From: a virus
Length of the DNA stretch: 64,000 nt
Virus record (IMG/VR): IMGVR_UViG_3300008261_000075
Coordinates: 45,387 to 109,386 of that record
Reading direction: 5' to 3' (one strand)
Shown here: positions 1 to 64,000 of the stretch, piece after piece
How positions within the stretch are numbered: position 1 is the stretch's first letter
Layout: each line of letters starts with the position of its first letter
Notes under the pieces: generated by a model
Databases searched by the model: none
What the model was told of the DNA's origin: nothing
The model's input: the letters and a program-made list of their open reading frames with translations, nothing else
Program-made: the position numbers and the translations under genes

Positions 1-21
1 GCACAGCAAGGAGAGTTGTTT

Positions 22-52
22 GGGAAAACGTGCAGAAGTAACATATCTGCAC
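22..52 (-). terminator. Probable intrinsic terminator after thyX
   Basis: A 7-bp perfect stem (GTGCAGA / TCTGCAC, positions 30-36 and 46-52) with a 9-base loop is followed, on the minus strand, by GTTTTCCC. It lies just downstream of the thyX stop. The T-run is short, so it may be weak. Confidence 0.45.
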
Positions 53-86
53 TGGTTTCAATTAACAATTATGATTGGCTAGGCAA

Positions 87-755
87 TCAGTTTGATACAA
101 GATCGTTAGCCATAGGGAACACTGTTGAAATTACTTGAGCACATGCTTTGGCAATTTCTTGATGTTCTAGTTGAGTACCGTTAGCTGATCGAAGTTCTAT
201 GTAGTGTACCCAACTACGTAAAGTTCCATTCATATATAAACGACTTTCTGTAAGACCTTCTGGTAAAACAGCACGAGCCTGTTCCTTGGCAATACCTCTT
301 TCAATTGCCTCAGAGTATGCTGAACTAGCCTGTTCAATAATCCATTTTTGTTTAGCATCCCACCATGCTTGCAGTTCTGTGTCATTTGTGGAAATACTGT
401 TTTGCCTATTTTTTGTATCTTGTAGCCTAGCCTCTCGAATTACAAAATTTAAATCTTTAGTAGGATCAGCGTAGCGTTGACTAAACTCTTGAAATGCAAA
501 GCTTCGATGTCGCAGAATTTGCCTTGCAATATCTCTAGTAGTAGTAATTTCAATACAGGCGCTGACCATTTCTAATGGTGACCAATGTTGATGTTTAATT
601 AGATATTTGATAAGTTTTTCACTAGTTTCTGTATTAAATTGATTGCTAGGATTACTTACTCTTGCACAATATGCAATAAGTTCTTGAGCATCAGCGATGC
701 CCAAATTCTTAAACTCTTGTGTGGGTTGACTGTAGGATAGGAGGTTAACTTTCAT
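87..755 (-). CDS. thyX: Flavin-dependent thymidylate synthase ThyX
   Basis: This 222-residue protein carries the ThyX signature RHRX7S at residues 82-92 (RHRSFAFQEFS), followed by QRY. ThyX methylates dUMP to dTMP using methylenetetrahydrofolate and reduced FAD, supplying thymidine nucleotides for phage DNA synthesis. Length is normal for the family. It is the last gene of a tightly packed minus-strand run: its ATG lies immediately after the stop of the upstream gene, so it is probably translated from the same transcript. A hairpin with a short T-run follows it. Confidence 0.93.
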   Translation of the reverse strand: MKVNLLSYSQPTQEFKNLGIADAQELIAYCARVSNPSNQFNTETSEKLIKYLIKHQHWSPLEMVSACIEITTTRDIARQILRHRSFAFQEFSQRYADPTKDLNFVIREARLQDTKNRQNSISTNDTELQAWWDAKQKWIIEQASSAYSEAIERGIAKEQARAVLPEGLTESRLYMNGTLRSWVHYIELRSANGTQLEHQEIAKACAQVISTVFPMANDLVSN

Positions 756-1076
756 TTAATCTAACTTTTTCTTAAGAAATTTTTGTGTATCTTTAGTAAT
801 ATCTTTTTTAACTCTGTCAGTATCTAACTTAAAATCAACGTTATCAATTTTTTCTTCGTATGTTTTAACCAACTCAGAAATAGACTTTTCGAACTGATCC
901 CAACCAGCATCTCTAGTCTTTTTAGTAACTTTAATCTCCCAAACTTTACCGTCTTTAAAATTTAACAGCACAGAGTCCAAATATCGTAAGGGTAGAACAT
1001 TTAATCTTACCTCACCAAATACTTCAGGCCAGTGTGCTATAACATCTTTTGGGAGAGACTTCCCTTGGTTGCTCAC
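756..1076 (-). CDS. Conserved phage protein, unknown function
   Basis: This 106-residue protein is not recognised beyond resemblance to small hypotheticals of T4-like marine phages. It appears to start with GTG that overlaps the upstream stop as GTGA, which points to translational coupling. The N-terminal half has short beta-like stretches (VRLNVLPLRYLDSVLL, then GKVWEIKVTKKTR). The C-terminus is a Lys-rich helix ending KKKLD. It sits directly upstream of thyX, but there is no evidence of a role in nucleotide metabolism. Confidence 0.75.
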   Translation of the reverse strand: MSNQGKSLPKDVIAHWPEVFGEVRLNVLPLRYLDSVLLNFKDGKVWEIKVTKKTRDAGWDQFEKSISELVKTYEEKIDNVDFKLDTDRVKKDITKDTQKFLKKKLD

Positions 1077-1690
1077 TCCACTGCCGATACTTTCTTTTTA
1101 GTGGGCACTAAATCTTCAGCCATTCTTCTAAGTTGTGCTGCCTCTTTACTAAGACGATCTGCATCGCTTCGGTATTTTTTAGCTACAGCATCGTCAGTTA
1201 GTGGCTCGGTATCGGTTGGTGGAGTCAACGGTTGAGATTTTGGCGGATCTACATCTCGAATAGTTGCAACATCACGTACCTGAATATTTGGATCAGTTAA
1301 TGGACGTTGTACAGCAAGGCTGTCAACTGTAACGCCTTTTTGCTCTGCAATTAATGAATTTAATTCAGACAGTATTACAGTGTGACTGTTAGTTGGGCAC
1401 ATTTCTATTTCGCTAGTACCAACAGATATCATCCTACCTTGAGAATGCAAAGCAGCCAGCATAATAGTACCGTCTGGAAAATTGGTACGTGCTAATACTT
1501 CTGCAAATTCGTTAGCACTTTGTCCAGCGTTACTCTCAACAAGATTAATTAATGCATCGTGATAACTATCTGGTAGGCTTTCAGTTGGGACAACCAAGCA
1601 TCTATCAGATGCACCAGGTAATGTTCTAAAAGCTACTAATACTTTTTTGCCGGTTTTTACAACCCGACCTATGTGTTTAAGTTCAGCCAT
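1073..1690 (-). CDS. Conserved phage protein, unknown function
   Basis: This protein is about 205 residues. I chose the ATG at 1690 (MAELKHIGRVVK) because AAGGAG lies 9 bases upstream; an in-frame extension to 1726 lacks such a site. The N-terminal two thirds look like a compact alpha/beta domain (GRVVKTGKKVLVAFRTLPGA near the start). It is followed by a Pro/Asp/Thr-rich linker and a C-terminal helix rich in Arg, Lys and Ala, possibly coiled coil. I recall similar proteins in T4-like cyanophages with no assigned function. It overlaps both neighbours by a few bases. Confidence 0.8.
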   Translation of the reverse strand: MAELKHIGRVVKTGKKVLVAFRTLPGASDRCLVVPTESLPDSYHDALINLVESNAGQSANEFAEVLARTNFPDGTIMLAALHSQGRMISVGTSEIEMCPTNSHTVILSELNSLIAEQKGVTVDSLAVQRPLTDPNIQVRDVATIRDVDPPKSQPLTPPTDTEPLTDDAVAKKYRSDADRLSKEAAQLRRMAEDLVPTKKKVSAVE

Positions 1691-1925
1691 TTTGTTTTGC
1701 TCCTTCTGCAGTTTTTGACACAACATCTAAAAATGCGGCCAGCTTTGCATATGTTTGGCCCACCGCCACCATTTCAGATGGTTTAAATGCACCCCTGCTA
1801 CTAGCGATGTCGATGATAACTTTTAAGGCATTAAGATCGTTAATGTTAAGATCTGGGCCTTCTTGTGCGGGTGCGGCCGGCCCGCTTGGTGCCGCTGTTT
1901 TAATATCTTTGTTTTCTTCAGTCAT
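1683..1925 (-). CDS. Small conserved phage protein, unknown function
   Basis: This 80-residue protein has an Ala/Pro-rich disordered N-terminus, then a helical segment containing LNALKVIIDIASSRGAFKPS and a second helix. The pattern (LxxLKxIIDxAxxRGAFKxxE) is one I associate with a small protein conserved in T4-like marine phages, function unknown. A good Shine-Dalgarno (TAGGAG) precedes the ATG, and the 3' end overlaps the next gene by 8 bases. Confidence 0.8.
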   Translation of the reverse strand: MTEENKDIKTAAPSGPAAPAQEGPDLNINDLNALKVIIDIASSRGAFKPSEMVAVGQTYAKLAAFLDVVSKTAEGAKQNG

Positions 1926-1955
1926 AAAGTCTCCTAAACAAGAACGTATAGTAAT

Positions 1956-2243
1956 TTATCTTGATTCTAAAATAGGACACGCAATTTTGAAGAAACTAAG
2001 TTCTTTTTCCGTTTCAAACCCTACCTTAGTTACATATACTATGGTATTTGTATGATCTAAAGTTAAATCCTGACCTACGTAATATCTACCGTTAAGATTC
2101 AGTTTAATCCATTGATCGATATCTTTAACTAATGTAGGTGTATATCTGTCTATTTTAGTGTAAACAAAATGCGGAGCAGAATAATCTACTCTCCTTAGAT
2201 TAAAAAAATTTAAAGGATTTGGCTTGCCATTTTTTAAGGCCAT
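1956..2243 (-). CDS. Hypothetical phage protein
   Basis: This 95-residue protein of unknown function contains alternating beta-like segments (VDYSAPHFVYTKI, GRYYVGQDL, NTIVYVTKVGF). It begins on the last base of the upstream methyltransferase-like gene, which suggests coupled translation. No recognisable motif was found. Confidence 0.65.
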   Translation of the reverse strand: MALKNGKPNPLNFFNLRRVDYSAPHFVYTKIDRYTPTLVKDIDQWIKLNLNGRYYVGQDLTLDHTNTIVYVTKVGFETEKELSFFKIACPILESR

Positions 2244-2791
2244 TATTTTTTACCTATTGTCATGTATCTAGTATAGGAATCCATGCATTTACTACCTGTA
2301 AAAAATGTTTCAGCTAGCGGAAATTTTTGTTCTAATTCTTCTATACTTGATACTATGTTTATGTGATCTGAGTGTTGAAGATTGTTAGATTGAAATAGAC
2401 ACAGAGTACCATTAGGTATCCGATCATACCATGCGGTACCTTTTACGTGTTCAGTTACTGTATTAATTACGCAGTTAACGGACACTGGGTAATCTATTGT
2501 ATTAATATCTTGTGGATATGCTCTAAATGCCCAGTCTTGTAATTCCCAAGTGTTGTTAATTGCATTAGCAACTGAACAGGCACTGGGATCAAGATCAAAA
2601 GATCGACACGAATTTATTTTAATATTATTTCTAACTTTGAGGATAAAGTGTAATAGGGAATACCAACCGCCTAAGACATATATGTCCAAGGGGTCGGTAA
2701 TGTGTTCCTTTACACACCATTCTAGTTTTTCAGCGGCCCATAGTTTGCTATTAACTTGACCACTACTAAATGCATCAAACTCTAGATTCAT
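2243..2791 (-). CDS. Methyltransferase-like protein (class I SAM fold candidate)
   Basis: From ATG 2791 (MNLEFDAF) this is a 182-residue protein. It has a beta-alpha start IYVLGGWYSLLHF resembling the SAM-binding motif I, a later SFDLDPSAC acidic strand end (motif II-like), and VNCVINTVTEHV as a motif IV-like strand. These features fit a SAM-dependent methyltransferase or a degenerate relative; the substrate is unknown. A longer reading frame to 2908 would run deep into the vWA gene, so I prefer 2791, which gives a 17-base overlap. T4-like marine phages often carry such a gene. Confidence 0.6.
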   Translation of the reverse strand: MNLEFDAFSSGQVNSKLWAAEKLEWCVKEHITDPLDIYVLGGWYSLLHFILKVRNNIKINSCRSFDLDPSACSVANAINNTWELQDWAFRAYPQDINTIDYPVSVNCVINTVTEHVKGTAWYDRIPNGTLCLFQSNNLQHSDHINIVSSIEELEQKFPLAETFFTGSKCMDSYTRYMTIGKK

Positions 2792-3980
2792 TCTTAAATT
2801 CGTAGTAGGCAAACTCACCCCATGGTGGAATAATAGTGTCGTTGCCATGAATGATGAATACTGTATCGCAATAGTTTTCATCACCCCACGAACCGTATGG
2901 ATAACCATCTGTAAACATGATAAACTTTTTAGGGTTAATATCGTTTTCTTTCATGTATTCCCAGTTAGCCATAAACTCAGTTCCACCACCGCCTGCTACT
3001 TTATAGTCTTCAAACTCGTCAATAGTGTATCCGTCAAAGTCTGCTTCGTTATACACAGCAGTGTCAAAACACCATAGTTTGATTTTAAAGTCTTTATATT
3101 CTTCCATAATTCCTTTAATCTCAGTAAGGAAATCTCGAGCTTGATCGTCGCCAATACTTCCGCTCATATCAATGGAGATACAGATATCAATAGTTTCTTG
3201 ATAGTTCTGACCAGGAAGAATAGCATTCATATGCCAGCCCTTACGGTTAGGCCGCATAAAACTAAAGTCGTTCTTAATAGTGCTTTGGATTTGTTGACGC
3301 AGAATTTGTCTCCAATCCATTTTAGGTTCAGTAAGTTCTTTAATCATGCGCTGAATGTTTGCGGGAGTATTTCCCGCACCCGCTGCCTGTGCCGCCTGCA
3401 CAATAGCTTCACGCATCTCGTCTCTAATTTTCTTTAGTTCTTCTTTGCTGTATTGAGGACGATTGCCCTTGCCATCCTGGCTATCACCATCTTGGTTACC
3501 CCAGTCTATGTGTTCATCCAACAGTTGACCTAACGCACTCAATTCTTCATCAGTATGTTTGTCATAAATGTCGTCATAGACCTGTTCTGCACCCCAAGTA
3601 TAGTATTTAGGATCGTGAAAGATTTTAATTTCTTTTGGAGGTATCTCTCCAATATGGTCACGGATCAATTGTCCGTTAACGCAATAGTCAGCGGCAATGT
3701 TAAAGATTCTATGATCGCGGCCTTCGTTACGGCTCAAGTGATCGAATACATTATGTAGGATTTCGTGAGCAATAACAAATTCAATTTGTTTAATGCTTAA
3801 TTTTTGGAAAAATTCTCTATTAAAATAGATATGGCGACCATCTGTAGCCGCAGTTGCACACCAATCACTGCCGTCTACAATTTTTAAACGAGTTGCCATG
3901 TTACCAAAGAATGGATGACGTAGCAACAGTCCAACACGGGCGACAATAATGTTGTCAATGATTGGATCAAGATTAGACAT
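2775..3980 (-). CDS. Putative metallopeptidase with vWA-like domain
   Basis: This 401-residue protein has two recognisable parts. The N-terminal part has a zinc-metallopeptidase motif HEILH at residues 72-76 (within FVIAHEILHNVFDH). The C-terminal part is vWA-like, with a MIDAS-type DMSGS motif near residue 268 and FTDGYP further on. This is the architecture of the DUF2201-type vWA/putative metallopeptidase family. Proteins of this kind usually work with a MoxR AAA+ ATPase, and a MoxR gene lies directly upstream. The pair may act in protein maturation or metal-cofactor insertion, but the substrate is not evident. A late-promoter-like TATAAGTA lies 22 bases before the ATG. Confidence 0.85.
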   Translation of the reverse strand: MSNLDPIIDNIIVARVGLLLRHPFFGNMATRLKIVDGSDWCATAATDGRHIYFNREFFQKLSIKQIEFVIAHEILHNVFDHLSRNEGRDHRIFNIAADYCVNGQLIRDHIGEIPPKEIKIFHDPKYYTWGAEQVYDDIYDKHTDEELSALGQLLDEHIDWGNQDGDSQDGKGNRPQYSKEELKKIRDEMREAIVQAAQAAGAGNTPANIQRMIKELTEPKMDWRQILRQQIQSTIKNDFSFMRPNRKGWHMNAILPGQNYQETIDICISIDMSGSIGDDQARDFLTEIKGIMEEYKDFKIKLWCFDTAVYNEADFDGYTIDEFEDYKVAGGGGTEFMANWEYMKENDINPKKFIMFTDGYPYGSWGDENYCDTVFIIHGNDTIIPPWGEFAYYEFKNESRV

Positions 3981-4001
3981 TAAATGCTCCTATTTACAAT
4001 A

Positions 4002-4009
4002 TACTTATA
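4002..4009 (-). promoter_or_regulatory. Late-promoter-like motif before the vWA gene
   Basis: TATAAGTA on the minus strand is one mismatch from the T4 late consensus TATAAATA. It is centred about 25 bases before the vWA-peptidase ATG. A TATAAT hexamer partly overlaps the same stretch. Confidence 0.45.
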
Positions 4010-4014
4010 TTATA

Positions 4015-4034
4015 ACACCGCCCTAAGGCGGTGT
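4015..4034 (-). terminator. Hairpin between moxR and the vWA gene
   Basis: A perfect 8-bp GC-rich stem, ACACCGCC / GGCGGTGT, with a CTAA tetraloop lies just after the moxR stop. On the minus strand it is followed by TTATAATATAAG rather than a T-run. It could be a partial terminator, an mRNA-stability hairpin, or a boundary before the next promoter. Confidence 0.4.
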
Positions 4035-4042
4035 CAATCATT

Positions 4043-5140
4043 TTAGCGAACGCTCTTTTCAGTTGCTGCCGAAATGTACTTTCCATACTTTGCATGGAAA
4101 TCATCAAAACACTTGATCTCATCTGGATCCAGCGGAAGTTTATATTGGCTCAATGCCAATTTAGTACCCATAATAACTAATTCTGTTTCAAAATTATCCA
4201 TCATGAACTGGAAAAAGTTATTAACTTGTAAATCCCAATCTTTAGAACGTTTGTCGTTTGCTTCTTTAAGCTCGTAGCACAGACTAACAGTCAATGAGTA
4301 CATGGCACTGATTTCTTTAGTATCCATTTTCTTAACTTTGCCAGACAGGATATCTGTTGGATTAGGCATTTTGCTGGCATGCTTACGGTGTGCCATAAAT
4401 TTAATAGCAAGACCTTCGCCAATTGCTCCACAAGTAAGATCAGTAAGTGTACTGTCATCGCAGTCGTCGTCTGTGAGCAGTTCGCTAACGAAAGCCCATG
4501 AGCGAGGTGTAGCAAATGCACGTGAGCTAGACTTTGGGTCAAAGTCGTACAGGTCCTTCTTAGAGAAGGTCAAGAAGCCAACTACGTCTTTATGGATCTT
4601 GTTTTCAGTAGCCCACTCAAAATAGTCATCCCACTCAACAGTCATTTCCAAGTGAACGAAACGGTTAGCCAACGGCGCAGGCATACGATAGGTAACACCC
4701 TTGTCAGTTTCACGGTTACCAGCGGCAACCATTACAACGTTGTCTGGCAATTCATAAGTGCCTACTTTACGGTTGAGCACTAGCTGATAAGCCGCGGCCT
4801 GTACGCTAGGAGCCGCAGAGTTCATTTCGTCCATAAACAGGATAATTTGTTTATGATTCTTAGCAAATTCTTTGCTTGGCAATTCACCTGGAGGTGCCCA
4901 AACCATTGTATTAGAGTTTGAGTCAAAATATGGAATACCTTTAATGTCGGTAGGTTCCCAAAGTGACAAACGAACGTCGATCACATATGCGTCAAGTTCT
5001 GCACCCAACTGTTTAATAATATCTGACTTACCAATTCCTGGAGGACCCCAAAGGAAGATTGGACGTTTACTGTTAAATGCTTTACGCAGGGATTTTTTAG
5101 CGGCTTTAGGACCAACGGTACGTGAAATGATCTCGCTCAT
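4043..5140 (-). CDS. MoxR-family AAA+ ATPase
   Basis: This 365-residue AAA+ protein has Walker A GPPGIGKS at residues 32-39, Walker B LFMDE at 101-105 and a sensor 1-like VMVAAGN segment. MoxR ATPases act as chaperones with vWA-domain partners, and the next gene downstream encodes a vWA/metallopeptidase protein, a classic pairing. It is the first gene after a near-consensus sigma70-type promoter and has a clear CTCCAGG-like leader, so it is probably an early or middle gene. The client of the complex is unknown. Confidence 0.92.
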   Translation of the reverse strand: MSEIISRTVGPKAAKKSLRKAFNSKRPIFLWGPPGIGKSDIIKQLGAELDAYVIDVRLSLWEPTDIKGIPYFDSNSNTMVWAPPGELPSKEFAKNHKQIILFMDEMNSAAPSVQAAAYQLVLNRKVGTYELPDNVVMVAAGNRETDKGVTYRMPAPLANRFVHLEMTVEWDDYFEWATENKIHKDVVGFLTFSKKDLYDFDPKSSSRAFATPRSWAFVSELLTDDDCDDSTLTDLTCGAIGEGLAIKFMAHRKHASKMPNPTDILSGKVKKMDTKEISAMYSLTVSLCYELKEANDKRSKDWDLQVNNFFQFMMDNFETELVIMGTKLALSQYKLPLDPDEIKCFDDFHAKYGKYISAATEKSVR

Positions 5141-5187
5141 ATATACTCCAGGGTTAAAAATTGTTAAGAACTATCTGTCTATGTGTT

Positions 5188-5216
5188 ATTATACGACAGT
5201 AGCTTAACTAAGTCAA
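5188..5216 (-). promoter_or_regulatory. Near-consensus sigma70-type promoter for moxR
   Basis: On the minus strand TTGACT (5211-5216) and TATAAT (5188-5193) are separated by exactly 17 bases, about 48 bases before the moxR start codon. This should be read by the unmodified host RNA polymerase. Confidence 0.75.
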
Positions 5217-5227
5217 CTGGAATTTTA

Positions 5228-5635
5228 TTAATTTTGGACAGAATCGTCCAAATCTTTTTGGCGTTCTTTCATTGCTTTTACTAGTCCAAATTTTCGAATA
5301 TCGTCCGAAAATAGATAAAGCTCAAAACTTTTCTTTTCTGAGAATACTGTTATGCTTTCGGCAGTCAAATAGTACGGGCAATCAATGTATCGTTCTAAAA
5401 ATACAATAGTCTGAGGGCTTAGTTCAATAGATTCGGTAAACGGTATCTCGTAGCTTTTTAAATCCAATTCTTCTAATAGGAATTTAAATCCTTCGTCGCT
5501 AAGTCTGAATGCTGACTGTTTGCCAACTCTTGTAGATTGCCACCATTTTCGTGAAAACAATTTAACATTGGTGTCATCTGTACCCTTGCCCCATTGTTTG
5601 AGAAAAATTTTAGTTAATGTATCTCTCTCAATCAT
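5228..5635 (-). CDS. Conserved phage protein, unknown function
   Basis: This 135-residue protein resembles a conserved hypothetical of T4-like marine phages. Features seen are a Trp-rich N-terminus (KQWGKG, KWWQST), a SAFRLSDEGFKFLLEEL segment reminiscent of a small helical domain, and a strand-rich acidic C-terminus. Its ATG overlaps the stop of the gene before it by 4 bases (ATGA), so the two are coupled. No catalytic motif is visible. Confidence 0.72.
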   Translation of the reverse strand: MIERDTLTKIFLKQWGKGTDDTNVKLFSRKWWQSTRVGKQSAFRLSDEGFKFLLEELDLKSYEIPFTESIELSPQTIVFLERYIDCPYYLTAESITVFSEKKSFELYLFSDDIRKFGLVKAMKERQKDLDDSVQN

Positions 5636-5916
5636 TTTTGAATTTCACCTTGCGTTAATTTAACCACTTGGAAATCTTGAGTACCAAAAGTTAGATTAAG
5701 TTTTTTAGCAAGGTTTACAGCATGTCCGGGATTGCTAAAGGATACTTTTTTGTACTTAGGTCCAGGGTAGCTGGTAAGGCTGTTGAATGATTTAAGATTA
5801 AACGGCTGTCCTTTATAGAAGACTGCCCAAATGGCATCAGCTTCTAAAACTTGTTCAGCTTTATAAGTTTTTTTGTTAACGTACTCTAATAGAACTTTAG
5901 GTTTTGGTCTGCTCAT
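5632..5916 (-). CDS. Conserved small phage protein, unknown function
   Basis: This 94-residue basic protein begins MSRPKPKVLLEYVNKKTYKA and has a C-terminal AVNLAKKLNLTFGTQDFQV segment. I recall relatives in cyanomyoviruses without function. A GATAAATA motif lies 22 bases upstream of the ATG, so it may head a short late transcription unit with the overlapping gene that follows. Confidence 0.72.
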   Translation of the reverse strand: MSRPKPKVLLEYVNKKTYKAEQVLEADAIWAVFYKGQPFNLKSFNSLTSYPGPKYKKVSFSNPGHAVNLAKKLNLTFGTQDFQVVKLTQGEIQK

Positions 5917-5937
5917 ATGCGTTGTTATCTACGCATA

Positions 5938-5945
5938 TATTTATC
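5938..5945 (-). promoter_or_regulatory. Late-promoter-like motif
   Basis: GATAAATA on the minus strand is one mismatch from TATAAATA and 22 bases before the ATG at 5916. It belongs to a set of similar motifs at similar distances in this window. Confidence 0.4.
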
Positions 5946-5970
5946 ATTTTTAACGGTATAAAGTACCAAG

Positions 5971-6216
5971 TTAATCTTTCTGAAAATCTCCACCGTCCAT
6001 TTCAACAGAAACTATATCTGGATTAGATCCTTGTTTTAGTGCATGATACAATGTTTCCCAGTCTCTATTCATGTGCTCTAATACTTCTGCTAGTGCTAGC
6101 GAGATTAAACGTGCCTGTTGCATAGGCAGTTTAACTTCTTTTTGTTGGCTTAATTCCGCAGTTCGTATTTGCTGAATAAACTGTGTTATTGGAGTAGTAT
6201 TAATCTGATTTTGCAT
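5971..6216 (-). CDS. Small hypothetical phage protein
   Basis: This 81-residue protein is largely helical. It has a Gln-rich N-terminus (MQNQINTTPITQFIQQIR), then QARLISLALAEVLEHMNRDWE, and an acidic end. Function is unknown. The start codon overlaps the end of the preceding gene by 17 bases, so the two are probably coupled. Confidence 0.65.
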   Translation of the reverse strand: MQNQINTTPITQFIQQIRTAELSQQKEVKLPMQQARLISLALAEVLEHMNRDWETLYHALKQGSNPDIVSVEMDGGDFQKD

Positions 6217-6682
6217 TAGCTAACATAACCTTCATTTCAAGTTCACTAGTAAATGGACCTTTATATGGATATCGCTCTACAGTGATTGCTTTTGGACAAA
6301 AACTTTTAACCCAACCTTTGTCAAATTTAATTACATAGTATCCAGCACAATAAAGACTTTTTGATTTTTCACTTTTAGTAAACAGTGGCAGTTTTCTTCT
6401 TACATCGTACATGGCGTTATACGGATTACAACTAGCCGGATACCCATGACACTCCTTGTTCTCTTCAGTTGAAGTAATCTTCACTTTGGAATTTTTTAAG
6501 AAAAAGTCCTTGCCAAATTGTTTGGTAAGATCATCTTTCTTATTAAACATAAGTTCACCGCCAGTTGAACTGAGCATAAACTTGTTGTTTTCTTTTTTAT
6601 GTAGTAGACCTACTTTGACACCGTCTTGTTCAACGATCCAAAATTTTCCATCTATAATAGGCTTAGCATAATATTCTGTCAT
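6200..6682 (-). CDS. Conserved phage protein, unknown function
   Basis: This 160-residue protein is mostly beta-rich, opening with YYAKPIIDGKFWIVEQDGVK and GLLHKKENNKFML. A central Cys-containing stretch (CHGYPASCNPYNAMYDV) and further Cys residues downstream (LYCAGYY, SFCPKA) may bind metal, but spacing matches no family I know. I recall homologues in cyanophages next to RNase H-type genes, and here too the RNase H gene abuts it. Confidence 0.72.
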   Translation of the reverse strand: MTEYYAKPIIDGKFWIVEQDGVKVGLLHKKENNKFMLSSTGGELMFNKKDDLTKQFGKDFFLKNSKVKITSTEENKECHGYPASCNPYNAMYDVRRKLPLFTKSEKSKSLYCAGYYVIKFDKGWVKSFCPKAITVERYPYKGPFTSELEMKVMLANAKSD

Positions 6683-7702
6683 TTAATTCTCCTGTAATAG
6701 CTCACGTATCTCATTTGATCTTGTTGGATACTTTGCTTGGAATGGCTCAGCATACGACTGTATGTTGTCTGCAATTTTTTTCATATCCCACGCATTGCAG
6801 AATTTTAACATACGTATACCGACTTGTGTAATGTCCTTAGGTACAGCATGTGTGGCAATTGTTTCTTTAATAATTGTTTTAATTTCGTCGGGCTGTGCAG
6901 TCAAGTCGCATAATTTAACATTACGAATATAATCATCTAGTACACGATGTTCGACGCCGTTATGGTCAACCCAACGTTGAAGCATGAGATTGTTCCAAGA
7001 ATATCCTTTGCTCTTACGATCTTCAAATGCTTCCATTAGCCCCACTTTATTTTTAGAACCTTTTGTACGCACACCGGGATAAGCTGAGAATACATTATCA
7101 CTAGTATCTCCACGCATACACTTTTCGAATAGCATCCATTCTGGATCTTGTGCAGGCTTTGGCTCCCCTGTCTTTTTATCTTTAACAGGTTTACCTTTAG
7201 CATCAAATATGCCCTCGTGTGTAATATGTAAATCACCTACGCCGTTATACTGACTAACTGTAGGGCTTACTAATTGTGCAAAATCCCCGTCTGTTGAAAT
7301 AATAACGTGTTTGTCAGTTGGATGACTTTGTATCCAGCCTGCAATTAAGTCGTCTGCTTCTAATTGCTGATGTTGCATTACTGTACAATTAGTTTTTTCT
7401 GTAATAAAAGTCTTAAACTCGTCAAACGCTTCCCAGAACAATTTGTCTTCTTCTTGTTCTTTTACAGTCATTGCACTACGAGTTTCCTGTCTGTTGCGTT
7501 TATACGGCTGATAAAAGTCTTTACGCCACGAGCGACCTTCGAGGCAGAACACTACGTGAGTACCGCCGAAGTCGTTCCACGCTTTTTTAATGCTATTGAA
7601 AGTAATGTGAAAAGCCATGCCAAGTTTAATATCAGCACCACCTTGCACCACGTGTCTAGCACGAAAAAACGTGTTAGCAGTATCAACTATAATGTGTGTC
7701 AT
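6683..7702 (-). CDS. rnh: RNase H-like 5'-3' exonuclease (FEN-1 family)
   Basis: This 339-residue protein of the T4 RNase H/FEN-1 family removes RNA primers and flaps during lagging-strand synthesis. Acidic metal-binding motifs are visible: VDTANTFFRARH at the N-terminus, LEADDLIAG near residue 117, STDGDF near 138 and MRGDTSDN near 203. Length is close to T4 Rnh. It lies in a replication and nucleotide-metabolism region with polymerase genes downstream in coordinate order, and overlaps the preceding gene by 4 bases. Confidence 0.88.
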   Translation of the reverse strand: MTHIIVDTANTFFRARHVVQGGADIKLGMAFHITFNSIKKAWNDFGGTHVVFCLEGRSWRKDFYQPYKRNRQETRSAMTVKEQEEDKLFWEAFDEFKTFITEKTNCTVMQHQQLEADDLIAGWIQSHPTDKHVIISTDGDFAQLVSPTVSQYNGVGDLHITHEGIFDAKGKPVKDKKTGEPKPAQDPEWMLFEKCMRGDTSDNVFSAYPGVRTKGSKNKVGLMEAFEDRKSKGYSWNNLMLQRWVDHNGVEHRVLDDYIRNVKLCDLTAQPDEIKTIIKETIATHAVPKDITQVGIRMLKFCNAWDMKKIADNIQSYAEPFQAKYPTRSNEIRELLQEN

Positions 7703-8130
7703 GAAACCTCTGATTTGCCTTTTGTTAGCGGAACAACATTAATAAAACCTGCTGTGCGATTTCTTGGATCTAATCCTTGCTCCATAAACATATTACTAGC
7801 AAGCTCTCTGAACCAACGATCCACAATCTCTTCGTCTGGATCACCATCAAAACCGTATCCAGCTTGTTTCAATTGTACTATAAAAAGGTCATTCCAGTCA
7901 AGCTCAAAGAAACCGTTTCTAACGTTATCATGGTTAACATGTGTGTTAAGCACTCCTACCCATGGTTCACCTTTTTTAGTAGCTCGATCTTTTGGAGTAG
8001 CTTTAGCTTGCTCTTCTTTTTGCTGAGCCAATACAGCTTCGGCCGCGGCTTTGTCTCTAGCCGCTTGAAGCTCGGCTTTTTCTATTTCTAGTTTTTCAAT
8101 TCCAAAAATACGTTTAATAAATTGTTTCAT
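7699..8130 (-). CDS. Conserved phage protein with N-terminal coiled coil
   Basis: This protein is about 143 residues from the ATG at 8130 (MKQFIKRIFGIEKLE). I prefer that start over an in-frame one at 8142 because its ATG shares a base with the queE stop (TAATG). The first 50 residues form an Ala/Glu/Lys-rich helix, probably coiled coil. The remainder contains GEPWVGVLNTHVNHDN and GFFELDWNDLFIVQLKQAGY. I recall a similar hypothetical in T4-like cyanophages; function unknown. Confidence 0.75.
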   Translation of the reverse strand: MKQFIKRIFGIEKLEIEKAELQAARDKAAAEAVLAQQKEEQAKATPKDRATKKGEPWVGVLNTHVNHDNVRNGFFELDWNDLFIVQLKQAGYGFDGDPDEEIVDRWFRELASNMFMEQGLDPRNRTAGFINVVPLTKGKSEVS

Positions 8131-8984
8131 TATGTACCCCACTCATTTTTAAACAACGGCACTTGCAAACGGTCACTGTAGCGCCATCCACGTTTCATTG
8201 CAGCCAATGCTACATTCTTTGCGTTCAGCGTGTACACACTTTCAACGCCGCCTACAGGCATTAGATAAACATGACCTTTAAACCCTGCTTCGCGATATTC
8301 CTCCACAGCATGTTCTGCATCAATAATATCTTCTTCAGTTGCTACTACAAACTTCAAATATGCCGTGCCAACTTCTTCGTACTCGCAAACAATTTCTGGC
8401 TTAATTGCATCAAACCAATTCTCGCCACTTGCCGGCAGTTTAGCACTTACACTAAAGGTAAGTTCTTTTCCTACTACGCTATTCCATTTTCTTAAATATT
8501 CTTTAAACTCTGGTGTAAGTTTCTGGGTACCGTTTGTTTCAAATGTGATCTCTTTTAATCCGCGCATCTTAGAATTATTCAACAAGTCTGGATAAGCACG
8601 TTGCCAGCCTAGCAAAGGCTCACCGCCTGTAATAACCAAATGTTCATCCTGCCAATCATTATGCGGAATGATTTCCATGATGCGATCTACAATGGCTTCA
8701 CTAGTAAGCATAGGACTAAGATCTTTAAAATCTGGATGCCAGCTGGCATAGCTGTCACAACCAGTGCTAACTAATGGCAAGTCTTCGTATTTTGTAAATG
8801 GAGTAATCATTGTATGTGTAGCCGCAATGTCTGTTGCTTCGTGACTAATTTCACCACGCGGCATGCCAAACCCACTACATTTAAAGTTACAACCAAATGT
8901 ACGTAAGAAAACAGACGGTACACCCATATACCGTCCTTCACCTTGTATACTATAAAATAATTCTGCAATTTTAATCTTTGACAT
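8130..8984 (-). CDS. queE: QueE-like 7-carboxy-7-deazaguanine synthase (radical SAM)
   Basis: This 284-residue radical SAM enzyme is predicted to convert 6-carboxytetrahydropterin to 7-carboxy-7-deazaguanine (CDG). Family marks are YSIQGEG at residues 11-17, FLRTFGCNFKC and VITGGEPLL (SAM/GGEP motif). The cluster-binding cysteines are unusual: C32 and C36 are present, but the residue three after C36 is Phe. The next candidate ligand is C76 in GCDSY, after an insertion of about 39 residues. folE, queD and a dpdA-like gene lie within 12 kb, so it probably supplies modified guanine for DNA. It is coupled by overlap to both neighbours. Confidence 0.87.
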   Translation of the reverse strand: MSKIKIAELFYSIQGEGRYMGVPSVFLRTFGCNFKCSGFGMPRGEISHEATDIAATHTMITPFTKYEDLPLVSTGCDSYASWHPDFKDLSPMLTSEAIVDRIMEIIPHNDWQDEHLVITGGEPLLGWQRAYPDLLNNSKMRGLKEITFETNGTQKLTPEFKEYLRKWNSVVGKELTFSVSAKLPASGENWFDAIKPEIVCEYEEVGTAYLKFVVATEEDIIDAEHAVEEYREAGFKGHVYLMPVGGVESVYTLNAKNVALAAMKRGWRYSDRLQVPLFKNEWGT

Positions 8985-9312
8985 TCTGTTTCCTAAATTC
9001 TTCTACATCTTTGATTGCTAATTGTAACACAGATGCATAGTTTAGTGCAACCTGTTTGGTCATAATAATACAAGATTCAGTTTCAACATAACCTTTGGTT
9101 AGCAACTTCCAAATATGTGTCCAACGTCTAGTAGACCAAAAATTTGTTCTTGTTTGGGTATAGACTGTTACTGTAACACCTACGTCCTCCGCCTCTACAT
9201 CTATAGTATGTGTACAGTCGTTATCACCGCATTGGCATACAGCTTTGTACATTTTACTAGAACCCCAATCGTTGATTAGGAGTATACCATTGGCAGGTTC
9301 TTGTGCGCTCAT
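8971..9312 (-). CDS. Conserved small phage protein, unknown function
   Basis: This 113-residue protein contains a Cys/His stretch VCQCGDNDCTHTIDVE near residue 25 that could bind zinc. Beta-like segments and a C-terminal helix (ALNYASVLQLAIKDVEEF) follow. No family is recognised. It overlaps queE by 14 bases at its 3' end and the upstream gene by 4 bases (ATGA). Confidence 0.7.
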   Translation of the reverse strand: MSAQEPANGILLINDWGSSKMYKAVCQCGDNDCTHTIDVEAEDVGVTVTVYTQTRTNFWSTRRWTHIWKLLTKGYVETESCIIMTKQVALNYASVLQLAIKDVEEFRKQNVKD

Positions 9313-9626
9313 CGTAAGACCTCTAGTGTTGAAATTTTAGCAATCTTTTCACCAAAGTCTTCGTCTTTGCCAATAACATATATTTGATGATCGTGTCTGT
9401 CAGTTTTACGGTCATAGCGAGTAAACTCTACAACCTTGCCACCTACAGCGTTGTATACTTTGAACTGTAGTGTAGCTTCGCTATCAACGTGAGCACGACC
9501 ACTGATAGTGCTGATAGTATTGCCACGACTCAACTTAGGACTTGGATAACAATCCTCTGGCTGGTCTCTAGCATTTTCCCAATCCTCACGTACCCATTTA
9601 ACCACCATTCTTTTAAACCAGTTCAT
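9309..9626 (-). CDS. Small hypothetical phage protein
   Basis: This 105-residue protein has an amphipathic N-terminal helix (MNWFKRMVVKWVREDWENA) that could be membrane-peripheral. A beta-rich part with GRAHVDSEATLQFKVYNA and KVVEFTRYD follows. Function is unknown. The gene is coupled by ATGA overlaps on both sides. Confidence 0.65.
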   Translation of the reverse strand: MNWFKRMVVKWVREDWENARDQPEDCYPSPKLSRGNTISTISGRAHVDSEATLQFKVYNAVGGKVVEFTRYDRKTDRHDHQIYVIGKDEDFGEKIAKISTLEVLR

Positions 9627-9841
9627 TTACAAGTCTCCAACCATTTATCTAAACGATCAACAGCCTCTTCAAAATCAACAGCCCAAACTTTAGCTTCAAT
9701 TTCTCCGTCGACTATTTGCATGTTAAACGGAACAACTCCGTTAAATCTAAAGTCAGCTGGTGTGTTTACACATACAGTAAACTCCTGCAAATTTTTTGCG
9801 CGACTAATAAATTGATCCATAATATCTTTAGCAGTATCCAT
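9623..9841 (-). CDS. Small hypothetical phage protein
   Basis: This 72-residue acidic protein is unrecognised. It contains a beta stretch (FTVCVNTPADFRFNGVVPFN) and a C-terminal helix (FEEAVDRLDKWLETCK). Both ends overlap neighbouring genes by one to four bases, as is typical of this operon. Confidence 0.62.
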   Translation of the reverse strand: MDTAKDIMDQFISRAKNLQEFTVCVNTPADFRFNGVVPFNMQIVDGEIEAKVWAVDFEEAVDRLDKWLETCK

Positions 9842-10347
9842 TATTCTTCCTCAGGTTTAGGGTTATCCGTACTCCACGGCCACGATGTTCTAGGATCCGG
9901 CCGCGGTTTAAGTTTAACGTTTTCTTCAATAACTGTGCCGTCATCTTCGCACAGATCAATTTGATACGGAGCAATGATGTGAACCGCAGTGTCTTCTTCT
10001 AGCCAATCATGTTCCCCGTCAAACAACCAACCAGCGCCACCATCGTAGTAAGCTTCTCGGATAGCTTCTTGTTCTTCTTCACCGATATCATCACTAAACT
10101 CAATTTCAATGTTAATGCTGTCATCAAACTCACAACCCCAGCCTGCATCAGCTCTAGCATAAGCAACATCATCGCCCTCCCAAGGAAGGTTGCAGTCTAA
10201 GTCGCCCTCCACAAAACCTTGACCCCAACGATAAGTTTCGTCAATGGTAAAAGAACTAATGCTACCGTCTGCATTTTCTCTAAACATTTCTACATGATAG
10301 ACAATGCTTTTCTTTTCAAGTGGTTTAATTACATATACTTGGCTCAT
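9841..10347 (-). CDS. Highly acidic conserved phage protein
   Basis: This 168-residue protein is rich in Asp and Glu, with long acidic runs (FSDDIGEEEQEAIREAYYDG, FDGEHDWLEEDTAVH). A C-terminal tail contains RPDPRTSWPWSTDNPKPEEE. The strong negative charge could make it a DNA mimic or a protein-binding inhibitor, but that is conjecture. I recall relatives in cyanophages without function. It lies just downstream of folE. Confidence 0.68.
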   Translation of the reverse strand: MSQVYVIKPLEKKSIVYHVEMFRENADGSISSFTIDETYRWGQGFVEGDLDCNLPWEGDDVAYARADAGWGCEFDDSINIEIEFSDDIGEEEQEAIREAYYDGGAGWLFDGEHDWLEEDTAVHIIAPYQIDLCEDDGTVIEENVKLKPRPDPRTSWPWSTDNPKPEEE

Positions 10348-10356
10348 AATTTTTCC

Positions 10357-11037
10357 TTAACGTGGTTTCTTTGTACCCTGATCATCTTTAAATGCGCCTT
10401 TAAGTACTGTAGTCTGTGTTAGACTAGAGTGTGCCATAATACCACGGTTTTCACAACAGCCGTGTGTGGCTTGAATGTATACTGCTACGTTTTCTGAGTT
10501 GGTTGCTTTTTGGATTTCCCTAGCAATGTCATTACAAAGTTCCTCCTGGAGAGTACCTCTACGGGCACACCACTGAGCGATCCTTGTATACTTGCTAAGT
10601 CCGATGAGTTTCTCAGCCGCAATAATACCAATATAAGCAACGCCAGCAACGGGTTGGTGATGATGGCTACACATACTGCGAAGCTCACTACGAACAACCA
10701 ACATACCTTGATAACGGTCTGTCGAGTCATTTGGAAACGCGGTTGCGTCTGGTGCTGGTTCATATCTTCCTGCCATTATTTCATTAAAGTACATTTTAGC
10801 AAGACGTCTTGCTGTACCTTTGCTGTTAGGATCAGTTTCTCGATCAATCAACAGGGTGTCTAATACTTGTTCAAATGCTGTTGTTGCTTCGTTGATTAAA
10901 GAATCTTTTTCAACATCGCTAATGTATTCGCTGATATTGTCGCCAGCCCAGAAACGTTTGTTATTTTGTTTGAGCCTGTTGCGGATAACCTGGCTAAGAG
11001 GTCGTCCGTCTTCTTCTTTATAATGTAGTTCTGACAT
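10357..11037 (-). CDS. folE: GTP cyclohydrolase I FolE
   Basis: This 226-residue protein contains the zinc-site motif MCSHHHQP (C123, H126), GLSKYTRIAQWCARR and the second zinc motif HGCCENRG (C194 aligns with the usual HxC). It converts GTP to 7,8-dihydroneopterin triphosphate, the first step to both folate and 7-deazaguanines. With queD, queE and a dpdA-like gene nearby, the deazaguanine route is the more likely use. A plausible promoter lies upstream (11079-11106). Confidence 0.93.
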   Translation of the reverse strand: MSELHYKEEDGRPLSQVIRNRLKQNNKRFWAGDNISEYISDVEKDSLINEATTAFEQVLDTLLIDRETDPNSKGTARRLAKMYFNEIMAGRYEPAPDATAFPNDSTDRYQGMLVVRSELRSMCSHHHQPVAGVAYIGIIAAEKLIGLSKYTRIAQWCARRGTLQEELCNDIAREIQKATNSENVAVYIQATHGCCENRGIMAHSSLTQTTVLKGAFKDDQGTKKPR

Positions 11038-11078
11038 TTATTCTCCGAGTTAGTGTCGTGGATGACATATACTAGTAG

Positions 11079-11106
11079 TATATAGGTTTATTTAGGTCAA
11101 GGTCAA
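11079..11106 (-). promoter_or_regulatory. Candidate promoter for folE
   Basis: Two tandem TTGACC hexamers lie at 11101-11106 and 11095-11100 on the minus strand. The upstream one is 16 bases from TATATA at 11079-11084. The leader to the folE ATG is about 35-40 bases. The -10 is less ideal than at moxR, dsbA or dnaJ. Confidence 0.5.
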
Positions 11107-11117
11107 GTTTTCTCTGC

Positions 11118-11339
11118 TCAAACATTATCGGGAATTTTGTTTAAGATTTGGCAAAGTGATTTGACATCATCGTTGGTCATGAAGAAATTATAAGTTTGGC
11201 TGTCTACAACCTCGCCATTGTTCAAACTCTCCTGTATAAACTCTACAGAATTATAATCTTCTGGTCTAACACATTTCCAACTTTTAACACGAAGACGGAA
11301 TCCTTCGCTTTCTTTAACAACTTCATTTAATACGTTCAT
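11118..11339 (-). CDS. Small conserved phage protein
   Basis: This protein is about 73 residues from ATG 11339 (MNVLNEVVKES). An ideal AAGGAG site six bases upstream decides this start against an in-frame one at 11372. It is a mixed alpha/beta protein with SEGFRLRVKSWKC and a C-terminal VKSLCQILNKIPDN. Similar small proteins occur in marine T4-like phages; function unknown. Confidence 0.72.
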   Translation of the reverse strand: MNVLNEVVKESEGFRLRVKSWKCVRPEDYNSVEFIQESLNNGEVVDSQTYNFFMTNDDVKSLCQILNKIPDNV

Positions 11340-11349
11340 GTATTTCTCC

Positions 11350-11916
11350 TTAAAAAATAAGATCGGCTGCAATTACAAATCGATCTTGAGTTGATTGTGG
11401 TATCATGGGCCTATGATACACTTTACCAGGGTAAACAATCCAAGTAAAATCTTTTGGTACAGATTTAAATCTTTCAAGATTTTCTACGCCATTATAGGCA
11501 AATTCTGTACCACATTCTGTTTTGTCTGCAACATCATCAGGAATGTGCAAATAGTACACACCACTTAGTGTGCGCTCCTCACCGTATTGATGAGTATGCC
11601 AGAGCCTTTCCCGATCTTCTTGAATAGTGTTTGAAGTCATAAAACTCCAAGCCATTAGTTGTTTAATTGGAACTTCTTTTCCAAGATACATAAAACAACT
11701 AAAGATAAAACTCATTCTAAATTTTAACCAAGTAGGATCTTGGATTCCAAACAAATTAACTTCTGTTTGATACTTTGGTGAATTTTTAAAATATCTACCT
11801 TGATCAATAAATTCTCTAATTTGTGACTTTGCACTATTGTGATCGTCAGAAGTTATAACCGAACTAAAATCGTATTCTTCAAAAGTTTCAAAGCCGTTAT
11901 TAAATACCACTGTCAT
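11350..11916 (-). CDS. 2-oxoglutarate/Fe(II)-type oxygenase-like protein
   Basis: This 188-residue protein has the layout of small 2OG-Fe(II) oxygenases. It has LWHTHQYGEERTLSGVYYLH with candidate iron-binding histidines, then GTEFAYNG, then WIVYPGKVYHRPMI with a distal His, and finally QDRFVIAADLIF as the closing strand with an Arg that could bind 2-oxoglutarate. Phages use such enzymes for nucleobase or protein hydroxylation; the substrate is unknown. It overlaps the upstream gene by 4 bases. Confidence 0.72.
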   Translation of the reverse strand: MTVVFNNGFETFEEYDFSSVITSDDHNSAKSQIREFIDQGRYFKNSPKYQTEVNLFGIQDPTWLKFRMSFIFSCFMYLGKEVPIKQLMAWSFMTSNTIQEDRERLWHTHQYGEERTLSGVYYLHIPDDVADKTECGTEFAYNGVENLERFKSVPKDFTWIVYPGKVYHRPMIPQSTQDRFVIAADLIF

Positions 11917-12170
11917 AGTCGTTCACTTAATAGTATGCGGCATAACTGCTCGTCTTTTTCATTTTTAAAATGAAACTCCATAAAGTCTTCAAATGGGTGA
12001 TAGACAAACCTATCACCGGGTAAACCAAACACTTCCAATACCATGGCACATGTTTCATTCCACCACGATGTTCCTTGATTGTGCCAATCTACTCGAACAC
12101 AATAACTAAACTTCTTTACGGTAATTACCCTTTTCTGGGATAACGTGTCTAACACCGCCTCTTGGGTCAT
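11913..12170 (-). CDS. Small conserved phage protein
   Basis: This 85-residue protein contains CVRVDWHNQGTSWWNETCAM and GDRFVYHPFEDFMEFHF, a pattern I recall in small hypotheticals of cyanophages. Function is unknown. Its 5' end overlaps the HIT gene by about 65 bases in another frame, so a downstream start is possible, although no good alternative with a Shine-Dalgarno was seen. Confidence 0.6.
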   Translation of the reverse strand: MTQEAVLDTLSQKRVITVKKFSYCVRVDWHNQGTSWWNETCAMVLEVFGLPGDRFVYHPFEDFMEFHFKNEKDEQLCRILLSERL

Positions 12171-12480
12171 CCATATCTCCTTTGCGTCGCGGAATCATAT
12201 GTACATGTGGGTACATTACTGTTTGACCAGCAGCCTCGCCAACATTTTGTCCGATGTTGAACGCTTCCCACCGTCCAAGTTCAACGCCTTCAAACCCGAA
12301 TTTATATGCGGCTTTGAAGCACTCCCAGAGATTAACACTTTGCTCTTCGGTAGGCACAAATAGCAAATGCCCGGGGGTAACTGGATATGCGTCTCTAAAC
12401 ACCCAAAAGTCTTTTGATCGGAATTCAATTTCAGTCCACGGTGCTCGATTTTCATCTAAGGCCCTTTCAAGGTTGGTCAT
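12106..12480 (-). CDS. HIT-family protein
   Basis: This protein is about 124 residues from ATG 12480 (MTNLERALDEN), preceded by GAG at fitting distance. It carries PVTPGHLLFVP (early HIT strand) and the His-triad motif PHVHMIPRR near the C-terminus. HIT proteins hydrolyse or transfer nucleotide groups on phosphate-linked substrates. Here it may process nucleotides made by the nearby salvage and modification enzymes, which is inference. Confidence 0.85.
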   Translation of the reverse strand: MTNLERALDENRAPWTEIEFRSKDFWVFRDAYPVTPGHLLFVPTEEQSVNLWECFKAAYKFGFEGVELGRWEAFNIGQNVGEAAGQTVMYPHVHMIPRRKGDMDDPRGGVRHVIPEKGNYRKEV

Positions 12481-12628
12481 CTTTAATCTCAGCAAGTTGT
12501 TCTAGTAAGTATTCTCTATACATTCTTAACGATTCGCTATGACGATCTGCGTTAGTAGGCATGTCTTTTACTTTTTCTAGGTCTGCATTTACTTGCGATA
12601 TTCTTTGTAAGATTTCATCTTTAGTCAT
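12467..12628 (-). CDS. Small helical protein, 53 residues
   Basis: This reading frame starts at an ATG that overlaps the phosphoribosyltransferase stop as ATGA and ends 14 bases inside the HIT gene, giving 53 codons. The product begins MTKDEILQRISQVNADLEK and is Lys/Glu-rich and helical throughout, possibly a short coiled coil. Close packing, the coupled start and helix-like composition make it a likely real gene. Function unknown. Confidence 0.7.
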   Translation of the reverse strand: MTKDEILQRISQVNADLEKVKDMPTNADRHSESLRMYREYLLEQLAEIKDDQP

Positions 12629-13122
12629 TTAACCCACCATTCCTCGTATGGAAATTCAATCCAAACATCTTTCTCAGCTTTATTAACTTCCATGCCCCAG
12701 TAATTCATTCCGACATTGCACTTACTACTAAGATTATCAACGACTACAGCAAACCTAACATTATTACCCCAGACACCTTCCCATTTAGGATCGTCGGGAA
12801 AGCAACCGCTTGGCCAGTCTTTCATAATCCAGTTTAAAGTAGTTCCTTGGTCATTAATATCGTCAACAATGAGAATGTTTTTATTATTATATGCATCTTC
12901 AGCCATTCCTAGATCGCTAACAGTTTCAATGTTATCTCGAAGACTAACCTGTAGCGGCTTCATAGGGATGTTAAAATATTGACTAATCATTACAGCAGGC
13001 AATAACCCACCACGACTAATACCTACAATGTAGTCAGGTTTCCAACCAGTACGTTGAATAGTAGAACACATGTTTAAAACAAGCAATTTAAATTCTTTAA
13101 ATTTTATTAAACGCTTGTTCAT
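12625..13122 (-). CDS. Type I phosphoribosyltransferase
   Basis: This 165-residue protein has a clear PRPP-binding loop, ILIVDDINDQGTTL, near residue 83, and YIVGISRGGLLPAVMIS near the N-terminus. This matches hypoxanthine/xanthine-guanine or pyrimidine-operon type phosphoribosyltransferases. It would salvage a nucleobase to a nucleotide using PRPP. Because 7-deazaguanine genes surround it, a role in handling displaced guanine is conceivable but unproven. Confidence 0.85.
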   Translation of the reverse strand: MNKRLIKFKEFKLLVLNMCSTIQRTGWKPDYIVGISRGGLLPAVMISQYFNIPMKPLQVSLRDNIETVSDLGMAEDAYNNKNILIVDDINDQGTTLNWIMKDWPSGCFPDDPKWEGVWGNNVRFAVVVDNLSSKCNVGMNYWGMEVNKAEKDVWIEFPYEEWWVK

Positions 13123-13373
13123 TGAATGTTCCTTTTGGTAGTGCTATTATCTTCTGACAAAGATCGAACAATTTGTTGTTGCACATCTTCATCGAGAGTG
13201 TCAAGATCTTCAGCAGTAATTTGAGTCGACATAGCTTCGAGCTCTTCTTTACTTTTGTTCTCAAACATGTCCATAATGTCTTTAATCATTTGATCAAGCT
13301 CTTCTTGAGTGCCATCAAAATGATCAAAACATCCTGGCGCAAATTCGACTTTGAGTTTTTTGTCTTCAGTCAT
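13119..13373 (-). CDS. Small acidic conserved phage protein
   Basis: This protein is about 84 residues from ATG 13373 (MTEDKKLKVEFAPGCFDHFD). It overlaps the upstream stop by 8 bases, and the longer in-frame version has no ATG. It is very acidic and helical (QEELDQMIKDIMDMFENKSK). I recall a similar hypothetical in T4-like cyanophages; function unknown. Confidence 0.72.
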   Translation of the reverse strand: MTEDKKLKVEFAPGCFDHFDGTQEELDQMIKDIMDMFENKSKEELEAMSTQITAEDLDTLDEDVQQQIVRSLSEDNSTTKRNIQ

Positions 13374-13770
13374 CGTCGCCTTTAATTGTTTCAAATGTTC
13401 TGTATTTTCCCAATGCCGCAATGTATTCGTCATACAATTTCTTTAGCTTTGGGTGCTTAGCCTCTAGTTTAACATCTCTTTCGGGAATTTGCAAGACTTT
13501 TTCGATTGTGGTTAACCGTTCTTCTAAATCTCTACCGTTAATAACCATTCGACCTGTAACTTCTAATTCTGGCGGATTGGTTTGTTTAACAGTTAATGCA
13601 GGATTGGTATTGACAGTGCCATTAGCCCAAATATTAGAATAAGAAGTACCGTTACTACCAGTAGATGTTAAAAACTGTCCGTTCGTAGTGTTAGTAGTAT
13701 AGTTTACTAAAGGTATTGCTCCGTATCCTGGACTAACCGCGGAGTTTACGTTCTTGTAAGTAGCTGTCAT
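13366..13770 (-). CDS. Putative virion-associated small protein
   Basis: This protein is about 134 residues from ATG 13770 (MTATYKNVNSAV). The N-terminal half is Asn/Thr/Ser/Gly-rich (VNYTTNTTNGQFLTSTGSNG), typical of beta-structured virion proteins. The C-terminal part contains MVINGRDLEERLTTIEKVLQ and a Lys-rich helix. A structural role is inferred from composition only. Confidence 0.62.
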   Translation of the reverse strand: MTATYKNVNSAVSPGYGAIPLVNYTTNTTNGQFLTSTGSNGTSYSNIWANGTVNTNPALTVKQTNPPELEVTGRMVINGRDLEERLTTIEKVLQIPERDVKLEAKHPKLKKLYDEYIAALGKYRTFETIKGDDD

Positions 13771-14212
13771 TGTGAATCCATTTATTATCAACAAGAAATC
13801 CCCATTCTCGTTTTTGTGGACCAGGCATAAACAAGGTCCATGCAGTTACACCGGCTTTAAGCTCAATGCGATGATAGCTATTAGGACTGCAAATACGAAA
13901 ATGACCAGGCCTGCGCCAATGCCGTGTCTCACTGATCTTGACTCCAGTTGAATCAAAGTTAGGAGTCCATTCATAATAACCACCTTTTAAAATCAATGTG
14001 GCATACGGCCATGGATGATCGTGTATATCATCCGGATCACCTTTTAAAAATTTATGTAAAAATACATTAAACGGGAACGTTTTTCTATCTTTTAGAAAAA
14101 GATAATATCTTTCTAGATAGGGTTGATTATCAACTCGATCCATAATGATCCTTTTTCGATCATGCTTTTCTAAAAAAGAAAAGAATTTATTTTTTATCTG
14201 TTGGATTATCAT
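13733..14212 (-). CDS. Cupin-like protein
   Basis: This 159-residue protein has a cupin-type metal site: IHDHPWPYATLILKGGYYEW (HxH and following strand), GHFRICSPNSYHRIEL (second-motif His) and VTAWTLFMPGPQKREWGF. It could be a dioxygenase or a sugar or nucleotide-modifying cupin; the substrate is unknown. It overlaps both neighbours, about 38 bases on the downstream side, so the exact boundary of the downstream gene matters. Confidence 0.72.
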   Translation of the reverse strand: MIIQQIKNKFFSFLEKHDRKRIIMDRVDNQPYLERYYLFLKDRKTFPFNVFLHKFLKGDPDDIHDHPWPYATLILKGGYYEWTPNFDSTGVKISETRHWRRPGHFRICSPNSYHRIELKAGVTAWTLFMPGPQKREWGFLVDNKWIHNDSYLQERKLRG

Positions 14213-14591
14213 AATCGTCTTTCACAAGTTTATAAGTAGTTTTAAACTTTTCAAATGCAATTTTCAATCCAGGATACTGCTCGCACATTTCTTGAATTCT
14301 TGTCCATTGCGGAAATGAATTGACCCATTCTTCGTCACTCCAGTAATACGGTGAACTATCGAGTGTTACTGTATTAATAGTACCAGACACTGCGCCACCG
14401 TTTGTTATAGTAAAACTACCAGTTGCACCTACACCACCTATACCAGCACCGGTGTTATAAAAATAAGTACCTCCGGTATTGCTTAGAGTAATTGTATCTG
14501 ATGCAACCATAGTAGATACATTCTGAGATGAGAACTCACCGGAATCATCTAATGTTATTGAGTAGCTTGGTTGCGCTGAAGAATTGTTCAT
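14187..14591 (-). CDS. Putative virion-associated small protein
   Basis: This protein is about 134 residues from ATG 14591, preceded by AAAAGG nine bases upstream. The first 90 residues are Thr/Ser/Gly-rich beta repeats (TITLSNTGGTYFYNTGAGIG). The C-terminal 45 residues are a helical region (RIQEMCEQYPGLKIAFEKFK). Its 5' end lies inside the 3' relic of the glycosyltransferase. The Ser/Thr-rich plus helical-tail layout resembles the gene at 13366-13770, so the two may be related. Function unknown. Confidence 0.62.
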   Translation of the reverse strand: MNNSSAQPSYSITLDDSGEFSSQNVSTMVASDTITLSNTGGTYFYNTGAGIGGVGATGSFTITNGGAVSGTINTVTLDSSPYYWSDEEWVNSFPQWTRIQEMCEQYPGLKIAFEKFKTTYKLVKDDYDNPTDKK

Positions 14592-14712
14592 GTAGTGCAT
14601 CCTTTTGTTTTCTTATTTGCGGCAAGAAAGAAGCATAGTTTTCCATGTATTGAGTTATTTTATAACATATAGCAGGTCTAAACATTTCGTATGCTTCAAA
14701 ACTTTCAGTCCA
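14545..14712 (-). pseudogene. Out-of-frame 3' remnant of the glycosyltransferase
   Basis: In the frame shifted relative to the upstream glycosyltransferase, this stretch reads WTESFEAYEMFRPAI, then a helix and HEQFFSATKLLNNIR before a stop. That is the C-terminal helix pattern I expect for this phage glycosyltransferase family. The frame has no start codon of its own near the junction. It looks like the true C-terminus, separated by a frameshifting deletion. Confidence 0.6.
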
Positions 14713-15575
14713 ATAGCATCTACTACGGCACCTTCGTACCAACTGATGCCAAGTGTTTCTTGTAAGTTAGCACTGAACACTAGTTTAGCCTCGCCTAACA
14801 AATTATGATACTCGTTCTTTGTAAGTTGCTGATCCTGACAAACAACAAATTCATATTGTGGTAAGTGTTCTTTTAGATCACGGAATATGTCAACTTGTTT
14901 TTCTGGAGCGATACGATGCGGGAAAAGAATAAGATCACGCTTGGGCATGTTTTTATACATTAACAATGTATCCTGCATATACTCCATAGGCCAGCCAGTA
15001 CGTACAAATCTAGGATCTTCACCATTTAGGATTTCTTCTAAGTGTTCACTATACCAAGGATTTTCTGTAGGATAATCATTTAGTAAATTTGTATAGAACA
15101 ACTTGATATGGAAATCTGTAGCAAAGTAGTTATGATCAAATGCGTGAAAGAAACTCTTCTCAGCATGTCTAACCCAAGGCTTATTACCTACAAGACGTCC
15201 TAAAAAGTCTTGCGGATCATAACTACCAGCATGCCATAAGCCGTGAGTGACTACTGGAATGCCCAGCAATTCACTCATATACTTTAGGTTAATGATACCC
15301 GGGTGCCAAGCATCAGTAAAAATAAAGTGATCACCGGGATGAACGGCTCCGTCGCAAAATAGACGACCCATCTGCTCCACTTGTGCTGATTTATAAATGT
15401 TGGTACCGCCAAAATTAAGGAACGCACCCGGAGTAGTTGCTGTAGGAATGTCTGTAGGCCCACATAGAACTTGAACATTGTGTCCTGCCTTTTTAAGTAA
15501 AGTAGGTACATGGCGCTTCCACTGCGCCGTATACCTGGTTTCAACTGCTTCTAAATCAACTAAAAATACGTTCAT
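14655..15575 (-). CDS. Glycosyltransferase (GT-B type), C-terminally disrupted
   Basis: The 306-residue reading frame looks like a GT4/GT-B glycosyltransferase. The N-terminus is MNVFLVDLEAVETRYTAQWK; the middle has HFIFTDAWHPGIINLKYM, DLILFPHRIAPEKQ and YEFVVCQDQ. The conserved LQETLGISWYEGAVVDAI ends at residue 288. After that the frame reads 18 unrelated residues and stops. The expected family C-terminus continues in another frame (14545-14712), and the usual acceptor-side segment between the two appears missing. It may be inactive, or the break may be an assembly error. Confidence 0.75.
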   Translation of the reverse strand: MNVFLVDLEAVETRYTAQWKRHVPTLLKKAGHNVQVLCGPTDIPTATTPGAFLNFGGTNIYKSAQVEQMGRLFCDGAVHPGDHFIFTDAWHPGIINLKYMSELLGIPVVTHGLWHAGSYDPQDFLGRLVGNKPWVRHAEKSFFHAFDHNYFATDFHIKLFYTNLLNDYPTENPWYSEHLEEILNGEDPRFVRTGWPMEYMQDTLLMYKNMPKRDLILFPHRIAPEKQVDIFRDLKEHLPQYEFVVCQDQQLTKNEYHNLLGEAKLVFSANLQETLGISWYEGAVVDAIGLKVLKHTKCLDLLYVIK

Positions 15576-15817
15576 TAAGCATCGTGTCTTGAGTTATTAA
15601 ATCTAGGCTTATTTCCTAGGTACGGTTTACGTTCACCGGTCCAGGGCTTCTTTTCGCCATTCCATGGACGCTTAGGTCTGCGGCTATTTTCAAATGAACG
15701 CCATACGTGGCTTTCTCTATTATAGAGATCTGCCGGGTTGTATGGAAGGAGTTCGAATCTGCAAAAATTTAGCAGGTTTTCGAGATCGTTAAAAATTTTA
15801 ACAACTTCCGGTTTCAT
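15575..15817 (-). CDS. Small basic conserved phage protein
   Basis: This 80-residue protein has an N-terminal helical part (VVKIFNDLENLLNFCRFELL) and a C-terminal Arg/Lys/Trp/Pro-rich tail with repeated PW-G-E-(K/R)KP units (PWNGEKKPWTGERKPYLG). The tail could bind nucleic acid. AAGGA sits upstream of the ATG. It lies immediately downstream of the queD relic, so it may once have been co-transcribed with that copy. Confidence 0.7.
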   Translation of the reverse strand: MKPEVVKIFNDLENLLNFCRFELLPYNPADLYNRESHVWRSFENSRRPKRPWNGEKKPWTGERKPYLGNKPRFNNSRHDA

Positions 15818-15830
15818 ATACTGTCCTTAA

Positions 15831-15890
15831 TTAATATTTGATAAATGAACCATTTTCTCCGTCTTCGGAGACCTCAATCCAAACCTCACG
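15831..15890 (-). pseudogene. 3' relic of a second, divergent queD
   Basis: Reading the minus strand, 19 codons plus stop encode REVWIEVSEDGENGSFIKY. This matches the C-terminus of the intact QueD at 17433-17855 (REVWIEVSEDGENGALIKF) at 16 of 19 residues. I count 45 of 60 identical bases, with most differences at third positions, so this was a diverged functional homologue rather than a fresh duplicate. Everything upstream of Arg is gone; the homing endonuclease on the other strand starts 17 bases away. Confidence 0.8.
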
Positions 15891-15906
15891 GCTAGAGAGA
15901 TAAGTT

Positions 15907-16503
15907 ATGCCTATACTGACTACCACTAATGTTAATTATACTTGTTTTTTGTGCGGAAGTCAAGCCTTCTACATAAGTGTGAACTCCAAACAGATGCGTT
16001 GCGTTGAAAAAATTACCCAATGTCCGGGCCACGCTAAGAAGGCCGAAGCCTCTCGACAGGCACGAATGAGTAAAGCGGATAGAATCAAACATATGAAAAC
16101 TATGAGCGAACGAGGAAATGCCAGTCTCAAGGAACTTCATACTGATGCTAATTGGCGTAGACAAAAAGGACACAATATTTCCAAGGCTAAATCTACCATT
16201 CCTATCGAACAGCGTCCTCTCTGGGAAGCATACGAAAACATTGTTGATAGAATTACAAGAGATAGTTGGATATATCATAATGATAAAATTAATCCTTTAG
16301 GGCTACCGCGGGGAACTGAATACGAGTTGGATCACAAATATAGCAAACATCAAGGTTTCCTAAATAATGTGCCGCCCGAATTAATCGGGCATTATTCAAA
16401 TCTTCAAATGATTTCACGGCATTCCAATCGCACAAAGTATAATAAATGTTCCATTACTTTGGAAAAACTTCTTCAACTTCAACAGGTCGAAAAACTGGTG
16501 TAG
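15907..16503 (+). CDS. HNH homing endonuclease
   Basis: This 198-residue protein is on the plus strand among minus-strand genes. It has an N-terminal zinc-ribbon-like CFLCGSQ...RCVEK...CPGH, a basic middle (SRQARMSKADRIKHMKTM) and an HNH-type core YELDHKYSKHQGF, then GHYSNLQMISRHSNRTKYN. Free-standing endonucleases of this kind spread by cutting genomes that lack them. It abuts a queD relic, and its last 50 bases overlap the end of the convergent gene at 16454-16657, both signs of recent insertion. A GAGAG site precedes the ATG. Confidence 0.85.
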   Translation: MPILTTTNVNYTCFLCGSQAFYISVNSKQMRCVEKITQCPGHAKKAEASRQARMSKADRIKHMKTMSERGNASLKELHTDANWRRQKGHNISKAKSTIPIEQRPLWEAYENIVDRITRDSWIYHNDKINPLGLPRGTEYELDHKYSKHQGFLNNVPPELIGHYSNLQMISRHSNRTKYNKCSITLEKLLQLQQVEKLV

Positions 16504-16657
16504 ATTTTGACATTCTTACAAACTCTAAATTATTAACTGAGAGTGTGTCTAATGTGCCGCGATAGCGTTCAATGCTTACTTTGCCGTTATTTTCAATAAC
16601 ATAGAAAAACTGATCAGTAGCACCACCGTCTATTTGTTGTTTAAAATATTCGTTCAT
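16454..16657 (-). CDS. Small hypothetical phage protein
   Basis: This 67-residue protein has a beta-rich middle (QFFYVIENNGKVSIERYRG) and an N-terminal KQQIDGG stretch. Function is unknown. Its last 16 or so codons lie antisense to the end of the homing endonuclease, so its C-terminus may have been changed by that insertion. It is coupled to the upstream gene by an ATGA overlap. Confidence 0.62.
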   Translation of the reverse strand: MNEYFKQQIDGGATDQFFYVIENNGKVSIERYRGTLDTLSVNNLEFVRMSKSTPVFRPVEVEEVFPK

Positions 16658-16881
16658 TCTTCAACTCCGAAATGTTGTTTAATCTCCGCCATACATTGTG
16701 TGCCACCATTCAACCAAGTATCAACTGATTCGGGAACAGGATCACTGATAACTTGTTCGCAACATCCTAAACATTCCTTTACAATCAACTCGGCGAACTT
16801 TTCTTTACTGAAGACGAGTTCTCCATCATATGGCACAAGACTCTGTGCGGCAAACTTTTCCAACATAGGTATCTTTTTCAT
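16654..16881 (-). CDS. Small conserved phage protein
   Basis: This 75-residue protein contains FSKEKFAELIVKECLGCCEQV, a motif I recognise from short hypotheticals common in T4-like marine phages (KFAELIVxEC), and a C-terminal AEIKQHFGVEE helix. Function is unknown. It overlaps both neighbours by 4 bases. Confidence 0.75.
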   Translation of the reverse strand: MKKIPMLEKFAAQSLVPYDGELVFSKEKFAELIVKECLGCCEQVISDPVPESVDTWLNGGTQCMAEIKQHFGVEE

Positions 16882-17123
16882 TCTTTGTAAACCTTTGTAG
16901 TTTTTTCAAATCCAATATAGGTTGTTTCAGTAATATCTTTACCAAGCAAGTTTTTGATTTTAGGATCATTCCAACAATCTTCGTCAATCATAATATTTTT
17001 AGTAAGACGCATTTTACTGAGTATGTAGATAACTTCTTCCAGTGTAGTCACTTGAGACCAGTCCAATGTCTTGTATCTGTTAGTTATTGGTTCTGGCGGT
17101 AATCGCTTAAACAGATTCCACAT
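16878..17123 (-). CDS. Small hypothetical phage protein
   Basis: This 81-residue protein begins MWNLFKRLPPEPITNRYKTL and has a helix LEEVIYILSKMRLTKNIMID, then an acidic and Lys-rich end. No motif is recognised. It is packed between neighbours with one- and four-base overlaps. Confidence 0.65.
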   Translation of the reverse strand: MWNLFKRLPPEPITNRYKTLDWSQVTTLEEVIYILSKMRLTKNIMIDEDCWNDPKIKNLLGKDITETTYIGFEKTTKVYKE

Positions 17124-17431
17124 TACACATTCCCCAATCCTACTCTACTATAACCCAGTTCTGATTTAACTTCTCGCTCAATGTTTTGAGTCTTATGCCG
17201 CCAGTTGATACCCCAAGTGGTAATAAACTCAATAGCATCACTATCAAGATTACACTCAACATAGCCCATATTGCCCCAACGGCGATTTTCTGGATCTGCC
17301 AAGCACCACGCTTCTAACTCTGCCCGTTGCTCTCCACCATAGTGCGACATCTCAAAACAATATTTAAACTTGTTCTTAGAATGAGGAGGTGGCATCTGGC
17401 GAATAGTAGTTCGGGGCAAAGGCTTAGACAT
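17123..17431 (-). CDS. Small conserved phage protein
   Basis: This 102-residue protein opens with a Pro-rich basic leader (SKPLPRTTIRQMPPPHSKNK). It then has FKYCFEMSHYGGEQRAELEA, Trp-containing segments and a C-terminal helix. Function is unknown. It lies one base after queD, so it should be expressed with it. Confidence 0.66.
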   Translation of the reverse strand: MSKPLPRTTIRQMPPPHSKNKFKYCFEMSHYGGEQRAELEAWCLADPENRRWGNMGYVECNLDSDAIEFITTWGINWRHKTQNIEREVKSELGYSRVGLGNV

Positions 17432-17432
17432 A

Positions 17433-17855
17433 TTAGAACTTAATTAGAGCACCATTTTCGCCGTCTTCTGACACTTCGATCCAAACTTCTCGTCCTGGGT
17501 GTTTTGCGGCAATCTGTTCATACAAATCTTCTGCCATCATCTCACAGGATTTATAGTCTAACTGGAGTGTTCCTTGACTATACAGATTTTCTAACCAGCG
17601 TTTAAATTGAATAAATTCAATCGCCCGGTCTGAATGTTCTACGGAAATCCAAACTTTAAAGTGGAAGATGTGACGATGCGGATATCCTAGAAAACTTACA
17701 TCGTACTCATCACCTGTAGCAAGTGCTGGATCTGTAAGTGCGGCTGGATATTTGTGCATACCTTCTTTCTGAAAGGTAACCCAAATCATTTTGTTAGGGC
17801 GGATATCTTGTTTAATAATCATAGGATTTAAATTTTCTATTTTACCAACTATCAT
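17433..17855 (-). CDS. queD: QueD-like 6-carboxytetrahydropterin synthase
   Basis: This 140-residue protein of the QueD/PTPS type is predicted to convert dihydroneopterin triphosphate to 6-carboxytetrahydropterin, the QueE substrate. The visible His cluster PHRHIFHFKVW is the candidate zinc site, with DYKSCEMMAEDLY and the C-terminal VWIEVSEDGENG (catalytic-glutamate region) further on. The zinc motif spacing differs from enterobacterial QueD, so it belongs to a divergent phage branch. A homologous 3' relic lies 1.6 kb away, next to the homing endonuclease. It is coupled to the next upstream gene by a 4-base overlap. Confidence 0.8.
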   Translation of the reverse strand: MIVGKIENLNPMIIKQDIRPNKMIWVTFQKEGMHKYPAALTDPALATGDEYDVSFLGYPHRHIFHFKVWISVEHSDRAIEFIQFKRWLENLYSQGTLQLDYKSCEMMAEDLYEQIAAKHPGREVWIEVSEDGENGALIKF

Positions 17856-18370
17856 TGTACAATCTCGTCATTGTTATATTGTGACCAGTCTGTGAAGTTT
17901 TTACGATCCATAAGTGAGTGCAGACTGTGGGACCACACACCTGGGTTTGTTGCTTTAAAATCCTTGTCATCAATTTTAAGCATTGTATTATAGTTCCATA
18001 ATTTAATATATGGAATTGGCACACGTATTTGCGGAATAAAGTTATCATACTCACAATAACCGCTTTCGTGAAATTCTTCAATTTGATTAAACGGAATATC
18101 TAAGGAGCATAGAACACCTTTTTTAAGGAAATAAAAGATCATTTCTTCCCATGCTTTGTGTTCTTCATAGGTCCGTGGATTAAAACTATGATTAGCACCA
18201 AAGAAAATATGCTTACATTCTTTATCTTTAAAGAATTCTTCTATAGCATTGCAAGGGTGTACTCCTACAACAAACAAACTTAATTTTCCAAACGCAGGAG
18301 TATGTTCAATTTCAGTGCCAACAAAAAAGTTTACTCCCGTAGTAACTCCATCATTGTAATTACGCTTCAT
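17852..18370 (-). CDS. Conserved protein between queD and dpdA, possible deazaguanine-pathway member
   Basis: This protein is about 172 residues from ATG 18370 (MKRNYNDGVTTG), chosen for the AAGGA site 8 bases upstream. Distinct motifs are FFVGTEIEHTPAFG, HIFFGANHSFNP, VLCSLDIPFNQIEEF and NYNTMLKIDDKDFKATNPGVW. Its several conserved-looking His, Asp, Glu and Cys residues suggest an enzyme. I recognise the pattern from T4-like marine phages but cannot name a biochemical family. Position between queD and the dpdA-like gene, with overlapping ends, suggests work on a pterin or 7-deazaguanine intermediate (inference). Confidence 0.72.
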   Translation of the reverse strand: MKRNYNDGVTTGVNFFVGTEIEHTPAFGKLSLFVVGVHPCNAIEEFFKDKECKHIFFGANHSFNPRTYEEHKAWEEMIFYFLKKGVLCSLDIPFNQIEEFHESGYCEYDNFIPQIRVPIPYIKLWNYNTMLKIDDKDFKATNPGVWSHSLHSLMDRKNFTDWSQYNNDEIVQ

Positions 18371-18620
18371 CTTTTTTGTCCTTTGCTTGCTCGTACCGCC
18401 TAAATAATCTAGTAACATCTTCCATTTGTGTTTGAAATATATGTGGACTAGCTTCACAGACCTGCATCATATCCCAATCACTGGGATAGTGGCGTAATAC
18501 ACCTCTAGCTTGACTGCGTATAATTGCAGGAACCTTAGGAGTCTTTTGCGGATCCATTAGTTCTTGCAAAAACTGGCGAGCCATTTTTACTGCACGATAT
18601 CTTTCGTCGGGGAGTGTCAT
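18360..18620 (-). CDS. BPSL0761-like small protein
   Basis: This 86-residue protein resembles the BPSL0761 family, short proteins of unknown function with the pattern LPDERYRAVKMARQFLQEL and ARGVLRHYPSDWDM. The Arg-rich helix could contact nucleic acid. It is nested between the dpdA-like gene (4-base overlap upstream) and the queD-adjacent gene (11-base overlap), so it is translated with the modification genes. Confidence 0.68.
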   Translation of the reverse strand: MTLPDERYRAVKMARQFLQELMDPQKTPKVPAIIRSQARGVLRHYPSDWDMMQVCEASPHIFQTQMEDVTRLFRRYEQAKDKKDEA

Positions 18621-20317
18621 TCTTTTACCTGTAATTCTAGCTGGTCTAATAATTGTTCTTCTTCTTCACTAAATTCTTCGGAGTGCTCTAATTGTACAGT
18701 GGTTTCTTCTTCAAAGTCAAACAGATTGGCAAATTGTGTTGCCGCGTTAACTGTTTTCTTACCAGTAGCACCACGTGTGCCAATAATAGACTGCCAAAAT
18801 TTATCAAACGACTCAATGATCAATTCTGCATCTGCACGATTAGGTGTAGAGAAAATGGCATCAACTACATCTCTAAAATAGACACGATCGAACTTTTCTT
18901 GTACTAGCATAGCCGGAACCTTGCCGTTATCGTATGCTTGATTAGCACGTTGAACAGCGTTCAAGTGAGCATATACGTTATGACCCATTTGAATAGCATA
19001 GCTAAACGAATCCCATGACGTCCTGCCTTCCTTACCAATCTTATTTAGGTCGCCCGGATTGTATATACAAACATCTTTTATTTGGCACTGATCGATAAGG
19101 GGACTTGATTCAAAGTTTGCAAAAACTCTGTCTTGGATGACTGCGTCTTTGAACAGTCTTGTGTCTGTTGCGTACTTTTTGTCATCAGCAGATGGCACCA
19201 TGCGATAGACCCATTTTGTTCTATCTTCGAGTTCAGTTTGGATGTAGATTTGTCCGTTTGCTGTTGCCAGAAACGGTGAGGCGCAGTCAAAAGATATGGT
19301 AAAGTTTTCATTATGGTATTTTCTCACTGCTCGTTGAATATCAGTTAATAAAGTTGCCCACTCTAACTTAGAGGTGCCCAGGAAGTGCATCCAGTCTTGA
19401 TGACCCTTTTCAAGGAGTCCGTCAAACTTCAATGCTACTAATCTTTTTAATACCAAATGGATGTCACACATATTCTGCCCACCCATAGCCCAGCCGTTGA
19501 ACGCCTTGTCGCCGTAGACTTTAGGATCGCAAAAGTCTTTCATCTTACTATACCAATCATCGGCTTGTTTGTGTGTTTCACCTTGCAGAACATTTAAGAA
19601 CTTACAAGCACCAGTGCGATGTTTGATCCAATACTCGTTGTTGTATTTGGTTGCTTCTACAGCTTGATCATATGATTCGATCCCCGTAGCTTTACGCCCA
19701 ACAGGACTACGTTCAACCCACGCAGGAATATCAAGCACCATGCCGTAATCCATAAGTGTATCCATCCAGGTTAATACCTGTGTACGCTTTTTATGAGCCG
19801 CATCTAGTCTTGCTTGATACTGCTTTACATGATCAACCTTAGTGTATTTAAGGTTGCCTTTCTTATCCATAGCATGATTACCAGTGGGGTCAATGACTGG
19901 TACTAGTTCAATACCTTTGGCAACAGCTTCAGCCATCATAGCCTTTACTTCTGGCCCAGTTGGATCTCGCCACTCACCTTCCCAAACACCTTTACCAATC
20001 TGGAATCCGCCTGAGTCGCCTAGTACCCAACTTGTACTACGGTCTCTATTACGGAACATATCTTCACTATCGTCTTTCTTAGTAAGATCTAAGTTAGCGT
20101 GACCTGCTGAATAGAGACACCACTTATAGTAGAATTCTCCCTTTTCAGGTTCTAAATAGTTTAGACTTTCCATACCAGCACCCCACACGCTAGGAATACG
20201 TGCAGGATCTACATAATTTCCGTGCCGTTGCTTGCCGATAAATGTAGCATAGAATCCTGAAGTTGCTGGCAAAAACACAGCATAGTCGTGTTGAGTAGCT
20301 GTTAAGTTTTTATTCAT
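18617..20317 (-). CDS. dpdA: DpdA-like DNA 7-deazaguanine transglycosylase
   Basis: This 566-residue protein is related to tRNA-guanine transglycosylase. Catalytic landmarks are GDSGGFQIG at residues 100-108 (D101 equals the TGT base-binding/catalytic Asp), GWAMGG at 275-280 (substrate loop) and ISFDCASPF at 341-349 (D344 equals the nucleophile position). No TGT-type zinc-binding Cys cluster is visible, and the protein is longer than bacterial TGT, as in phage DpdA enzymes. DpdA swaps guanine in DNA for a 7-deazaguanine base, protecting phage DNA from host nucleases. folE, queD and queE are nearby. Confidence 0.88.
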   Translation of the reverse strand: MNKNLTATQHDYAVFLPATSGFYATFIGKQRHGNYVDPARIPSVWGAGMESLNYLEPEKGEFYYKWCLYSAGHANLDLTKKDDSEDMFRNRDRSTSWVLGDSGGFQIGKGVWEGEWRDPTGPEVKAMMAEAVAKGIELVPVIDPTGNHAMDKKGNLKYTKVDHVKQYQARLDAAHKKRTQVLTWMDTLMDYGMVLDIPAWVERSPVGRKATGIESYDQAVEATKYNNEYWIKHRTGACKFLNVLQGETHKQADDWYSKMKDFCDPKVYGDKAFNGWAMGGQNMCDIHLVLKRLVALKFDGLLEKGHQDWMHFLGTSKLEWATLLTDIQRAVRKYHNENFTISFDCASPFLATANGQIYIQTELEDRTKWVYRMVPSADDKKYATDTRLFKDAVIQDRVFANFESSPLIDQCQIKDVCIYNPGDLNKIGKEGRTSWDSFSYAIQMGHNVYAHLNAVQRANQAYDNGKVPAMLVQEKFDRVYFRDVVDAIFSTPNRADAELIIESFDKFWQSIIGTRGATGKKTVNAATQFANLFDFEEETTVQLEHSEEFSEEEEQLLDQLELQVKE

Positions 20318-21048
20318 TATTTGCTTTGAGCTGGTAGTGTATAGTTGTATTCAGCCATGCCGCTGTCGACTGTAATTTGCAATGCACCAACATCTGCAAT
20401 ACGCATAGTCTTGTCACCGTCTAGATTAAGAATACTCATAACCTGTTGGACTGGCCATGACCATGTTTGTTTTAGCTTGCCTGTAACCCCTGCTTGGAAG
20501 GTAAAGCTACCTGCGTGTGTGCTGGCATCACCAAAGCTAAACACTAGGTCATCACCTTTAGTAGTTACTTGGAATACTGGCTCTTCACTGTGTGCTTGTG
20601 CCTGGAACTTCAATCTTTGAATACTAGACACGTTAGGTTGAAATTCAATATCCCACTTGGCACCTTTAAACTTTACAGTCTTAAGTTTTTCGTTAATGAT
20701 TTCTGAGTTCATAAATCTATAGTCATTAACAAAGTCCCCTTCTTTGTTTTTAAAGTGGATACCTGTAGGAATATCGTCACCGTTTCTATTCTGTCTGACA
20801 ACATCAATTTCTGCACCCTCTTTGTATTCAGGACATCTTAAATGAATACTGAGTTTATCCAAGTTAGGCATACCAAATGTACCTTCAAATGCAGGAACTG
20901 CGGTGTGGGTTTTAGCGTTAACTACAACAGACCGATCCTCTGCCATTGACTCGATTACTGTATCCGAGTCACTTCCGCTAATTTTAACTAGCGGTAAAAA
21001 TCCTAGACTATGCGTGTGTGCAACTAGGTCTTGTAAAATATCTTTCAT
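20317..21048 (-). CDS. 45: Sliding clamp (T4 gp45-like)
   Basis: This protein is about 243 residues from ATG 21048 (MKDILQDLVAHTHSLGF). A GGAG site lies within the upstream ATGGAG, ruling out the ATG at 21060. The fold pattern (DSDTVIESMAEDRSVVVNAK early, later ITVDSGMAEYNYTLPA) matches T4-type sliding clamps, which tether polymerase to DNA and, in T4, also activate late transcription. Length is slightly above T4 gp45. A CTAAATA motif lies 25 bases upstream of the start. Confidence 0.82.
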   Translation of the reverse strand: MKDILQDLVAHTHSLGFLPLVKISGSDSDTVIESMAEDRSVVVNAKTHTAVPAFEGTFGMPNLDKLSIHLRCPEYKEGAEIDVVRQNRNGDDIPTGIHFKNKEGDFVNDYRFMNSEIINEKLKTVKFKGAKWDIEFQPNVSSIQRLKFQAQAHSEEPVFQVTTKGDDLVFSFGDASTHAGSFTFQAGVTGKLKQTWSWPVQQVMSILNLDGDKTMRIADVGALQITVDSGMAEYNYTLPAQSK

Positions 21049-21072
21049 ATGATTCTCCATGTTTATCTATTA

Positions 21073-21079
21073 TATTTAG
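21073..21079 (-). promoter_or_regulatory. Late-promoter-like motif before gene 45
   Basis: CTAAATA on the minus strand, 25 bases before the clamp ATG. CTAAATA/TATAAATA-type motifs mark late promoters in T4-like phages; this copy fits the spacing seen at other genes here. Confidence 0.4.
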
Positions 21080-21093
21080 GTTTGTGGTAAAAG

Positions 21094-21867
21094 TCAAGAG
21101 GTTTTTCTTACTTTTTTGTTATATTCTATTGCCGTTTTAACAAGTGTAGCCGATTCCCCAATTTGGTCTGCCCAATACGTAAATGCATCTGTATCTTTAG
21201 GGAAACAATGCCCTCCCCATCCTCGCATTCCATCTGGTCCAGGCACCATAGTGTGATCACTACCTATCCGTTGATCCTGACTAATCAGGTGTCTAACAGC
21301 ATCAAAATTTAAATCTTCCTTTTGGCAGATATCATATATCTGATTAAAGAAGCTGGTCTTCAGTGCTAAAAAACTATTCACAGAATATTTTATTAACATT
21401 GATTCTTTAGCGGTACAATTGAACGCTATTTTACAATTTGGCAGTGTGCCTAAAAATAGTTCCTGCCAAAAACATTCAGGATCTTCCCCACCGAGGATAA
21501 CGTATTTTTGATTTAAAAAATCAATATTGGCACTACGAGCACGTAAAAATTCTGGACTATACACTATACTATGGTCAGTAAACATTTCTGTTATAACATC
21601 TACTACGCCCGGACTTACTGTGCTTTTTATTAGAATTGGCATAAACACAGGTACTTGATCCAGTACATTAATAATATTTGATGGGTCACAAAACCCGCCA
21701 TCTGTATTAGGTGTAGATACGCAAACAATAATACCATCTGCATCGTGATGATCTTTAATTGTATTTTCACTGCACACTGGATCCACTATTACTATTTCAT
21801 GTTTTGTTTTAATAGCATTAGTGACCGCCTTGCCAACAAATCCGTAACCTGCAATAATTATTTTCAT
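21094..21867 (-). CDS. UDP-glucose/GDP-mannose dehydrogenase-like protein, short form
   Basis: This protein is about 257 residues from ATG 21867 (MKIIIAGYGFVGKAV). It has a Rossmann GxGxxG (GYGFVG), STPNTDG, STVSPG and the catalytic-Cys motif GGHCFPKDT. Family members oxidise UDP-glucose or a related sugar nucleotide to the uronate using NAD. It lacks the C-terminal UDP-binding domain of full-length dehydrogenases, so it is a trimmed phage version. It may feed sugar modification. One base separates it from the polymerase stop. Confidence 0.82.
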   Translation of the reverse strand: MKIIIAGYGFVGKAVTNAIKTKHEIVIVDPVCSENTIKDHHDADGIIVCVSTPNTDGGFCDPSNIINVLDQVPVFMPILIKSTVSPGVVDVITEMFTDHSIVYSPEFLRARSANIDFLNQKYVILGGEDPECFWQELFLGTLPNCKIAFNCTAKESMLIKYSVNSFLALKTSFFNQIYDICQKEDLNFDAVRHLISQDQRIGSDHTMVPGPDGMRGWGGHCFPKDTDAFTYWADQIGESATLVKTAIEYNKKVRKTS

Positions 21868-21868
21868 A

Positions 21869-24535
21869 TTAAAACTCGAATAAACTGTTAAAGGTATTTT
21901 TTTCTTCAGTGCTAGTAACATCCCAATGAAGAACTCCGATCAAGTTGGACAACTTATTATCTATAATAGTCTGTTCCATTTCTGCATGATCAAATGGCAA
22001 ATCTTTAAACCATTGCGGCAACCTCAGCTCGTCAACTGGATACGCAACAGATGTAAAGCCAATAGGATTTTGTTTAAGTTTACATACAATAACCTTAGCC
22101 CCATCAGTAATACCCATTGAGTATTTGTCTCCCATCATTCTTTTTAACGTATTCCAATTAATACTGGCACGAACGTGTCCTGGCATGTTTGCTTTTCCAG
22201 CTTTGCGTTCTTTTTCTTGATACTCAGTAATCTTGTTAGCACGTTTTGGACTGCCTTTTTCCCAACCAGGTCTGCTTTTGAATTTTAATCTAAATTCACT
22301 AATGTGATTAAGTACATCTTCTTCAGTAGCGCCAGTTAAGACCTTCTCAAGAACATCACTTAAAAAGTTTTGAATAAATTCTGGAGTATCACTACGCTTT
22401 AGGTCAAGGCCCATAGCTTTGATCTTGCCTGGCTTGCCATCTACATCTGTACGTTTTCCTTCTTTATCATAGTAAAGGACTGCATAACGTTTCTTAGTAA
22501 TAAACAGGCCTTTGCTGGCAACAATTTCTCGCCCTGCCTTAATAACTTCACCACGTGCTTTCGGGCAATGGAACGCATCTAACATAAACTGTGGGAATGT
22601 TGAGTTAACTTCTTCACCGATTTGGTCGTATAGTTGAACTACACTTTCTTTGGTCCATGGCAATTGCCCTGCATTAATTTCATTTTCTAATGTCTTATAT
22701 GCACTAAAGTAACACGAATCAGTATCACCGTAGATAATAGCTTTGCCTATATGATTAAATTCGCCTGTTACAATTTCGTTTACCTTACTAGCCATATGTT
22801 TGGCAATAGCACGTCCGGTTAATGTTGTTGATTGGCCAATTCTGTTATCAAAGAATCTGCATCCTGGATTCAAAATAGCACCGTACAAACTATTCAAGTT
22901 AATCTTCTTAACTAGTTGTCGCTTGTCCCAGTATTCTTCTTCTACTTTGTTTCCTGCCGCAATACATTCTTTTAGTTTGGCCTGCATCTCTTTACGTTCA
23001 GCATACCAACGTTTTAACAAACCAGGAATAATACCTTCTTTCTCGTAGGTAAAGATAGTTCCATTGGCACTTAATACCCAAGGTTGATGACTGTCGAAAA
23101 TTAATTTATATACTTCGGCTGCACTTAGATTGTCACTAGAACCATCTTGCCAATCAATGGCAATCTCTGTTCCAATTTCTTCATTCATGACCGCAGTGTA
23201 CTCTAATGAGCCAAACATACCTTCCCACGCAGCCGCAAACGATTTGCCTTTGGCAAGGTGCGCCTGAATGTATTCATCTGTCATAGTTGGGCGTAACTGG
23301 CCAATAATAGTTTCCGGTCCCATGTTAAGCGCACGAATGGCACTTGGGTACAGACTGTTAATGTCTAGTGATCCAATCCAATCGTGAATGCCTTCTTTAG
23401 GATAGGCAACATACGCACCAGCCGCTTGACTGTCTTCTCGTTCGTCCATTTTAGTTCTGTTAGGAACTTGGAAACCTCTGCGGTGTGCTTCGTTAATGAT
23501 AGCCTGTTCGGTTACAGCCACAGCACCCATTGTAGTCTGTAGTAACACAGTACATTCGTGTGCCAGTGTGTTGGCAAGGTCAATAAACTTTAACTTTTTA
23601 TCTAGTTTGTCTAGCAGTGCCGTATCTTGTCTGTTATATTCAATAAACTTTTTAAAGTCATGATTATAAAGTTGATCTAACGACCCCTCATACGGAGTCT
23701 TACGCTCATCAAGTTCATATTCTGCAATAGCATCCAATCGATAACTATGTCTCTCTTCATATGTGTACTTGCGATACAATTCAAGACTATCTAAGTGTAC
23801 CCGCCCTAACAGGTCAAAGGTTACAGAATCTCGTCCAAACTTTTCGTATTCTCGTCTTTTTGGAAATTGGTTAAACAAACACAGTCTACGTGTATCTTCT
23901 TTGCTTAATGCTTTAGTAATACGATTTACAGTATAGGGCATATCAAAGCCTTCACTGTTCCAACCGCTTAGAATGTCAGCATCTTGAATTAAATCCAAGA
24001 ACATGTCTAACATCTCTGATTCTTTTGCAAATAGATATGTATTAGGAAATTCAGCAACGGCTTCTTTGGCCTGCTCCATTGTCATAGTCTTAGGAGGCAC
24101 AGCTAAACATACAAGGGTATCTAACCATTGTAGGTGGACAGCGATGGCAGTAATTGGCATAAACGCATCATCTGGTGATGCATAGCCACGTTCTGGATCA
24201 AAGTCCACCTCAATATCCCAAAACGCCACGTTTAGTTTTGGAGCATCTTGATTTAGATAGTGTTCACTTAAACATACAAAGATAGGATTGATATCAGCTT
24301 CAAATAATTGCTTACCTGAATTGATAGCTTGTTCTTTGCGTAGTTCTTTAGTGTTCTTACAGACAATCCTGCTAAGTGGATCTCCGTAAATTGATTGATG
24401 TTTGCCCTTAGGGTCTTTATAGTAGAAAGTGTGTTTAACAGGATAGTCTTTGTACTCCCGCTCACCTTTCTTATTTCGTTCAACAATCTTGATGACATCT
24501 TCATCACGGTTGAACCATGCGTCTACATAACTCAA
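21869..24535 (-). CDS. 43: DNA polymerase, family B (T4 gp43-like)
   Basis: This 888-residue replicative polymerase has proofreading exonuclease motifs FWDIEVDF (Exo I) and GWNSEGFDMPY (Exo II). Polymerase motifs are SLDINSLYPS (A), LNSLYGA (B) and IYGDTDSCYFS (C). Length matches T4 gp43. The frame appears to start with TTG: AGGAG lies upstream at fitting distance, and the first residues (SYVDAWFNRDED) already match the family's N-terminus, while no suitable ATG follows. It should work with the clamp and loader encoded in this window. Confidence 0.95.
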   Translation of the reverse strand: MSYVDAWFNRDEDVIKIVERNKKGEREYKDYPVKHTFYYKDPKGKHQSIYGDPLSRIVCKNTKELRKEQAINSGKQLFEADINPIFVCLSEHYLNQDAPKLNVAFWDIEVDFDPERGYASPDDAFMPITAIAVHLQWLDTLVCLAVPPKTMTMEQAKEAVAEFPNTYLFAKESEMLDMFLDLIQDADILSGWNSEGFDMPYTVNRITKALSKEDTRRLCLFNQFPKRREYEKFGRDSVTFDLLGRVHLDSLELYRKYTYEERHSYRLDAIAEYELDERKTPYEGSLDQLYNHDFKKFIEYNRQDTALLDKLDKKLKFIDLANTLAHECTVLLQTTMGAVAVTEQAIINEAHRRGFQVPNRTKMDEREDSQAAGAYVAYPKEGIHDWIGSLDINSLYPSAIRALNMGPETIIGQLRPTMTDEYIQAHLAKGKSFAAAWEGMFGSLEYTAVMNEEIGTEIAIDWQDGSSDNLSAAEVYKLIFDSHQPWVLSANGTIFTYEKEGIIPGLLKRWYAERKEMQAKLKECIAAGNKVEEEYWDKRQLVKKINLNSLYGAILNPGCRFFDNRIGQSTTLTGRAIAKHMASKVNEIVTGEFNHIGKAIIYGDTDSCYFSAYKTLENEINAGQLPWTKESVVQLYDQIGEEVNSTFPQFMLDAFHCPKARGEVIKAGREIVASKGLFITKKRYAVLYYDKEGKRTDVDGKPGKIKAMGLDLKRSDTPEFIQNFLSDVLEKVLTGATEEDVLNHISEFRLKFKSRPGWEKGSPKRANKITEYQEKERKAGKANMPGHVRASINWNTLKRMMGDKYSMGITDGAKVIVCKLKQNPIGFTSVAYPVDELRLPQWFKDLPFDHAEMEQTIIDNKLSNLIGVLHWDVTSTEEKNTFNSLFEF

Positions 24536-24603
24536 ATTTTTCTCCTATGCAATTTTAGGCTTGCAAATACCAATGTGATCATTTGTGGCTGATCAAACCT
24601 TAC

Positions 24604-24897
24604 TCATATATTATTTATTAGTCTAACATAGCCGATACAATCAATAGTGACTAACAATAGATAGTTAGCTACCATGCCTGTACTTTTGCGAGTCCATGCC
24701 GCCCATCCAAATATTGCACATTGAAGTATAAAGATTGGATAGAGCCAAATAAACAACGGATCAGTAGCACCTGCCGCGAGTACTAGCGAACACCCGAGAC
24801 TCATAAACCATGCAGTAATTTCTAAAACAAATCGAGTTGGCCACTCATTAAAATCTGTTTTAGCCCATTTAAAAACGTTTGACAAAAAATGAGTCAT
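24604..24897 (-). CDS. Small membrane protein, unknown function
   Basis: This 97-residue protein has about three predicted transmembrane segments: residues 22-42 (VLEITAWFMSLGCSLVLAAG), 48-68 and 75-93. Trp/Phe-rich connectors join them. I cannot assign a family. It begins on the last base of the dsbA-like gene and so is co-expressed from that promoter. Confidence 0.7.
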   Translation of the reverse strand: MTHFLSNVFKWAKTDFNEWPTRFVLEITAWFMSLGCSLVLAAGATDPLFIWLYPIFILQCAIFGWAAWTRKSTGMVANYLLLVTIDCIGYVRLINNI

Positions 24898-25154
24898 TAG
24901 ATCCGCTTAGTAATATCTAAGATTGCTTCAATTTCTGCCCAGTCTGCATTGTGATCAGACCAATTACCTTTATGCGCAATTTTAATTGCACGATTAATAA
25001 TACTTGGTTTTAGTTGTAATTCTTCTGCTACTGCTTTAACAGTTTCTTTTAGACCTTCTGATAGATCTTCAATTTCTCGAAGTACTGTACTGCCTTCTGC
25101 AATAAGTCTTTCAAGTTTGGCTTTTTCTTCTGCTCCGTAGGAACGACCTGACAT
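24897..25154 (-). CDS. dsbA: DsbA-like dsDNA-binding protein (late transcription)
   Basis: This protein is about 85 residues from ATG 25154 (MSGRSYGAEEKAK), decided by a perfect AAGGAG six bases upstream. It is an all-helical small protein. Features such as LKETVKAVAEELQLKPSIIN and IKIAHKGNW resemble T4-like DsbA proteins, which bind DNA at late promoters and aid late transcription (recalled resemblance). It has its own near-consensus promoter and lies next to DNA polymerase. Confidence 0.68.
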   Translation of the reverse strand: MSGRSYGAEEKAKLERLIAEGSTVLREIEDLSEGLKETVKAVAEELQLKPSIINRAIKIAHKGNWSDHNADWAEIEAILDITKRI

Positions 25155-25175
25155 AGTAATCTCCTTGATAGATGT

Positions 25176-25204
25176 AGTATACACTAGTTATACTGCATAG
25201 TCAA
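25176..25204 (-). promoter_or_regulatory. Near-consensus sigma70-type promoter for dsbA
   Basis: TTGACT (25199-25204) and TATACT (25176-25181) on the minus strand are separated by 17 bases, about 22 bases before the dsbA ATG. It should drive dsbA, the membrane gene and perhaps polymerase. Confidence 0.72.
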
Positions 25205-25218
25205 TAGCTAAATCAAAA

Positions 25219-25245
25219 AAAATGGCAGACTTAGTCTGCCATTTT
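25219..25245 (-). terminator. Strong intrinsic terminator after the LysM gene
   Basis: A perfect 12-bp stem (AAAATGGCAGAC / GTCTGCCATTTT) with a 3-base loop is followed on the minus strand by a run of eight T. It lies just past the stop of the LysM gene and just before the dsbA promoter, a clean transcription-unit boundary. Confidence 0.85.
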
Positions 25246-25259
25246 AGGAGTGGATAAAA

Positions 25260-27071
25260 TTATTGTCCAGTAGCTTTAAGTGCGTCTAACTGAGCTTTTG
25301 CCGTTTTAACATCGTCAGCCATCTCTGGGTCGTTAGCATACTTGCCGATAAGTGTCTCTAGTTCTGCCATTTCGCTAGCATACCATTTTGTAAGATTAGT
25401 TTTGCCACCGCCAACACTTCCAGAAGTAGTGCCGCCTTGATCAGCTGCCCCACCTGGAATTTTCAAAGTCTTACCTGCATAAATCAAGTTTGGATCTTTA
25501 ATGTAAGGATTGGCTTTCATAATGTCTTGGATGCTTACGCCAAACTTTTTACTGATCTTTGTAAGATTGTCACCCTTAACGATAGTGTAATCACTACCAG
25601 CACCCGCGGCTTTACCTGACTGTGCTGGCGCATCTGCTGGCGCCGCAGTTGTTGGTCCTGTAGCCGCAGTAGGTTTTACGTCAGTTCTATCTCCACGATA
25701 TGCTCCGTTTGGATCACGGGCCGGAGTAGTAGGTTTTACGTCAGTTCTATCTCCACGATATGCTCCGTTTGGATCACGAGCTGGTTTTTCTCCGTTGAGA
25801 GCAGTAACACCTGCAGTCCCTGCACCTACAGCACCGGTACCGATGGCAACTTTTTGCCCCATACTCATTCCCGATTTGTTAGGAATTACTCTAGCATCAA
25901 CATCAATAACATCGTCGGCAGCACCGGGACGTTTTGCAGGTAAATTGGGGCGTGTAGCAATAGCGTTACGACCTGCGCCTGCTGGAACAGGCAACGGTGC
26001 TTCTAATAACAGAAGTTTATTTCTAATAGCACCCATGCTTTCACTTAATGATTTTGGTTGAGTTGATTCTTCCATGTCAGTATCACTAACTGGAGGCTTC
26101 TTAGTAAGAGCCACAAGCTCTTTCATTCTAGCACGATCTTTTTCTTTGTCACCTGCACTGCCCGAACCACCTGCAGAGGAACCTTTTGCTAATTCGTCTA
26201 ATGCGGCTTGTGCATCTTGTAACGCGGCAATAACTTCTGGATCATCAATATCTGCAAGTTCAGCCATGATCTTTCTAATTAATGCTACTTCTTTTTGGTA
26301 TTGACCAGCATTGATAGTTATACCGTTACCTATGTCTTGTTGGACAACAGGTCCAGTGCCTAAGGTTACCTTTTCACTTAGATCGTATCCAAATTCTTCT
26401 TTTAATATATTTGATAGTGAACTATGTATTGATTCTTTAACTATGTTAACTCCCGGAACATCCCACCCTTGAGTTTGGGCCTGAGTTGGCGGCTTCATTA
26501 CAGACTTACCTGATTGCGCAGGAGCACCGGGTGTTGCTCCACCTGCTGCCGCACCTTTTGATCTAATTCTAGCCACTAGATTCTTAAGCTGACCCAGGCG
26601 TCTCTTTATAAATTCATTGCTAGTGTTAGTTGCGCCAGTTCTAGCAGAGTCGGTTTTACTAGCTTGAAATTCTCTTTCAGCATCACCTCTAGTCAGCATG
26701 TTTGCTAATCCACTTGGACCTTGTGCATTGCCCGGAATCAACCCTAGCTTTTGTAATGCTAGTGTGTCATCTCTGTTAGGAGGTGCTGTTCTTGGACTAT
26801 TTGGCTTAGAATGAAACTCTGCATCACCTTGCGCAACAACAAATTCACCTTTGCTGTTCATCAGTCCAGGCAAACCACTTTTTGCAGCCAACGCCGCTAA
26901 TGCATCGTTACCGGCAGTTACTGGATCAAGAGTAGTAAATCCACCCCATCCACCTGATTTTTTCTTTGCCGCTGCCGCATCCATTGCCTGCTTTTCAGCT
27001 GCCTGCACATCTTGCAAACTCAACGCTTCGTTGATTTGTCGTAGTCTTGCAATAATATTTTTTATGTCCAT
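25260..27071 (-). CDS. LysM-domain protein with long disordered region
   Basis: In this 603-residue protein the N-terminus (MDIKNIIARLRQINEALSLQ) resembles a capsid-targeting peptide with an INE-A junction. A long Ala/Gly/Pro-rich disordered part follows, with a short stretch near MSMGQKVAIGTGAVGAGTAG that could be hydrophobic. A two-copy repeat containing DPNGAYRGDRTDVKP comes next, then a LysM domain (YTIVKGDNLTKISKKFGVS to IYAGKTLKIPG). LysM binds peptidoglycan, so this may be a virion or lysis-associated wall-binding protein. A helical acidic tail ends the protein. Confidence 0.78.
   Translation of the reverse strand: MDIKNIIARLRQINEALSLQDVQAAEKQAMDAAAAKKKSGGWGGFTTLDPVTAGNDALAALAAKSGLPGLMNSKGEFVVAQGDAEFHSKPNSPRTAPPNRDDTLALQKLGLIPGNAQGPSGLANMLTRGDAEREFQASKTDSARTGATNTSNEFIKRRLGQLKNLVARIRSKGAAAGGATPGAPAQSGKSVMKPPTQAQTQGWDVPGVNIVKESIHSSLSNILKEEFGYDLSEKVTLGTGPVVQQDIGNGITINAGQYQKEVALIRKIMAELADIDDPEVIAALQDAQAALDELAKGSSAGGSGSAGDKEKDRARMKELVALTKKPPVSDTDMEESTQPKSLSESMGAIRNKLLLLEAPLPVPAGAGRNAIATRPNLPAKRPGAADDVIDVDARVIPNKSGMSMGQKVAIGTGAVGAGTAGVTALNGEKPARDPNGAYRGDRTDVKPTTPARDPNGAYRGDRTDVKPTAATGPTTAAPADAPAQSGKAAGAGSDYTIVKGDNLTKISKKFGVSIQDIMKANPYIKDPNLIYAGKTLKIPGGAADQGGTTSGSVGGGKTNLTKWYASEMAELETLIGKYANDPEMADDVKTAKAQLDALKATGQ
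25671..25778. repeat. 60-base-period tandem duplication in the LysM gene
   Basis: The 48-base block starting AGGTTTTACGTCAGTTCTAT occurs identically at 25671-25718 and 25731-25778, with a period of 60 bases. It encodes two copies of DPNGAYRGDRTDVKP in frame, so the unit can expand or contract without breaking the gene. Confidence 0.9.
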
Positions 27072-27074
27072 GAT

Positions 27075-27512
27075 TTATCCTTTGCTAGTTGCTCTAAGCA
27101 TCCAAGCATGTTTTTTATGTGAGTCTAAACGACCAGCTATAAAATCAGCTAATCCTTGTTCATTAGTTGAATCTGCAAGACCAAATACTTGATTAAGTAG
27201 TTCAATCAATTTGGCGTTGTCTTGCATAAGTTCGTTAACCATTTCTTCAGCACTGACTACACCGGGTGGTTCGTCAATAACACTAAGTTCCTGAAATCTG
27301 CCAATGCTCATTGGTGTATAAGATCCTAGTGCGCGAATTTCTTCACCAAACTGATCAATGCTGCCGTATACTTCTTCGTATATAGCACCAAATAAATCAT
27401 GGAACTGTTTAAAGAATATACCTTCAACATTGAAATGAAAGTAGTGTGCTTTCATGTAAAACACAAAGGTGCTAGCCATAGCTACTTTCATTGACTGCTT
27501 TAAATCTTCCAT
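27075..27512 (-). CDS. Dps-like ferritin-family protein
   Basis: This 145-residue protein has the Dps pattern: AHYFHFNVEG (H26 region, helix A ferroxidase His), QFHDLFGAIYEEVY (H38, D39) and SIDQFGEEIRALG (D53, E57). Dps proteins store iron, detoxify peroxide and coat DNA. Length fits the family. It lies among genes with virion-type N-termini but lacks such a peptide itself. It could protect phage DNA or manage iron in the infected cell. Binding residues fit an active centre, but the alignment is by eye. Confidence 0.8.
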   Translation of the reverse strand: MEDLKQSMKVAMASTFVFYMKAHYFHFNVEGIFFKQFHDLFGAIYEEVYGSIDQFGEEIRALGSYTPMSIGRFQELSVIDEPPGVVSAEEMVNELMQDNAKLIELLNQVFGLADSTNEQGLADFIAGRLDSHKKHAWMLRATSKG

Positions 27513-27513
27513 G

Positions 27514-28344
27514 TTACTCGTCGCCTTCGTTCACTGGTGTTGTTTTAGGCTTAACGCTTTCTTTTTTAATCTTATCTGGCGGGGATAAGTTTTCATCTAC
27601 ACCTTGCGATCTATACACACCGTCTACTTTTTGTTTTGCTGTGCCACCTGTTACTTTAACTAGTGCAGTTAGTAAATCGTTAAATTTTAAAGTTTCATCA
27701 ACTAGAGCATATGGCACAATAGTATCACTGCCTAACACTAGATCAGCATCATCAAAGTACAGCTTTGTTTCTTTTGGCAGGCCCGCTTCTTTCTTTAACC
27801 ACCTAGTAATTTTACTCTGGTCTCTAAATTTTCTATAAAATTTAGTAACATTATATCCGTGTGCGCTGCCTTCTAACACACTTTGACTTTCCATTGTCAA
27901 TAAGTTTTCATCTACAGGAACTGCCTGTTTCTTGTGTTTGACATCGCCTTGCTTTTCAGCTCGCTTTTTATTTGTGTGTGCGCCAGCACCGCTGGTTGTT
28001 TTCATAGCGTGTTTGGCTACAAAGTTAGGTGGCTTTGGTGCAGGAGTACTTTTTACTTCGGACAAGTGTTCAGACAATTTTAGTCTTAAGTTGTCTTCTT
28101 GATTAATGTCTTCTTCTTCAACTAGCTTTAGATAAGTTTTAAACAGACTAGGAGTTTCGTTTAGATCAACTGGCTTTGGTTTAGGTGTATTCATATACAC
28201 TATATTTTCTGCCTGTGACAATCTATTAGTCTTAGGATTCTTACCTTCGGTAACCACCTGAAGAAGTTTTTTCATGTCGCTGGACCCTTCTGCAGCCTTT
28301 TTAGAAGAGCTGTCTAAGGTCTGTAGAAGTTTCTTCATGTCCAT
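27514..28344 (-). CDS. Low-complexity phage protein with duplicated N-terminus
   Basis: This 276-residue protein begins with two copies of a short helix: MDMKKLLQTL and, after a Ser/Ala linker, DMKKLLQVVTEG. A Lys/Pro-rich disordered middle follows, then a more ordered part (HGYNVTKFYRKFRDQSKITR, KLYFDDADLVLGSDTIVPYA) and an acidic tail. The N-terminal helices resemble capsid-targeting peptides. Function unknown; an internal virion or prohead role is inferred. Confidence 0.65.
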   Translation of the reverse strand: MDMKKLLQTLDSSSKKAAEGSSDMKKLLQVVTEGKNPKTNRLSQAENIVYMNTPKPKPVDLNETPSLFKTYLKLVEEEDINQEDNLRLKLSEHLSEVKSTPAPKPPNFVAKHAMKTTSGAGAHTNKKRAEKQGDVKHKKQAVPVDENLLTMESQSVLEGSAHGYNVTKFYRKFRDQSKITRWLKKEAGLPKETKLYFDDADLVLGSDTIVPYALVDETLKFNDLLTALVKVTGGTAKQKVDGVYRSQGVDENLSPPDKIKKESVKPKTTPVNEGDE

Positions 28345-28348
28345 ATAA

Positions 28349-29623
28349 TTATCCGTTTAAGCGAGTCATTAATTGCTTCATACGAAACAAATCTGCAGAT
28401 TCTTTTACTGTTTCTTTGTTACGACTTGGCATTGCTGGATTAGCCGTGCCAGGTTTAGTAGCAGCCGCACCTGCTGCCTTCTTTGGATCATTACGGCTTG
28501 GGAAAGGGCTTTTAGCTTTCTTTGCAGGGGCAACGCTTCCGCCGTCTACGTCTTGTGGGGGAGGAACACCTTTGTCGGGACTGCTTACCCATACACCGCC
28601 TTGAATAGAACCTTCCATTTTGGCTTTTGCTTTAGCAACAGCTTTTTTAACTGGAGAATCTTTTTTAGCAAAAGGATTTACACCTTTCTTCGGTGCAGTG
28701 CCTTTCTTTGTGTCAGCAATAGCCTGCTTCATTGGTTCTTTTTTGTTTTTGTTTTTGTTTACGTCTAAGAAGTCTGGCTTGGAAGCTTCAGACATGCCGC
28801 CACATTCTTTCAAACCATGCACTGGGCATTTTTTGCCTTTGGCAGTATGGTTACATTTTTCATCGGCAGCTTCTTTAACATTTTTAGCTACTGCTTTACT
28901 TACAGCGGCACGTTTTGTTTTGATATACTTGTCAGACTTGGTATTCTTTTGACCGTCATTGTCTACGTCGTCGTCTTCTTTACCTACAGGATCAAGTGCT
29001 TCTTTAACTTTTTGGCCGTCTTTAACACGAGTTACGGAATCTTTACCAAAACGCTTTTCCCAGTTCTTGCCTTCTTTTTCTTCTGCTTTGTCAGCAGCCT
29101 TGTCACTTGCTTTATCGGCAGCTGATTGTGACTTGGCTTGTGACTTTGGTTCTGTATGCGGCTCATCGCTAAAACGATTTGGATTTTGTGTATGCTTGGT
29201 AACACCTTTTTTACTACGATCAATCTTACCACCAGTTGACGACTTTTCTTCTTTTTCTTCTTTAACATCTTTCTTAGACATTTTTTCAGCTTGCTTCTGC
29301 TTTAACTGTTTAATCTTGTCTTTAGCTTCCATCAGCTTGTTACGCAGTTCAACTCGTTGACTTTCAGAGTATACGTCGGCAGTTTCTAACTGTTCTCCGT
29401 ATTCGCTAAATTTCATCTCGTATTCCATGTAGTGATACACAGACGCAATGTAATCGGCCGCTTTAGTAATCTTAGCTTGGACCCAACCTTCTAATTGTTG
29501 GTCTCCATCTAACATTTTAAACAGCTTATAGCTATAATTTGCTAGTTTGTATAGATCAGCCTTGGCCATTGCGCCTTCATGATCTGTTGGCATTGCTGAT
29601 TGTGGTTCGTTCATATCTTGCAT
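28349..29623 (-). CDS. Conserved phage protein, helical N-terminus and Lys-rich disordered tail
   Basis: In this 424-residue protein the first 90 residues are a folded helical domain (KADLYKLANYSYKLFKMLD, KITKAADYIASVYHYMEYEM) that I recall from T4-like marine phages. The rest is Lys/Ala/Glu-rich and disordered. It includes an EF-hand-like DDDVDNDGQKNTKSDKYIK stretch, a Cys/His cluster (CNHTAKGKKCPVHGLKEC) that may bind zinc, and a conserved-looking C-terminal helix LFRMKQLMTRLNG. Possibly a prohead core or internal protein. A CTAAATA motif precedes it. Confidence 0.68.
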   Translation of the reverse strand: MQDMNEPQSAMPTDHEGAMAKADLYKLANYSYKLFKMLDGDQQLEGWVQAKITKAADYIASVYHYMEYEMKFSEYGEQLETADVYSESQRVELRNKLMEAKDKIKQLKQKQAEKMSKKDVKEEKEEKSSTGGKIDRSKKGVTKHTQNPNRFSDEPHTEPKSQAKSQSAADKASDKAADKAEEKEGKNWEKRFGKDSVTRVKDGQKVKEALDPVGKEDDDVDNDGQKNTKSDKYIKTKRAAVSKAVAKNVKEAADEKCNHTAKGKKCPVHGLKECGGMSEASKPDFLDVNKNKNKKEPMKQAIADTKKGTAPKKGVNPFAKKDSPVKKAVAKAKAKMEGSIQGGVWVSSPDKGVPPPQDVDGGSVAPAKKAKSPFPSRNDPKKAAGAAATKPGTANPAMPSRNKETVKESADLFRMKQLMTRLNG

Positions 29624-29645
29624 GGTAAAAAACTCCGTAGTCTTA

Positions 29646-29652
29646 TATTTAG
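29646..29652 (-). promoter_or_regulatory. Late-promoter-like motif
   Basis: CTAAATA on the minus strand, 23 bases before the ATG at 29623, within the last codons of the upstream gene. It fits the recurring late-motif spacing. Confidence 0.38.
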
Positions 29653-30170
29653 CGTTTGATGCTGCCGCCGGTCAGTAGATTATCGCCGTCTACGGCGTTA
29701 TCTGTGGGCGTTTGCATCTTAGGGCTTTGATTCTTATGTACTGCTCCGACCGACATATCACCGGCAGTTGTTGCACCGCTAGAGGCAATCTCTACCACTG
29801 TTTCGTCGTCTTGCGGGCGTTTGGTAAGCATAATCTTACCTTGTAATTCAGGTTTATTTTTGATTATTGCCAGGGCATAGTTATTAGCACCTTTTTTCCA
29901 TTCAAACGTCTTAGGTTCGCCTTGGCTTTTTAGTATCTTTCCGTTAACACGTAAGTACCAAGGGCCGCGGTCTTTGTTCTTTTGTTGCTGACGTAGTTTT
30001 CTTTCAAAGTCGGGATCATCTTCGTGACCTAATTCATGTTCCATTTCACCACGTTTAAAATTACGTCTTTCAGAATCCATTTGATTTTGCTGGTAACGAT
30101 CGTAATCACCGGGACTCATTGTGTCTGGATTACGACCATACACTTCTGATAAAATTTGTATGACCTTCAT
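29649..30170 (-). CDS. Conserved phage protein, unknown function
   Basis: This 173-residue protein has a short N-terminal helix MKVIQILSEVYGRNP (targeting-peptide-like) and a charged linker (MDSERRNFKRGEMEHELGHE). A compact domain with GPWYLRVNGKILKSQG and NNYALAIIKNKPELQGKIML resembles a domain I have seen in other marine-phage proteins. The C-terminus is Gly/Ser/Thr-rich. Function unknown. Confidence 0.68.
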   Translation of the reverse strand: MKVIQILSEVYGRNPDTMSPGDYDRYQQNQMDSERRNFKRGEMEHELGHEDDPDFERKLRQQQKNKDRGPWYLRVNGKILKSQGEPKTFEWKKGANNYALAIIKNKPELQGKIMLTKRPQDDETVVEIASSGATTAGDMSVGAVHKNQSPKMQTPTDNAVDGDNLLTGGSIKR

Positions 30171-30409
30171 TATTTTGTCCTTATTCCTTCACCCACTGGT
30201 TTCTCTCCAGTTAGCTTTGGCAAACTAAACCAAAGCTGGAACCACTCTGGAGTTCCGGGTTTGATATTATGTTGTTTCATTAGTTCGCCTTTTTCGTTTC
30301 CAGTAAGGCTGATATTACTCCCACCAAACGGATCAACAGGGCTATAGTTTAAATATCCTTTAAACTCGTTTATCCCTGCTAACTTTTTAATTTGATCTAA
30401 TTCGTTCAT
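30170..30409 (-). CDS. Small phage protein, unknown function
   Basis: This 79-residue protein starts MNELDQIKKLAGINEFKGY, a short helix ending INE that resembles the N-terminal peptides of neighbouring genes. A middle with VDPFGGSNISLTGNEKG and a Trp-rich end (TPEWFQLWFSL) follow. It shares one base with each neighbouring gene. Function unknown. Confidence 0.62.
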   Translation of the reverse strand: MNELDQIKKLAGINEFKGYLNYSPVDPFGGSNISLTGNEKGELMKQHNIKPGTPEWFQLWFSLPKLTGEKPVGEGIRTK

Positions 30410-31683
30410 TACACACCGTATTGGTTAGTCTTACGTGTTGGGATCGGACTTACTGTATTAGTACTATCTAACTCTTTACTTTCCATATCGCCGTTATTTA
30501 GATCAGTGTAAGAAGCACCCACTGCCTTAGCGGCCTTTTTAAACATTTCATTTTCAACTTCTGTATATGGATGCACAGTTTTCTTTTTTCCATACCAACT
30601 CTTAGCATCAATGTCAGGAACAGTTTTGCCGTCAGTGCTAGCCATAGCTTGACCTAACTTGAATGCTACATAATCACTGTTGGCTTTTTCTTCGTCACCG
30701 TAGATGCTTATACCTCGACTCGACTGACTTTGTCGCTTTGATATTTTAGCTTGTTTTGCTTCAGCCATCATGGCTTGTTCTATTTCGTCAAGTGTTTCTT
30801 TTACTAGACCAAATGCTTTTAAATTCTTGTATGGTGTAGATGCATCAACATCTACTGTGGTATTTTGTTTGGTAATAATGCCTACACCGGCTGCATCTTC
30901 GTTCTTCTTAACAGCTTTAGCGGCTTTTCTAGCCATTGAAGCTAATATTTGATCTTTGTAAGGCAATAGATATTTGGCTACAACATCAAAGAATGGTTTA
31001 CCCATTACCGGAGTTTCACTACTTACGCCTGCAGCCTGAGTGAATTTTTTCCTATTGCCTTCTAGTACTGCGGCCCTAAGATCAGTAGCTGAGGAAATTC
31101 TATCAGCTTTTCTCCACTCAATTTTTTTAAAGTTATAAAAACCGTGCGGCCCTTGTACGCCATTTGATTTCTGCAATCCTGGTACAAACACTTTTGCATC
31201 TTGTTCGTCTGTAACAACGACCAATGTCACTGGGCCGTGTTTTTTATAAACGTAAGTGGCTAATGTCCACCACGTCTGCTCTGGCACTATATGTCCTTCA
31301 GTGCCCGACCAAATTGTCTTAATGCATTCAACTTTAACTTCATATGGCAACGGGTCGCTTGGACCGACAGTTGCTTGATTAGTTCCTAAATACCAAACAG
31401 GACTTTCAGATGCTTTGATCCATGCTTCTTTGTGGCCAACGTGTGGTGGATTAAACCGTCCAAATATTATAGCAACTTCTTGATCAGTTTCTTTTTCTTT
31501 TGATTTTGCCTGAACCTTTGTACCAGCCGCAATTTTTGTCCCTACTTTCTGTCCAACTGACTGTGTAGTAGTTCCTGTCTTTGCAATATCGTCACTGCTT
31601 TTTACAACATCGTCGACAGTCCTAGCACCAAATTTTCCTAATGCTAAACTTGCTTCTATTGTAAAAAATTCTCTTAATTTCAT
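30409..31683 (-). CDS. HxGH-type nucleotidyltransferase (NMN/pantetheine adenylyltransferase-like)
   Basis: This protein is about 424 residues from ATG 31683 (MKLREFFTIEASLALG), two bases after the preceding stop. After a targeting-like N-terminus and a disordered stretch comes VAIIFGRFNPPHVGH, the phosphate-binding (H/T)xGH motif of adenylyl/cytidylyltransferases. RISSATDLRAAV matches the distal ISSTxxR motif. NMN adenylyltransferase (NAD synthesis) is the closest guess. A C-terminal domain includes KANSDYVAFKLGQAMAS and KTVHPYTEVENEMFKKAA. Fusion to a virion-type N-terminus is unusual. Substrate unproven. Confidence 0.75.
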   Translation of the reverse strand: MKLREFFTIEASLALGKFGARTVDDVVKSSDDIAKTGTTTQSVGQKVGTKIAAGTKVQAKSKEKETDQEVAIIFGRFNPPHVGHKEAWIKASESPVWYLGTNQATVGPSDPLPYEVKVECIKTIWSGTEGHIVPEQTWWTLATYVYKKHGPVTLVVVTDEQDAKVFVPGLQKSNGVQGPHGFYNFKKIEWRKADRISSATDLRAAVLEGNRKKFTQAAGVSSETPVMGKPFFDVVAKYLLPYKDQILASMARKAAKAVKKNEDAAGVGIITKQNTTVDVDASTPYKNLKAFGLVKETLDEIEQAMMAEAKQAKISKRQSQSSRGISIYGDEEKANSDYVAFKLGQAMASTDGKTVPDIDAKSWYGKKKTVHPYTEVENEMFKKAAKAVGASYTDLNNGDMESKELDSTNTVSPIPTRKTNQYGV

Positions 31684-31685
31684 GA

Positions 31686-32918
31686 TTAATTTCCTGCAGG
31701 AACCCAAGTAGTTGGAACATACTTAACTGCACCAAATTTATGATGCTTCTGTGGATAACGTACATGTCCTTCACCGTTAGTGTCCCATATCTCTCGACGA
31801 GGTTGCGATTTAACTGATGCATCTATTGCATCTTTAATATCTCTTATTTCTTTAATTAGAAAAAAGATAGCGTCTAATCCGCCGGGGTGCTCTTGTACCA
31901 TATCAACAATATGTTTTTGTTTAGCGGCACTAACACCTTTCTTTTTCATCCATTCTGTAAAATCGTGTCCAGCAAGATCAGAAAAGTTTCGTTGCCCCTT
32001 AGCATGTTCTCTGCTCATTTGATTAAAGAATGGGTAAAAAATTCCATTCTTATCTGGATCAGGTAATGACCCTAAGAAATTATCAATAGTTGCACCGTAT
32101 TGTTCTGCATATTCTATAGCTTGGTTAACTTCTTCTAATACAGATTGATCTACTTCAGGTGCAGTTTCTGTATAGATAGGACCTTGAACGATTAATCCTG
32201 GACTTTGATTAAACATATCAAAATCATCAAGTGGTTCTTGAGAGGCATCATTCATACCAAACGTTGAGAAATAACCGTGCCCTACTACCATTACCTTGGC
32301 TTGTGCAATCCTGTTACCTAATTCACTGCCTGCATCTACATGATAGCAAGTATTGGATCTTGGATTAGGACAGAAAGTATAAATCCCCTTGGGGTAGTCT
32401 GCACCACCGTCATCAAGACTCTTGTTTAGTAATGGGTCAACACCGTATAGTGCATCGGCATAAACAAATCCTACAAAGTCTTTAGGTGTTGCCGCATCAA
32501 ATAAAGGATAAAGGTTGGCAAAGTTCTGTGCAAACTGATTACGTTTAGCAACTTCATCAGCAGTCTTGGCTGTGCCACTTTGATTAACAATAAAGTCAAC
32601 AATCTCTTTAGGACTTTCTGCTTTAACACCTCGAGACCATTGGTTATGACCTACTAAGATTAACGGGCCGTTTTTAACTTCTCTACCCCAATAAACTTGA
32701 GGATTACCATCCCACTTACGCCTTAGTGATGTCTTACCTGGTTTTTCTTCAATAATTTCTTTAAAATTATTTAATTGCTCTAGTGTGCCACGCTGTCCCT
32801 TAAAAAAAACAAAATGCTCTGGATGATTAAACGGACGTCCGTATCGATCCATGCTATCGTCATCGATAGCAGTTTGTTTTTTAGCTTCTGTAAAAGCAAA
32901 TAGTTCTCTAAGTAGCAT
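31686..32918 (-). CDS. KxDG-motif protein (ligase/capping nucleotidyltransferase-like, DUF6267-like)
   Basis: In this 410-residue protein residues 1-15, MLLRELFAFTEAKKQ, resemble a cleavable capsid-targeting peptide. TSLRRKWDGNPQVYWGRE contains KWDG, the motif I (KxDG) of ATP-dependent nucleic-acid ligases and capping enzymes. FVGFVYADALYG and KGIYTFCPNP could be later core strands. I recall DUF6267-type phage proteins with KWDG at this place. Later catalytic motifs are not obvious, so activity is uncertain. It forms a tight pair with the nucleotidyltransferase gene. Confidence 0.65.
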   Translation of the reverse strand: MLLRELFAFTEAKKQTAIDDDSMDRYGRPFNHPEHFVFFKGQRGTLEQLNNFKEIIEEKPGKTSLRRKWDGNPQVYWGREVKNGPLILVGHNQWSRGVKAESPKEIVDFIVNQSGTAKTADEVAKRNQFAQNFANLYPLFDAATPKDFVGFVYADALYGVDPLLNKSLDDGGADYPKGIYTFCPNPRSNTCYHVDAGSELGNRIAQAKVMVVGHGYFSTFGMNDASQEPLDDFDMFNQSPGLIVQGPIYTETAPEVDQSVLEEVNQAIEYAEQYGATIDNFLGSLPDPDKNGIFYPFFNQMSREHAKGQRNFSDLAGHDFTEWMKKKGVSAAKQKHIVDMVQEHPGGLDAIFFLIKEIRDIKDAIDASVKSQPRREIWDTNGEGHVRYPQKHHKFGAVKYVPTTWVPAGN

Positions 32919-33271
32919 TATTTTTTACCGGTACTAAATTCTTCAGTACACTTCTTATAAAGTTCTAAGCAAACTTTTTCTTGAACATCTTTAGGTAATT
33001 TAGATGGTAGTTTTTTAATTGGAAACTCTGCTGAATATGCTTTGTAAGCTTCGAGAGTAGCATTGCTGAATAGGCTACGGTTAGCCTTGCCAGTTTTCAT
33101 AGCGGCTTTATGCTTGATTACCTGGGGATAAACATGCCGACGATACACATCGTCGTTGTTTTGCATATAAAACAACAGATCTTCAGCTATGTCAAAGCCT
33201 GTATCTTCCTGTTTTTTATTATTAAAGTGTAGATCTAAATCAATATTTTCTACTAGTTCGTTAATTCGCAT
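32918..33271 (-). CDS. Conserved phage protein, unknown function
   Basis: This protein is about 117 residues from ATG 33271 (MRINELVENIDLDLHF). A GTG at 33292 is an alternative that would sit closer to a late-promoter motif at 33311. It is helical, with DIAEDLLFYMQNNDDVYRRH and KDVQEKVCLELYKKCTEEF. I recall similar genes in marine T4-like phages. Function unknown. Confidence 0.7.
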   Translation of the reverse strand: MRINELVENIDLDLHFNNKKQEDTGFDIAEDLLFYMQNNDDVYRRHVYPQVIKHKAAMKTGKANRSLFSNATLEAYKAYSAEFPIKKLPSKLPKDVQEKVCLELYKKCTEEFSTGKK

Positions 33272-33310
33272 GTTATAAGCCCGTAATTGCACAAAGACAA
33301 TGTCTTAGTG

Positions 33311-33318
33311 TATTTATC
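33311..33318 (-). promoter_or_regulatory. Late-promoter-like motif
   Basis: GATAAATA on the minus strand in the 70-base gap after the 33342-33956 gene. It lies 19 or 40 bases before the next gene's start, depending on which start is used. Confidence 0.4.
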
Positions 33319-33341
33319 TTAGGATAAAATCTACGACCAAA

Positions 33342-33956
33342 CTATTTTTTAACAATAGTTTCTACTTTGTTAATGCTGCCACCCAGCATCATTTTAGCCA
33401 TTAGTAGCTGTTTTTCGCCTTTAACGTAAAAATAGCTCCCGCCCCAGCTTACTGATCTAAGCAACTGACTCTTACAGCCTTTAGTTAGTTTAATCTTACT
33501 GTTAGCATCGGCCCACTCTACAAAGCTATCTTGTGGTTTATTACTTTTTCCTAAGGTAACTCTAAAATCAAAGTCAATTTTAGGCATTATAATAGTATTC
33601 ATTTCAACAGTACCAGAAGGAATACTAATATATTTCACTCTTTCGGTATCTAATTTAGTTAATAGATCAATATCTTGACGATTGTTTGTATAGAAACTTA
33701 TAAACGGGCTTTCAACTCTAATATTAAAATTTGACATTTTTAAAATAGTCTTGGCCAGTTTCATGCAATAGTCAAAATCTTCTGGGGTTTTAACTTTATT
33801 AAACGGATTTTTATGAGCACCAATACCGTTTTCTTTTATCTTATCTAACGCTTCACTGACATTTCTACCTCTAAACCAGCCCGCCGCCGGACATACCAGT
33901 ACTGCCTTGTACTGGTATTGTCCTTGAAATAGACGTCTAGTTTCTTTAGTCAGCAT
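33342..33956 (-). CDS. Conserved phage protein, unknown function
   Basis: This 204-residue basic alpha/beta protein opens with MLTKETRRLFQGQYQYKAVL. It contains FNIRVESPFISFYTNNRQDID, VKYISIPSG and a C-terminal GGSYFYVKGEKQLLMAKMML. It overlaps the end of clpA by 11 bases and is thus translated with it. No catalytic motif is seen. The clpA link might imply an adaptor or substrate role, which is speculative. Confidence 0.7.
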   Translation of the reverse strand: MLTKETRRLFQGQYQYKAVLVCPAAGWFRGRNVSEALDKIKENGIGAHKNPFNKVKTPEDFDYCMKLAKTILKMSNFNIRVESPFISFYTNNRQDIDLLTKLDTERVKYISIPSGTVEMNTIIMPKIDFDFRVTLGKSNKPQDSFVEWADANSKIKLTKGCKSQLLRSVSWGGSYFYVKGEKQLLMAKMMLGGSINKVETIVKK

Positions 33957-36207
33957 TTTCTAAAACAGTCGTTGATATCAACGGAATTTTTGGAGTCTTA
34001 CCTCTAGATGATAGGAATAACTTGTCGTCTGCTATAGTAATAGTTAACCATCCGCCAAGTTTTAAATCTCCAAACAACATCATTTTAGCAAGGTCGCGTT
34101 TAATCTCTTTGTCAATCACACGCTGTAATGGACGAGCTCCCATCTTGCTATCAAATCCTTTGTCAATCAACCACTCAACTGCATCTTTATCAATCTTGAT
34201 ACGAACGCCCTTTTCTTTGACCTGTTCCTTAAGTTCATCGATAAACTTAGTAACGATCTTAGTCATAGTAGATTTTTCAAGTTTGTTAAAAGTAATAATA
34301 CCGTCTAAACGATTACGGAACTCTGGCGTAAAGAACTTTTTAAGATCAGTATCGGCATATTCTTTTTCTTGCTTACCAAAACCGATGTTATTCTTTTCAG
34401 CACTTTGAGCGCCAGCATTTGTAGTAAGGATTAATAGTAAATTCCTACAGTCTGCTTGCTTTCCGTTTGATCCAGTAATAAAACCGTTATCCATCATTTG
34501 TAAGAGTACAGTTGTTACATCTGGATGTGATTTTTCAACTTCGTCAAATAATAACACAGCATTTGGGTTTTCTTGAATCTGTGTAATTAGTTGTCCGGCA
34601 TTTTCTTCAAATCCGACATATCCCGGAGGACTACCGATCAGCTTAGAGATACTATGCTTCTCTTGATATTCTGACATATCAAATCGTAGTAACTTAACTC
34701 CTAAGTGTTTTGCAAGTGACTTGGCAGTTTCAGTCTTACCACAACCAGTTGGTCCCATAAACACAAACGACCCAACTGGTTTGTTGTCAGGTTTTAATCC
34801 GGCTCTGGCTACTACGATCTTATCAACTACTTCTTGCACTGCAAGATCTTGACCAAACACTTCATCCTGTAGACGAGTTTGTAACGTAACAAGCCCGTCA
34901 CTTTCCTGTTCCGCTACTACTTCTTCTGGAATTTGAATCATCTTTGACAACTCGTATTCAATTTCTTTAGCACCAACTACTCGTTCATCGGCTAGCTTTA
35001 AATTAAATCTAGAACATGCACAGTCAATAAGGTCAATTGCTTTATCAGGTAATTTCTTATCTGCCTGATATCGTACACTTAACTTAATTGCAATTTGCAA
35101 CGCTTCGTCTTTAATCTTAACATTGTGATGTGTCTCATAGTATTTTTTAATACCTTTAAGAATCTGTAAGGTAACTTCTGTAGTTGGCTCATCAACAGTA
35201 ATACGTTGGAATCTTCGCATTAGCGCACGATCTTTCTCAAAGTGCTTGCGATACTCTTCCCATGTAGTTGATGCAACTACTTTGATATTGCCTTTGCTTA
35301 GTGCAGGCTTCATCATATTGGCAAGGTCGTTTGCTGAGTTGCTTGCTGAACCTGCACCACTAATCATATGTGCTTCATCGATAAACAACACAGTCTTACC
35401 TTTCTTACTAAGACCTTTAAGCACTGCTTTAAAACGCTCTTCAAAATCTCCACGATACTTACTACCTGCAAGCATTGCACTAATATCTAAGTTAAAGACA
35501 GTATAATCTTTTAGAAAGTCCGGAACTGCACCTTTGACAATATTGTAAGCAAGGCCTTCTGCAATGGCAGTTTTACCAACACCTGGATCACCAACTAGGA
35601 TAACGTTGTTTTTACTACGACGACCTAATGCTAGAGCAATATTTTCTAGCTCGTCAATGCGTCCAATTACCGGATCAACTGCTCCCTTCTTAACTGCATC
35701 ATTAAGATTGGTAGTAAACGCTTTAAGAGCTTTAGTTCCAACTTGGTCTGGCAGCTCTTCTTCCTCTGGTGATTCAGATACGTTGTTTAGATAATCTGCA
35801 AATTTATCTTTATCGATGCCTGCTTGTTGGATATAAAAGTATGCCCAAGAGCGTTTCTCACCAATAATTGATAGGAATACATCTGCAGGCTCAATCCGCT
35901 GCCTGCCGTTAAACAGCACCTGAGTAAATGCACGATTAAGTACCCGTTCAACTGATTGAGTTTTCTTTGGCTTAACTACAACATCTTCTACTGTGATTTC
36001 TGCACATTTATTCTTTAGGTAGTGCTCAAGATTCTTTTTAATATAATCAGGATCACTTCCGTAGCCTTGTAGGCAGTTAGCAAATGACTCTTCGCATAGC
36101 ATAGCAAACAACAAGTGTTCTATTGTTAAATATTCATGTCTTTGTTGTCTTGCACTTTCGATAGCTTTTTCAAAAACTGCTTGGAGACTGTCGCTTGGTT
36201 CTACCAT
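33946..36207 (-). CDS. clpA: ClpA-like AAA+ unfoldase
   Basis: This 753-residue protein has an N-terminal Clp-N-like domain (LTIEHLLFAML) and two AAA+ modules. The first has Walker A GDPGVGKT at 206-213 and Walker B VLFIDE at 273-278; the second has GPTGCGKT at 485-492 and LLFDEVE at 552-558. NNIGFGKQ near 606-613 is a ClpP-docking IGF-type loop, so it could feed host ClpP. No ClpP or ClpS gene is seen in this window. Length is close to E. coli ClpA. It lies directly downstream of dnaJ, behind a near-consensus promoter. Confidence 0.93.
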   Translation of the reverse strand: MVEPSDSLQAVFEKAIESARQQRHEYLTIEHLLFAMLCEESFANCLQGYGSDPDYIKKNLEHYLKNKCAEITVEDVVVKPKKTQSVERVLNRAFTQVLFNGRQRIEPADVFLSIIGEKRSWAYFYIQQAGIDKDKFADYLNNVSESPEEEELPDQVGTKALKAFTTNLNDAVKKGAVDPVIGRIDELENIALALGRRSKNNVILVGDPGVGKTAIAEGLAYNIVKGAVPDFLKDYTVFNLDISAMLAGSKYRGDFEERFKAVLKGLSKKGKTVLFIDEAHMISGAGSASNSANDLANMMKPALSKGNIKVVASTTWEEYRKHFEKDRALMRRFQRITVDEPTTEVTLQILKGIKKYYETHHNVKIKDEALQIAIKLSVRYQADKKLPDKAIDLIDCACSRFNLKLADERVVGAKEIEYELSKMIQIPEEVVAEQESDGLVTLQTRLQDEVFGQDLAVQEVVDKIVVARAGLKPDNKPVGSFVFMGPTGCGKTETAKSLAKHLGVKLLRFDMSEYQEKHSISKLIGSPPGYVGFEENAGQLITQIQENPNAVLLFDEVEKSHPDVTTVLLQMMDNGFITGSNGKQADCRNLLLILTTNAGAQSAEKNNIGFGKQEKEYADTDLKKFFTPEFRNRLDGIITFNKLEKSTMTKIVTKFIDELKEQVKEKGVRIKIDKDAVEWLIDKGFDSKMGARPLQRVIDKEIKRDLAKMMLFGDLKLGGWLTITIADDKLFLSSRGKTPKIPLISTTVLENAD

Positions 36208-36216
36208 ATATTTCCT

Positions 36217-37074
36217 TTATCTATGATTAATTTCGTGATCGATTAATTTTAATTTTTCAATCAGTGCCGGATCTGTTATCTCTGGTGTTTTAATTCTAAT
36301 TTCAGCAACCAATCGCCCACGCATAGCGTTGTTAACGTTTGCAAAACCGTGACCTAACACAGCATATTCAACACCAGTTTCAACCCCAGGTCTAACGTCT
36401 ATAGCTATATGTTGTCCGTTTATAGATACAACTGATTTTCTACAACCAATCATTGCTTCAATTGGACTTATATCTAAATGGGTATATAAATCGTTCCCTT
36501 CACGCCTAAACTTGGGATCTTGCATTACTAGTATTGTAACATTTAAATCTCCTCTTTGCAACTGAGGATGGCTATCATCACCTAATCCTTGATATCTAAT
36601 AGTTGCACCGTGTTCAATACCGGGAGGTACATTAATAATAACACTTTGTAATCGACCACTAGGCAATTGGTAGCTGGCTTCCAATTGTTTACCAACGTAG
36701 CTATCTAATAGAGATATTTGACATTGTATATTTAAATCGCGATTTTTTCTAACTCGTTGCCTTCCAAATATATCTCCAAACGGATGCTGTCCCCCAAACG
36801 GAGGAACCCCTCCAAACATATCCCCAAACGGATCAAACCCCTCACTAGAAGTAAATCTAAATTGACTACCTCCGCCATTGCGCATTTGATCGTATTCAGC
36901 TCGTTTTTGTTGATCGCTTAGGGTAGCATACGCACCTTGAATATCTTTAAATTTAGAATCGTTGCCTCCATTTCGGTCAGGATGATGTTTCATAGCCAAG
37001 CTTCGATAAGCCTGCTTAATTTCGTCCTGACTAGCAGTTGGGTCAATTCCTAAAGTTTTATATAAGTCTGTCAT
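36217..37074 (-). CDS. DnaJ/CbpA-type co-chaperone
   Basis: This 285-residue protein has a J domain with HPD at residues 31-33 (KHHPDRNGG), a Gly/Phe-rich region (FGDMFGGVPPFGGQHPFGDI) and two beta substrate-binding domains (NVPPGIEHGATIRYQG, VRPGVETGVEYAVLG). The zinc-finger module of class A DnaJ is absent, so it is CbpA-like. It would recruit host DnaK, since none is encoded here. clpA follows 9 bases downstream. Confidence 0.93.
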   Translation of the reverse strand: MTDLYKTLGIDPTASQDEIKQAYRSLAMKHHPDRNGGNDSKFKDIQGAYATLSDQQKRAEYDQMRNGGGSQFRFTSSEGFDPFGDMFGGVPPFGGQHPFGDIFGRQRVRKNRDLNIQCQISLLDSYVGKQLEASYQLPSGRLQSVIINVPPGIEHGATIRYQGLGDDSHPQLQRGDLNVTILVMQDPKFRREGNDLYTHLDISPIEAMIGCRKSVVSINGQHIAIDVRPGVETGVEYAVLGHGFANVNNAMRGRLVAEIRIKTPEITDPALIEKLKLIDHEINHR

Positions 37075-37106
37075 AGTCGTAAAAATAGGTCCAGTCTAAT
37101 ACAGTA

Positions 37107-37135
37107 ATTATACTATCTTAGACCGAACCTGTCAA
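37107..37135 (-). promoter_or_regulatory. Consensus sigma70-type promoter for dnaJ-clpA
   Basis: TTGACA (37130-37135) and TATAAT (37107-37112) on the minus strand with a 17-base spacer, a full consensus match. The leader to the dnaJ ATG is about 30 bases. This is the strongest host-type promoter in the window. Confidence 0.85.
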
Positions 37136-37147
37136 TGTTTGAATGGT

Positions 37148-37378
37148 TTATTTCTTCTTTTTGTCTTCCGGAACTGCTGTGCCTTCGTGCTTTTTGTGTT
37201 TCTTAACTTCTTTGCAATCTTGCTTAGGTTTCTTAGTTTTTGGATCTATTACTGGTTTGCCATCTTTACCTTGAATGTCAACGCATACTTTTACAGTTTC
37301 TGCTTTTTTTTCTTCTGCTGCCTGTGCAGGGAATGCTAGAGCTAATGCTAGACCTGCTACAAAAATTAAATGTTTCAT
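37148..37378 (-). CDS. Small secreted protein with signal peptide
   Basis: This 76-residue protein has a classic Sec signal peptide, MKHLIFVAGLALALAFPAQA, cut after AQA. The mature part is Lys-rich with two cysteines (VCVDIQGKDG, KQDCKEVKKH) that could form a disulfide in the periplasm. Function unknown; it could act at the cell envelope during infection. Confidence 0.72.
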   Translation of the reverse strand: MKHLIFVAGLALALAFPAQAAEEKKAETVKVCVDIQGKDGKPVIDPKTKKPKQDCKEVKKHKKHEGTAVPEDKKKK

Positions 37379-37389
37379 TTTGTTTTCCT

Positions 37390-37929
37390 TTATAGTTCTG
37401 GTTGATCTGGTTGCATAGGCATCGGTTTACCTGTGCTACTAGTCATTGGTTTTGCTGACGCAACTGGTGTTGTACCCCAACTGGGTGCTGGTGTAAAACT
37501 TGTTGACGGTGCTGGAGGTGCGCTTCCAAACCCGCCTCCGCCAAAGCTGTTTGGTGCTGTAGAACCAAAGCCCCCCGTCGGTGCACCAAATCCTGATTGA
37601 TGTGCGCTAGGTGCTGTAAACCCGCTCGATGGTAATTGTGCTCCGCCATTATTTGCTCCGCCTAATTTTTCTTGTGTACGACCAAACGCCGCAATACCTA
37701 ATACCGCACCCATTGCAATATGGAATAAACCAGCACCTTGTAGGGTTAGTGGATTCCATTGTGTAATTTGTGTGCCTGTTGTAGTTTGTAATAAACTCCA
37801 TAAGATTGGAAATATAACCATGTCCATGGTACAGACCAACATGTACATCCAACCCATCATTGGACGCCATTTTGAATTCATCCAATCTTCTTTTTTCTTT
37901 TCGCTTTCGCTTTTAACTTCTTCGCTCAT
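37390..37929 (-). CDS. Putative holin (GTA 3TM-holin-like)
   Basis: This 179-residue protein begins with a charged N-terminus, then SKWRPMMGWMYMLVCTMDMVIFPILW, a pattern I recall from the 3TM holins of gene-transfer agents and phages. A second hydrophobic segment (LFHIAMGAVLGIAAFG) follows, then a long Gly/Ala/Ser/Pro-rich tail. Holins form membrane pores that time lysis. The endolysin and spanins lie 2.5-4 kb away, so the cassette is split. Only two clear membrane segments are visible. Confidence 0.68.
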   Translation of the reverse strand: MSEEVKSESEKKKEDWMNSKWRPMMGWMYMLVCTMDMVIFPILWSLLQTTTGTQITQWNPLTLQGAGLFHIAMGAVLGIAAFGRTQEKLGGANNGGAQLPSSGFTAPSAHQSGFGAPTGGFGSTAPNSFGGGGFGSAPPAPSTSFTPAPSWGTTPVASAKPMTSSTGKPMPMQPDQPEL

Positions 37930-37949
37930 TTCCCGCTCCTATTTGTTGA

Positions 37950-38066
37950 TTACTTTTTGGCAATCATTGTTTGAATTTTTTCCTGCATTGCTTTAGCCCA
38001 GAAAGGCTGAGGAAAATTCCATCCTACAAATGCTCCTACTGCTACCCATAATAAAATATCTAACAT
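37950..38066 (-). CDS. Very small membrane protein, 38 residues
   Basis: The 38-codon frame MLDILLWVAVGAFVGWNFPQ continues to a Lys-rich end. It has a clear hydrophobic N-terminal helix and a perfect AAGGAG six bases before the ATG. It sits between the holin-like and DUF4337-like membrane genes. It may be an antiholin or a subunit of a membrane complex, which is inference. Confidence 0.7.
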   Translation of the reverse strand: MLDILLWVAVGAFVGWNFPQPFWAKAMQEKIQTMIAKK

Positions 38067-38076
38067 AGTGTTCTCC

Positions 38077-38640
38077 TTAGAACCAAAGGTATAAGCCGTT
38101 GAGACTTAATAATATTCCAAATCCTGCAACAACAAAACTACCCCAGAACATGCCCATGCTAACTGCAAGAATACTTGCCGATAGCACAACGATTGCTAAC
38201 TGATATGCTGTATTAGCATATGCAATCCAAGGACTAGATTTTTTAGCCACTTCACGCTCTGCTTCCATTGCTTTTGCTTTAACAGCAAGTTCTTTCTTGT
38301 CATCATCCATGCGTTCTTTCTCTGCCATGAACTCTGCTTTAATTTTTGGATCGCTTGCTGTCTTAGCCGCAATCTCGTAGCTAACGCCACGACCTGCTTT
38401 GGCTTGATACTGTGCCCATGTGTTGTTAGCACCTAGTGTATTGTTAAGAACTGTTGAACTTAACTTACCACCGTACCAACTGTTAACTGCTAGTAATAGA
38501 GCAAATACGGAAATAACCATACCTGCTTTGTCTTTTAGCTTGGCTTCACGCTCTGATCTTGATCCCACTGGAGGCTTTGGTGCGTCCGGATCTTTAGGTT
38601 GTTTGTTTACTAAATTTAATACTGAATCAATTAATGCCAT
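38077..38640 (-). CDS. DUF4337-like membrane protein
   Basis: This 187-residue protein has a transmembrane segment near residues 40-56 (MVISVFALLLAVNSWYGG), a long charged helical periplasmic or cytoplasmic part (ASDPKIKAEFMAEKERMDDD), and two hydrophobic segments at the end. The layout (DKAGMVISVFALLLAVN, SSTVLNNTLGANNTWA) matches DUF4337 proteins, found in bacteria and phages, function unknown. An AATAAATA motif lies 28 bases upstream. Confidence 0.75.
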   Translation of the reverse strand: MALIDSVLNLVNKQPKDPDAPKPPVGSRSEREAKLKDKAGMVISVFALLLAVNSWYGGKLSSTVLNNTLGANNTWAQYQAKAGRGVSYEIAAKTASDPKIKAEFMAEKERMDDDKKELAVKAKAMEAEREVAKKSSPWIAYANTAYQLAIVVLSASILAVSMGMFWGSFVVAGFGILLSLNGLYLWF

Positions 38641-38667
38641 TTACTTCGCTCCTACTTAATATACTAG

Positions 38668-38675
38668 TATTTATT
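38668..38675 (-). promoter_or_regulatory. Late-promoter-like motif
   Basis: AATAAATA on the minus strand, 28 bases before the DUF4337-like ATG. One mismatch from TATAAATA; the least certain of the set. Confidence 0.32.
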
Positions 38676-40221
38676 GTGGATCCAATTTTAACAAATTTTG
38701 GATATATGTACTTGTAAACTGTCGTCTAATCTCATTTACTCGCGGAATTCTATATAATCTATGCATACTATACAGTTCTTTAACAGTTTCCTCAGAAACC
38801 CCCATATTTCTAATTCCTGCATAGCCTAACCACCCCTCGCCACCGTGTCCGTTTTTAGTATCGATAAAATTCTGATGCATTTTTATTATTTCAAACGCTT
38901 CTTTTCTACTGAAATTCATGTTGTTGACCCAATAGGTCTTATTTTCTGTAGGAAACGTATAACCGTACTTTTCTGGATTTTTTTCAAAATGACTTAACCA
39001 AATATTTTCGTATCCTGACACGGTATTCATAGTCAACGTATGAATTTTAATATTATGTAACGGGTAATCCGGATGTTCAATTTCTTTAAGCCAATCCTCG
39101 GCAGTCTCCCGTGTTTCGTACGGTAACCCTAAAATAAACTGAGAGTCAACAATGGCATTGGGCATTTTTTCTTTAATTTTTGTTAAGGTATTAAAAATTT
39201 TATCCCTAGATATGCCTTTGCCTATGGCCTTTACTGATTCATAGTTCAACGATTCGATTCCAAAACTTATTCCACCGCACCCCATCTCGCTTAACAAGTC
39301 AATAGATTCTGGATGTGCATTTATTAAATCAAGTCGCATAAATGCAGAGAAATTAACCTTAAACGGTAATTTTGAAAATACTGATTGATTAAGAATTTTT
39401 AATTTATCTATACTGTCGTTAAAGGTGTCATCTAGAAACCAATAATGAGTAGTACCAAATTTTTCGTAGTTTTCTTCTAGCTGTTGACGTATAATAATTG
39501 GGTCTTTAAGATAATCTAATTTCTTTCGACCATTTAATGGGTATGCACAAAATGCACAACTAAAAATGCATCCTCGGGCAATTTCCATAGGCAGTGCTTC
39601 GCCTTGACCAACCATATCGTTATCATGCCAATTAAATTTATGGTTGTTGTAGTCAAAGCTACTAGCCTTGTGATCATGAGTAAGGCTAATCGACCCGTCT
39701 GCGTTCTTAGTTACAGGCAAGAACGGATTTTTACCTTGGCAATATTTGGTCCATTCTAACACAGTAGTGTCAGCATACCCTTCAATAAAACAATCAATAA
39801 ATGGCGGAACCTTGCCAGTTCTTCCTAATGTAGCTCTACCTCCTCCTAGCACAAATTTACAATTAGGGCTTCGAGTTTTTAAATGACTTTTAAGATTGTT
39901 TAATTCTTCTGGGTCAAAGATATATGTATTTTCAATTAATTTGTCGAGATCACTGTATATTGAACCAATAGTTGACTTTGGTTGTTTAATTTTAGTAAGC
40001 CAAGTTGAACTGAATCCAACCCACAAGGTATCCTCGTTTACAAAGTGTTCTAATACTCTTTTAACTACCTCCACCCCCATGTCGGCAATCCACGGCCAAC
40101 AATCAATTACTTGAACTGTGTATCCTGCTCGTCTAAGAACATTTGCTAATTGAAAAGCTCCAACTGGTCTCATATGAGCAGTTGAAAATGTTATACCTGC
40201 ACATATTACTATATTTGCCAT
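38671..40221 (-). CDS. B12-binding-type radical SAM protein
   Basis: In this 516-residue protein the N-terminal 150 residues look like a cobalamin-binding domain (MRPVGAFQLANVLRRAGY, VGFSSTWL, KFVLGGGRATLG). The radical SAM core has the CxxxCxxC motif ARGCIFSCAFC (C218, C222, C225), followed by the TIM-barrel landmarks WFLDDTFNDS, GGISFGIESL and SQFILGLPYET. Such enzymes do methyl transfer or rearrangements on unreactive carbons. The substrate is unknown. It sits beside lysis and membrane genes. Confidence 0.85.
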   Translation of the reverse strand: MANIVICAGITFSTAHMRPVGAFQLANVLRRAGYTVQVIDCWPWIADMGVEVVKRVLEHFVNEDTLWVGFSSTWLTKIKQPKSTIGSIYSDLDKLIENTYIFDPEELNNLKSHLKTRSPNCKFVLGGGRATLGRTGKVPPFIDCFIEGYADTTVLEWTKYCQGKNPFLPVTKNADGSISLTHDHKASSFDYNNHKFNWHDNDMVGQGEALPMEIARGCIFSCAFCAYPLNGRKKLDYLKDPIIIRQQLEENYEKFGTTHYWFLDDTFNDSIDKLKILNQSVFSKLPFKVNFSAFMRLDLINAHPESIDLLSEMGCGGISFGIESLNYESVKAIGKGISRDKIFNTLTKIKEKMPNAIVDSQFILGLPYETRETAEDWLKEIEHPDYPLHNIKIHTLTMNTVSGYENIWLSHFEKNPEKYGYTFPTENKTYWVNNMNFSRKEAFEIIKMHQNFIDTKNGHGGEGWLGYAGIRNMGVSEETVKELYSMHRLYRIPRVNEIRRQFTSTYIQNLLKLDPQ

Positions 40222-40245
40222 ATTTTAAATTATCTTTTGTTGCAA

Positions 40246-40473
40246 TTAAAATCCAAATAAGTTTCGTTTAGGTTCCGTTAAAAACTTTTCTGCAATAGAG
40301 GCTCCCTTTGCCCTTACATGAGCATCTGGACTGTGCAACATATCGTTGATTAATGCCGCTTTTGCCATCTGCTCCATTGTTTTATCTCTAGATACAGATT
40401 TTTCAACCTCTGGATTAGACATAACAGCACAACCCGATAGCATTACGGCTATAATAACAACGGCAATTTTCAT
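40246..40473 (-). CDS. Small putative lipoprotein
   Basis: This 75-residue protein begins MKIAVVIIAVMLSGCAVMSN, with a lipobox LSGC and lipid-accepting Cys at residue 15. The mature part is helical (TMEQMAKAALINDMLHSPDA). It overlaps the upstream o-spanin gene by 4 bases. A role in lysis or envelope change is inferred from position. Confidence 0.72.
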   Translation of the reverse strand: MKIAVVIIAVMLSGCAVMSNPEVEKSVSRDKTMEQMAKAALINDMLHSPDAHVRAKGASIAEKFLTEPKRNLFGF

Positions 40474-40736
40474 TTTACACTCTCGTAAATGCGTTTTTGT
40501 TCCTGATACCAGTCATTCCACCCGTCAACTTTTGCCGCACATTCGTAGTACATGCCGTAGTTTTGTACAACTACTTTTAACATCTCTGTGATAGCAACCT
40601 TGTCACCTTCTACTTTTCTAAGACTTTCGCATCGTTCTACCAATGCTTTAGGAACATCGGGGAATCGTTGGCTAACTGGAACAGGTGTAGAACAGGCAGT
40701 TAGAACTATAGCAAGACCTAAAATAATGTATTTCAT
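40470..40736 (-). CDS. Putative o-spanin (Rz1-like lipoprotein)
   Basis: This 88-residue protein is a lipoprotein: MKYIILGLAIVLTACSTPVP has lipobox LTAC with Cys 15. A Pro-containing segment (STPVPVSQRFPDVPK), a coiled region, and a Cys/Trp-rich end (YYECAAKVDGWNDWYQEQK) follow. In outer-membrane spanin systems it would contact the inner-membrane partner encoded just upstream, overlapping by 4 bases, and fuse the membranes in the last step of lysis. Confidence 0.72.
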   Translation of the reverse strand: MKYIILGLAIVLTACSTPVPVSQRFPDVPKALVERCESLRKVEGDKVAITEMLKVVVQNYGMYYECAAKVDGWNDWYQEQKRIYESVK

Positions 40737-41221
40737 TTCTTACCCTCCGCTGCCTTGTTCATCTCTGCGGCTTGATTGTGTATGTCAATGATCTCTTTAG
40801 GCACAGGGCATTGTTCTATGTACTTGATGATCTCTTCTTTCTTTACAACTTCACGGTCAAGATATTGTGTAATGTACTCAGTCTTGCCTTTGATAACTTT
40901 GGTCTTTTCTACTACTTTTTCTTGTATAACTGTATTGGTTTCTTGTGACTTCTGTTCAGCAACTGCAACTCGTGCTTCAGCTTCAGCAACCTTTGTCCGC
41001 CAAGCCATTTCTGTATCGTAGCCACCACGCAACCATACGCCTAGCACTAGTAATACAATACCTACAGGTTGTAGAATCTTTACGTAGTTTCCGTAGAATG
41101 GAATCCACTTGCCTAACCATCCAGCAAGTACACCAGTAACACCAGCAATAATTATAGCCCAGTATGCCCAATTTAGTACTGCATCAGGTATTAGACCGAT
41201 CATCCATGTAATCTGTGACAT
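40733..41221 (-). CDS. Putative i-spanin (Rz-like)
   Basis: This 162-residue protein has hydrophobic segments near residues 15-32 (LNWAYWAIIIAGVTGVLAG) and 48-63 (ILQPVGIVLLVLGVWL). A long charged coiled coil follows (AEAEARVAVAEQKSQ, VVEKTKVIKGKTEYITQY), then VPKEIIDIHNQAAEMNK. The geometry fits an inner-membrane spanin that pairs with the adjacent lipoprotein. It lies directly after the endolysin gene, as in a normal lysis cassette. Confidence 0.7.
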   Translation of the reverse strand: MSQITWMIGLIPDAVLNWAYWAIIIAGVTGVLAGWLGKWIPFYGNYVKILQPVGIVLLVLGVWLRGGYDTEMAWRTKVAEAEARVAVAEQKSQETNTVIQEKVVEKTKVIKGKTEYITQYLDREVVKKEEIIKYIEQCPVPKEIIDIHNQAAEMNKAAEGKK

Positions 41222-41222
41222 A

Positions 41223-41852
41223 TTAATGTCCTAGAACGTGAAGTGCGTGATTGTAATGCTTAATACGATCTTCTAGACCGATAGTACCACCGTTGATGCG
41301 TTTAGTCAATGTTAAGATATCACCTGCATCTGCCCACTGGTTAAGTTTGTTTTGCTCCCAGAAGAAGCAACCCGATTGAATAGCACCTTCAAACGTTTCT
41401 AAATATTCTGATGCTTCGTCTAGTGGAATACCTAAACTGGCTGCAAAAAATGTATAGTTGTTCTTACCAGTTAATTGAATAAGTCCACGTCCACAAAATT
41501 GCCAACCGTCACCACTGGCCTCGTCACCGTTGCCCATGCGATTAGCATAGACTCTGTTGGCAATCATTTGCGGCTTATTAGCATAAGCGGCAGCGGTTGC
41601 ATCGTCTGGGAAATATTTAGGAAATACTTTACGTAGACTAGCGGCTTTGTAGTTTAGATTCTCTTTTAAGAATTTAAATCCGCCACTTTCATGAGCGCAT
41701 TGGGCTAAAAACGCGGCAACCCTTGGTTTAGTATTAATTTCATACTCTGGTAAAATCTCACTTAGAGCATGATACCAATTATCAATATAGGAGTTTCCTT
41801 TGATAATTTCTGCAAGTTGTTGTTTAGTAAAATCGAAATCAAATCCTGACAT
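41223..41852 (-). CDS. Endolysin, GH19 chitinase-like
   Basis: This 209-residue protein of the GH19 (lysozyme-like) type has the catalytic Glu in AAFLAQCAHESGGF (E55), then NRVYANRMGNGDEASGDGW and FCGRGLIQLTGKNNY. No signal peptide is seen, so it needs a holin to reach peptidoglycan. Length is typical for phage GH19 endolysins. The spanin pair follows immediately. Confidence 0.9.
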   Translation of the reverse strand: MSGFDFDFTKQQLAEIIKGNSYIDNWYHALSEILPEYEINTKPRVAAFLAQCAHESGGFKFLKENLNYKAASLRKVFPKYFPDDATAAAYANKPQMIANRVYANRMGNGDEASGDGWQFCGRGLIQLTGKNNYTFFAASLGIPLDEASEYLETFEGAIQSGCFFWEQNKLNQWADAGDILTLTKRINGGTIGLEDRIKHYNHALHVLGH

Positions 41853-42571
41853 TATACTTTCTCCAAAGCTACAGCATATCCGCTGTTTTCAAAAATAAAT
41901 TTATCACCAACCTTGGTGATGTTATAGTTACCAATACACTTAGTTAAAAATAAAACCTCGGCAATGTCTTTGCTTTCTAACATAATAGGGCCGCTAATTG
42001 AATTATAAACTTCTTTAGTTATGCCGCATTCTAAAATATTAAACGCGGCAATATGATTCTTATCTCTAACAAATGATATTTTATCTTCAGCAATTGAAAT
42101 CTCGTCAGCAAAACTATTTCCAAAAAACGTACTAAAGTTATTCAATTGATTTTGATCTGTAGCAATTTTATAAGAGTTGCCGTCTTTAGGCACAATGAGA
42201 TCTAAGTTATCTTCAGTTGCTTCGTAGCTCTTGAAACTTTTGTAGTATCTAAACTTTATGCGATCTAACCCTGAAAGTTTTTTCAATCCTTCAACTAGTT
42301 CAAATATTTGTTTGGCAACATGTCTGCCTCTTTCAAGTTCAACAAACACTTTGTAACGTCCGTCGTCCATCTCACCGGCTGTTACATCTGCATCTAATAC
42401 AAACTCATACCCCATTTCAAAGAAATGTTCTAAGTCATCAGCCGGGTCTTTGTAGTCTACAGTAAAACTGAGAACTACTATTTCGTTGTCGTCACCTAAT
42501 TTACTTTTAAAATTATCAATTTCAAAAATATCTTTAACTAGGTCTTTTAAGTCGTTAGCTCTTAGCGCCAT
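41852..42571 (-). CDS. Conserved phage protein, unknown function
   Basis: This 239-residue alpha/beta protein contains IVVLSFTVDYKDPADDLEHF, RYKVFVELERGRHVAKQIFE and a C-terminal NYNITKVGDKFIFENSGYA. I recall conserved relatives in T4-like marine phages, probably virion-linked, but no defined role. It shares a base with the endolysin start. Confidence 0.72.
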   Translation of the reverse strand: MALRANDLKDLVKDIFEIDNFKSKLGDDNEIVVLSFTVDYKDPADDLEHFFEMGYEFVLDADVTAGEMDDGRYKVFVELERGRHVAKQIFELVEGLKKLSGLDRIKFRYYKSFKSYEATEDNLDLIVPKDGNSYKIATDQNQLNNFSTFFGNSFADEISIAEDKISFVRDKNHIAAFNILECGITKEVYNSISGPIMLESKDIAEVLFLTKCIGNYNITKVGDKFIFENSGYAVALEKV

Positions 42572-42580
42572 GTCTTATCC

Positions 42581-43159
42581 TTATACCGCTGGAGCGGTTG
42601 GTGCTGGTGCTGATGCACCTGGAGCAGTTGGAGCGGCACCCCCTTGGGCGGCACCTGCCGCTTCTTTAGTTGCACCGGCATCCATAGGAGTAGTTGTGCC
42701 TTGTTTAGTAATGCCAGATATTTCGTCCTCACCCTTCATCTTATTCATATAGCCTTTATAAATGTCAAAGGCTAGTTTCTTAGGCATTCGAATTGTAACC
42801 AGCCATACAGGAGTATGATCTAATTTACCTTTTTTAGTACCTGGTCTAAAATCATCTGGGCTTTTTATCTTTCTAGGTTCTATTAGGTTTGTTTTTTCAA
42901 ATGTAATTTTACATCCTAATTCAACTAGTCTTTTACCCCCGTCAGGGTCTGGCATGTGATCTTTATCCCACATGAATCCGCAAGTGATCCAGTGACGGTC
43001 AACCTTTGGCCCTACGGCTAATTCACCGTCTTCCCAGTTTTTATATACGTATAAATCCACTTCGTCTAACACACGTTCAAAGTCTTTTAAAACTCCTAGA
43101 TTAGTGTTGTTTTCGTAAACGTCTTTTACGTTTTTTATAACGTCTAGTATGTCTTGCAT
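42581..43159 (-). CDS. Conserved phage protein with Ala/Pro-rich tail
   Basis: This 192-residue protein has a conserved-looking core (DEVDLYVYKNWEDGELAVGP, DRHWITCGFMWDKDHMPDP, DHTPVWLVTIRMPKKLAFDI), then a Gly/Ala/Pro/Thr-rich tail of about 45 residues. I recall this core in marine T4-like phages; function unknown. A GATAAATA motif lies 24 bases upstream, and phoH is divergently transcribed beyond it. Confidence 0.72.
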   Translation of the reverse strand: MQDILDVIKNVKDVYENNTNLGVLKDFERVLDEVDLYVYKNWEDGELAVGPKVDRHWITCGFMWDKDHMPDPDGGKRLVELGCKITFEKTNLIEPRKIKSPDDFRPGTKKGKLDHTPVWLVTIRMPKKLAFDIYKGYMNKMKGEDEISGITKQGTTTPMDAGATKEAAGAAQGGAAPTAPGASAPAPTAPAV

Positions 43160-43182
43160 AGTAATGGCTCTTTTATATCTAA

Positions 43183-43190
43183 TATTTATC
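43183..43190 (-). promoter_or_regulatory. Late-promoter-like motif
   Basis: GATAAATA on the minus strand, 24 bases before the ATG at 43159, in the divergent gap with phoH. Confidence 0.42.
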
Positions 43191-43247
43191 CGATGTGTTT
43201 TTATAGTATAACTGAATGATTTTAGTATAAAACTGTAAATAATAGTG

Positions 43248-43293
43248 TAGGACCTCTGTAGTTATCGGGCGGTCACTACAGTGTCCTATTTTT
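43248..43293 (+). promoter_or_regulatory. Structured phoH leader: two-part hairpin with T-run
   Basis: TAGGAC (43248-43253) pairs with GTCCTA (43283-43288), and CTGTAGT (43256-43262) pairs with ACTACAG (43275-43281), around a 12-base G-rich loop. TTTTT follows at 43289-43293, then CCC (43294-43296) that could pair with GGG of the loop (43267-43269). It looks like a terminator or attenuator, or a pseudoknot element, in the 5' leader of phoH. The ribosome site AGGAG lies at 43303-43307. Confidence 0.65.
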
Positions 43294-43317
43294 CCCTAAA
43301 GTAGGAGACGAAAAACA

Positions 43318-44037
43318 ATGAGTAAAAACCGAGTGAAAAAACGTTTTACTTCAAACGTGAATGTGATAGATTTCGATACATATCTTCCACAGAAGAAACA
43401 GCGAGTCAGCCTGTATGCACGTAATTCCACGCAACAAGTATATCTAGATAAACTTCAAGACGATAGTAAAAGTATTGTTTTTGCAGTTGGCCCAGCAGGA
43501 ACGGGCAAGACTATGCTAGCGGTGCAAGTAGGCATCAAACTATTTCAGGAAGGTATTGTCGACAAACTCATAGTTACAAGACCCGCCGTTAGTGTAGATG
43601 AAGACCTTGGATTCTTACCAGGAACGCTAAATGAAAAGATGGCGCCGTGGACAAGACCAATTTTTGACGTATTAGGAGAATACTACCAAGCAAAAGACAT
43701 TGCCAAAATGCTAGAAGAAGGTGTAATTGAGATCAGTCCGTTAGCTTATATGCGTGGACGCACATTTAAGAACGCTTACGTTATAGCAGATGAAATGCAA
43801 AATGCCACTCAGAATCAAATGAAAATGCTGTTAACCAGACTAGGGGAACACTCTAAAATGGTTGTAACTGGAGACTTGAATCAAGCAGACCGGCTTGATA
43901 ACAACGGTTTATCAGAATTTTGCCAACTAATGCAAAACTTCAGCAAACTAAAACATATTGATATTGTTGAATTTACTGCCAAAGAGATCGAACGCCATAA
44001 TGCCGTAAAGGAGGTGTTAGCGGTTTATGGAGACTAA
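43318..44037 (+). CDS. phoH: PhoH-like ATPase
   Basis: This 239-residue P-loop protein of the PhoH family has Walker A GPAGTGKT at residues 58-65, VTRPAVSVDEDLGFLPG and Walker B AYVIADEMQN. RMxxTGDLNQAD-type motifs follow (MVVTGDLNQADR). PhoH proteins are ATPases, probably acting on RNA, common in marine phages. It is on the plus strand, opposite to its neighbours, with its own leader hairpin and terminator. AGGAG precedes the ATG by 10 bases. Confidence 0.93.
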   Translation: MSKNRVKKRFTSNVNVIDFDTYLPQKKQRVSLYARNSTQQVYLDKLQDDSKSIVFAVGPAGTGKTMLAVQVGIKLFQEGIVDKLIVTRPAVSVDEDLGFLPGTLNEKMAPWTRPIFDVLGEYYQAKDIAKMLEEGVIEISPLAYMRGRTFKNAYVIADEMQNATQNQMKMLLTRLGEHSKMVVTGDLNQADRLDNNGLSEFCQLMQNFSKLKHIDIVEFTAKEIERHNAVKEVLAVYGD

Positions 44038-44042
44038 ATGAA

Positions 44043-44067
44043 ATAGGGGCATTGCGCCCCTATTTTT
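44043..44067 (+). terminator. Intrinsic terminator after phoH
   Basis: ATAGGGGC (44043-44050) and GCCCCTAT (44056-44063) form a perfect 8-bp stem with a 5-base loop and TTTT after it on the plus strand. The convergent gene 44 stops at its edge, so it may also stop transcription from that side. Confidence 0.85.
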
Positions 44068-44980
44068 ATAAATGACTCAGTCTAATTAATGTTGCGGCTA
44101 GGTTAATTTCAGCATCTGCAACTAAGCTATGGTTAACTAATCCGTCTTTGATGATTAGCACAGCCTTATCTTGTTGGCTCTCGTTGCCAAACAATTCAAT
44201 ATTATCGTACAACCACCGATAAATTTCCTCCATTTCTTCTGGTCGAGCCTGACCACAAATTAGTTTACGAGCTTCGCTAATCTTTCCATTCTTAAATAGG
44301 TCAACCATAGCAATTCGATAGTCACTGCTGTTATCTACAGACTCAGGTTTTTCAAGTTTAGCGTTTAAACTATTCATTTGCAAGTTATTAATACACTTGC
44401 GCAAGTCCGGATAGGTTCCTTTTACATAGGTGTCTAACGTGTCAAGATCAAATTCGATATTTTCAGTTACAAGGATCATAGCAACACGAGCAGTAAACTC
44501 AGTTAAGTCTGTTTTTTCAATATGCAGACGTTGGCATCGACTATGTAACGGTGGAATAATTTTATTAGGATAGTTACAGGTAAGAATAAATCGTACACTG
44601 TGACTGTACTCCTCCATAAGATTGCGTAGTGCGGGCTGTACAGACTGTGCGTTAAGATAGTCTGCCTCGTCAATCAACACAATTTTAACATCACCAAACG
44701 GCATTGTTTGACAAAAACCAATTAGTTTATCAACCCACTCGATCTTACGACCTTCCTTTGAACCGTTAGCATACAGTACATCGGTATCTTGTATTTCAAG
44801 TTTGTTAATTAAAATTTTAGCCAATGTAGTTTTACCAACACCTGCATTTCCGCTAAACATCAAATGAGGAATTGATCCTTCTTTAATCCAGTTTTCAATT
44901 TGACCTTTTTGTAGGTCGTCTGCAAATACATATCCGTCTAGTGTATCCGGTCTGTATTTTTCTGTCCAAAGTTCTTTCAT
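44066..44980 (-). CDS. 44: Clamp loader large subunit (T4 gp44-like)
   Basis: This 304-residue AAA+ protein has MKELWTEKYRPDTLDGYVF at the N-terminus, Walker A SGNAGVGKTT near residue 44, Walker B VLIDEADYL near 101, sensor LTCNYPNKI and the SRC motif HSRCQR. It loads the gp45 clamp with gp62, which is not seen here. Length is close to T4 gp44. Its ATG overlaps the stop of the small Cys protein by 4 bases. Confidence 0.92.
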   Translation of the reverse strand: MKELWTEKYRPDTLDGYVFADDLQKGQIENWIKEGSIPHLMFSGNAGVGKTTLAKILINKLEIQDTDVLYANGSKEGRKIEWVDKLIGFCQTMPFGDVKIVLIDEADYLNAQSVQPALRNLMEEYSHSVRFILTCNYPNKIIPPLHSRCQRLHIEKTDLTEFTARVAMILVTENIEFDLDTLDTYVKGTYPDLRKCINNLQMNSLNAKLEKPESVDNSSDYRIAMVDLFKNGKISEARKLICGQARPEEMEEIYRWLYDNIELFGNESQQDKAVLIIKDGLVNHSLVADAEINLAATLIRLSHL

Positions 44981-45116
44981 TTAAACCAGCCTTTAATTGT
45001 TTGTATTAGATTATAAAATCTCAGTGAATGTGAATTTATATATGGTGGATGATGAGGACATCTGCCTTGATTATAGTTACATAATGCAGAATATTCCTTC
45101 TTGCATGTTTGACAGG

Positions 45117-45120
<4 letters not shown>
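44977..45120 (-). CDS. Small Cys/His protein, 47 residues
   Basis: A frame starting GTG overlaps the upstream stop as GTGA and ends in an ATGA overlap with gene 44. The product begins MTCQTCKKEYSALCNYNQGR, then CPHHPPYIN. C3, C6, C14 and C21 plus the following His pair form a likely zinc site (CxxC, C, CPHH). Its coupling to the clamp loader suggests the same transcript. Function unknown. Confidence 0.72.
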
Positions 45121-45385
<265 letters not shown>

Positions 45386-45398
45386 TCAATTAAAATAT

Positions 45399-45743
45399 TT
45401 AAATACCGTCTCTAATATCTACATCAGTAGGACGCTCATCGGACTGTAGCATAATACAGCCGTTATCAACCATTCGAACAGTAATCTCAGTACCGTCTGG
45501 ATTTTCAACTTTGATACCCCGTGTCCATCGACCGTGTTCAACACAAATCCAATCACCTACTTTAACATCTTCCTGTTCAGGACCAATAGCCCAAACTTGA
45601 CCCCATCTAGGTTTAATGCCTTCAGTTTTGCCGTTATCGCTTCTAATGATAATACCTGAAGTAGTCTTCTGTTCATCAAAGTTCATATCGGCAATTAGCA
45701 CGTTATCACGAAGAGGAATAATTTTACCTTTTACAGCGTTCAT
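45399..45743 (-). CDS. GroES/gp31-like co-chaperonin
   Basis: This 114-residue protein has a GroES-like beta-barrel pattern: IIPLRDNVLIADM at the N-terminus, a mobile-loop-like TTSGIIIRSD, then RWGQVWAIGPEQEDVKVGDW and a C-terminal VRMVDNGCIML. T4 gp31 and related co-chaperonins pair with host GroEL to fold capsid protein. No GroEL gene is seen here. It overlaps the upstream gene by 4 bases. Confidence 0.82.
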   Translation of the reverse strand: MNAVKGKIIPLRDNVLIADMNFDEQKTTSGIIIRSDNGKTEGIKPRWGQVWAIGPEQEDVKVGDWICVEHGRWTRGIKVENPDGTEITVRMVDNGCIMLQSDERPTDVDIRDGI

Positions 45744-46033
45744 TCGTCACCTTCTAAATCCATATCTTTAACAGCAACCTGTTTGTCAATTACTTGTTTT
45801 CTAACAGATACTTCGTCTGGTACAGACTGTGGGTGATCTTGATGATACTCTTTAAGAATGTCTTCACGTTTACGAACGATTTTACCACCAGGACCTAGTT
45901 CGTCGCCACGGGCGTTTACTCGCACATTACCGACTGCAACTGTCATTTCGTTTTGCAGAGCCAATTTGCTCATATCAACTTCTTTACCCTGCATTGAGCG
46001 ATAGACCGCTCTTTGTTGTTCTTTCATTGCCAT
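45740..46033 (-). CDS. Conserved small phage protein
   Basis: This 97-residue protein begins MAMKEQQRAVYRSMQGKEVD and contains NEMTVAVGNVRVNARGDELG, then a charged helix and an acidic end. I recall relatives with this VGNVRVNARGDELGPGG pattern in cyanomyoviruses; function unknown. A GATAAGTA motif lies 25 bases upstream. Confidence 0.75.
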   Translation of the reverse strand: MAMKEQQRAVYRSMQGKEVDMSKLALQNEMTVAVGNVRVNARGDELGPGGKIVRKREDILKEYHQDHPQSVPDEVSVRKQVIDKQVAVKDMDLEGDE

Positions 46034-46057
46034 ATTAATCTCCTAGGATTATAATAG

Positions 46058-46065
46058 TACTTATC
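46058..46065 (-). promoter_or_regulatory. Late-promoter-like motif
   Basis: GATAAGTA on the minus strand, 25 bases before the ATG at 46033, with a TATAAT close downstream. It overlaps the end of the previous gene. Confidence 0.4.
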
Positions 46066-46573
46066 TCAAGAATTCCTGCCAGTCTAAATTATATTTTATA
46101 CTGTTTACTTTGTGAACCCCAATTAGGAATAGTACATAACTAGCCACGCTTGACCCCCGTCCTATACCCCACACTATTTTTTCTTTTGAGCAAGTATCTA
46201 CAAAATATTTAAGCCACCGCAGTAAATCTAGCATATTTCTTGCTTTGTACGCTTCCAACTCTTCTTTAACTCTAGTATGTTCTGGGTCCCAAGGCGGACA
46301 TTGTTCCCATATCCATGCTTCAATATCTAGTGTTTTATATTCATTAGGCATATTCCAATTACTTTGGCATGCCGCATCGTAGTCTGTAATTTCAAAATTG
46401 GTGTTATACGTTTCTAAAAATTTAAAACCTAGTTGTGTTTCTAAATTTTTTAGATCGTCGGAGCGAGTGTCTACTAATAATGTGTCTGCCGGATTAAACT
46501 CAAAGCCAGAGTATATGGCTTCAAAAAGATCCTGCTCGCTAAAAACTGGGTTGGAATATTTGTCTAATCGCAT
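46061..46573 (-). CDS. DnaE-motif protein (DNA polymerase III alpha-like fragment)
   Basis: In this 170-residue protein the C-terminal 35 residues, VWGIGRGSSVASYVLFLIGV then a KYNLDWQEFLR end, match the conserved G(P/I)GRGS palm-entry motif of bacterial DnaE polymerases. The rest of the polymerase is absent. The N-terminal part (MRLDKYSNPVFSEQDLFEAI) and IEAWIWEQCPPWD are phage-specific. I recall similar short proteins in marine T4-like phages, so it is probably a stable gene rather than a recent truncation. Function unknown. Confidence 0.72.
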   Translation of the reverse strand: MRLDKYSNPVFSEQDLFEAIYSGFEFNPADTLLVDTRSDDLKNLETQLGFKFLETYNTNFEITDYDAACQSNWNMPNEYKTLDIEAWIWEQCPPWDPEHTRVKEELEAYKARNMLDLLRWLKYFVDTCSKEKIVWGIGRGSSVASYVLFLIGVHKVNSIKYNLDWQEFLR

Positions 46574-46582
46574 GTCAACATT

Positions 46583-46813
46583 TTAGTTGACTTTGATTAA
46601 TTTGTCAAGTCCATTACTGACTTGCGCCTGTTGTGATTGCCATAATTTGGCTTGCCGAACTCGTATCTCTTCTTTGTAAGTTTCTAAAAACAATACTATT
46701 TGAGAACGAACTTCGGGATTGTAGGTGATAAAGTATTTTCTAGTTAACTCATGCACCTTAGCTTCCAATTCACCATCCTTTAGTTGCGATAGGTCACTGG
46801 CAAATGGGTGCAT
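46583..46813 (-). CDS. Conserved small phage protein
   Basis: This 76-residue helical protein begins MHPFASDLSQLKDGELEAKV and continues with RKYFITYNPEVRSQIVLFLE, a sequence pattern I recall from T4-like cyanophages. Function unknown. It starts at the stop of the first virion gene, sharing a base. Confidence 0.78.
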   Translation of the reverse strand: MHPFASDLSQLKDGELEAKVHELTRKYFITYNPEVRSQIVLFLETYKEEIRVRQAKLWQSQQAQVSNGLDKLIKVN

Positions 46814-47376
46814 TAGAATGTTCCAACTAACTTAATAAAAACTTTTGCGCCACCGTTATACGTCCACACATCAATTACTTTATTCTTTTGATTAGTAGGT
46901 AATTTAAGAATATCTGGATCATCAATGATTTCTTGATCATATACAATTAATCCGCCTGCTTCAGTGGCAAGTGTTGGAGTTCTAATAGCATTGCCGTCAC
47001 CGATCATGTGTACACGCACCTGTGCAAATTTTCCAGTTGCGGGCCAATTTTGAAACGTTAGTGTTGTATCAGCACCTAAGGTAACATACTGTAAAGGACC
47101 GTTATTTAAATTAATATTTTGCGGCGCACTAATAACACCTAGCGGATACGTTGCTCCGTAGAACTTGTTATAAACTGCATTGGCAACAGTATTTCCGTTA
47201 AAATCGTTACTAGCATTCTTTTTAGCAGTATTTGTCTCTAGTGCAGTAATGTCAGTTTCTGCTTGGGCAATCGAAGACTTAATTGCGGCAAAGTTGCCTC
47301 TAAATCCTTGACTGTTATTATCTTGCCCTGCAACTGGGTATGTTTCGTCAATGGCTGCATAGTTTAAAGTGCTCAT
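46813..47376 (-). CDS. Virion structural protein (tail/baseplate-type)
   Basis: This 187-residue protein begins MSTLNYAAIDETYPVAGQDN, a start pattern shared by tail-associated proteins of marine T4-like phages. A coiled stretch (IAQAETDITALETNTAKKN) and a beta-rich end with TLGADTTLTFQNWPATG follow. It is the start of a coherent run of structural genes. Exact place in the tail is unknown. Confidence 0.7.
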   Translation of the reverse strand: MSTLNYAAIDETYPVAGQDNNSQGFRGNFAAIKSSIAQAETDITALETNTAKKNASNDFNGNTVANAVYNKFYGATYPLGVISAPQNINLNNGPLQYVTLGADTTLTFQNWPATGKFAQVRVHMIGDGNAIRTPTLATEAGGLIVYDQEIIDDPDILKLPTNQKNKVIDVWTYNGGAKVFIKLVGTF

Positions 47377-50216
47377 ATTGTTATCCTATCGTTTCTGAAT
47401 ACAAGATATTTATCTCGTGTATAGTCTTCTATAGAATCTATTAGATATCGATCTATAGTATATTCTAAAGTTTTAAAATCAAATTCGCTGTATTTAATGT
47501 TTAAAATTATGTCATCTGCACCCCCTATTTTGCAATAGCAAATAGGTAAAGCTAGTTGAAAATCTAATTCCTGCTTTCCGCCTGGCTGAATACTACGCAT
47601 CCATAATGGCAGATAATTTCTTTCTGTTGACCCAACAGTACGTATTCGTCGTTTCCAATTAGTAACACTGTTAGGAAAATACGTAGATGGGTTAGGATCG
47701 CTAGCTAGATATCCTTGACTGTCAATAGTAACTATGGGGTCTGGACGTTCTTTGTATGCTCTATCTTGATTTAAACTTGGAATGTTTTCACCAGCGTCCC
47801 AGAAGTTTACAGTATTATCTGTAGTTAATGTAATGTTTTGTCGACCTATAGCAGTTAATCGTTGAGGTAAAACTTTCTTATTTGGTTCAAGTGGATCTAA
47901 CATTTCTACATATACTACTTCGTATACTTGTGTGTTTGTTCCTGGAATTACTGCAACTGCTTTCTTAATTTCGCCAAATCTAAATGTTTTCTTTTTGTGA
48001 TTTAGTCCAATTGCTCCTACATATGCGCCTGCTTCTGTAGTTTCAATGCCTGCATAGATTAACATTTTAAGATCGCGCTGTACGCCAAAATTAGTATCGT
48101 TTGGTCTATAGATATTTTCAGGAGTAAACACTGTGCTGTCAGTGATAAAATCCTTCCATAGTTTTCGTTGATTAATTTTAAGCAAGGGAGCAACCGATAT
48201 ATTACTGTATAGTTTGTTGTTTGGTGTTTGTACTAACAGTGTAAATGCCTTAGACGCCGCACTGAATCCAAACTGATCTCTAGCTTTAACTATAAAACTA
48301 TAAGACCGGTCAATAGTAGTAGCCTGTTGATCGATACTAAACGAGTTATTATCAAAGGTAATTAATCCAGGTGTGTCAGCAGTGCCGTATTGATTAACTT
48401 TTCCAACAACTTCACCACCTAAGTCTAACACTAGTCCCGGAGGGAACCCGCCATTATTATTACTAATTGTCCCTGCCAGTGCTGGTAACCGAGTAGTGTT
48501 TTTATACGTTACATTTGTTGTGGTACAACTTAAAACAGAGTACACTCCATTGTATGCCGGCACACTCATTTTCTCAACTTTAATCATAGCACCAACTTTG
48601 AATGGCGGTTCAAATTGTTCTGGGAACGTCAGTGTGGCAATAGTGCCGTCGTTAGCTAATCCGCCTAATTGAGTAAATGATGGTGCAGGTTCTAGGGCTC
48701 CTAATTCAGATGTCCACTCTGTAATCTGCCACGGATACTGTACGTTTTGTACACTTTTATAATATTCGTCCTCACCAGTAATTCTGTAAGTCCAAATAAA
48801 TCCGTTCCATGTTAGACTCTTGTTACCATTTGTATAACTGTTTTTTCCGTTTAGTAGTGGACCTAATGTCAATGTAGTATTAAAATTAGCGTCTGCGCAT
48901 CCCGCCGCAACGGTATTTGATGTATTTGGATTAATTTCAACAATAACAGGTAGCTCACCGCGTTCTACAGTATATACTACAATAGCATCTTGAACTGTAC
49001 TAGTAGCTTGAATTTTTAAAGTTGATACAAAGTTTGCATCTATAATACCAAGATCACTATTAGTTTGCCAATTAATAACACTGTCAATCTCTCCAATAAC
49101 ATCTACATAGAAAGTTCTTTCAGTGACAACAACATCTTCATTTGTTCCGTAACGTGTGGCAACAATAGTCCAACTATATCGTTTAGTAACAGCCGGTTGA
49201 TATGGGATAGAACCAAACACTTCAGATGTAGTCGGGTCAAATTGCATTCCAGGCGGCAATTTTGTAATCTCTTCGTCGGTCATACTATAGATAACTATTC
49301 CCGAAGTTAGTGCTTCGTAAGTATCAAGTATAAAACTCACATAATTGTTTGCTCGTCGAGTCCCTAAGTAAGCAGGAGTAGTCCATATTGGTTGTCTTAA
49401 GTACTGTGCATCCGCAGTAAATAATCCGCTATTAACTGGGAACCCTACATTGTCTGCACGGAAATAGTCATCGCCGACTACAAATATTTTAAATTTTCTT
49501 TTAGTAACAGAATCACCGTCACTAATAGTAGCAATAAACTCATAGTTACGATTTAATTTTTTAGGAGGTTTACTAGGTAGAGCAAAATCATAAAATACAA
49601 GATCGTATATATAACTGTCGTAGCCGTTGGTTGGACGATAGCCAAAGTCGTATGCAACATTATCATAGTAGCTGTTGTCAAAACTTCCGTCGCCGTCTGC
49701 AACTTTAATTGATAGTGCTGGTTGCACAAACCCAGTTATTCTACCAGTTTGTGTTAATAATAGCCCCGGAGGTAGTTCGCCTTCTTCGCTGGCAATAAAG
49801 AAACTTAATTGTTGTCCAGTAACAGTATCAGTGTCAATCGCACCTATTTGAAAATCTACAAATGAACTGTCTAATACATATAGCTGTTCGTTCTCACCAA
49901 TTCTTAATTGACCTGCTGGAGTAATAAACCTTGGCTCGTCAGGGCCTTGCACAATCATATTAAATGTTCTATCGGCTATTCCACTGCTATGACTAGCCCT
50001 AATACAAAATGCGTAACTTGTGTCTCGAGGAACTTCTCCAGGAGTTCCAATAATAAACTGTCCTTCAATTCGTAGACCAGGGGGCAATGCCCCCGATATA
50101 ACTTTAAAATTAGTGTTACCTGGGACATTAGTTACAGGTAACGGCAAATTAATCTGAAATCGTTCTTGAAACGTTCCAAAATTGTAACCTGAAGATTGTG
50201 TCCAAATATCGAGCAT
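47373..50216 (-). CDS. Giant virion protein with Ig-like (He_PIG) domains
   Basis: This 947-residue protein carries repeated Ig-type motifs of the He_PIG kind, for example NFKVISGALPPGLRIEGQFI, GELPPGLLLTQTGRITGFVQ and LPPGMQFDPTTSEVFG. Such domains mediate adhesion on phage tails. C-terminal strands with VLPQRLTAIGRQNITLTTDN follow. Probable tail fibre or baseplate appendage that contacts the host surface. It overlaps the next gene in the run by 4 bases. Confidence 0.72.
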   Translation of the reverse strand: MLDIWTQSSGYNFGTFQERFQINLPLPVTNVPGNTNFKVISGALPPGLRIEGQFIIGTPGEVPRDTSYAFCIRASHSSGIADRTFNMIVQGPDEPRFITPAGQLRIGENEQLYVLDSSFVDFQIGAIDTDTVTGQQLSFFIASEEGELPPGLLLTQTGRITGFVQPALSIKVADGDGSFDNSYYDNVAYDFGYRPTNGYDSYIYDLVFYDFALPSKPPKKLNRNYEFIATISDGDSVTKRKFKIFVVGDDYFRADNVGFPVNSGLFTADAQYLRQPIWTTPAYLGTRRANNYVSFILDTYEALTSGIVIYSMTDEEITKLPPGMQFDPTTSEVFGSIPYQPAVTKRYSWTIVATRYGTNEDVVVTERTFYVDVIGEIDSVINWQTNSDLGIIDANFVSTLKIQATSTVQDAIVVYTVERGELPVIVEINPNTSNTVAAGCADANFNTTLTLGPLLNGKNSYTNGNKSLTWNGFIWTYRITGEDEYYKSVQNVQYPWQITEWTSELGALEPAPSFTQLGGLANDGTIATLTFPEQFEPPFKVGAMIKVEKMSVPAYNGVYSVLSCTTTNVTYKNTTRLPALAGTISNNNGGFPPGLVLDLGGEVVGKVNQYGTADTPGLITFDNNSFSIDQQATTIDRSYSFIVKARDQFGFSAASKAFTLLVQTPNNKLYSNISVAPLLKINQRKLWKDFITDSTVFTPENIYRPNDTNFGVQRDLKMLIYAGIETTEAGAYVGAIGLNHKKKTFRFGEIKKAVAVIPGTNTQVYEVVYVEMLDPLEPNKKVLPQRLTAIGRQNITLTTDNTVNFWDAGENIPSLNQDRAYKERPDPIVTIDSQGYLASDPNPSTYFPNSVTNWKRRIRTVGSTERNYLPLWMRSIQPGGKQELDFQLALPICYCKIGGADDIILNIKYSEFDFKTLEYTIDRYLIDSIEDYTRDKYLVFRNDRITI

Positions 50217-50218
50217 AA

Positions 50219-52861
50219 TTACCCTCTTCTACGTAGTCTTGGTCTTGGGTAAGCAGTCCCTGTGACAGGTCTAATACCAATTGTTTGTTTAGGAAACGTA
50301 GTTCCCACTGTAGCTCGCTCTTTTTTGTAGTACAAATATAAATTTGCACCGCCTTGAAGATCTCTAATATCAGCAGGTCCTCCTGAAGTAGCGGTTAGCT
50401 GATTTGTTTTAGCTACTGACAGAATATAGGCTTTGGCTGCTGATTGATTCATATTTGGATATGTTTCCAATGCACAAGCAATAACTCCGCATACTTGCGG
50501 GCTAGCCATACTAGTTCCGCTATACTTGGCAAGGTAGTGGGTAGGACTTCTTGGATCAGCAGTACCACTAGGCACTGCACTAATAATTTGGGTGCCTGGC
50601 GCATATAAATCAGTACCAGGTCCACAATCGCTAAAGTAACTCTTTTGGTCAACTGCTAATACGTCTACCGCACCAACACATATGTTTGGCATACCAAGAT
50701 CATTAGCAGTTGGACTCGTGCCTCGCATGTAGTAGAATATTTGACCCGGATATCTATTGCTCATTTCAAATGTGTTGTCCCAATCAAGGCCTCCTGGTAC
50801 ATCGTGTTTCCACCTACCATTTCCAGCCGCACCAACAAATATAATTCCTTCTTCCATTGCGTCAATAATATCTTCGTCACAGGCTGTTACTCTAGCAGGT
50901 ATACGTTGTCCTGCAATAAATCCCCAAGTGTTTAATTCACCTGAAGTAAATGCGCCACCGCCTGAACTAGTCTTTCTATTGTTTACGCCTGTTTGTAAAT
51001 CTATCTTGCTTGGATCGTCTTCATAAAACGTCCATTCGTGTACCATGTTAGGACTTCCTAGTGTTCCACTAGTTGCCGCATTGCCTTCTGTACGCACACG
51101 GAATGTTCTATTAGGTGCAGTGCCTTCAACTCCGTAGTATATTCGTTGAACTGAATTGTCAGCGGCACTAGCAGATATTTTTGGCAGTGCTGGAACACTT
51201 TCACTTATACCACTGTATACAAAAGATCCGCCGCCAAATGTCAAATAGTGATTAGTGCTGACATATATTTGATTATAAGTAGTTCCTAAGAAACTAATGT
51301 TAAATGGTAAAGTCAACAACCAATAAGCATCATCGTTAGGATTTGTTGTGTTACCTGCAATATCTGTAGGAGTTGTTGACGCAGTCAATGATGCCGCTCC
51401 AAGTAAACTGCTTGATATTGATGACACTGTAACACTACTAGCGCCTGATCGTGCTCTTACGCTCATAGCAGTTGCATAAATTGGATCACCGACATCTCCA
51501 GTTTCGACTACACTGTTATGGAATCTAATAGTATAGGTACCTGTGTTTGCTAATGCTACGTTAGTTTCACTTATGTCTACAGAAACATCGTCACCCGGTT
51601 CGGCTGTATCAGATACAGGCCCGTCTTCGTATTGTACTACCCTCACACCGTTGTATAATATTTCGATAGCATTTGCTAGAGTAGTGATACCATCACCTAC
51701 AAGCGAACCTCCAGAGAATTGACTAATCAAATCAACCGTGCATGGTCCTTGTACCTGTACGTCATATGTATCTGCAGGTTTATCAAAGGAAGTTAGATAT
51801 GCTTGATTGTTAGCATTGTCAACAGCCCATGTTTCAGGCTTGCTGAGAATTAAATTGTTAACAGTTGAAGTTGTTACAATTCTATTTCCACCGTTTTCTA
51901 AATTTAAAATATTTCCTAATTTTGTACTTGAAGAACACACACCGCTAAACCCTGTGTACACAATTGTTGGAGTTCCTGCAGGCGTATTACGTGTTCCTCT
52001 GTAGGTAACAGCAGTTATGTCATTAAATGACCACTCTCCTGGAAAAATACTCTGTCCCCAACTGTTGTTGATAATAGTTGGGTTACGTCTGCCAGTGGCA
52101 GGATTAATTGGTTTGTTTCTGTGGAACGCACGAATATAGTCAAACACCAAGCTGAAGTTACCGCTGTTACCAGTATCATAGTAGAGACTATAGATGTTGG
52201 CATCTCTGGCCCAGCCCTGTGTATTGCCTGCAACCGTGCCAGCTACGTGCATACCGTGAGGATCAAGTAACCCAACATTATAAGTACCTGGAGCGCCTCC
52301 TGTTACTTCGGGATTATGTTGATACCAATTGTAATCTACAATCCTAGTGCCGCCGGTACCGTCTGCGTTCTTTTGAAATTCTGGATGAGTTGCTGTAGGC
52401 AAACCTGTGTCACATATAACCACGTCAACGTTTTTACCAGTACTAGTAAGTGTTATAGTACCGCTGACGGTAGCACTACTCCCGTCTGATCCCCAGTTAG
52501 GCACATTGGTTTCTCTAGTACATCTTAACAGACCCCAGTTTTTGTGAAGGCCAGCCGTAGTTGCAGACTTGTTCCAACTTAAACTAGATTGATCTACAAA
52601 TGTTCCTGCGCTGATACCTCTTTCAGCAGGCGCAAGTTCTATATATTTTACTCTGGGATCTTTTTCTAACACACTGGCTTCTTCGGCAGTCATTATGTAA
52701 TGAGTGTTTCTACTCAAAGGTCTTAAGGCAGCACACTCAACTTCCCTATCTGGAATAGATGTTTGAATCCCATCAGCTGGCGCTGCCATTTCTTGATAGA
52801 ACGAATCTAAATCGTCTACATTGTGTAATGTGACAATATACTCATACACTAGTTTGGCCAT
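50219..52861 (-). CDS. Subtilisin-family (S8) protease in virion gene cluster
   Basis: This 880-residue protein contains a full S8 triad: D151 in VVICDTGLPTATHPEF, H202 in DPHGMHVAGTVAG and S784 in YSGTSMASPQV. The oxyanion-type VGAAGNGRW also fits. Residues 1-80 resemble an I9 inhibitor propeptide. Between the His and Ser blocks lies an insertion of several hundred residues rich in beta structure (YNQIYVSTNHYLTFGGGSFV), unlike bacterial subtilisins. It may process virion or host surface proteins. It is flanked by tail genes. Confidence 0.88.
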   Translation of the reverse strand: MAKLVYEYIVTLHNVDDLDSFYQEMAAPADGIQTSIPDREVECAALRPLSRNTHYIMTAEEASVLEKDPRVKYIELAPAERGISAGTFVDQSSLSWNKSATTAGLHKNWGLLRCTRETNVPNWGSDGSSATVSGTITLTSTGKNVDVVICDTGLPTATHPEFQKNADGTGGTRIVDYNWYQHNPEVTGGAPGTYNVGLLDPHGMHVAGTVAGNTQGWARDANIYSLYYDTGNSGNFSLVFDYIRAFHRNKPINPATGRRNPTIINNSWGQSIFPGEWSFNDITAVTYRGTRNTPAGTPTIVYTGFSGVCSSSTKLGNILNLENGGNRIVTTSTVNNLILSKPETWAVDNANNQAYLTSFDKPADTYDVQVQGPCTVDLISQFSGGSLVGDGITTLANAIEILYNGVRVVQYEDGPVSDTAEPGDDVSVDISETNVALANTGTYTIRFHNSVVETGDVGDPIYATAMSVRARSGASSVTVSSISSSLLGAASLTASTTPTDIAGNTTNPNDDAYWLLTLPFNISFLGTTYNQIYVSTNHYLTFGGGSFVYSGISESVPALPKISASAADNSVQRIYYGVEGTAPNRTFRVRTEGNAATSGTLGSPNMVHEWTFYEDDPSKIDLQTGVNNRKTSSGGGAFTSGELNTWGFIAGQRIPARVTACDEDIIDAMEEGIIFVGAAGNGRWKHDVPGGLDWDNTFEMSNRYPGQIFYYMRGTSPTANDLGMPNICVGAVDVLAVDQKSYFSDCGPGTDLYAPGTQIISAVPSGTADPRSPTHYLAKYSGTSMASPQVCGVIACALETYPNMNQSAAKAYILSVAKTNQLTATSGGPADIRDLQGGANLYLYYKKERATVGTTFPKQTIGIRPVTGTAYPRPRLRRRG

Positions 52862-52862
52862 G

Positions 52863-55691
52863 TTAAACCTCTAATTGAACAGCAGTTAATGTGACTGTTA
52901 TAGTGCCTGTTGATCCACTCTTGTTTGTTACTGCTACTGGAATTATGTTAGTTACTGGAGACTCGTTGTTAAATCCAACTGCTCCGGGAGTAATTAAAAT
53001 AGTCTGTGCTCCTGTAGTAATTACTTCTGCAATAAGTCCAGCATCTGGCAATGGGTCTACACCTTCTGTTCTTGCGGCATCGCTAGTTCTAGCCGCATCG
53101 CTAACATACAATCTTACCCACGCCGCCGCAGAAGTTTGTATCTTGTAAAGCATGTATCCCTTGTATCCAGTAATATTTACGTTGCCTGTTGCACCGTTCA
53201 TAATACTAGCAGTTGTTCCAGCAATAGTTGCTCGAGTAACTAGTCCACCGCCTGCTGGAAAATCTGCCCAACTTGACACTAGCCCGTTGGTAGTTAAGAA
53301 TTTTCCATTGTTGCTAGCTTGACTAGGCAACACTTTAGATTCTGACAAGCTAGTAATCCATGTAGGATCAGCATATGAACCAGTAGCAACTACTACATCA
53401 GGTATATCACTGCCTGTAGCAGTAATAGTAACTGCTCCGGCGTTGTCAACTATGCTAATGCCCCCACCGGCAACAATAGAACTAACTGGTAAATTAGTAA
53501 GTTGCGCACCACTTCCAATAAATCCTGTTGCACTAACAGTTGAAGTAAACTCAGCAGTCTTATCACCTTTTAATCTTAATGCTCTGCCAACTGATGTATC
53601 TGTTGCACTTCTTGTGAAGAAATCAAGTCTACCAGGCATCTTCATCATGTTAGGAGTGTACGCTCCGTCAACTACTGCACTTATAACCGCGTGGGTCATA
53701 TAAGTTGTGCCATCAAAAGATTGGAATGACAAATCACCAGATTCGTCTTCAGCTTGTACCGCTAATGGTACGTCAATAGTTCCCCTTGATCTAATGAAGC
53801 TAGTGTTATTAGCATCCATCATACTGTGAGCTTGTTGTACTTTAAATTGTGCGCCATTACTAGGAATATAGGTGTTCTGTATAACACCTAATCGTCCACC
53901 GTAGTCTCTATCACCAATTTCAACAAACCCAAGTGGCTGTGTCGAAGCAATTGCTAATGTAGCATTTGATGAATAAATCTTTGGTACTTGATTCTCAAAT
54001 ATAATTTGCCCTTGCACCAGCAACGCACCGTCTGCATTTCCTTCGGATGTAGGTTGTCTAAAAGTTAATGTAGGTCCTATACCGTCAACCGTATTACCAG
54101 TTTCAGAATAGTATGCTAATTGACTAACTCCGCCAAACAGCACTTTGCCTTTATCTTTGTTACTAATAGTAATAGTATCGGTATTAAAGTTAGTAGTGAG
54201 AATGATATCCCCGCCGGCTACTAGCGTTAGTGTGTCTTCAGCACTGTCAGCTACTAGGTTAGACGACGGAAGAGCAACGGCAACTGCTTGAAGCCCTCGA
54301 ATAGTATGAGATCCAGTGCTAGTTGAAGTAATATCAAGTGCAATGCTATCAAGTGCATTTCCAGCACTCATGGCCAACCTAAATGAACTTCCGTTAATCT
54401 TAATTATATAATATGTTGATCCAGACATTAGTCCGCCAACAGCACCGCCACCAACTGCTGTATAGATTACTGGTGTACCAGTAGTAAATGAATTTACAGG
54501 AACAGTTATAGAATTAGCTACAGTGTTTACATCGGTGGCAGCGTTAAATGTGTATGATACCGGAGGGTCAATAGTTACCGCAGGTATTGAGATATATCCC
54601 GATCCGCTATTGACTACATTAAAATCTTCAAGAGTAGTTGCAGCCAGTACTGCTTCGCACACTGCATTTGAGCCTATGTCAGTAAAAGTAAGAGTTCCGG
54701 ATGGCAATGATGTTGCTCCGGCCGTTAGCGTTATTGTAGTACCACTTACTGATGCTACTTTCTGATTGCTAGTGTACCCAGTTCCGGTAATGGCCATGCC
54801 TGGATGGATTGTATTTACAACACTGCTAACAATAATAGTAGTCGTTAATCCACCTGACACATAAGTTGCAGTTGCATCTATTGGTTTAACAATAGTTGTT
54901 ATAGGAGTGTTTCTAAAACCAGCACCTGGCTCACGAACATCGATCTCAGTAATTGCTCCGTTTGGATCTAAGTATACATATCCTGTAGCTCTTTGTGATC
55001 CACTGCCAGAAGCAGTAACAATTGTGCCTGCTGAATAATTAGTACCACCGTTAGTGACTTCAATGTTAGCAACAAAAGTTGGTGCAATAGTTGCAGTAAT
55101 AACTGCTTGAACTCCGCCAAGCGGTGGGGCAGCAACAGTAACTTCTGGAATACTAGTATAATTAGATCCTGGATTAGTTAACGTAACAGTTAGTGTTGGA
55201 CTAACTGATATTGTTTTAAATGATTGACCGGCGGATGTAACAGTTGCACTGATTTGATCAGAATTATCAATGTGGCTAAACGTAATACCAGTATGAGGAC
55301 TGTTAACTAGTACGTTGGCAATAGTGTCAATGGCATCTTCAGCTGTAAATGTAGGAGAAGCAACAGCTACAATTTTGTTAAGAACATCGTCATATGTAAA
55401 TGAGATATTTGAATGTGAAGCATTGTTAAATAACTCCCAAGCCGCATCTTGCGCCCGGTCAACACTAAAAAATTGGTTAGTAACTCCTTCTGCTAAATCA
55501 TCACTGATTAGACTTACAGCCCCAATTTTGTTGTTAACACTTGTAACAGGCGCACTAACACCGTTACCACCAGCAGTGAGACCGTCACCTACATACAATC
55601 TTTTACTGTCTGTGGTGTAAACTATTTCTCCTTCTGCTGGTGTAATAGTTGTTCTTAGCGCCTCTAATCCTCTTCTTAGACGTAATGCCAT
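52863..55691 (-). CDS. Large virion structural/tail fibre protein
   Basis: This 942-residue protein starts MALRLRRGLEALRTTITPAE and GEIVYTTDSKRLYVGDG, a start I associate with fibre or baseplate proteins of T4-like marine phages. Most of it is beta-rich, Thr/Val/Ser/Gly-dominated, with repeats such as VTLTNPGSNYTSIPEVTVAA and NSGSGYISIPAVTID. No lyase motif is evident. Likely a trimeric fibre or tail appendage. Confidence 0.75.
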   Translation of the reverse strand: MALRLRRGLEALRTTITPAEGEIVYTTDSKRLYVGDGLTAGGNGVSAPVTSVNNKIGAVSLISDDLAEGVTNQFFSVDRAQDAAWELFNNASHSNISFTYDDVLNKIVAVASPTFTAEDAIDTIANVLVNSPHTGITFSHIDNSDQISATVTSAGQSFKTISVSPTLTVTLTNPGSNYTSIPEVTVAAPPLGGVQAVITATIAPTFVANIEVTNGGTNYSAGTIVTASGSGSQRATGYVYLDPNGAITEIDVREPGAGFRNTPITTIVKPIDATATYVSGGLTTTIIVSSVVNTIHPGMAITGTGYTSNQKVASVSGTTITLTAGATSLPSGTLTFTDIGSNAVCEAVLAATTLEDFNVVNSGSGYISIPAVTIDPPVSYTFNAATDVNTVANSITVPVNSFTTGTPVIYTAVGGGAVGGLMSGSTYYIIKINGSSFRLAMSAGNALDSIALDITSTSTGSHTIRGLQAVAVALPSSNLVADSAEDTLTLVAGGDIILTTNFNTDTITISNKDKGKVLFGGVSQLAYYSETGNTVDGIGPTLTFRQPTSEGNADGALLVQGQIIFENQVPKIYSSNATLAIASTQPLGFVEIGDRDYGGRLGVIQNTYIPSNGAQFKVQQAHSMMDANNTSFIRSRGTIDVPLAVQAEDESGDLSFQSFDGTTYMTHAVISAVVDGAYTPNMMKMPGRLDFFTRSATDTSVGRALRLKGDKTAEFTSTVSATGFIGSGAQLTNLPVSSIVAGGGISIVDNAGAVTITATGSDIPDVVVATGSYADPTWITSLSESKVLPSQASNNGKFLTTNGLVSSWADFPAGGGLVTRATIAGTTASIMNGATGNVNITGYKGYMLYKIQTSAAAWVRLYVSDAARTSDAARTEGVDPLPDAGLIAEVITTGAQTILITPGAVGFNNESPVTNIIPVAVTNKSGSTGTITVTLTAVQLEV

Positions 55692-55707
55692 TTGTTTCTC
55701 CTAATCC

Positions 55708-56244
55708 TTAAAAGTTTCCAAAATCCTGATCGCCAGGCGCGGGTTGGACGAATGTCCCAAAATCTACATCGGAGCCCCCGCCACCTGAATCAACCTGGGC
55801 TTGTAACGCTCGTATGTCAATACCATAAACTAAAGATTGCACATTACTAGCAGTAATGCTACTGGTCAATGTCATATTACCATTGATGTTGATATTTCCA
55901 GTTCCTGTTATATTTTTAGAATTTAAATTAAGGTTCCCACCCAACATTGGGCTAGTATCTGACTGTACGGCGGTTAATGCAGACAAATTAATAGTGTCTG
56001 CTGTGGTAGTAATAGTAACTCCGGTGCCCGTAATAGTCTTAAATTTTAAAACATTATTGACTCTTTCTTTAAAAATGCCAGCACCTGCACCAACATTTTG
56101 TCCAGAAATTGCATCAACTGCACCGCTAACAGCAGTAAAACTATCTTTAACTTTGCTAAAAGCGGTATACAAGTCATCACCGGTGCCGTCGTTTGGATAC
56201 GCACCAATGTTTAGTATGAGATCTGGGGGTAATTGATATGCCAT
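55708..56244 (-). CDS. Virion structural protein
   Basis: This 178-residue protein begins MAYQLPPDLILNIGAYPNDG and continues TGDDLYTAFSKVKDSF, typical of small baseplate or tail proteins of marine T4-like phages. A beta-rich middle (TVTTTADTINLSAL-type) and a Gly-rich acidic end follow. Probable tail component, exact role unknown. Confidence 0.7.
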   Translation of the reverse strand: MAYQLPPDLILNIGAYPNDGTGDDLYTAFSKVKDSFTAVSGAVDAISGQNVGAGAGIFKERVNNVLKFKTITGTGVTITTTADTINLSALTAVQSDTSPMLGGNLNLNSKNITGTGNININGNMTLTSSITASNVQSLVYGIDIRALQAQVDSGGGGSDVDFGTFVQPAPGDQDFGNF

Positions 56245-56262
56245 AAATGTAATCCTATTCTA

Positions 56263-56269
56263 TATTTAC
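56263..56269 (-). promoter_or_regulatory. Possible late-promoter-like motif
   Basis: GTAAATA on the minus strand, 19 bases before the ATG at 56244, overlapping the end of the upstream gene. Weak candidate. Confidence 0.25.
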
Positions 56270-56685
56270 CAACTTCTGCAACTCCAATATCTAGCCTTCC
56301 AACGTGGCCCTGGATTTTTGCAGTTATGTCTTGCTCTAAAACTCTTGCGTCTTGCAGGATTAGACTTTTTAATACGCATAGTTTTATCACCAAAGTTAAC
56401 TTTGACAATATTGCCATTAGGTTTGCGCACATACACTTTTGATTTCTTTACATCGCCTGCCATCTTTTTACCTAAAGGTACATTACGCCCCTGGTATTCT
56501 GCTTCGTCAAGCTGAAACCCCGATAAGTGACTAAGACCAATTGCATCAATTTCTACTACAATGCCGTCGCTAACAAATCCAACCACTCCGGTTTCTAATA
56601 CTATGTTGTCAAGTTCAATATCAAAACTATCTCCCACACTGGGAAGTTGACCCAATCCAGTTAAAATAAATTCTTTGTATCTCAT
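56266..56685 (-). CDS. Conserved phage protein with basic Cys-containing C-terminus
   Basis: This 139-residue protein has an N-terminal beta-rich part (SVGDSFDIELDNIVLETGVV). A conserved C-terminal block follows with KKSKVYVRKPNGNIVKVNFG, then MRIKKSNPARRKSFRARHNC and an Arg/Trp end. I recall this C-terminal block in many large marine phages, possibly acting in the virion or on nucleic acid. Function unknown. Confidence 0.74.
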   Translation of the reverse strand: MRYKEFILTGLGQLPSVGDSFDIELDNIVLETGVVGFVSDGIVVEIDAIGLSHLSGFQLDEAEYQGRNVPLGKKMAGDVKKSKVYVRKPNGNIVKVNFGDKTMRIKKSNPARRKSFRARHNCKNPGPRWKARYWSCRSW

Positions 56686-56686
56686 A

Positions 56687-59600
56687 TTACACCTTTCCTA
56701 CGGCCACTTCAATTACAGCAATGTCACCAGAGTCTTTATCCTCAAGTGCCTTGCCAATGATAGTACCTAGCTTAGGATCTAATGCTTTAACTGCCACGCC
56801 TGGAGTTGCAGATGTTGTTAGCATATCACCTTTTTTAACTCTACCTAGCACTTTACATGGAACACGCCCTGCAAGTGCAATTAATGCTCGTGTGCCTTCT
56901 AAGCCATCATTCATAATGTATGCTGGATTTGTAGAAACAATACCTGCTAATCTAGTGTCAGCAATGGTATTAGATACAGTTACTTCAGCAGAGCCACCAA
57001 ATATTAAGACAGTTCCTACCTCGTATTCTGTATCAGCTCTATACCACTCAGCTAAGTCAGCACCGTATGTGGCTGCTAGATTACCGCTGGTACTCCAGTT
57101 ACCTGTAATAGTACCTGTTGCTGTTGCATTTCCTGCATTTAGAGAAGCAGTATATAACGTTCCATTTCTAGCATCAATGTATCCTGTGCCGGTAGTTAAA
57201 CTACTAGTAGAACCTAAACTCCAAGCACCAGTAATAGTACCAGCTTGACTAACAGTCCCTGTTGATAGACTGTAACTTCTTAATGTACCTGCTGTAGCAT
57301 CAAACGAACTAGAAGCACCTAAACTCCAAGCACCAGTTACAGTACCAGCAGTTGCGGCAGCACCTGTAGTTAATGTAGTTGATTTTAATGTGCCTAGAGA
57401 GAAGTCAACCAAGCTACTTGACTGTACTGCCCACTGTCCAGTAATACTACCAGCAGTTGCGGCAGCACCTGTAGTAAACGCAGTGGCTTTTAATGTGCCA
57501 CCACTGAAGTCCCAAGTTCCTAATGCAGTAGTAACGGTATTACTACCTGTAGAACCAATTGCACTTTGGAATTTAAAACCTGCCGGAGTAAAGAATTCTA
57601 AAGCATTTGCTGAAACGTCAAGGGCTTTAAATCCGTCAACTTTTAATTGTTTAGTATCAAACTCACCAGATGAGCCGTATTTGGCAATTGTACTGGCAGT
57701 ACCATCTGTAGATATAGTAGTAATTGAAGCAGAACCAGATGTTCCGCCGTATGTTACAACGCCTACGTTAGTGGTAAATTTTAAATTAAATCCAGCATCT
57801 AAAACAGTTTGTGCAGTTTCTTCTCTTGGAGCACTGGCAGTGCCAGAAAAGTTTCCAAGTATAGAACCATTACCGAGATTAGTAATTTCTGCTAGAGCAA
57901 CACCACCTGCTTTGATTCCAACCCAACCGTCTGTGATAGTAAAGTTAGCACTATCAAAACTTGCTACGCCACTGGCAGCTTGTTTCTGTGCGGCAGTACC
58001 TGTTGGTGCGCTGGCAGAAGTTGTAGCCAGCGTCATTGATAATTTACTTTGTACAATGCCAGCTGCCGCGTTAACGTCAGCATTGACAATAACACCCGGA
58101 TTAATTTGGTAGTTAATCTGTGCGTTAGTTAGGTCAACAACTGGACTACCAACAATATGTGTTGCTGATGCGTTTCCAGTGTTAATACCAAACTTTGTAT
58201 CTGTAGTAGTTGATATTCGTTGTACACCGTCTAGTCTGTTTGCTCCGTAGTTTGTTGAGCTATAGTAAAATACTTCGTTGTTAACTTTAACATAGCCGGG
58301 CCCTGTTCCGAATGCGGCAGCATTAACTACAGTAATTGTTGTCACATCAACTGCTAATAAACTAATAATAGGTACAGCTAAAGTAGTCGGAGTACTGTTA
58401 GTAAAGGTAGCACTTAAATCGCCGGCAGTTGTGGCACTGACCATAATTTTGCTACCGCCTACAAAGACTGCCAAGTCCCCAGCAATAGGTGTGCCAACAT
58501 CAACATCTAATAATTCAGATAATTGATCGTATAGTCTAACCTGTGCATCTACATATGCTTTTGGAGTAGCATCATTTATATCTGTTGGTGGAGCTAAATT
58601 AATAACTTTGTAGTTATTAGCATTAACGTTGCCCTTCATTGCCAGCGCACCGTTCAATGCCAAGTATCCTGGACCAACTAAATTACTTGCGGCAATTGGA
58701 GCACCACCGTGATCTAAACCTAAACGCTTGTCAATGTAACCACGTGTGGCTGATTGAACAGGTACAGCGTCTGGAGCATTGTTTGTAAAGCTAGCATCTG
58801 TTGAGAATTCACTTACAACAACACCACGTTTGAAACCAATACCGTCCAAGTTACTCAACGCAATTGACGCTGAGAATGTAACTGTACCAGTACCTTGGTC
58901 AACTGTAAAGAATCGACCTACACGGAAGATACCGTTTTGGTCAGTGGTTACATAGAACACACGACCTACACCCTCTTCGTAAGTTTCGTTTTCACCCTTA
59001 CGGCTAATAGCAGGGTTGCCATAAATTTGATATGGGTAGTTAGTAGTTGAGTAACCACCAGTACCAATATCTAAGAAGTCATGCCCTGTTGCACGACAAG
59101 TACTAATACGTGTAGTAACTTGTCCTTGTGCTCCTGCCGCATAACCTAAACGAATTGTAGTAGCATCTATATTTCCAAACGGCTTACTAATACCTGTTGA
59201 TACGTTTGTACCTTTGGTCAATTCTTTAGTAATAAGAGTAGTTCCTGAGCCATACACACCTGGATTATTTGGATATGTTAGTGTAATGCTAGTAGTGGTA
59301 GATGCAGTACAGTTAAAGAATCCGTTATATATCGGATTTGAATTTCCTTCTACCTTGTAATACTGCCCAGTCTCAGGCGCAGTTGTTGATCCAAAGTTTA
59401 GAGTAACTGAATAAGGACCTGTTCCAGTCTGTGAACCAAATCCTGTGGCAGTAATACTAGTTCCAAAATTAAAGCTGTTAGCAACAAATGTCATAGCACC
59501 GACTGCGGTGCTTAGGGTAATTGATGACCCTCCTTTGCTGGTACTTACTTTAATTTGACCTGTACCTACTTGAATGATGTAATACGTAGTGGCTGCGGTA

Positions 59601-61834
59601 ATGCCACCAAACGCAGTACCGCTGAATACAATAGTATTGCCAACATACAAGTTTGTAGTTGTACTAATATTGATCCAGTTAGTAGTTACTGTAGTTGCAG
59701 AAATAGTCCCACTAGTATTTGGGTCTGTCTTGTATGCTAATGTTATCTGAGATGTGTTTACACCAGCAGTTGCAGTTACGTTAGTAGTTGATGTTGCAGT
59801 TAGAACTGGTACTAATACTGCGTTGTTGTCTCCTGCAACTTCAATAGATAAATTTGGTAAGCTGGTATAGTTGTAACCCGGATTAACAACAGTTACCGTA
59901 TCAATACTGCCGCCAACAACTGTACAAGTTACTAGGGCATCAATAGTTGCGCCACCGCCACTGATTGTAATCACAGGTGGAGTTAAGTACCCACTACCGC
60001 CGTTAACAATAGTAACGCTGCCTAATGTAGCTACCTTAGTAGCAGTGATGTTAGTGCCTGCTGGCAAGTAAATAGCTGGGCTAACTTTAAATTGTGTTAA
60101 ACTAACAATATCAGTCAAGTTAACGTTGCCAGTAACAGTAGAGCCGGTAATGATCATACCAACATCAAGGCTTGATGTACTAGCAACTGTAACAAGTGTT
60201 TCAGAAATAATTTTAGTTACTTGTTTTGGCCCGTTGTATAAACTATTACCTTGACCAGATACATTGACGTAACTATCTACAGTCTGGGGAGTCAGCTGCC
60301 AAGGTGTATCAAACGTTATATATCTAGTTTCTAAACCAGTTCCGGTTATTGAATTAAATGTCAATGCTGGAGTAATAGTACCAGTACCACCAATATTATA
60401 AATTGGTGTTTCTTCTAACTCAAGATATGCAGGTCGTAAACTGACGAAAGATAAACCTCCACCAGGTGTGCTATCAGGAGCACCGCTAAGAGTTAAGGTT
60501 ACAGAGTTAACCACAGCAACGACAGTTTGATTACTAATAAAACCGTTACCGTTAACTTCCATGCCTTCATGTATGCCGGTAGTACTGGTTACTTTCAGTG
60601 TTACTCCGGTACTACCAACAGGATTATAATCTGTAAGTACAGTTTCTGGTATGCCATAGTACTGTGCCACGCGATGAATTCTGCCGTTCCAGCCTGTTAT
60701 GTACGTGCCTTTATTAATTTGGTCAATGGTATTTTGTTTAGCAATAGACAGGATAGCTAATCTAGTGTCTCCTACATTGAATCCCATAGTCTTAGTAGGT
60801 TCAATCCAATCAACTGTGCCAATCTTAGCCGGATCAACTACAATCTTAAAGTAAAGAAATGATGTGTCAGTTGACAGTACTGCTTGATTTTGCGGCAGTA
60901 GTTCTCCTGTACCTTCTGTTAAGTTATATGTAATAACACGATAGATATCTGCTAGATTATCAGTATACTGTAACGCAGTACTTGGACGAGTTGGGTTTAC
61001 GTTAGCAATGCCCAAGTACTTGTTATTCTGTAATGTACGAATAGTTACTAACTGACCGTTGTATAGTGCAGTTACTAAACCAACTGATGAAGTACCATTG
61101 TTACCAGCAGTTGACAAGTTTAGTTTTAAAATGTTTACACCGTTAACAGTTACCGCAGTTCTTTCAACCGCATTAACTTCATAACGGGTAACACCAAAAC
61201 CAGCTAAAGAATGATCAACTTCTAGCTCTGAAATATTCTGAGGACCGTAATCGTAATCAGTGATATACACTGCTAACGATTGTTTAGCTATAGTAGGAGT
61301 CATTTCATTAACAAACAACCCTTCCTTGTAAACACGAGCAACTTGAATCATGTTGTCTGCTAGGTTTACTTCGTCTGGTAATTCAGTTACGTCATACCCT
61401 GTAGCACGTAGACCGTACGTTCCATGTGAGTTAGAGCCTGCAACTGAACGAATTTGTCCACCGTTGCTGGCCCAATAGTGAGTATGACAGTAGTATGAGA
61501 ATGTTGAAACTTGTTCAGTTACACCACCGTTGTTAGCAACAATACCATAGCCCAAGTCGTTGATCATGGCAAAGTCGTTGGCCAACATGGACTTGTTACC
61601 GCCCATCTCAATATTAATTAGTGTACCAAGGCCTTCTCTTAAGAATACAATAATGTCAGTGGCAATAGTAGTTTTTACACTTAACACTGTTGCGCGAGCA
61701 GTTGTCAGTACTGTACTAACACCTGTAAAGTTACTTGGGAATTGATAAGGGGTACTAGTTGTACCGCCTGATAATATGTCATTTAGCACATCAACTAGTG
61801 CAATAACAGCAGTACCCACAGTGGAGTTACTCAC
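56687..61834 (-). CDS. Giant tail fibre protein (1715 residues)
   Basis: The largest gene here. The N-terminal part contains FPSNFTGVSTVLTTARATVL and ALYNGQLVTIRTLQNNKYLG. A very long beta-rich, Thr/Gly/Val-dominated middle follows. Near the C-terminus is a set of repeats of the kind TGTITGAWSLGSTSSL (about three copies). The end has DLAEWYRADTEYEVGTVLIF, which looks like the C-terminal trimerisation or processing domain found on many phage fibres. A host-recognition role is likely; the receptor is unknown. Confidence 0.78.
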   Translation of the reverse strand: MSNSTVGTAVIALVDVLNDILSGGTTSTPYQFPSNFTGVSTVLTTARATVLSVKTTIATDIIVFLREGLGTLINIEMGGNKSMLANDFAMINDLGYGIVANNGGVTEQVSTFSYYCHTHYWASNGGQIRSVAGSNSHGTYGLRATGYDVTELPDEVNLADNMIQVARVYKEGLFVNEMTPTIAKQSLAVYITDYDYGPQNISELEVDHSLAGFGVTRYEVNAVERTAVTVNGVNILKLNLSTAGNNGTSSVGLVTALYNGQLVTIRTLQNNKYLGIANVNPTRPSTALQYTDNLADIYRVITYNLTEGTGELLPQNQAVLSTDTSFLYFKIVVDPAKIGTVDWIEPTKTMGFNVGDTRLAILSIAKQNTIDQINKGTYITGWNGRIHRVAQYYGIPETVLTDYNPVGSTGVTLKVTSTTGIHEGMEVNGNGFISNQTVVAVVNSVTLTLSGAPDSTPGGGLSFVSLRPAYLELEETPIYNIGGTGTITPALTFNSITGTGLETRYITFDTPWQLTPQTVDSYVNVSGQGNSLYNGPKQVTKIISETLVTVASTSSLDVGMIITGSTVTGNVNLTDIVSLTQFKVSPAIYLPAGTNITATKVATLGSVTIVNGGSGYLTPPVITISGGGATIDALVTCTVVGGSIDTVTVVNPGYNYTSLPNLSIEVAGDNNAVLVPVLTATSTTNVTATAGVNTSQITLAYKTDPNTSGTISATTVTTNWINISTTTNLYVGNTIVFSGTAFGGITAATTYYIIQVGTGQIKVSTSKGGSSITLSTAVGAMTFVANSFNFGTSITATGFGSQTGTGPYSVTLNFGSTTAPETGQYYKVEGNSNPIYNGFFNCTASTTTSITLTYPNNPGVYGSGTTLITKELTKGTNVSTGISKPFGNIDATTIRLGYAAGAQGQVTTRISTCRATGHDFLDIGTGGYSTTNYPYQIYGNPAISRKGENETYEEGVGRVFYVTTDQNGIFRVGRFFTVDQGTGTVTFSASIALSNLDGIGFKRGVVVSEFSTDASFTNNAPDAVPVQSATRGYIDKRLGLDHGGAPIAASNLVGPGYLALNGALAMKGNVNANNYKVINLAPPTDINDATPKAYVDAQVRLYDQLSELLDVDVGTPIAGDLAVFVGGSKIMVSATTAGDLSATFTNSTPTTLAVPIISLLAVDVTTITVVNAAAFGTGPGYVKVNNEVFYYSSTNYGANRLDGVQRISTTTDTKFGINTGNASATHIVGSPVVDLTNAQINYQINPGVIVNADVNAAAGIVQSKLSMTLATTSASAPTGTAAQKQAASGVASFDSANFTITDGWVGIKAGGVALAEITNLGNGSILGNFSGTASAPREETAQTVLDAGFNLKFTTNVGVVTYGGTSGSASITTISTDGTASTIAKYGSSGEFDTKQLKVDGFKALDVSANALEFFTPAGFKFQSAIGSTGSNTVTTALGTWDFSGGTLKATAFTTGAAATAGSITGQWAVQSSSLVDFSLGTLKSTTLTTGAAATAGTVTGAWSLGASSSFDATAGTLRSYSLSTGTVSQAGTITGAWSLGSTSSLTTGTGYIDARNGTLYTASLNAGNATATGTITGNWSTSGNLAATYGADLAEWYRADTEYEVGTVLIFGGSAEVTVSNTIADTRLAGIVSTNPAYIMNDGLEGTRALIALAGRVPCKVLGRVKKGDMLTTSATPGVAVKALDPKLGTIIGKALEDKDSGDIAVIEVAVGKV

Positions 61835-61854
61835 TGGTAAACTTACATTTTGAG

Positions 61855-64000
61855 TTAGATCATTGCCTGCTGATTTAGTCTAGTAGTTCCGCGGAAGTAG
61901 GCAAGACCCGCATCTTGGGACATTGAGTTGCCACCGTATATAATATCGTGTACTAATGCTTCTACAATATATTTGACATCTCGTCTGCAGGTATTAACGC
62001 TGTAGTTAGGAATTTGTGCAACGTTAAAGTTAACACCAATCCAGGAAACAACTTCTTCCCCAATAAACTCTTTGTTGGCTAGCAAGATATCTCTAGCATT
62101 AGTATATGGAGTTGTTTGCCATGACAATGCGGGATACACCGGCTCTGGAATAGCACTTGCACCATCTCTTAAAATATCAATTACAAGTTGCATACGATCT
62201 TGAAGTATTGCAATTGCTGTAGTATTACCTGGGATAGATGCTACTACTTGGCTAGTAACTTCTTCTAAAGCCTGTATAGTTTTAGCAAGTTGTACGTTAC
62301 CTCGTACTAGACTAGAATATGAACGTAAGTATGAGCGGCCAGCATTAATAGATTGATAGTTTGATCCAGTTACAAGATCATAAGTAACTGCGTCAATAAT
62401 TAACCCAACGTCTCTTGAACACTTTGCTTCATTAAAGTTAAATCCGCCGTTCCATGGAGTGGCAGTATCCATTGTCACTGTAACTGAACTAGTAGCTGAG
62501 TTGTAACTAACAATGTCGTTAATTTGATAGCGGGTTCCTGATATAAAGAATGCACACGGAGGCTGTGGAGCTCTTACATCTAAACCTGAGTTAACTGCTC
62601 CAGTAATAGTAATTTGTCCGCCGTTGTTAGCAACAGCACTAATTGCTCCGCGCAATCTTCCTGCGAATCCGTCAATGTACTGCCCACCAGCAAAACGCTT
62701 GCGGTTGATTGACTGTGAGAAACTTGAACACACTTGTCCGTATGGTGACTTGGTTAAAATTTGACCTTCTGGGTCAAGCACCATGGCAAATCCACCATGC
62801 CCTTGCATAGTAAGATTATTAATACGAGTTGCATCGTTACACAAGAAGATATCGATCGAGTCAATAACTGCCTTGCCTTCTGGTCGTCCAGGAACAGTAC
62901 TGTCAACTACTAACAGTCTACCAATCCATGAACTTGGCACTTGTCCAGACCCTAATGTTACAACAATCGTTCCATTAGTTGCACTGACATTAATTGTAGT
63001 ATTGGTCTTGTAATCAACTGAAGTGTCAATTGGCCCTAACTGCATTGCATCGATAATTGCATCACGATAGAATAATACTTTGCGCCATGGACTTTGACTG
63101 ATACGATCCTTAGGACGGATAATAGTTCTACGGAACTCGTCGCCCTTGATCGAACAGTTTGTTGGCAGTTTGATCGGATAATCTTCGTAGTAAATACCAG
63201 CTTCAACAAAAATTACTATTTGTAAATCTTTAACCTTCTCACCGAACTCAATCTGTTCACCAACTTGATAGTACGCAGGTTTGGTCAATCTACAAGTAAT
63301 AGTGTCAGAAGTGTCGCTTAGGCCGGGTGCGTAAGTAACAATATTAGCAAACGCATCTGAACTAACTCCAACTAATACCTTAGCTGGTAAAATGTCGTTG
63401 TTGTTTGGATTACCTTGGTCAACATAACTGTTACCACCGTTGCTGTGTCTTACAGTCCATAACCCAGTACCGAATGACGGAGTTGGTGCAGAACCAAAAC
63501 CGTTTACAATAATACCAATTAAGGTATTCATATTGTAGGTTAAATCAGTAATAGCGCCTTGACTTGGTGCACCACGGTCACCGATCATGCCATATAGTGA
63601 GCTTGGCAGTGTGCCGCTGATATTAAATGTCTGAGTATACAGGCTTTGATATCTTGAAGCAGTTGTTCTGTTTAGCACCTGTACTGCTAGAGTTTTAGCA
63701 TACTCAATACCGTCTAGTGTTTCTTTATACTGTGTACCAATGGCAATACTCTTGGCGCTGGTGTTTCTATAGTAACTAGTACCAGCATTGATAGTTTGAT
63801 ATGTACCATCTGTGACCAAGTCAATGGCCATAGCTTCAATAATTAAACCAACGTCTCTAAAACAAATAGCTTCGTCATAGTTGAAGCCGCCTTTGTAAGT
63901 TACATCAAGATATTTGACAGTCTCATCTTGTATGACTGATTTTTCATTTTGAATAGTTTGTCTAATAGCAAGATATGCTTCAGAGTAATCACCAGTATCA
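61855..64000 (-). CDS. Large virion/tail protein, 5' end beyond the window
   Basis: The frame is open to the right edge (56 codons upstream of an internal Met at 63831), so at least 714 residues are visible and the start is missing. It contains three copies of a module beginning C-x-R-D-V: CFRDVGLIIEAMAIDL (near 63860), CSRDVGLIIDAVTYDL (near 62420) and CRRDVKYIVEALVHDI (near 61990). Each is followed by a Gly/Asn turn and an AG-x-x-Y-x-R stretch. Beta-helix-like middle regions suggest a fibre or baseplate protein. Confidence 0.75.
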   Translation of the reverse strand, partial: DTGDYSEAYLAIRQTIQNEKSVIQDETVKYLDVTYKGGFNYDEAICFRDVGLIIEAMAIDLVTDGTYQTINAGTSYYRNTSAKSIAIGTQYKETLDGIEYAKTLAVQVLNRTTASRYQSLYTQTFNISGTLPSSLYGMIGDRGAPSQGAITDLTYNMNTLIGIIVNGFGSAPTPSFGTGLWTVRHSNGGNSYVDQGNPNNNDILPAKVLVGVSSDAFANIVTYAPGLSDTSDTITCRLTKPAYYQVGEQIEFGEKVKDLQIVIFVEAGIYYEDYPIKLPTNCSIKGDEFRRTIIRPKDRISQSPWRKVLFYRDAIIDAMQLGPIDTSVDYKTNTTINVSATNGTIVVTLGSGQVPSSWIGRLLVVDSTVPGRPEGKAVIDSIDIFLCNDATRINNLTMQGHGGFAMVLDPEGQILTKSPYGQVCSSFSQSINRKRFAGGQYIDGFAGRLRGAISAVANNGGQITITGAVNSGLDVRAPQPPCAFFISGTRYQINDIVSYNSATSSVTVTMDTATPWNGGFNFNEAKCSRDVGLIIDAVTYDLVTGSNYQSINAGRSYLRSYSSLVRGNVQLAKTIQALEEVTSQVVASIPGNTTAIAILQDRMQLVIDILRDGASAIPEPVYPALSWQTTPYTNARDILLANKEFIGEEVVSWIGVNFNVAQIPNYSVNTCRRDVKYIVEALVHDIIYGGNSMSQDAGLAYFRGTTRLNQQAMI

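Follow-up and report, generated by a model that had tools for sequence, protein, structure and literature searches.

The locus studied here lies in a stretch of 64,000 nucleotides of viral DNA (the window; positions 45,387 to 109,386 of the IMG/VR record IMGVR_UViG_3300008261_000075). Its features are collected in Table 1. On the minus strand, a full-length queD gene is followed by four small ORFs, then by an HNH endonuclease gene on the opposite strand, and finally by a short stub encoding REVWIEVSEDGENGSFIKY and a TAA stop, which corresponds to the 19 C-terminal residues of QueD. Only 13 bases separate the stop of the stub from the ATG (15817) of the next minus-strand gene. Frame and coordinates of this C-terminus, as given in an initial annotation of the window, were borne out, as was the start of a plus-strand HNH ORF nearby. 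When the window queD was searched with tblastn against its own 109,386-base record, only two matches were obtained, queD itself and the stub (80% over amino acids 121-140, E 1.4e-5). A covariance model of the region built from 100 phages lacking the proposed mobile element (element-free phages) gave 81 bits for the stub (E 9.5e-19) but 46 bits for the intact queD. Because of these scores, a chance match of the stub is excluded. By the same measure the stub is the ordinary form of queD, and the intact gene the unusual one.

Table 1. Features of the queD locus and its pathway context in the window
Feature	Position	Strand	Remarks
GTP cyclohydrolase I gene (folE)	10366-10878		First pathway step
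Displaced 3' stub of the resident queD	15831..15890	-	Last 19 codons and stop; proposed right homology arm
Conserved hairpin 2 (TCTCCG-AAGA-CGGAGA)	15856..15871	-	Stub retains it; intact queD has lost it
Junction, 29 bases missing relative to three near-identical contigs	15892..15893	.	Lost: HNH leader with TATAAATA and first stub codons
HNH gene for a proposed queD-targeting homing endonuclease of 198 aa	15907..16503	+	Invariant DH...N...N residues
Four small cargo ORFs (67, 75, 81 and 102 aa) between the intact queD and the HNH gene	16454..17431	-	
Putatively element-borne, recoded queD 3' half (codons about 70-140)	17433..17650	-	DNA identity pattern
Resident-type queD 5' half (codons 1 to about 70)	17651..17855	-	DNA identity pattern

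The stub is longer than the window suggests. Three sister contigs (L003-L005), otherwise near-identical to the window (a base-by-base comparison over 6 kb showed one mismatch), carry 29 extra bases between stub and HNH gene. The length initially annotated, 19 codons and a stop, is thus right for the window, but the sister contigs indicate a stub of 23 codons, KYPGREVWIEVSEDGENGSFIKY. Since the window lacks these 29 bases, L003 was used in the comparisons. Relative to L003-L005, the window has deletions of 39, 67 and 29 bases at 10366, 14713 and 15892/15893. The first affects folE at its end, the second the glycosyltransferase-like G306 at its C-terminus, and the third the HNH leader. These deletions are possibly assembly artefacts.

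The QueD identity, at first merely assumed, is supported by the predicted structure (pLDDT 86), which has a QueD/6-pyruvoyl-tetrahydropterin synthase tunnelling fold (T-fold). Its best PDB matches are E. coli QueD and 6-pyruvoyl-tetrahydropterin synthases (4ntk and PTPS 2dj6, E about 1e-5, TM 0.6-0.7). No Pfam or NCBIfam profile matched, including the PTPS profile PF01242, and "QueD-like T-fold protein" is therefore the safe name. From its context, the gene is likely to have a role in 7-deazaguanine DNA modification. A 566-aa protein encoded at 18617-20317 on the minus strand displays tRNA-guanine transglycosylase-like motifs by eye and has no Pfam match; lying near folE and the QueD-like gene, it likely belongs with them to a 7-deazaguanine DNA-modification cluster.

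Residues D142 H143, N165 and N174 of the HNH protein are invariant in 12 relatives, and relatives with 41-45% identity contain NUMOD3 (PF07460, E 3e-8), a DNA-binding motif of homing endonucleases. T-even phages hold relatives at 26-30% identity, and a pattern scan of bacterial and archaeal genomes found none there. Profile searches of the HNH protein, queD and their neighbours against Pfam and NCBIfam gave nothing useful, and the HNH profile matched no PDB sequence. Two results count against a homing function: the window HNH protein itself has no Pfam match in the profile search, and its fold model is poor (pLDDT 65) and retrieves no PDB match in a fold search. The leader common to the HNH genes contains a TATAAATA-like (T4 late promoter-type) box and, after it, (g)atagagagataagttATG; it lies at 5774-5803 in L003 and at the same place in L006-L014 and L312-L318, and in the window the box was lost through the 29-base deletion. 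Scanning with this leader returned four unrelated chance matches beyond the known loci. The cargo between queD and the HNH gene (744-1110 in L006, 8586-9085 in L007) varies among element-bearing phages, although they have the HNH gene and the queD 3' half in common.

Loci of relatives were collected from IMG/VR through queD or through the downstream gene G306. The gene order queD-G80-G306 was found in all 148 element-free loci with a full queD, and in every one the distance from the queD stop to the homologous part of G80 is 12-83 bp. In 148 of 148 the stub bases form the end of an intact queD standing at this place; the observation that would have refuted the initial annotation, these bases with no queD here, was not made. 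In the window, as in many relatives, the queD start overlaps the end of G180. Because element-free loci show both the queD-G80 order and this overlap, the two outer junctions in the window, that of G180 with the queD start and that of the queD end with G80, are ancestral, and the novelty lies between them, where small ORFs and the opposite-strand HNH gene separate the stub from its gene. The cultured Sinorhizobium phage Phosso has, in a row, DNA polymerase, clamp, glycosylase, queD-like and glycosyltransferase genes and no endonuclease.

The stub had been read in the initial annotation as the relic of a second queD. Decay of an ancient paralogue at this site could account for the conservation at the protein level and the third-base changes between stub and intact gene, yet it is very improbable: the ancestral locus has one queD with the stub at its exact 3' end, two copies were seen in no relative without the HNH gene, and the stub, which in two lineages shares 98.6-100% identity with living alleles, has not decayed. 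A decayed second queD is likewise contradicted by the 148 element-free loci. Over 69 bp, identity of the stub to element-free alleles is 98.6% in L003, 100% in L007 and 92.8% in L006, compared with 73-77% between these stubs and the intact queD of their own genomes (72.5% in L003). The stub is the old 3' end of the resident gene, nearly undecayed.

The diverged and foreign part is the end of the intact gene; the stub is neither. The queD 3' half is 87-96% identical in DNA to that of other element-bearing phages, and codons 86-140 are at most 77% identical to element-free phages; compared with L027, 23 synonymous and 13 other codon changes occur among 55 codons. In L003, codons 12-50 share 93-95% identity with the element-free L136, L107 and L027 versus 77% with the element-bearing L006; codons 86-117 share 90-95% with L006 and L007 versus 73% or less with any element-free phage. 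The same switch of affinity occurs in the queD genes of L006 and L007, and in site-pattern tests (Fisher p 4e-7 to 3e-14) the best breakpoint of this reversal falls at codons 67-73 in each of the three lineages. L089 is the nearest native both for the L006 stub and for codons 12-50 of the L006 queD. The three element-bearing phages form one branch in the 3' tree (support 89), and the element label needs three separate changes in the 5' tree. An AU test on the short, 177-base 5' alignment did not reject a single element-bearing clade (p 0.31), which counts against homing, although the outcome of the site-pattern tests is clear. Judged by these affinities, the intact queD is a chimera with a resident-like 5' half and a 3' half that arrived with the element. 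It had been regarded as a separate copy, but it occupies the 5' position of the resident, with its start overlapping G180, and combines a resident half with an element half. The earlier proposal that a diverged queD was replaced here together with endonuclease entry holds in that a queD was present, was interrupted and had its body replaced; what does not hold is the divergence of the stub. In L312-L317 and L346, the full-length queD beside the HNH gene is of a strongly diverged type, about 40% identical and shorter, ending in SEDGESDGIIEF..., and is a candidate for a long-term resistant allele.

Introns often carry such endonucleases, and a 3' "exon" downstream of an endonuclease could recall a group I intron or an intein in queD whose host exon was lost. 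The probability of this is close to nil: no intron family of Rfam matches, the HNH gene runs opposite to queD, and the queD upstream is complete and has a stop codon of its own.

The HNH gene and the stub travel together. As a block they are 95-97% identical among L003, L006 and L007, and the similarity ends sharply at the stop codon of the stub; the surroundings are 65-78% identical or unalignable, save for the queD 3' half and a single cargo gene in L007. Presence is patchy, with 148 empty loci as against HNH-stub blocks that have moved between dissimilar phages. Repeated homing into different recipients would be expected to produce such a pattern.

Relatives of the HNH gene were gathered by scans with the protein and by alignments, down to 39% identity. 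The 26 related HNH loci found all sit at the 3' end of a full-length queD. Of the two roles first suggested for the modification gene, homing target or hitch-hiker, this favours the target. Where cargo is absent, the 3' ends of queD and the HNH gene face each other and in most cases overlap or abut. A queD remnant is found on the far side, before G80, in most of the 26 loci. It has 23 codons in the group of the window and about 19 in L334; in L346 a full diverged queD and the HNH gene are followed by about 60 in-frame codons directly before G80, of a queD type quite different from the intact gene. In L009-L013, L312-L317 and L341 the stub is reduced to 4-6 codons (SIVI, QSVTI, QSIAI or NNIAI and a stop), which match native queD tails such as RPxQSIVI and a stop. 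A shuffle test of a simple tail motif gave 5 of 12 observed versus 0.06 expected, a result that serves as a guide only because the motif was picked after viewing the sequences. L008, L014 and L318 have no clear stub, and this counts against homing.

Illegitimate or homeologous recombination between two phages could also produce a partial queD duplication, with the HNH gene as a passenger that landed nearby, and the coincidence of stub and block ends with gene ends is what modular exchange gives. Against this stand the association of the stub with this HNH family (no second queD 3' end without it among the 298 loci scanned), the presence at queD of at least five HNH lineages with stubs of varied lengths and types, and the use of the same left breakpoint three times. 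We consider such recombination improbable.

The native end of queD also shows extreme synonymous conservation. This was measured in an unbiased set of loci, fetched by the neighbouring gene. In this set, codons 118-119 and 123-135 of element-free queD are almost frozen at synonymous sites, with a synonymous conservation of 0.92 in the best 12-codon window versus a mean of 0.60 (0/20,000 permutations). The conserved codons (118-135) fold into two hairpins. In hairpin 1, the stem is closed by a GNRA-type loop, G-N-G-A, in which N falls on the free third position of an Arg codon, and base 3 of codon 121 covaries with base 1 of codon 124 (C-G 62, U-A 33, U-G 5, C-A 0). Cramer V is 0.90 for this pair and 0.0-0.21 for the two variable bases lying between, and all four combinations of the other bases of codon 121 occur in both pair states. 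Mere haplotype linkage was rejected as a source of the covariation because the bases between the pair are unlinked. In L082 a double change preserves a pair of hairpin 2 at the cost of a glycine. The stubs keep hairpin 2 and most of hairpin 1, and the chimeric queD has neither. No Rfam family matched the region.

The hairpins are possibly a cis-acting RNA of the G80-G306 genes. The stub might accordingly have been retained as a working RNA leader for the downstream G80-G306 that the element tolerates or exploits. The synonymous conservation, the covariation of hairpin 1 and the intactness of hairpin 2 in the stubs are in keeping with this, but element lineages at other queD types retain 4-6 codons or none, and an Rfam match is missing. 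We regard this role as a serious though somewhat doubtful possibility; it would complement homing and not replace it. The hairpins may be the reason why the queD 3' end is conserved enough to act as a general landing arm, and why a stub is kept. A more elaborate version, in which the element exploits the RNA of its target, with the hairpins freezing the queD end as a right arm conserved across diverse phages, the stub continuing as RNA leader and the replacement queD being free for recoding that would put it beyond the enzyme, is tentative and rather unlikely.

The locus is very probably a homing element of a target-end-replacement type, which would cut queD, exchange its 3' half and displace the old end. 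Gene order, the chimera, the origin of the stub, the transfer of the HNH-stub block between dissimilar phages and its recurrence are documented at the level of genome comparison. In the proposed cycle, when an element-free phage co-infects, its queD would be cut by the HNH enzyme at some point from about codon 67 to codon 118. One candidate site is near codon 70, at the chimera boundary as in WHO elements and just after the conserved HRHIFHF segment; the alternative is near codon 117/118, at the left edge of the stub. Donor-templated repair would then bring in the diverged queD 3' half, the cargo ORFs and the HNH gene, recombining on the left through the shared queD 5' half (breakpoint around codons 67-73) and on the right through the stub. 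The product would be a full-length chimeric queD with recipient 5' and donor 3' halves, then the cargo and HNH gene, then the old 3' end of the recipient as the new stub. The recoded 3' half would presumably no longer be cut. The right homology arm is only about 70 bp, which counts against this model.

The closest parallel is offered by the WHO elements of Torulaspora and Lachancea yeasts, which target FBA1 and use a fragment of the target gene as recombination site (Coughlan et al., 2020; PMC7282813). As in WHO, the endonuclease gene here stands between a full-length target and a 3' fragment of it, the full-length target is a chimera of recipient 5' and donor 3' parts, and the fragment is the former 3' end of the recipient (PMC7282813). 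Unlike WHO, which encodes an intein/HO-related protein with a zinc finger, the enzyme is of the HNH type and NUMOD3-related; the host is a bacterial virus, the target likely a DNA-modification gene, the endonuclease on the opposite strand, the cargo ORFs variable and the stub shorter (4-60 codons). By its sequence and organization the element works like WHO but is not a WHO element, because its enzyme is HNH-type with NUMOD3-containing relatives. A different enzyme family with the same strategy suggests convergence.

mORF elements with C-terminal duplication are known from Allomyces atp6 and from Glomus atp6, atp9, cox2 and nad3, where native C-termini are 91-98% identical to relatives and inserted C-termini 64-81% (PMC3630166). 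There too the native C-terminus is displaced downstream of the endonuclease ORF (here 93-100% versus about 71-77%), but those elements are mitochondrial, encode a LAGLIDADG enzyme in the example cited and are partly in frame with the host gene, whereas the present one is HNH-encoding, on the opposite strand and in a phage. The free-standing seg and mob homing endonucleases of T4-like phages act through double-strand-break repair with co-conversion of flanks and, like the present gene, are intergenic and adjoin their target gene (reviewed in PMC2988022); a retained target-gene fragment or chimeric target is not described in that review, where "fragment" and "duplicat" are absent. In HEG islands, nuclease genes likewise lie at exchange boundaries between phages, but these are paired nucleases moving large modules with no discrete ends, and 3'-end replacement was not found described in the available part of that report (PMC10448857). 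We found no report of target-end replacement in bacterial viruses in the openly available full-text papers searched, and the present element is likely the first phage case.

Target-end replacement, described in yeast nuclear genes and fungal mitochondria, would thus also operate in bacterial viruses with another enzyme family. It would explain how a useful gene can harbour a selfish one and stay functional, with neither intron nor intein, and by what route divergent 3' halves of a likely DNA-modification gene pass from phage to phage. Short gene "ruins" beside endonucleases may then be read as used landing pads.
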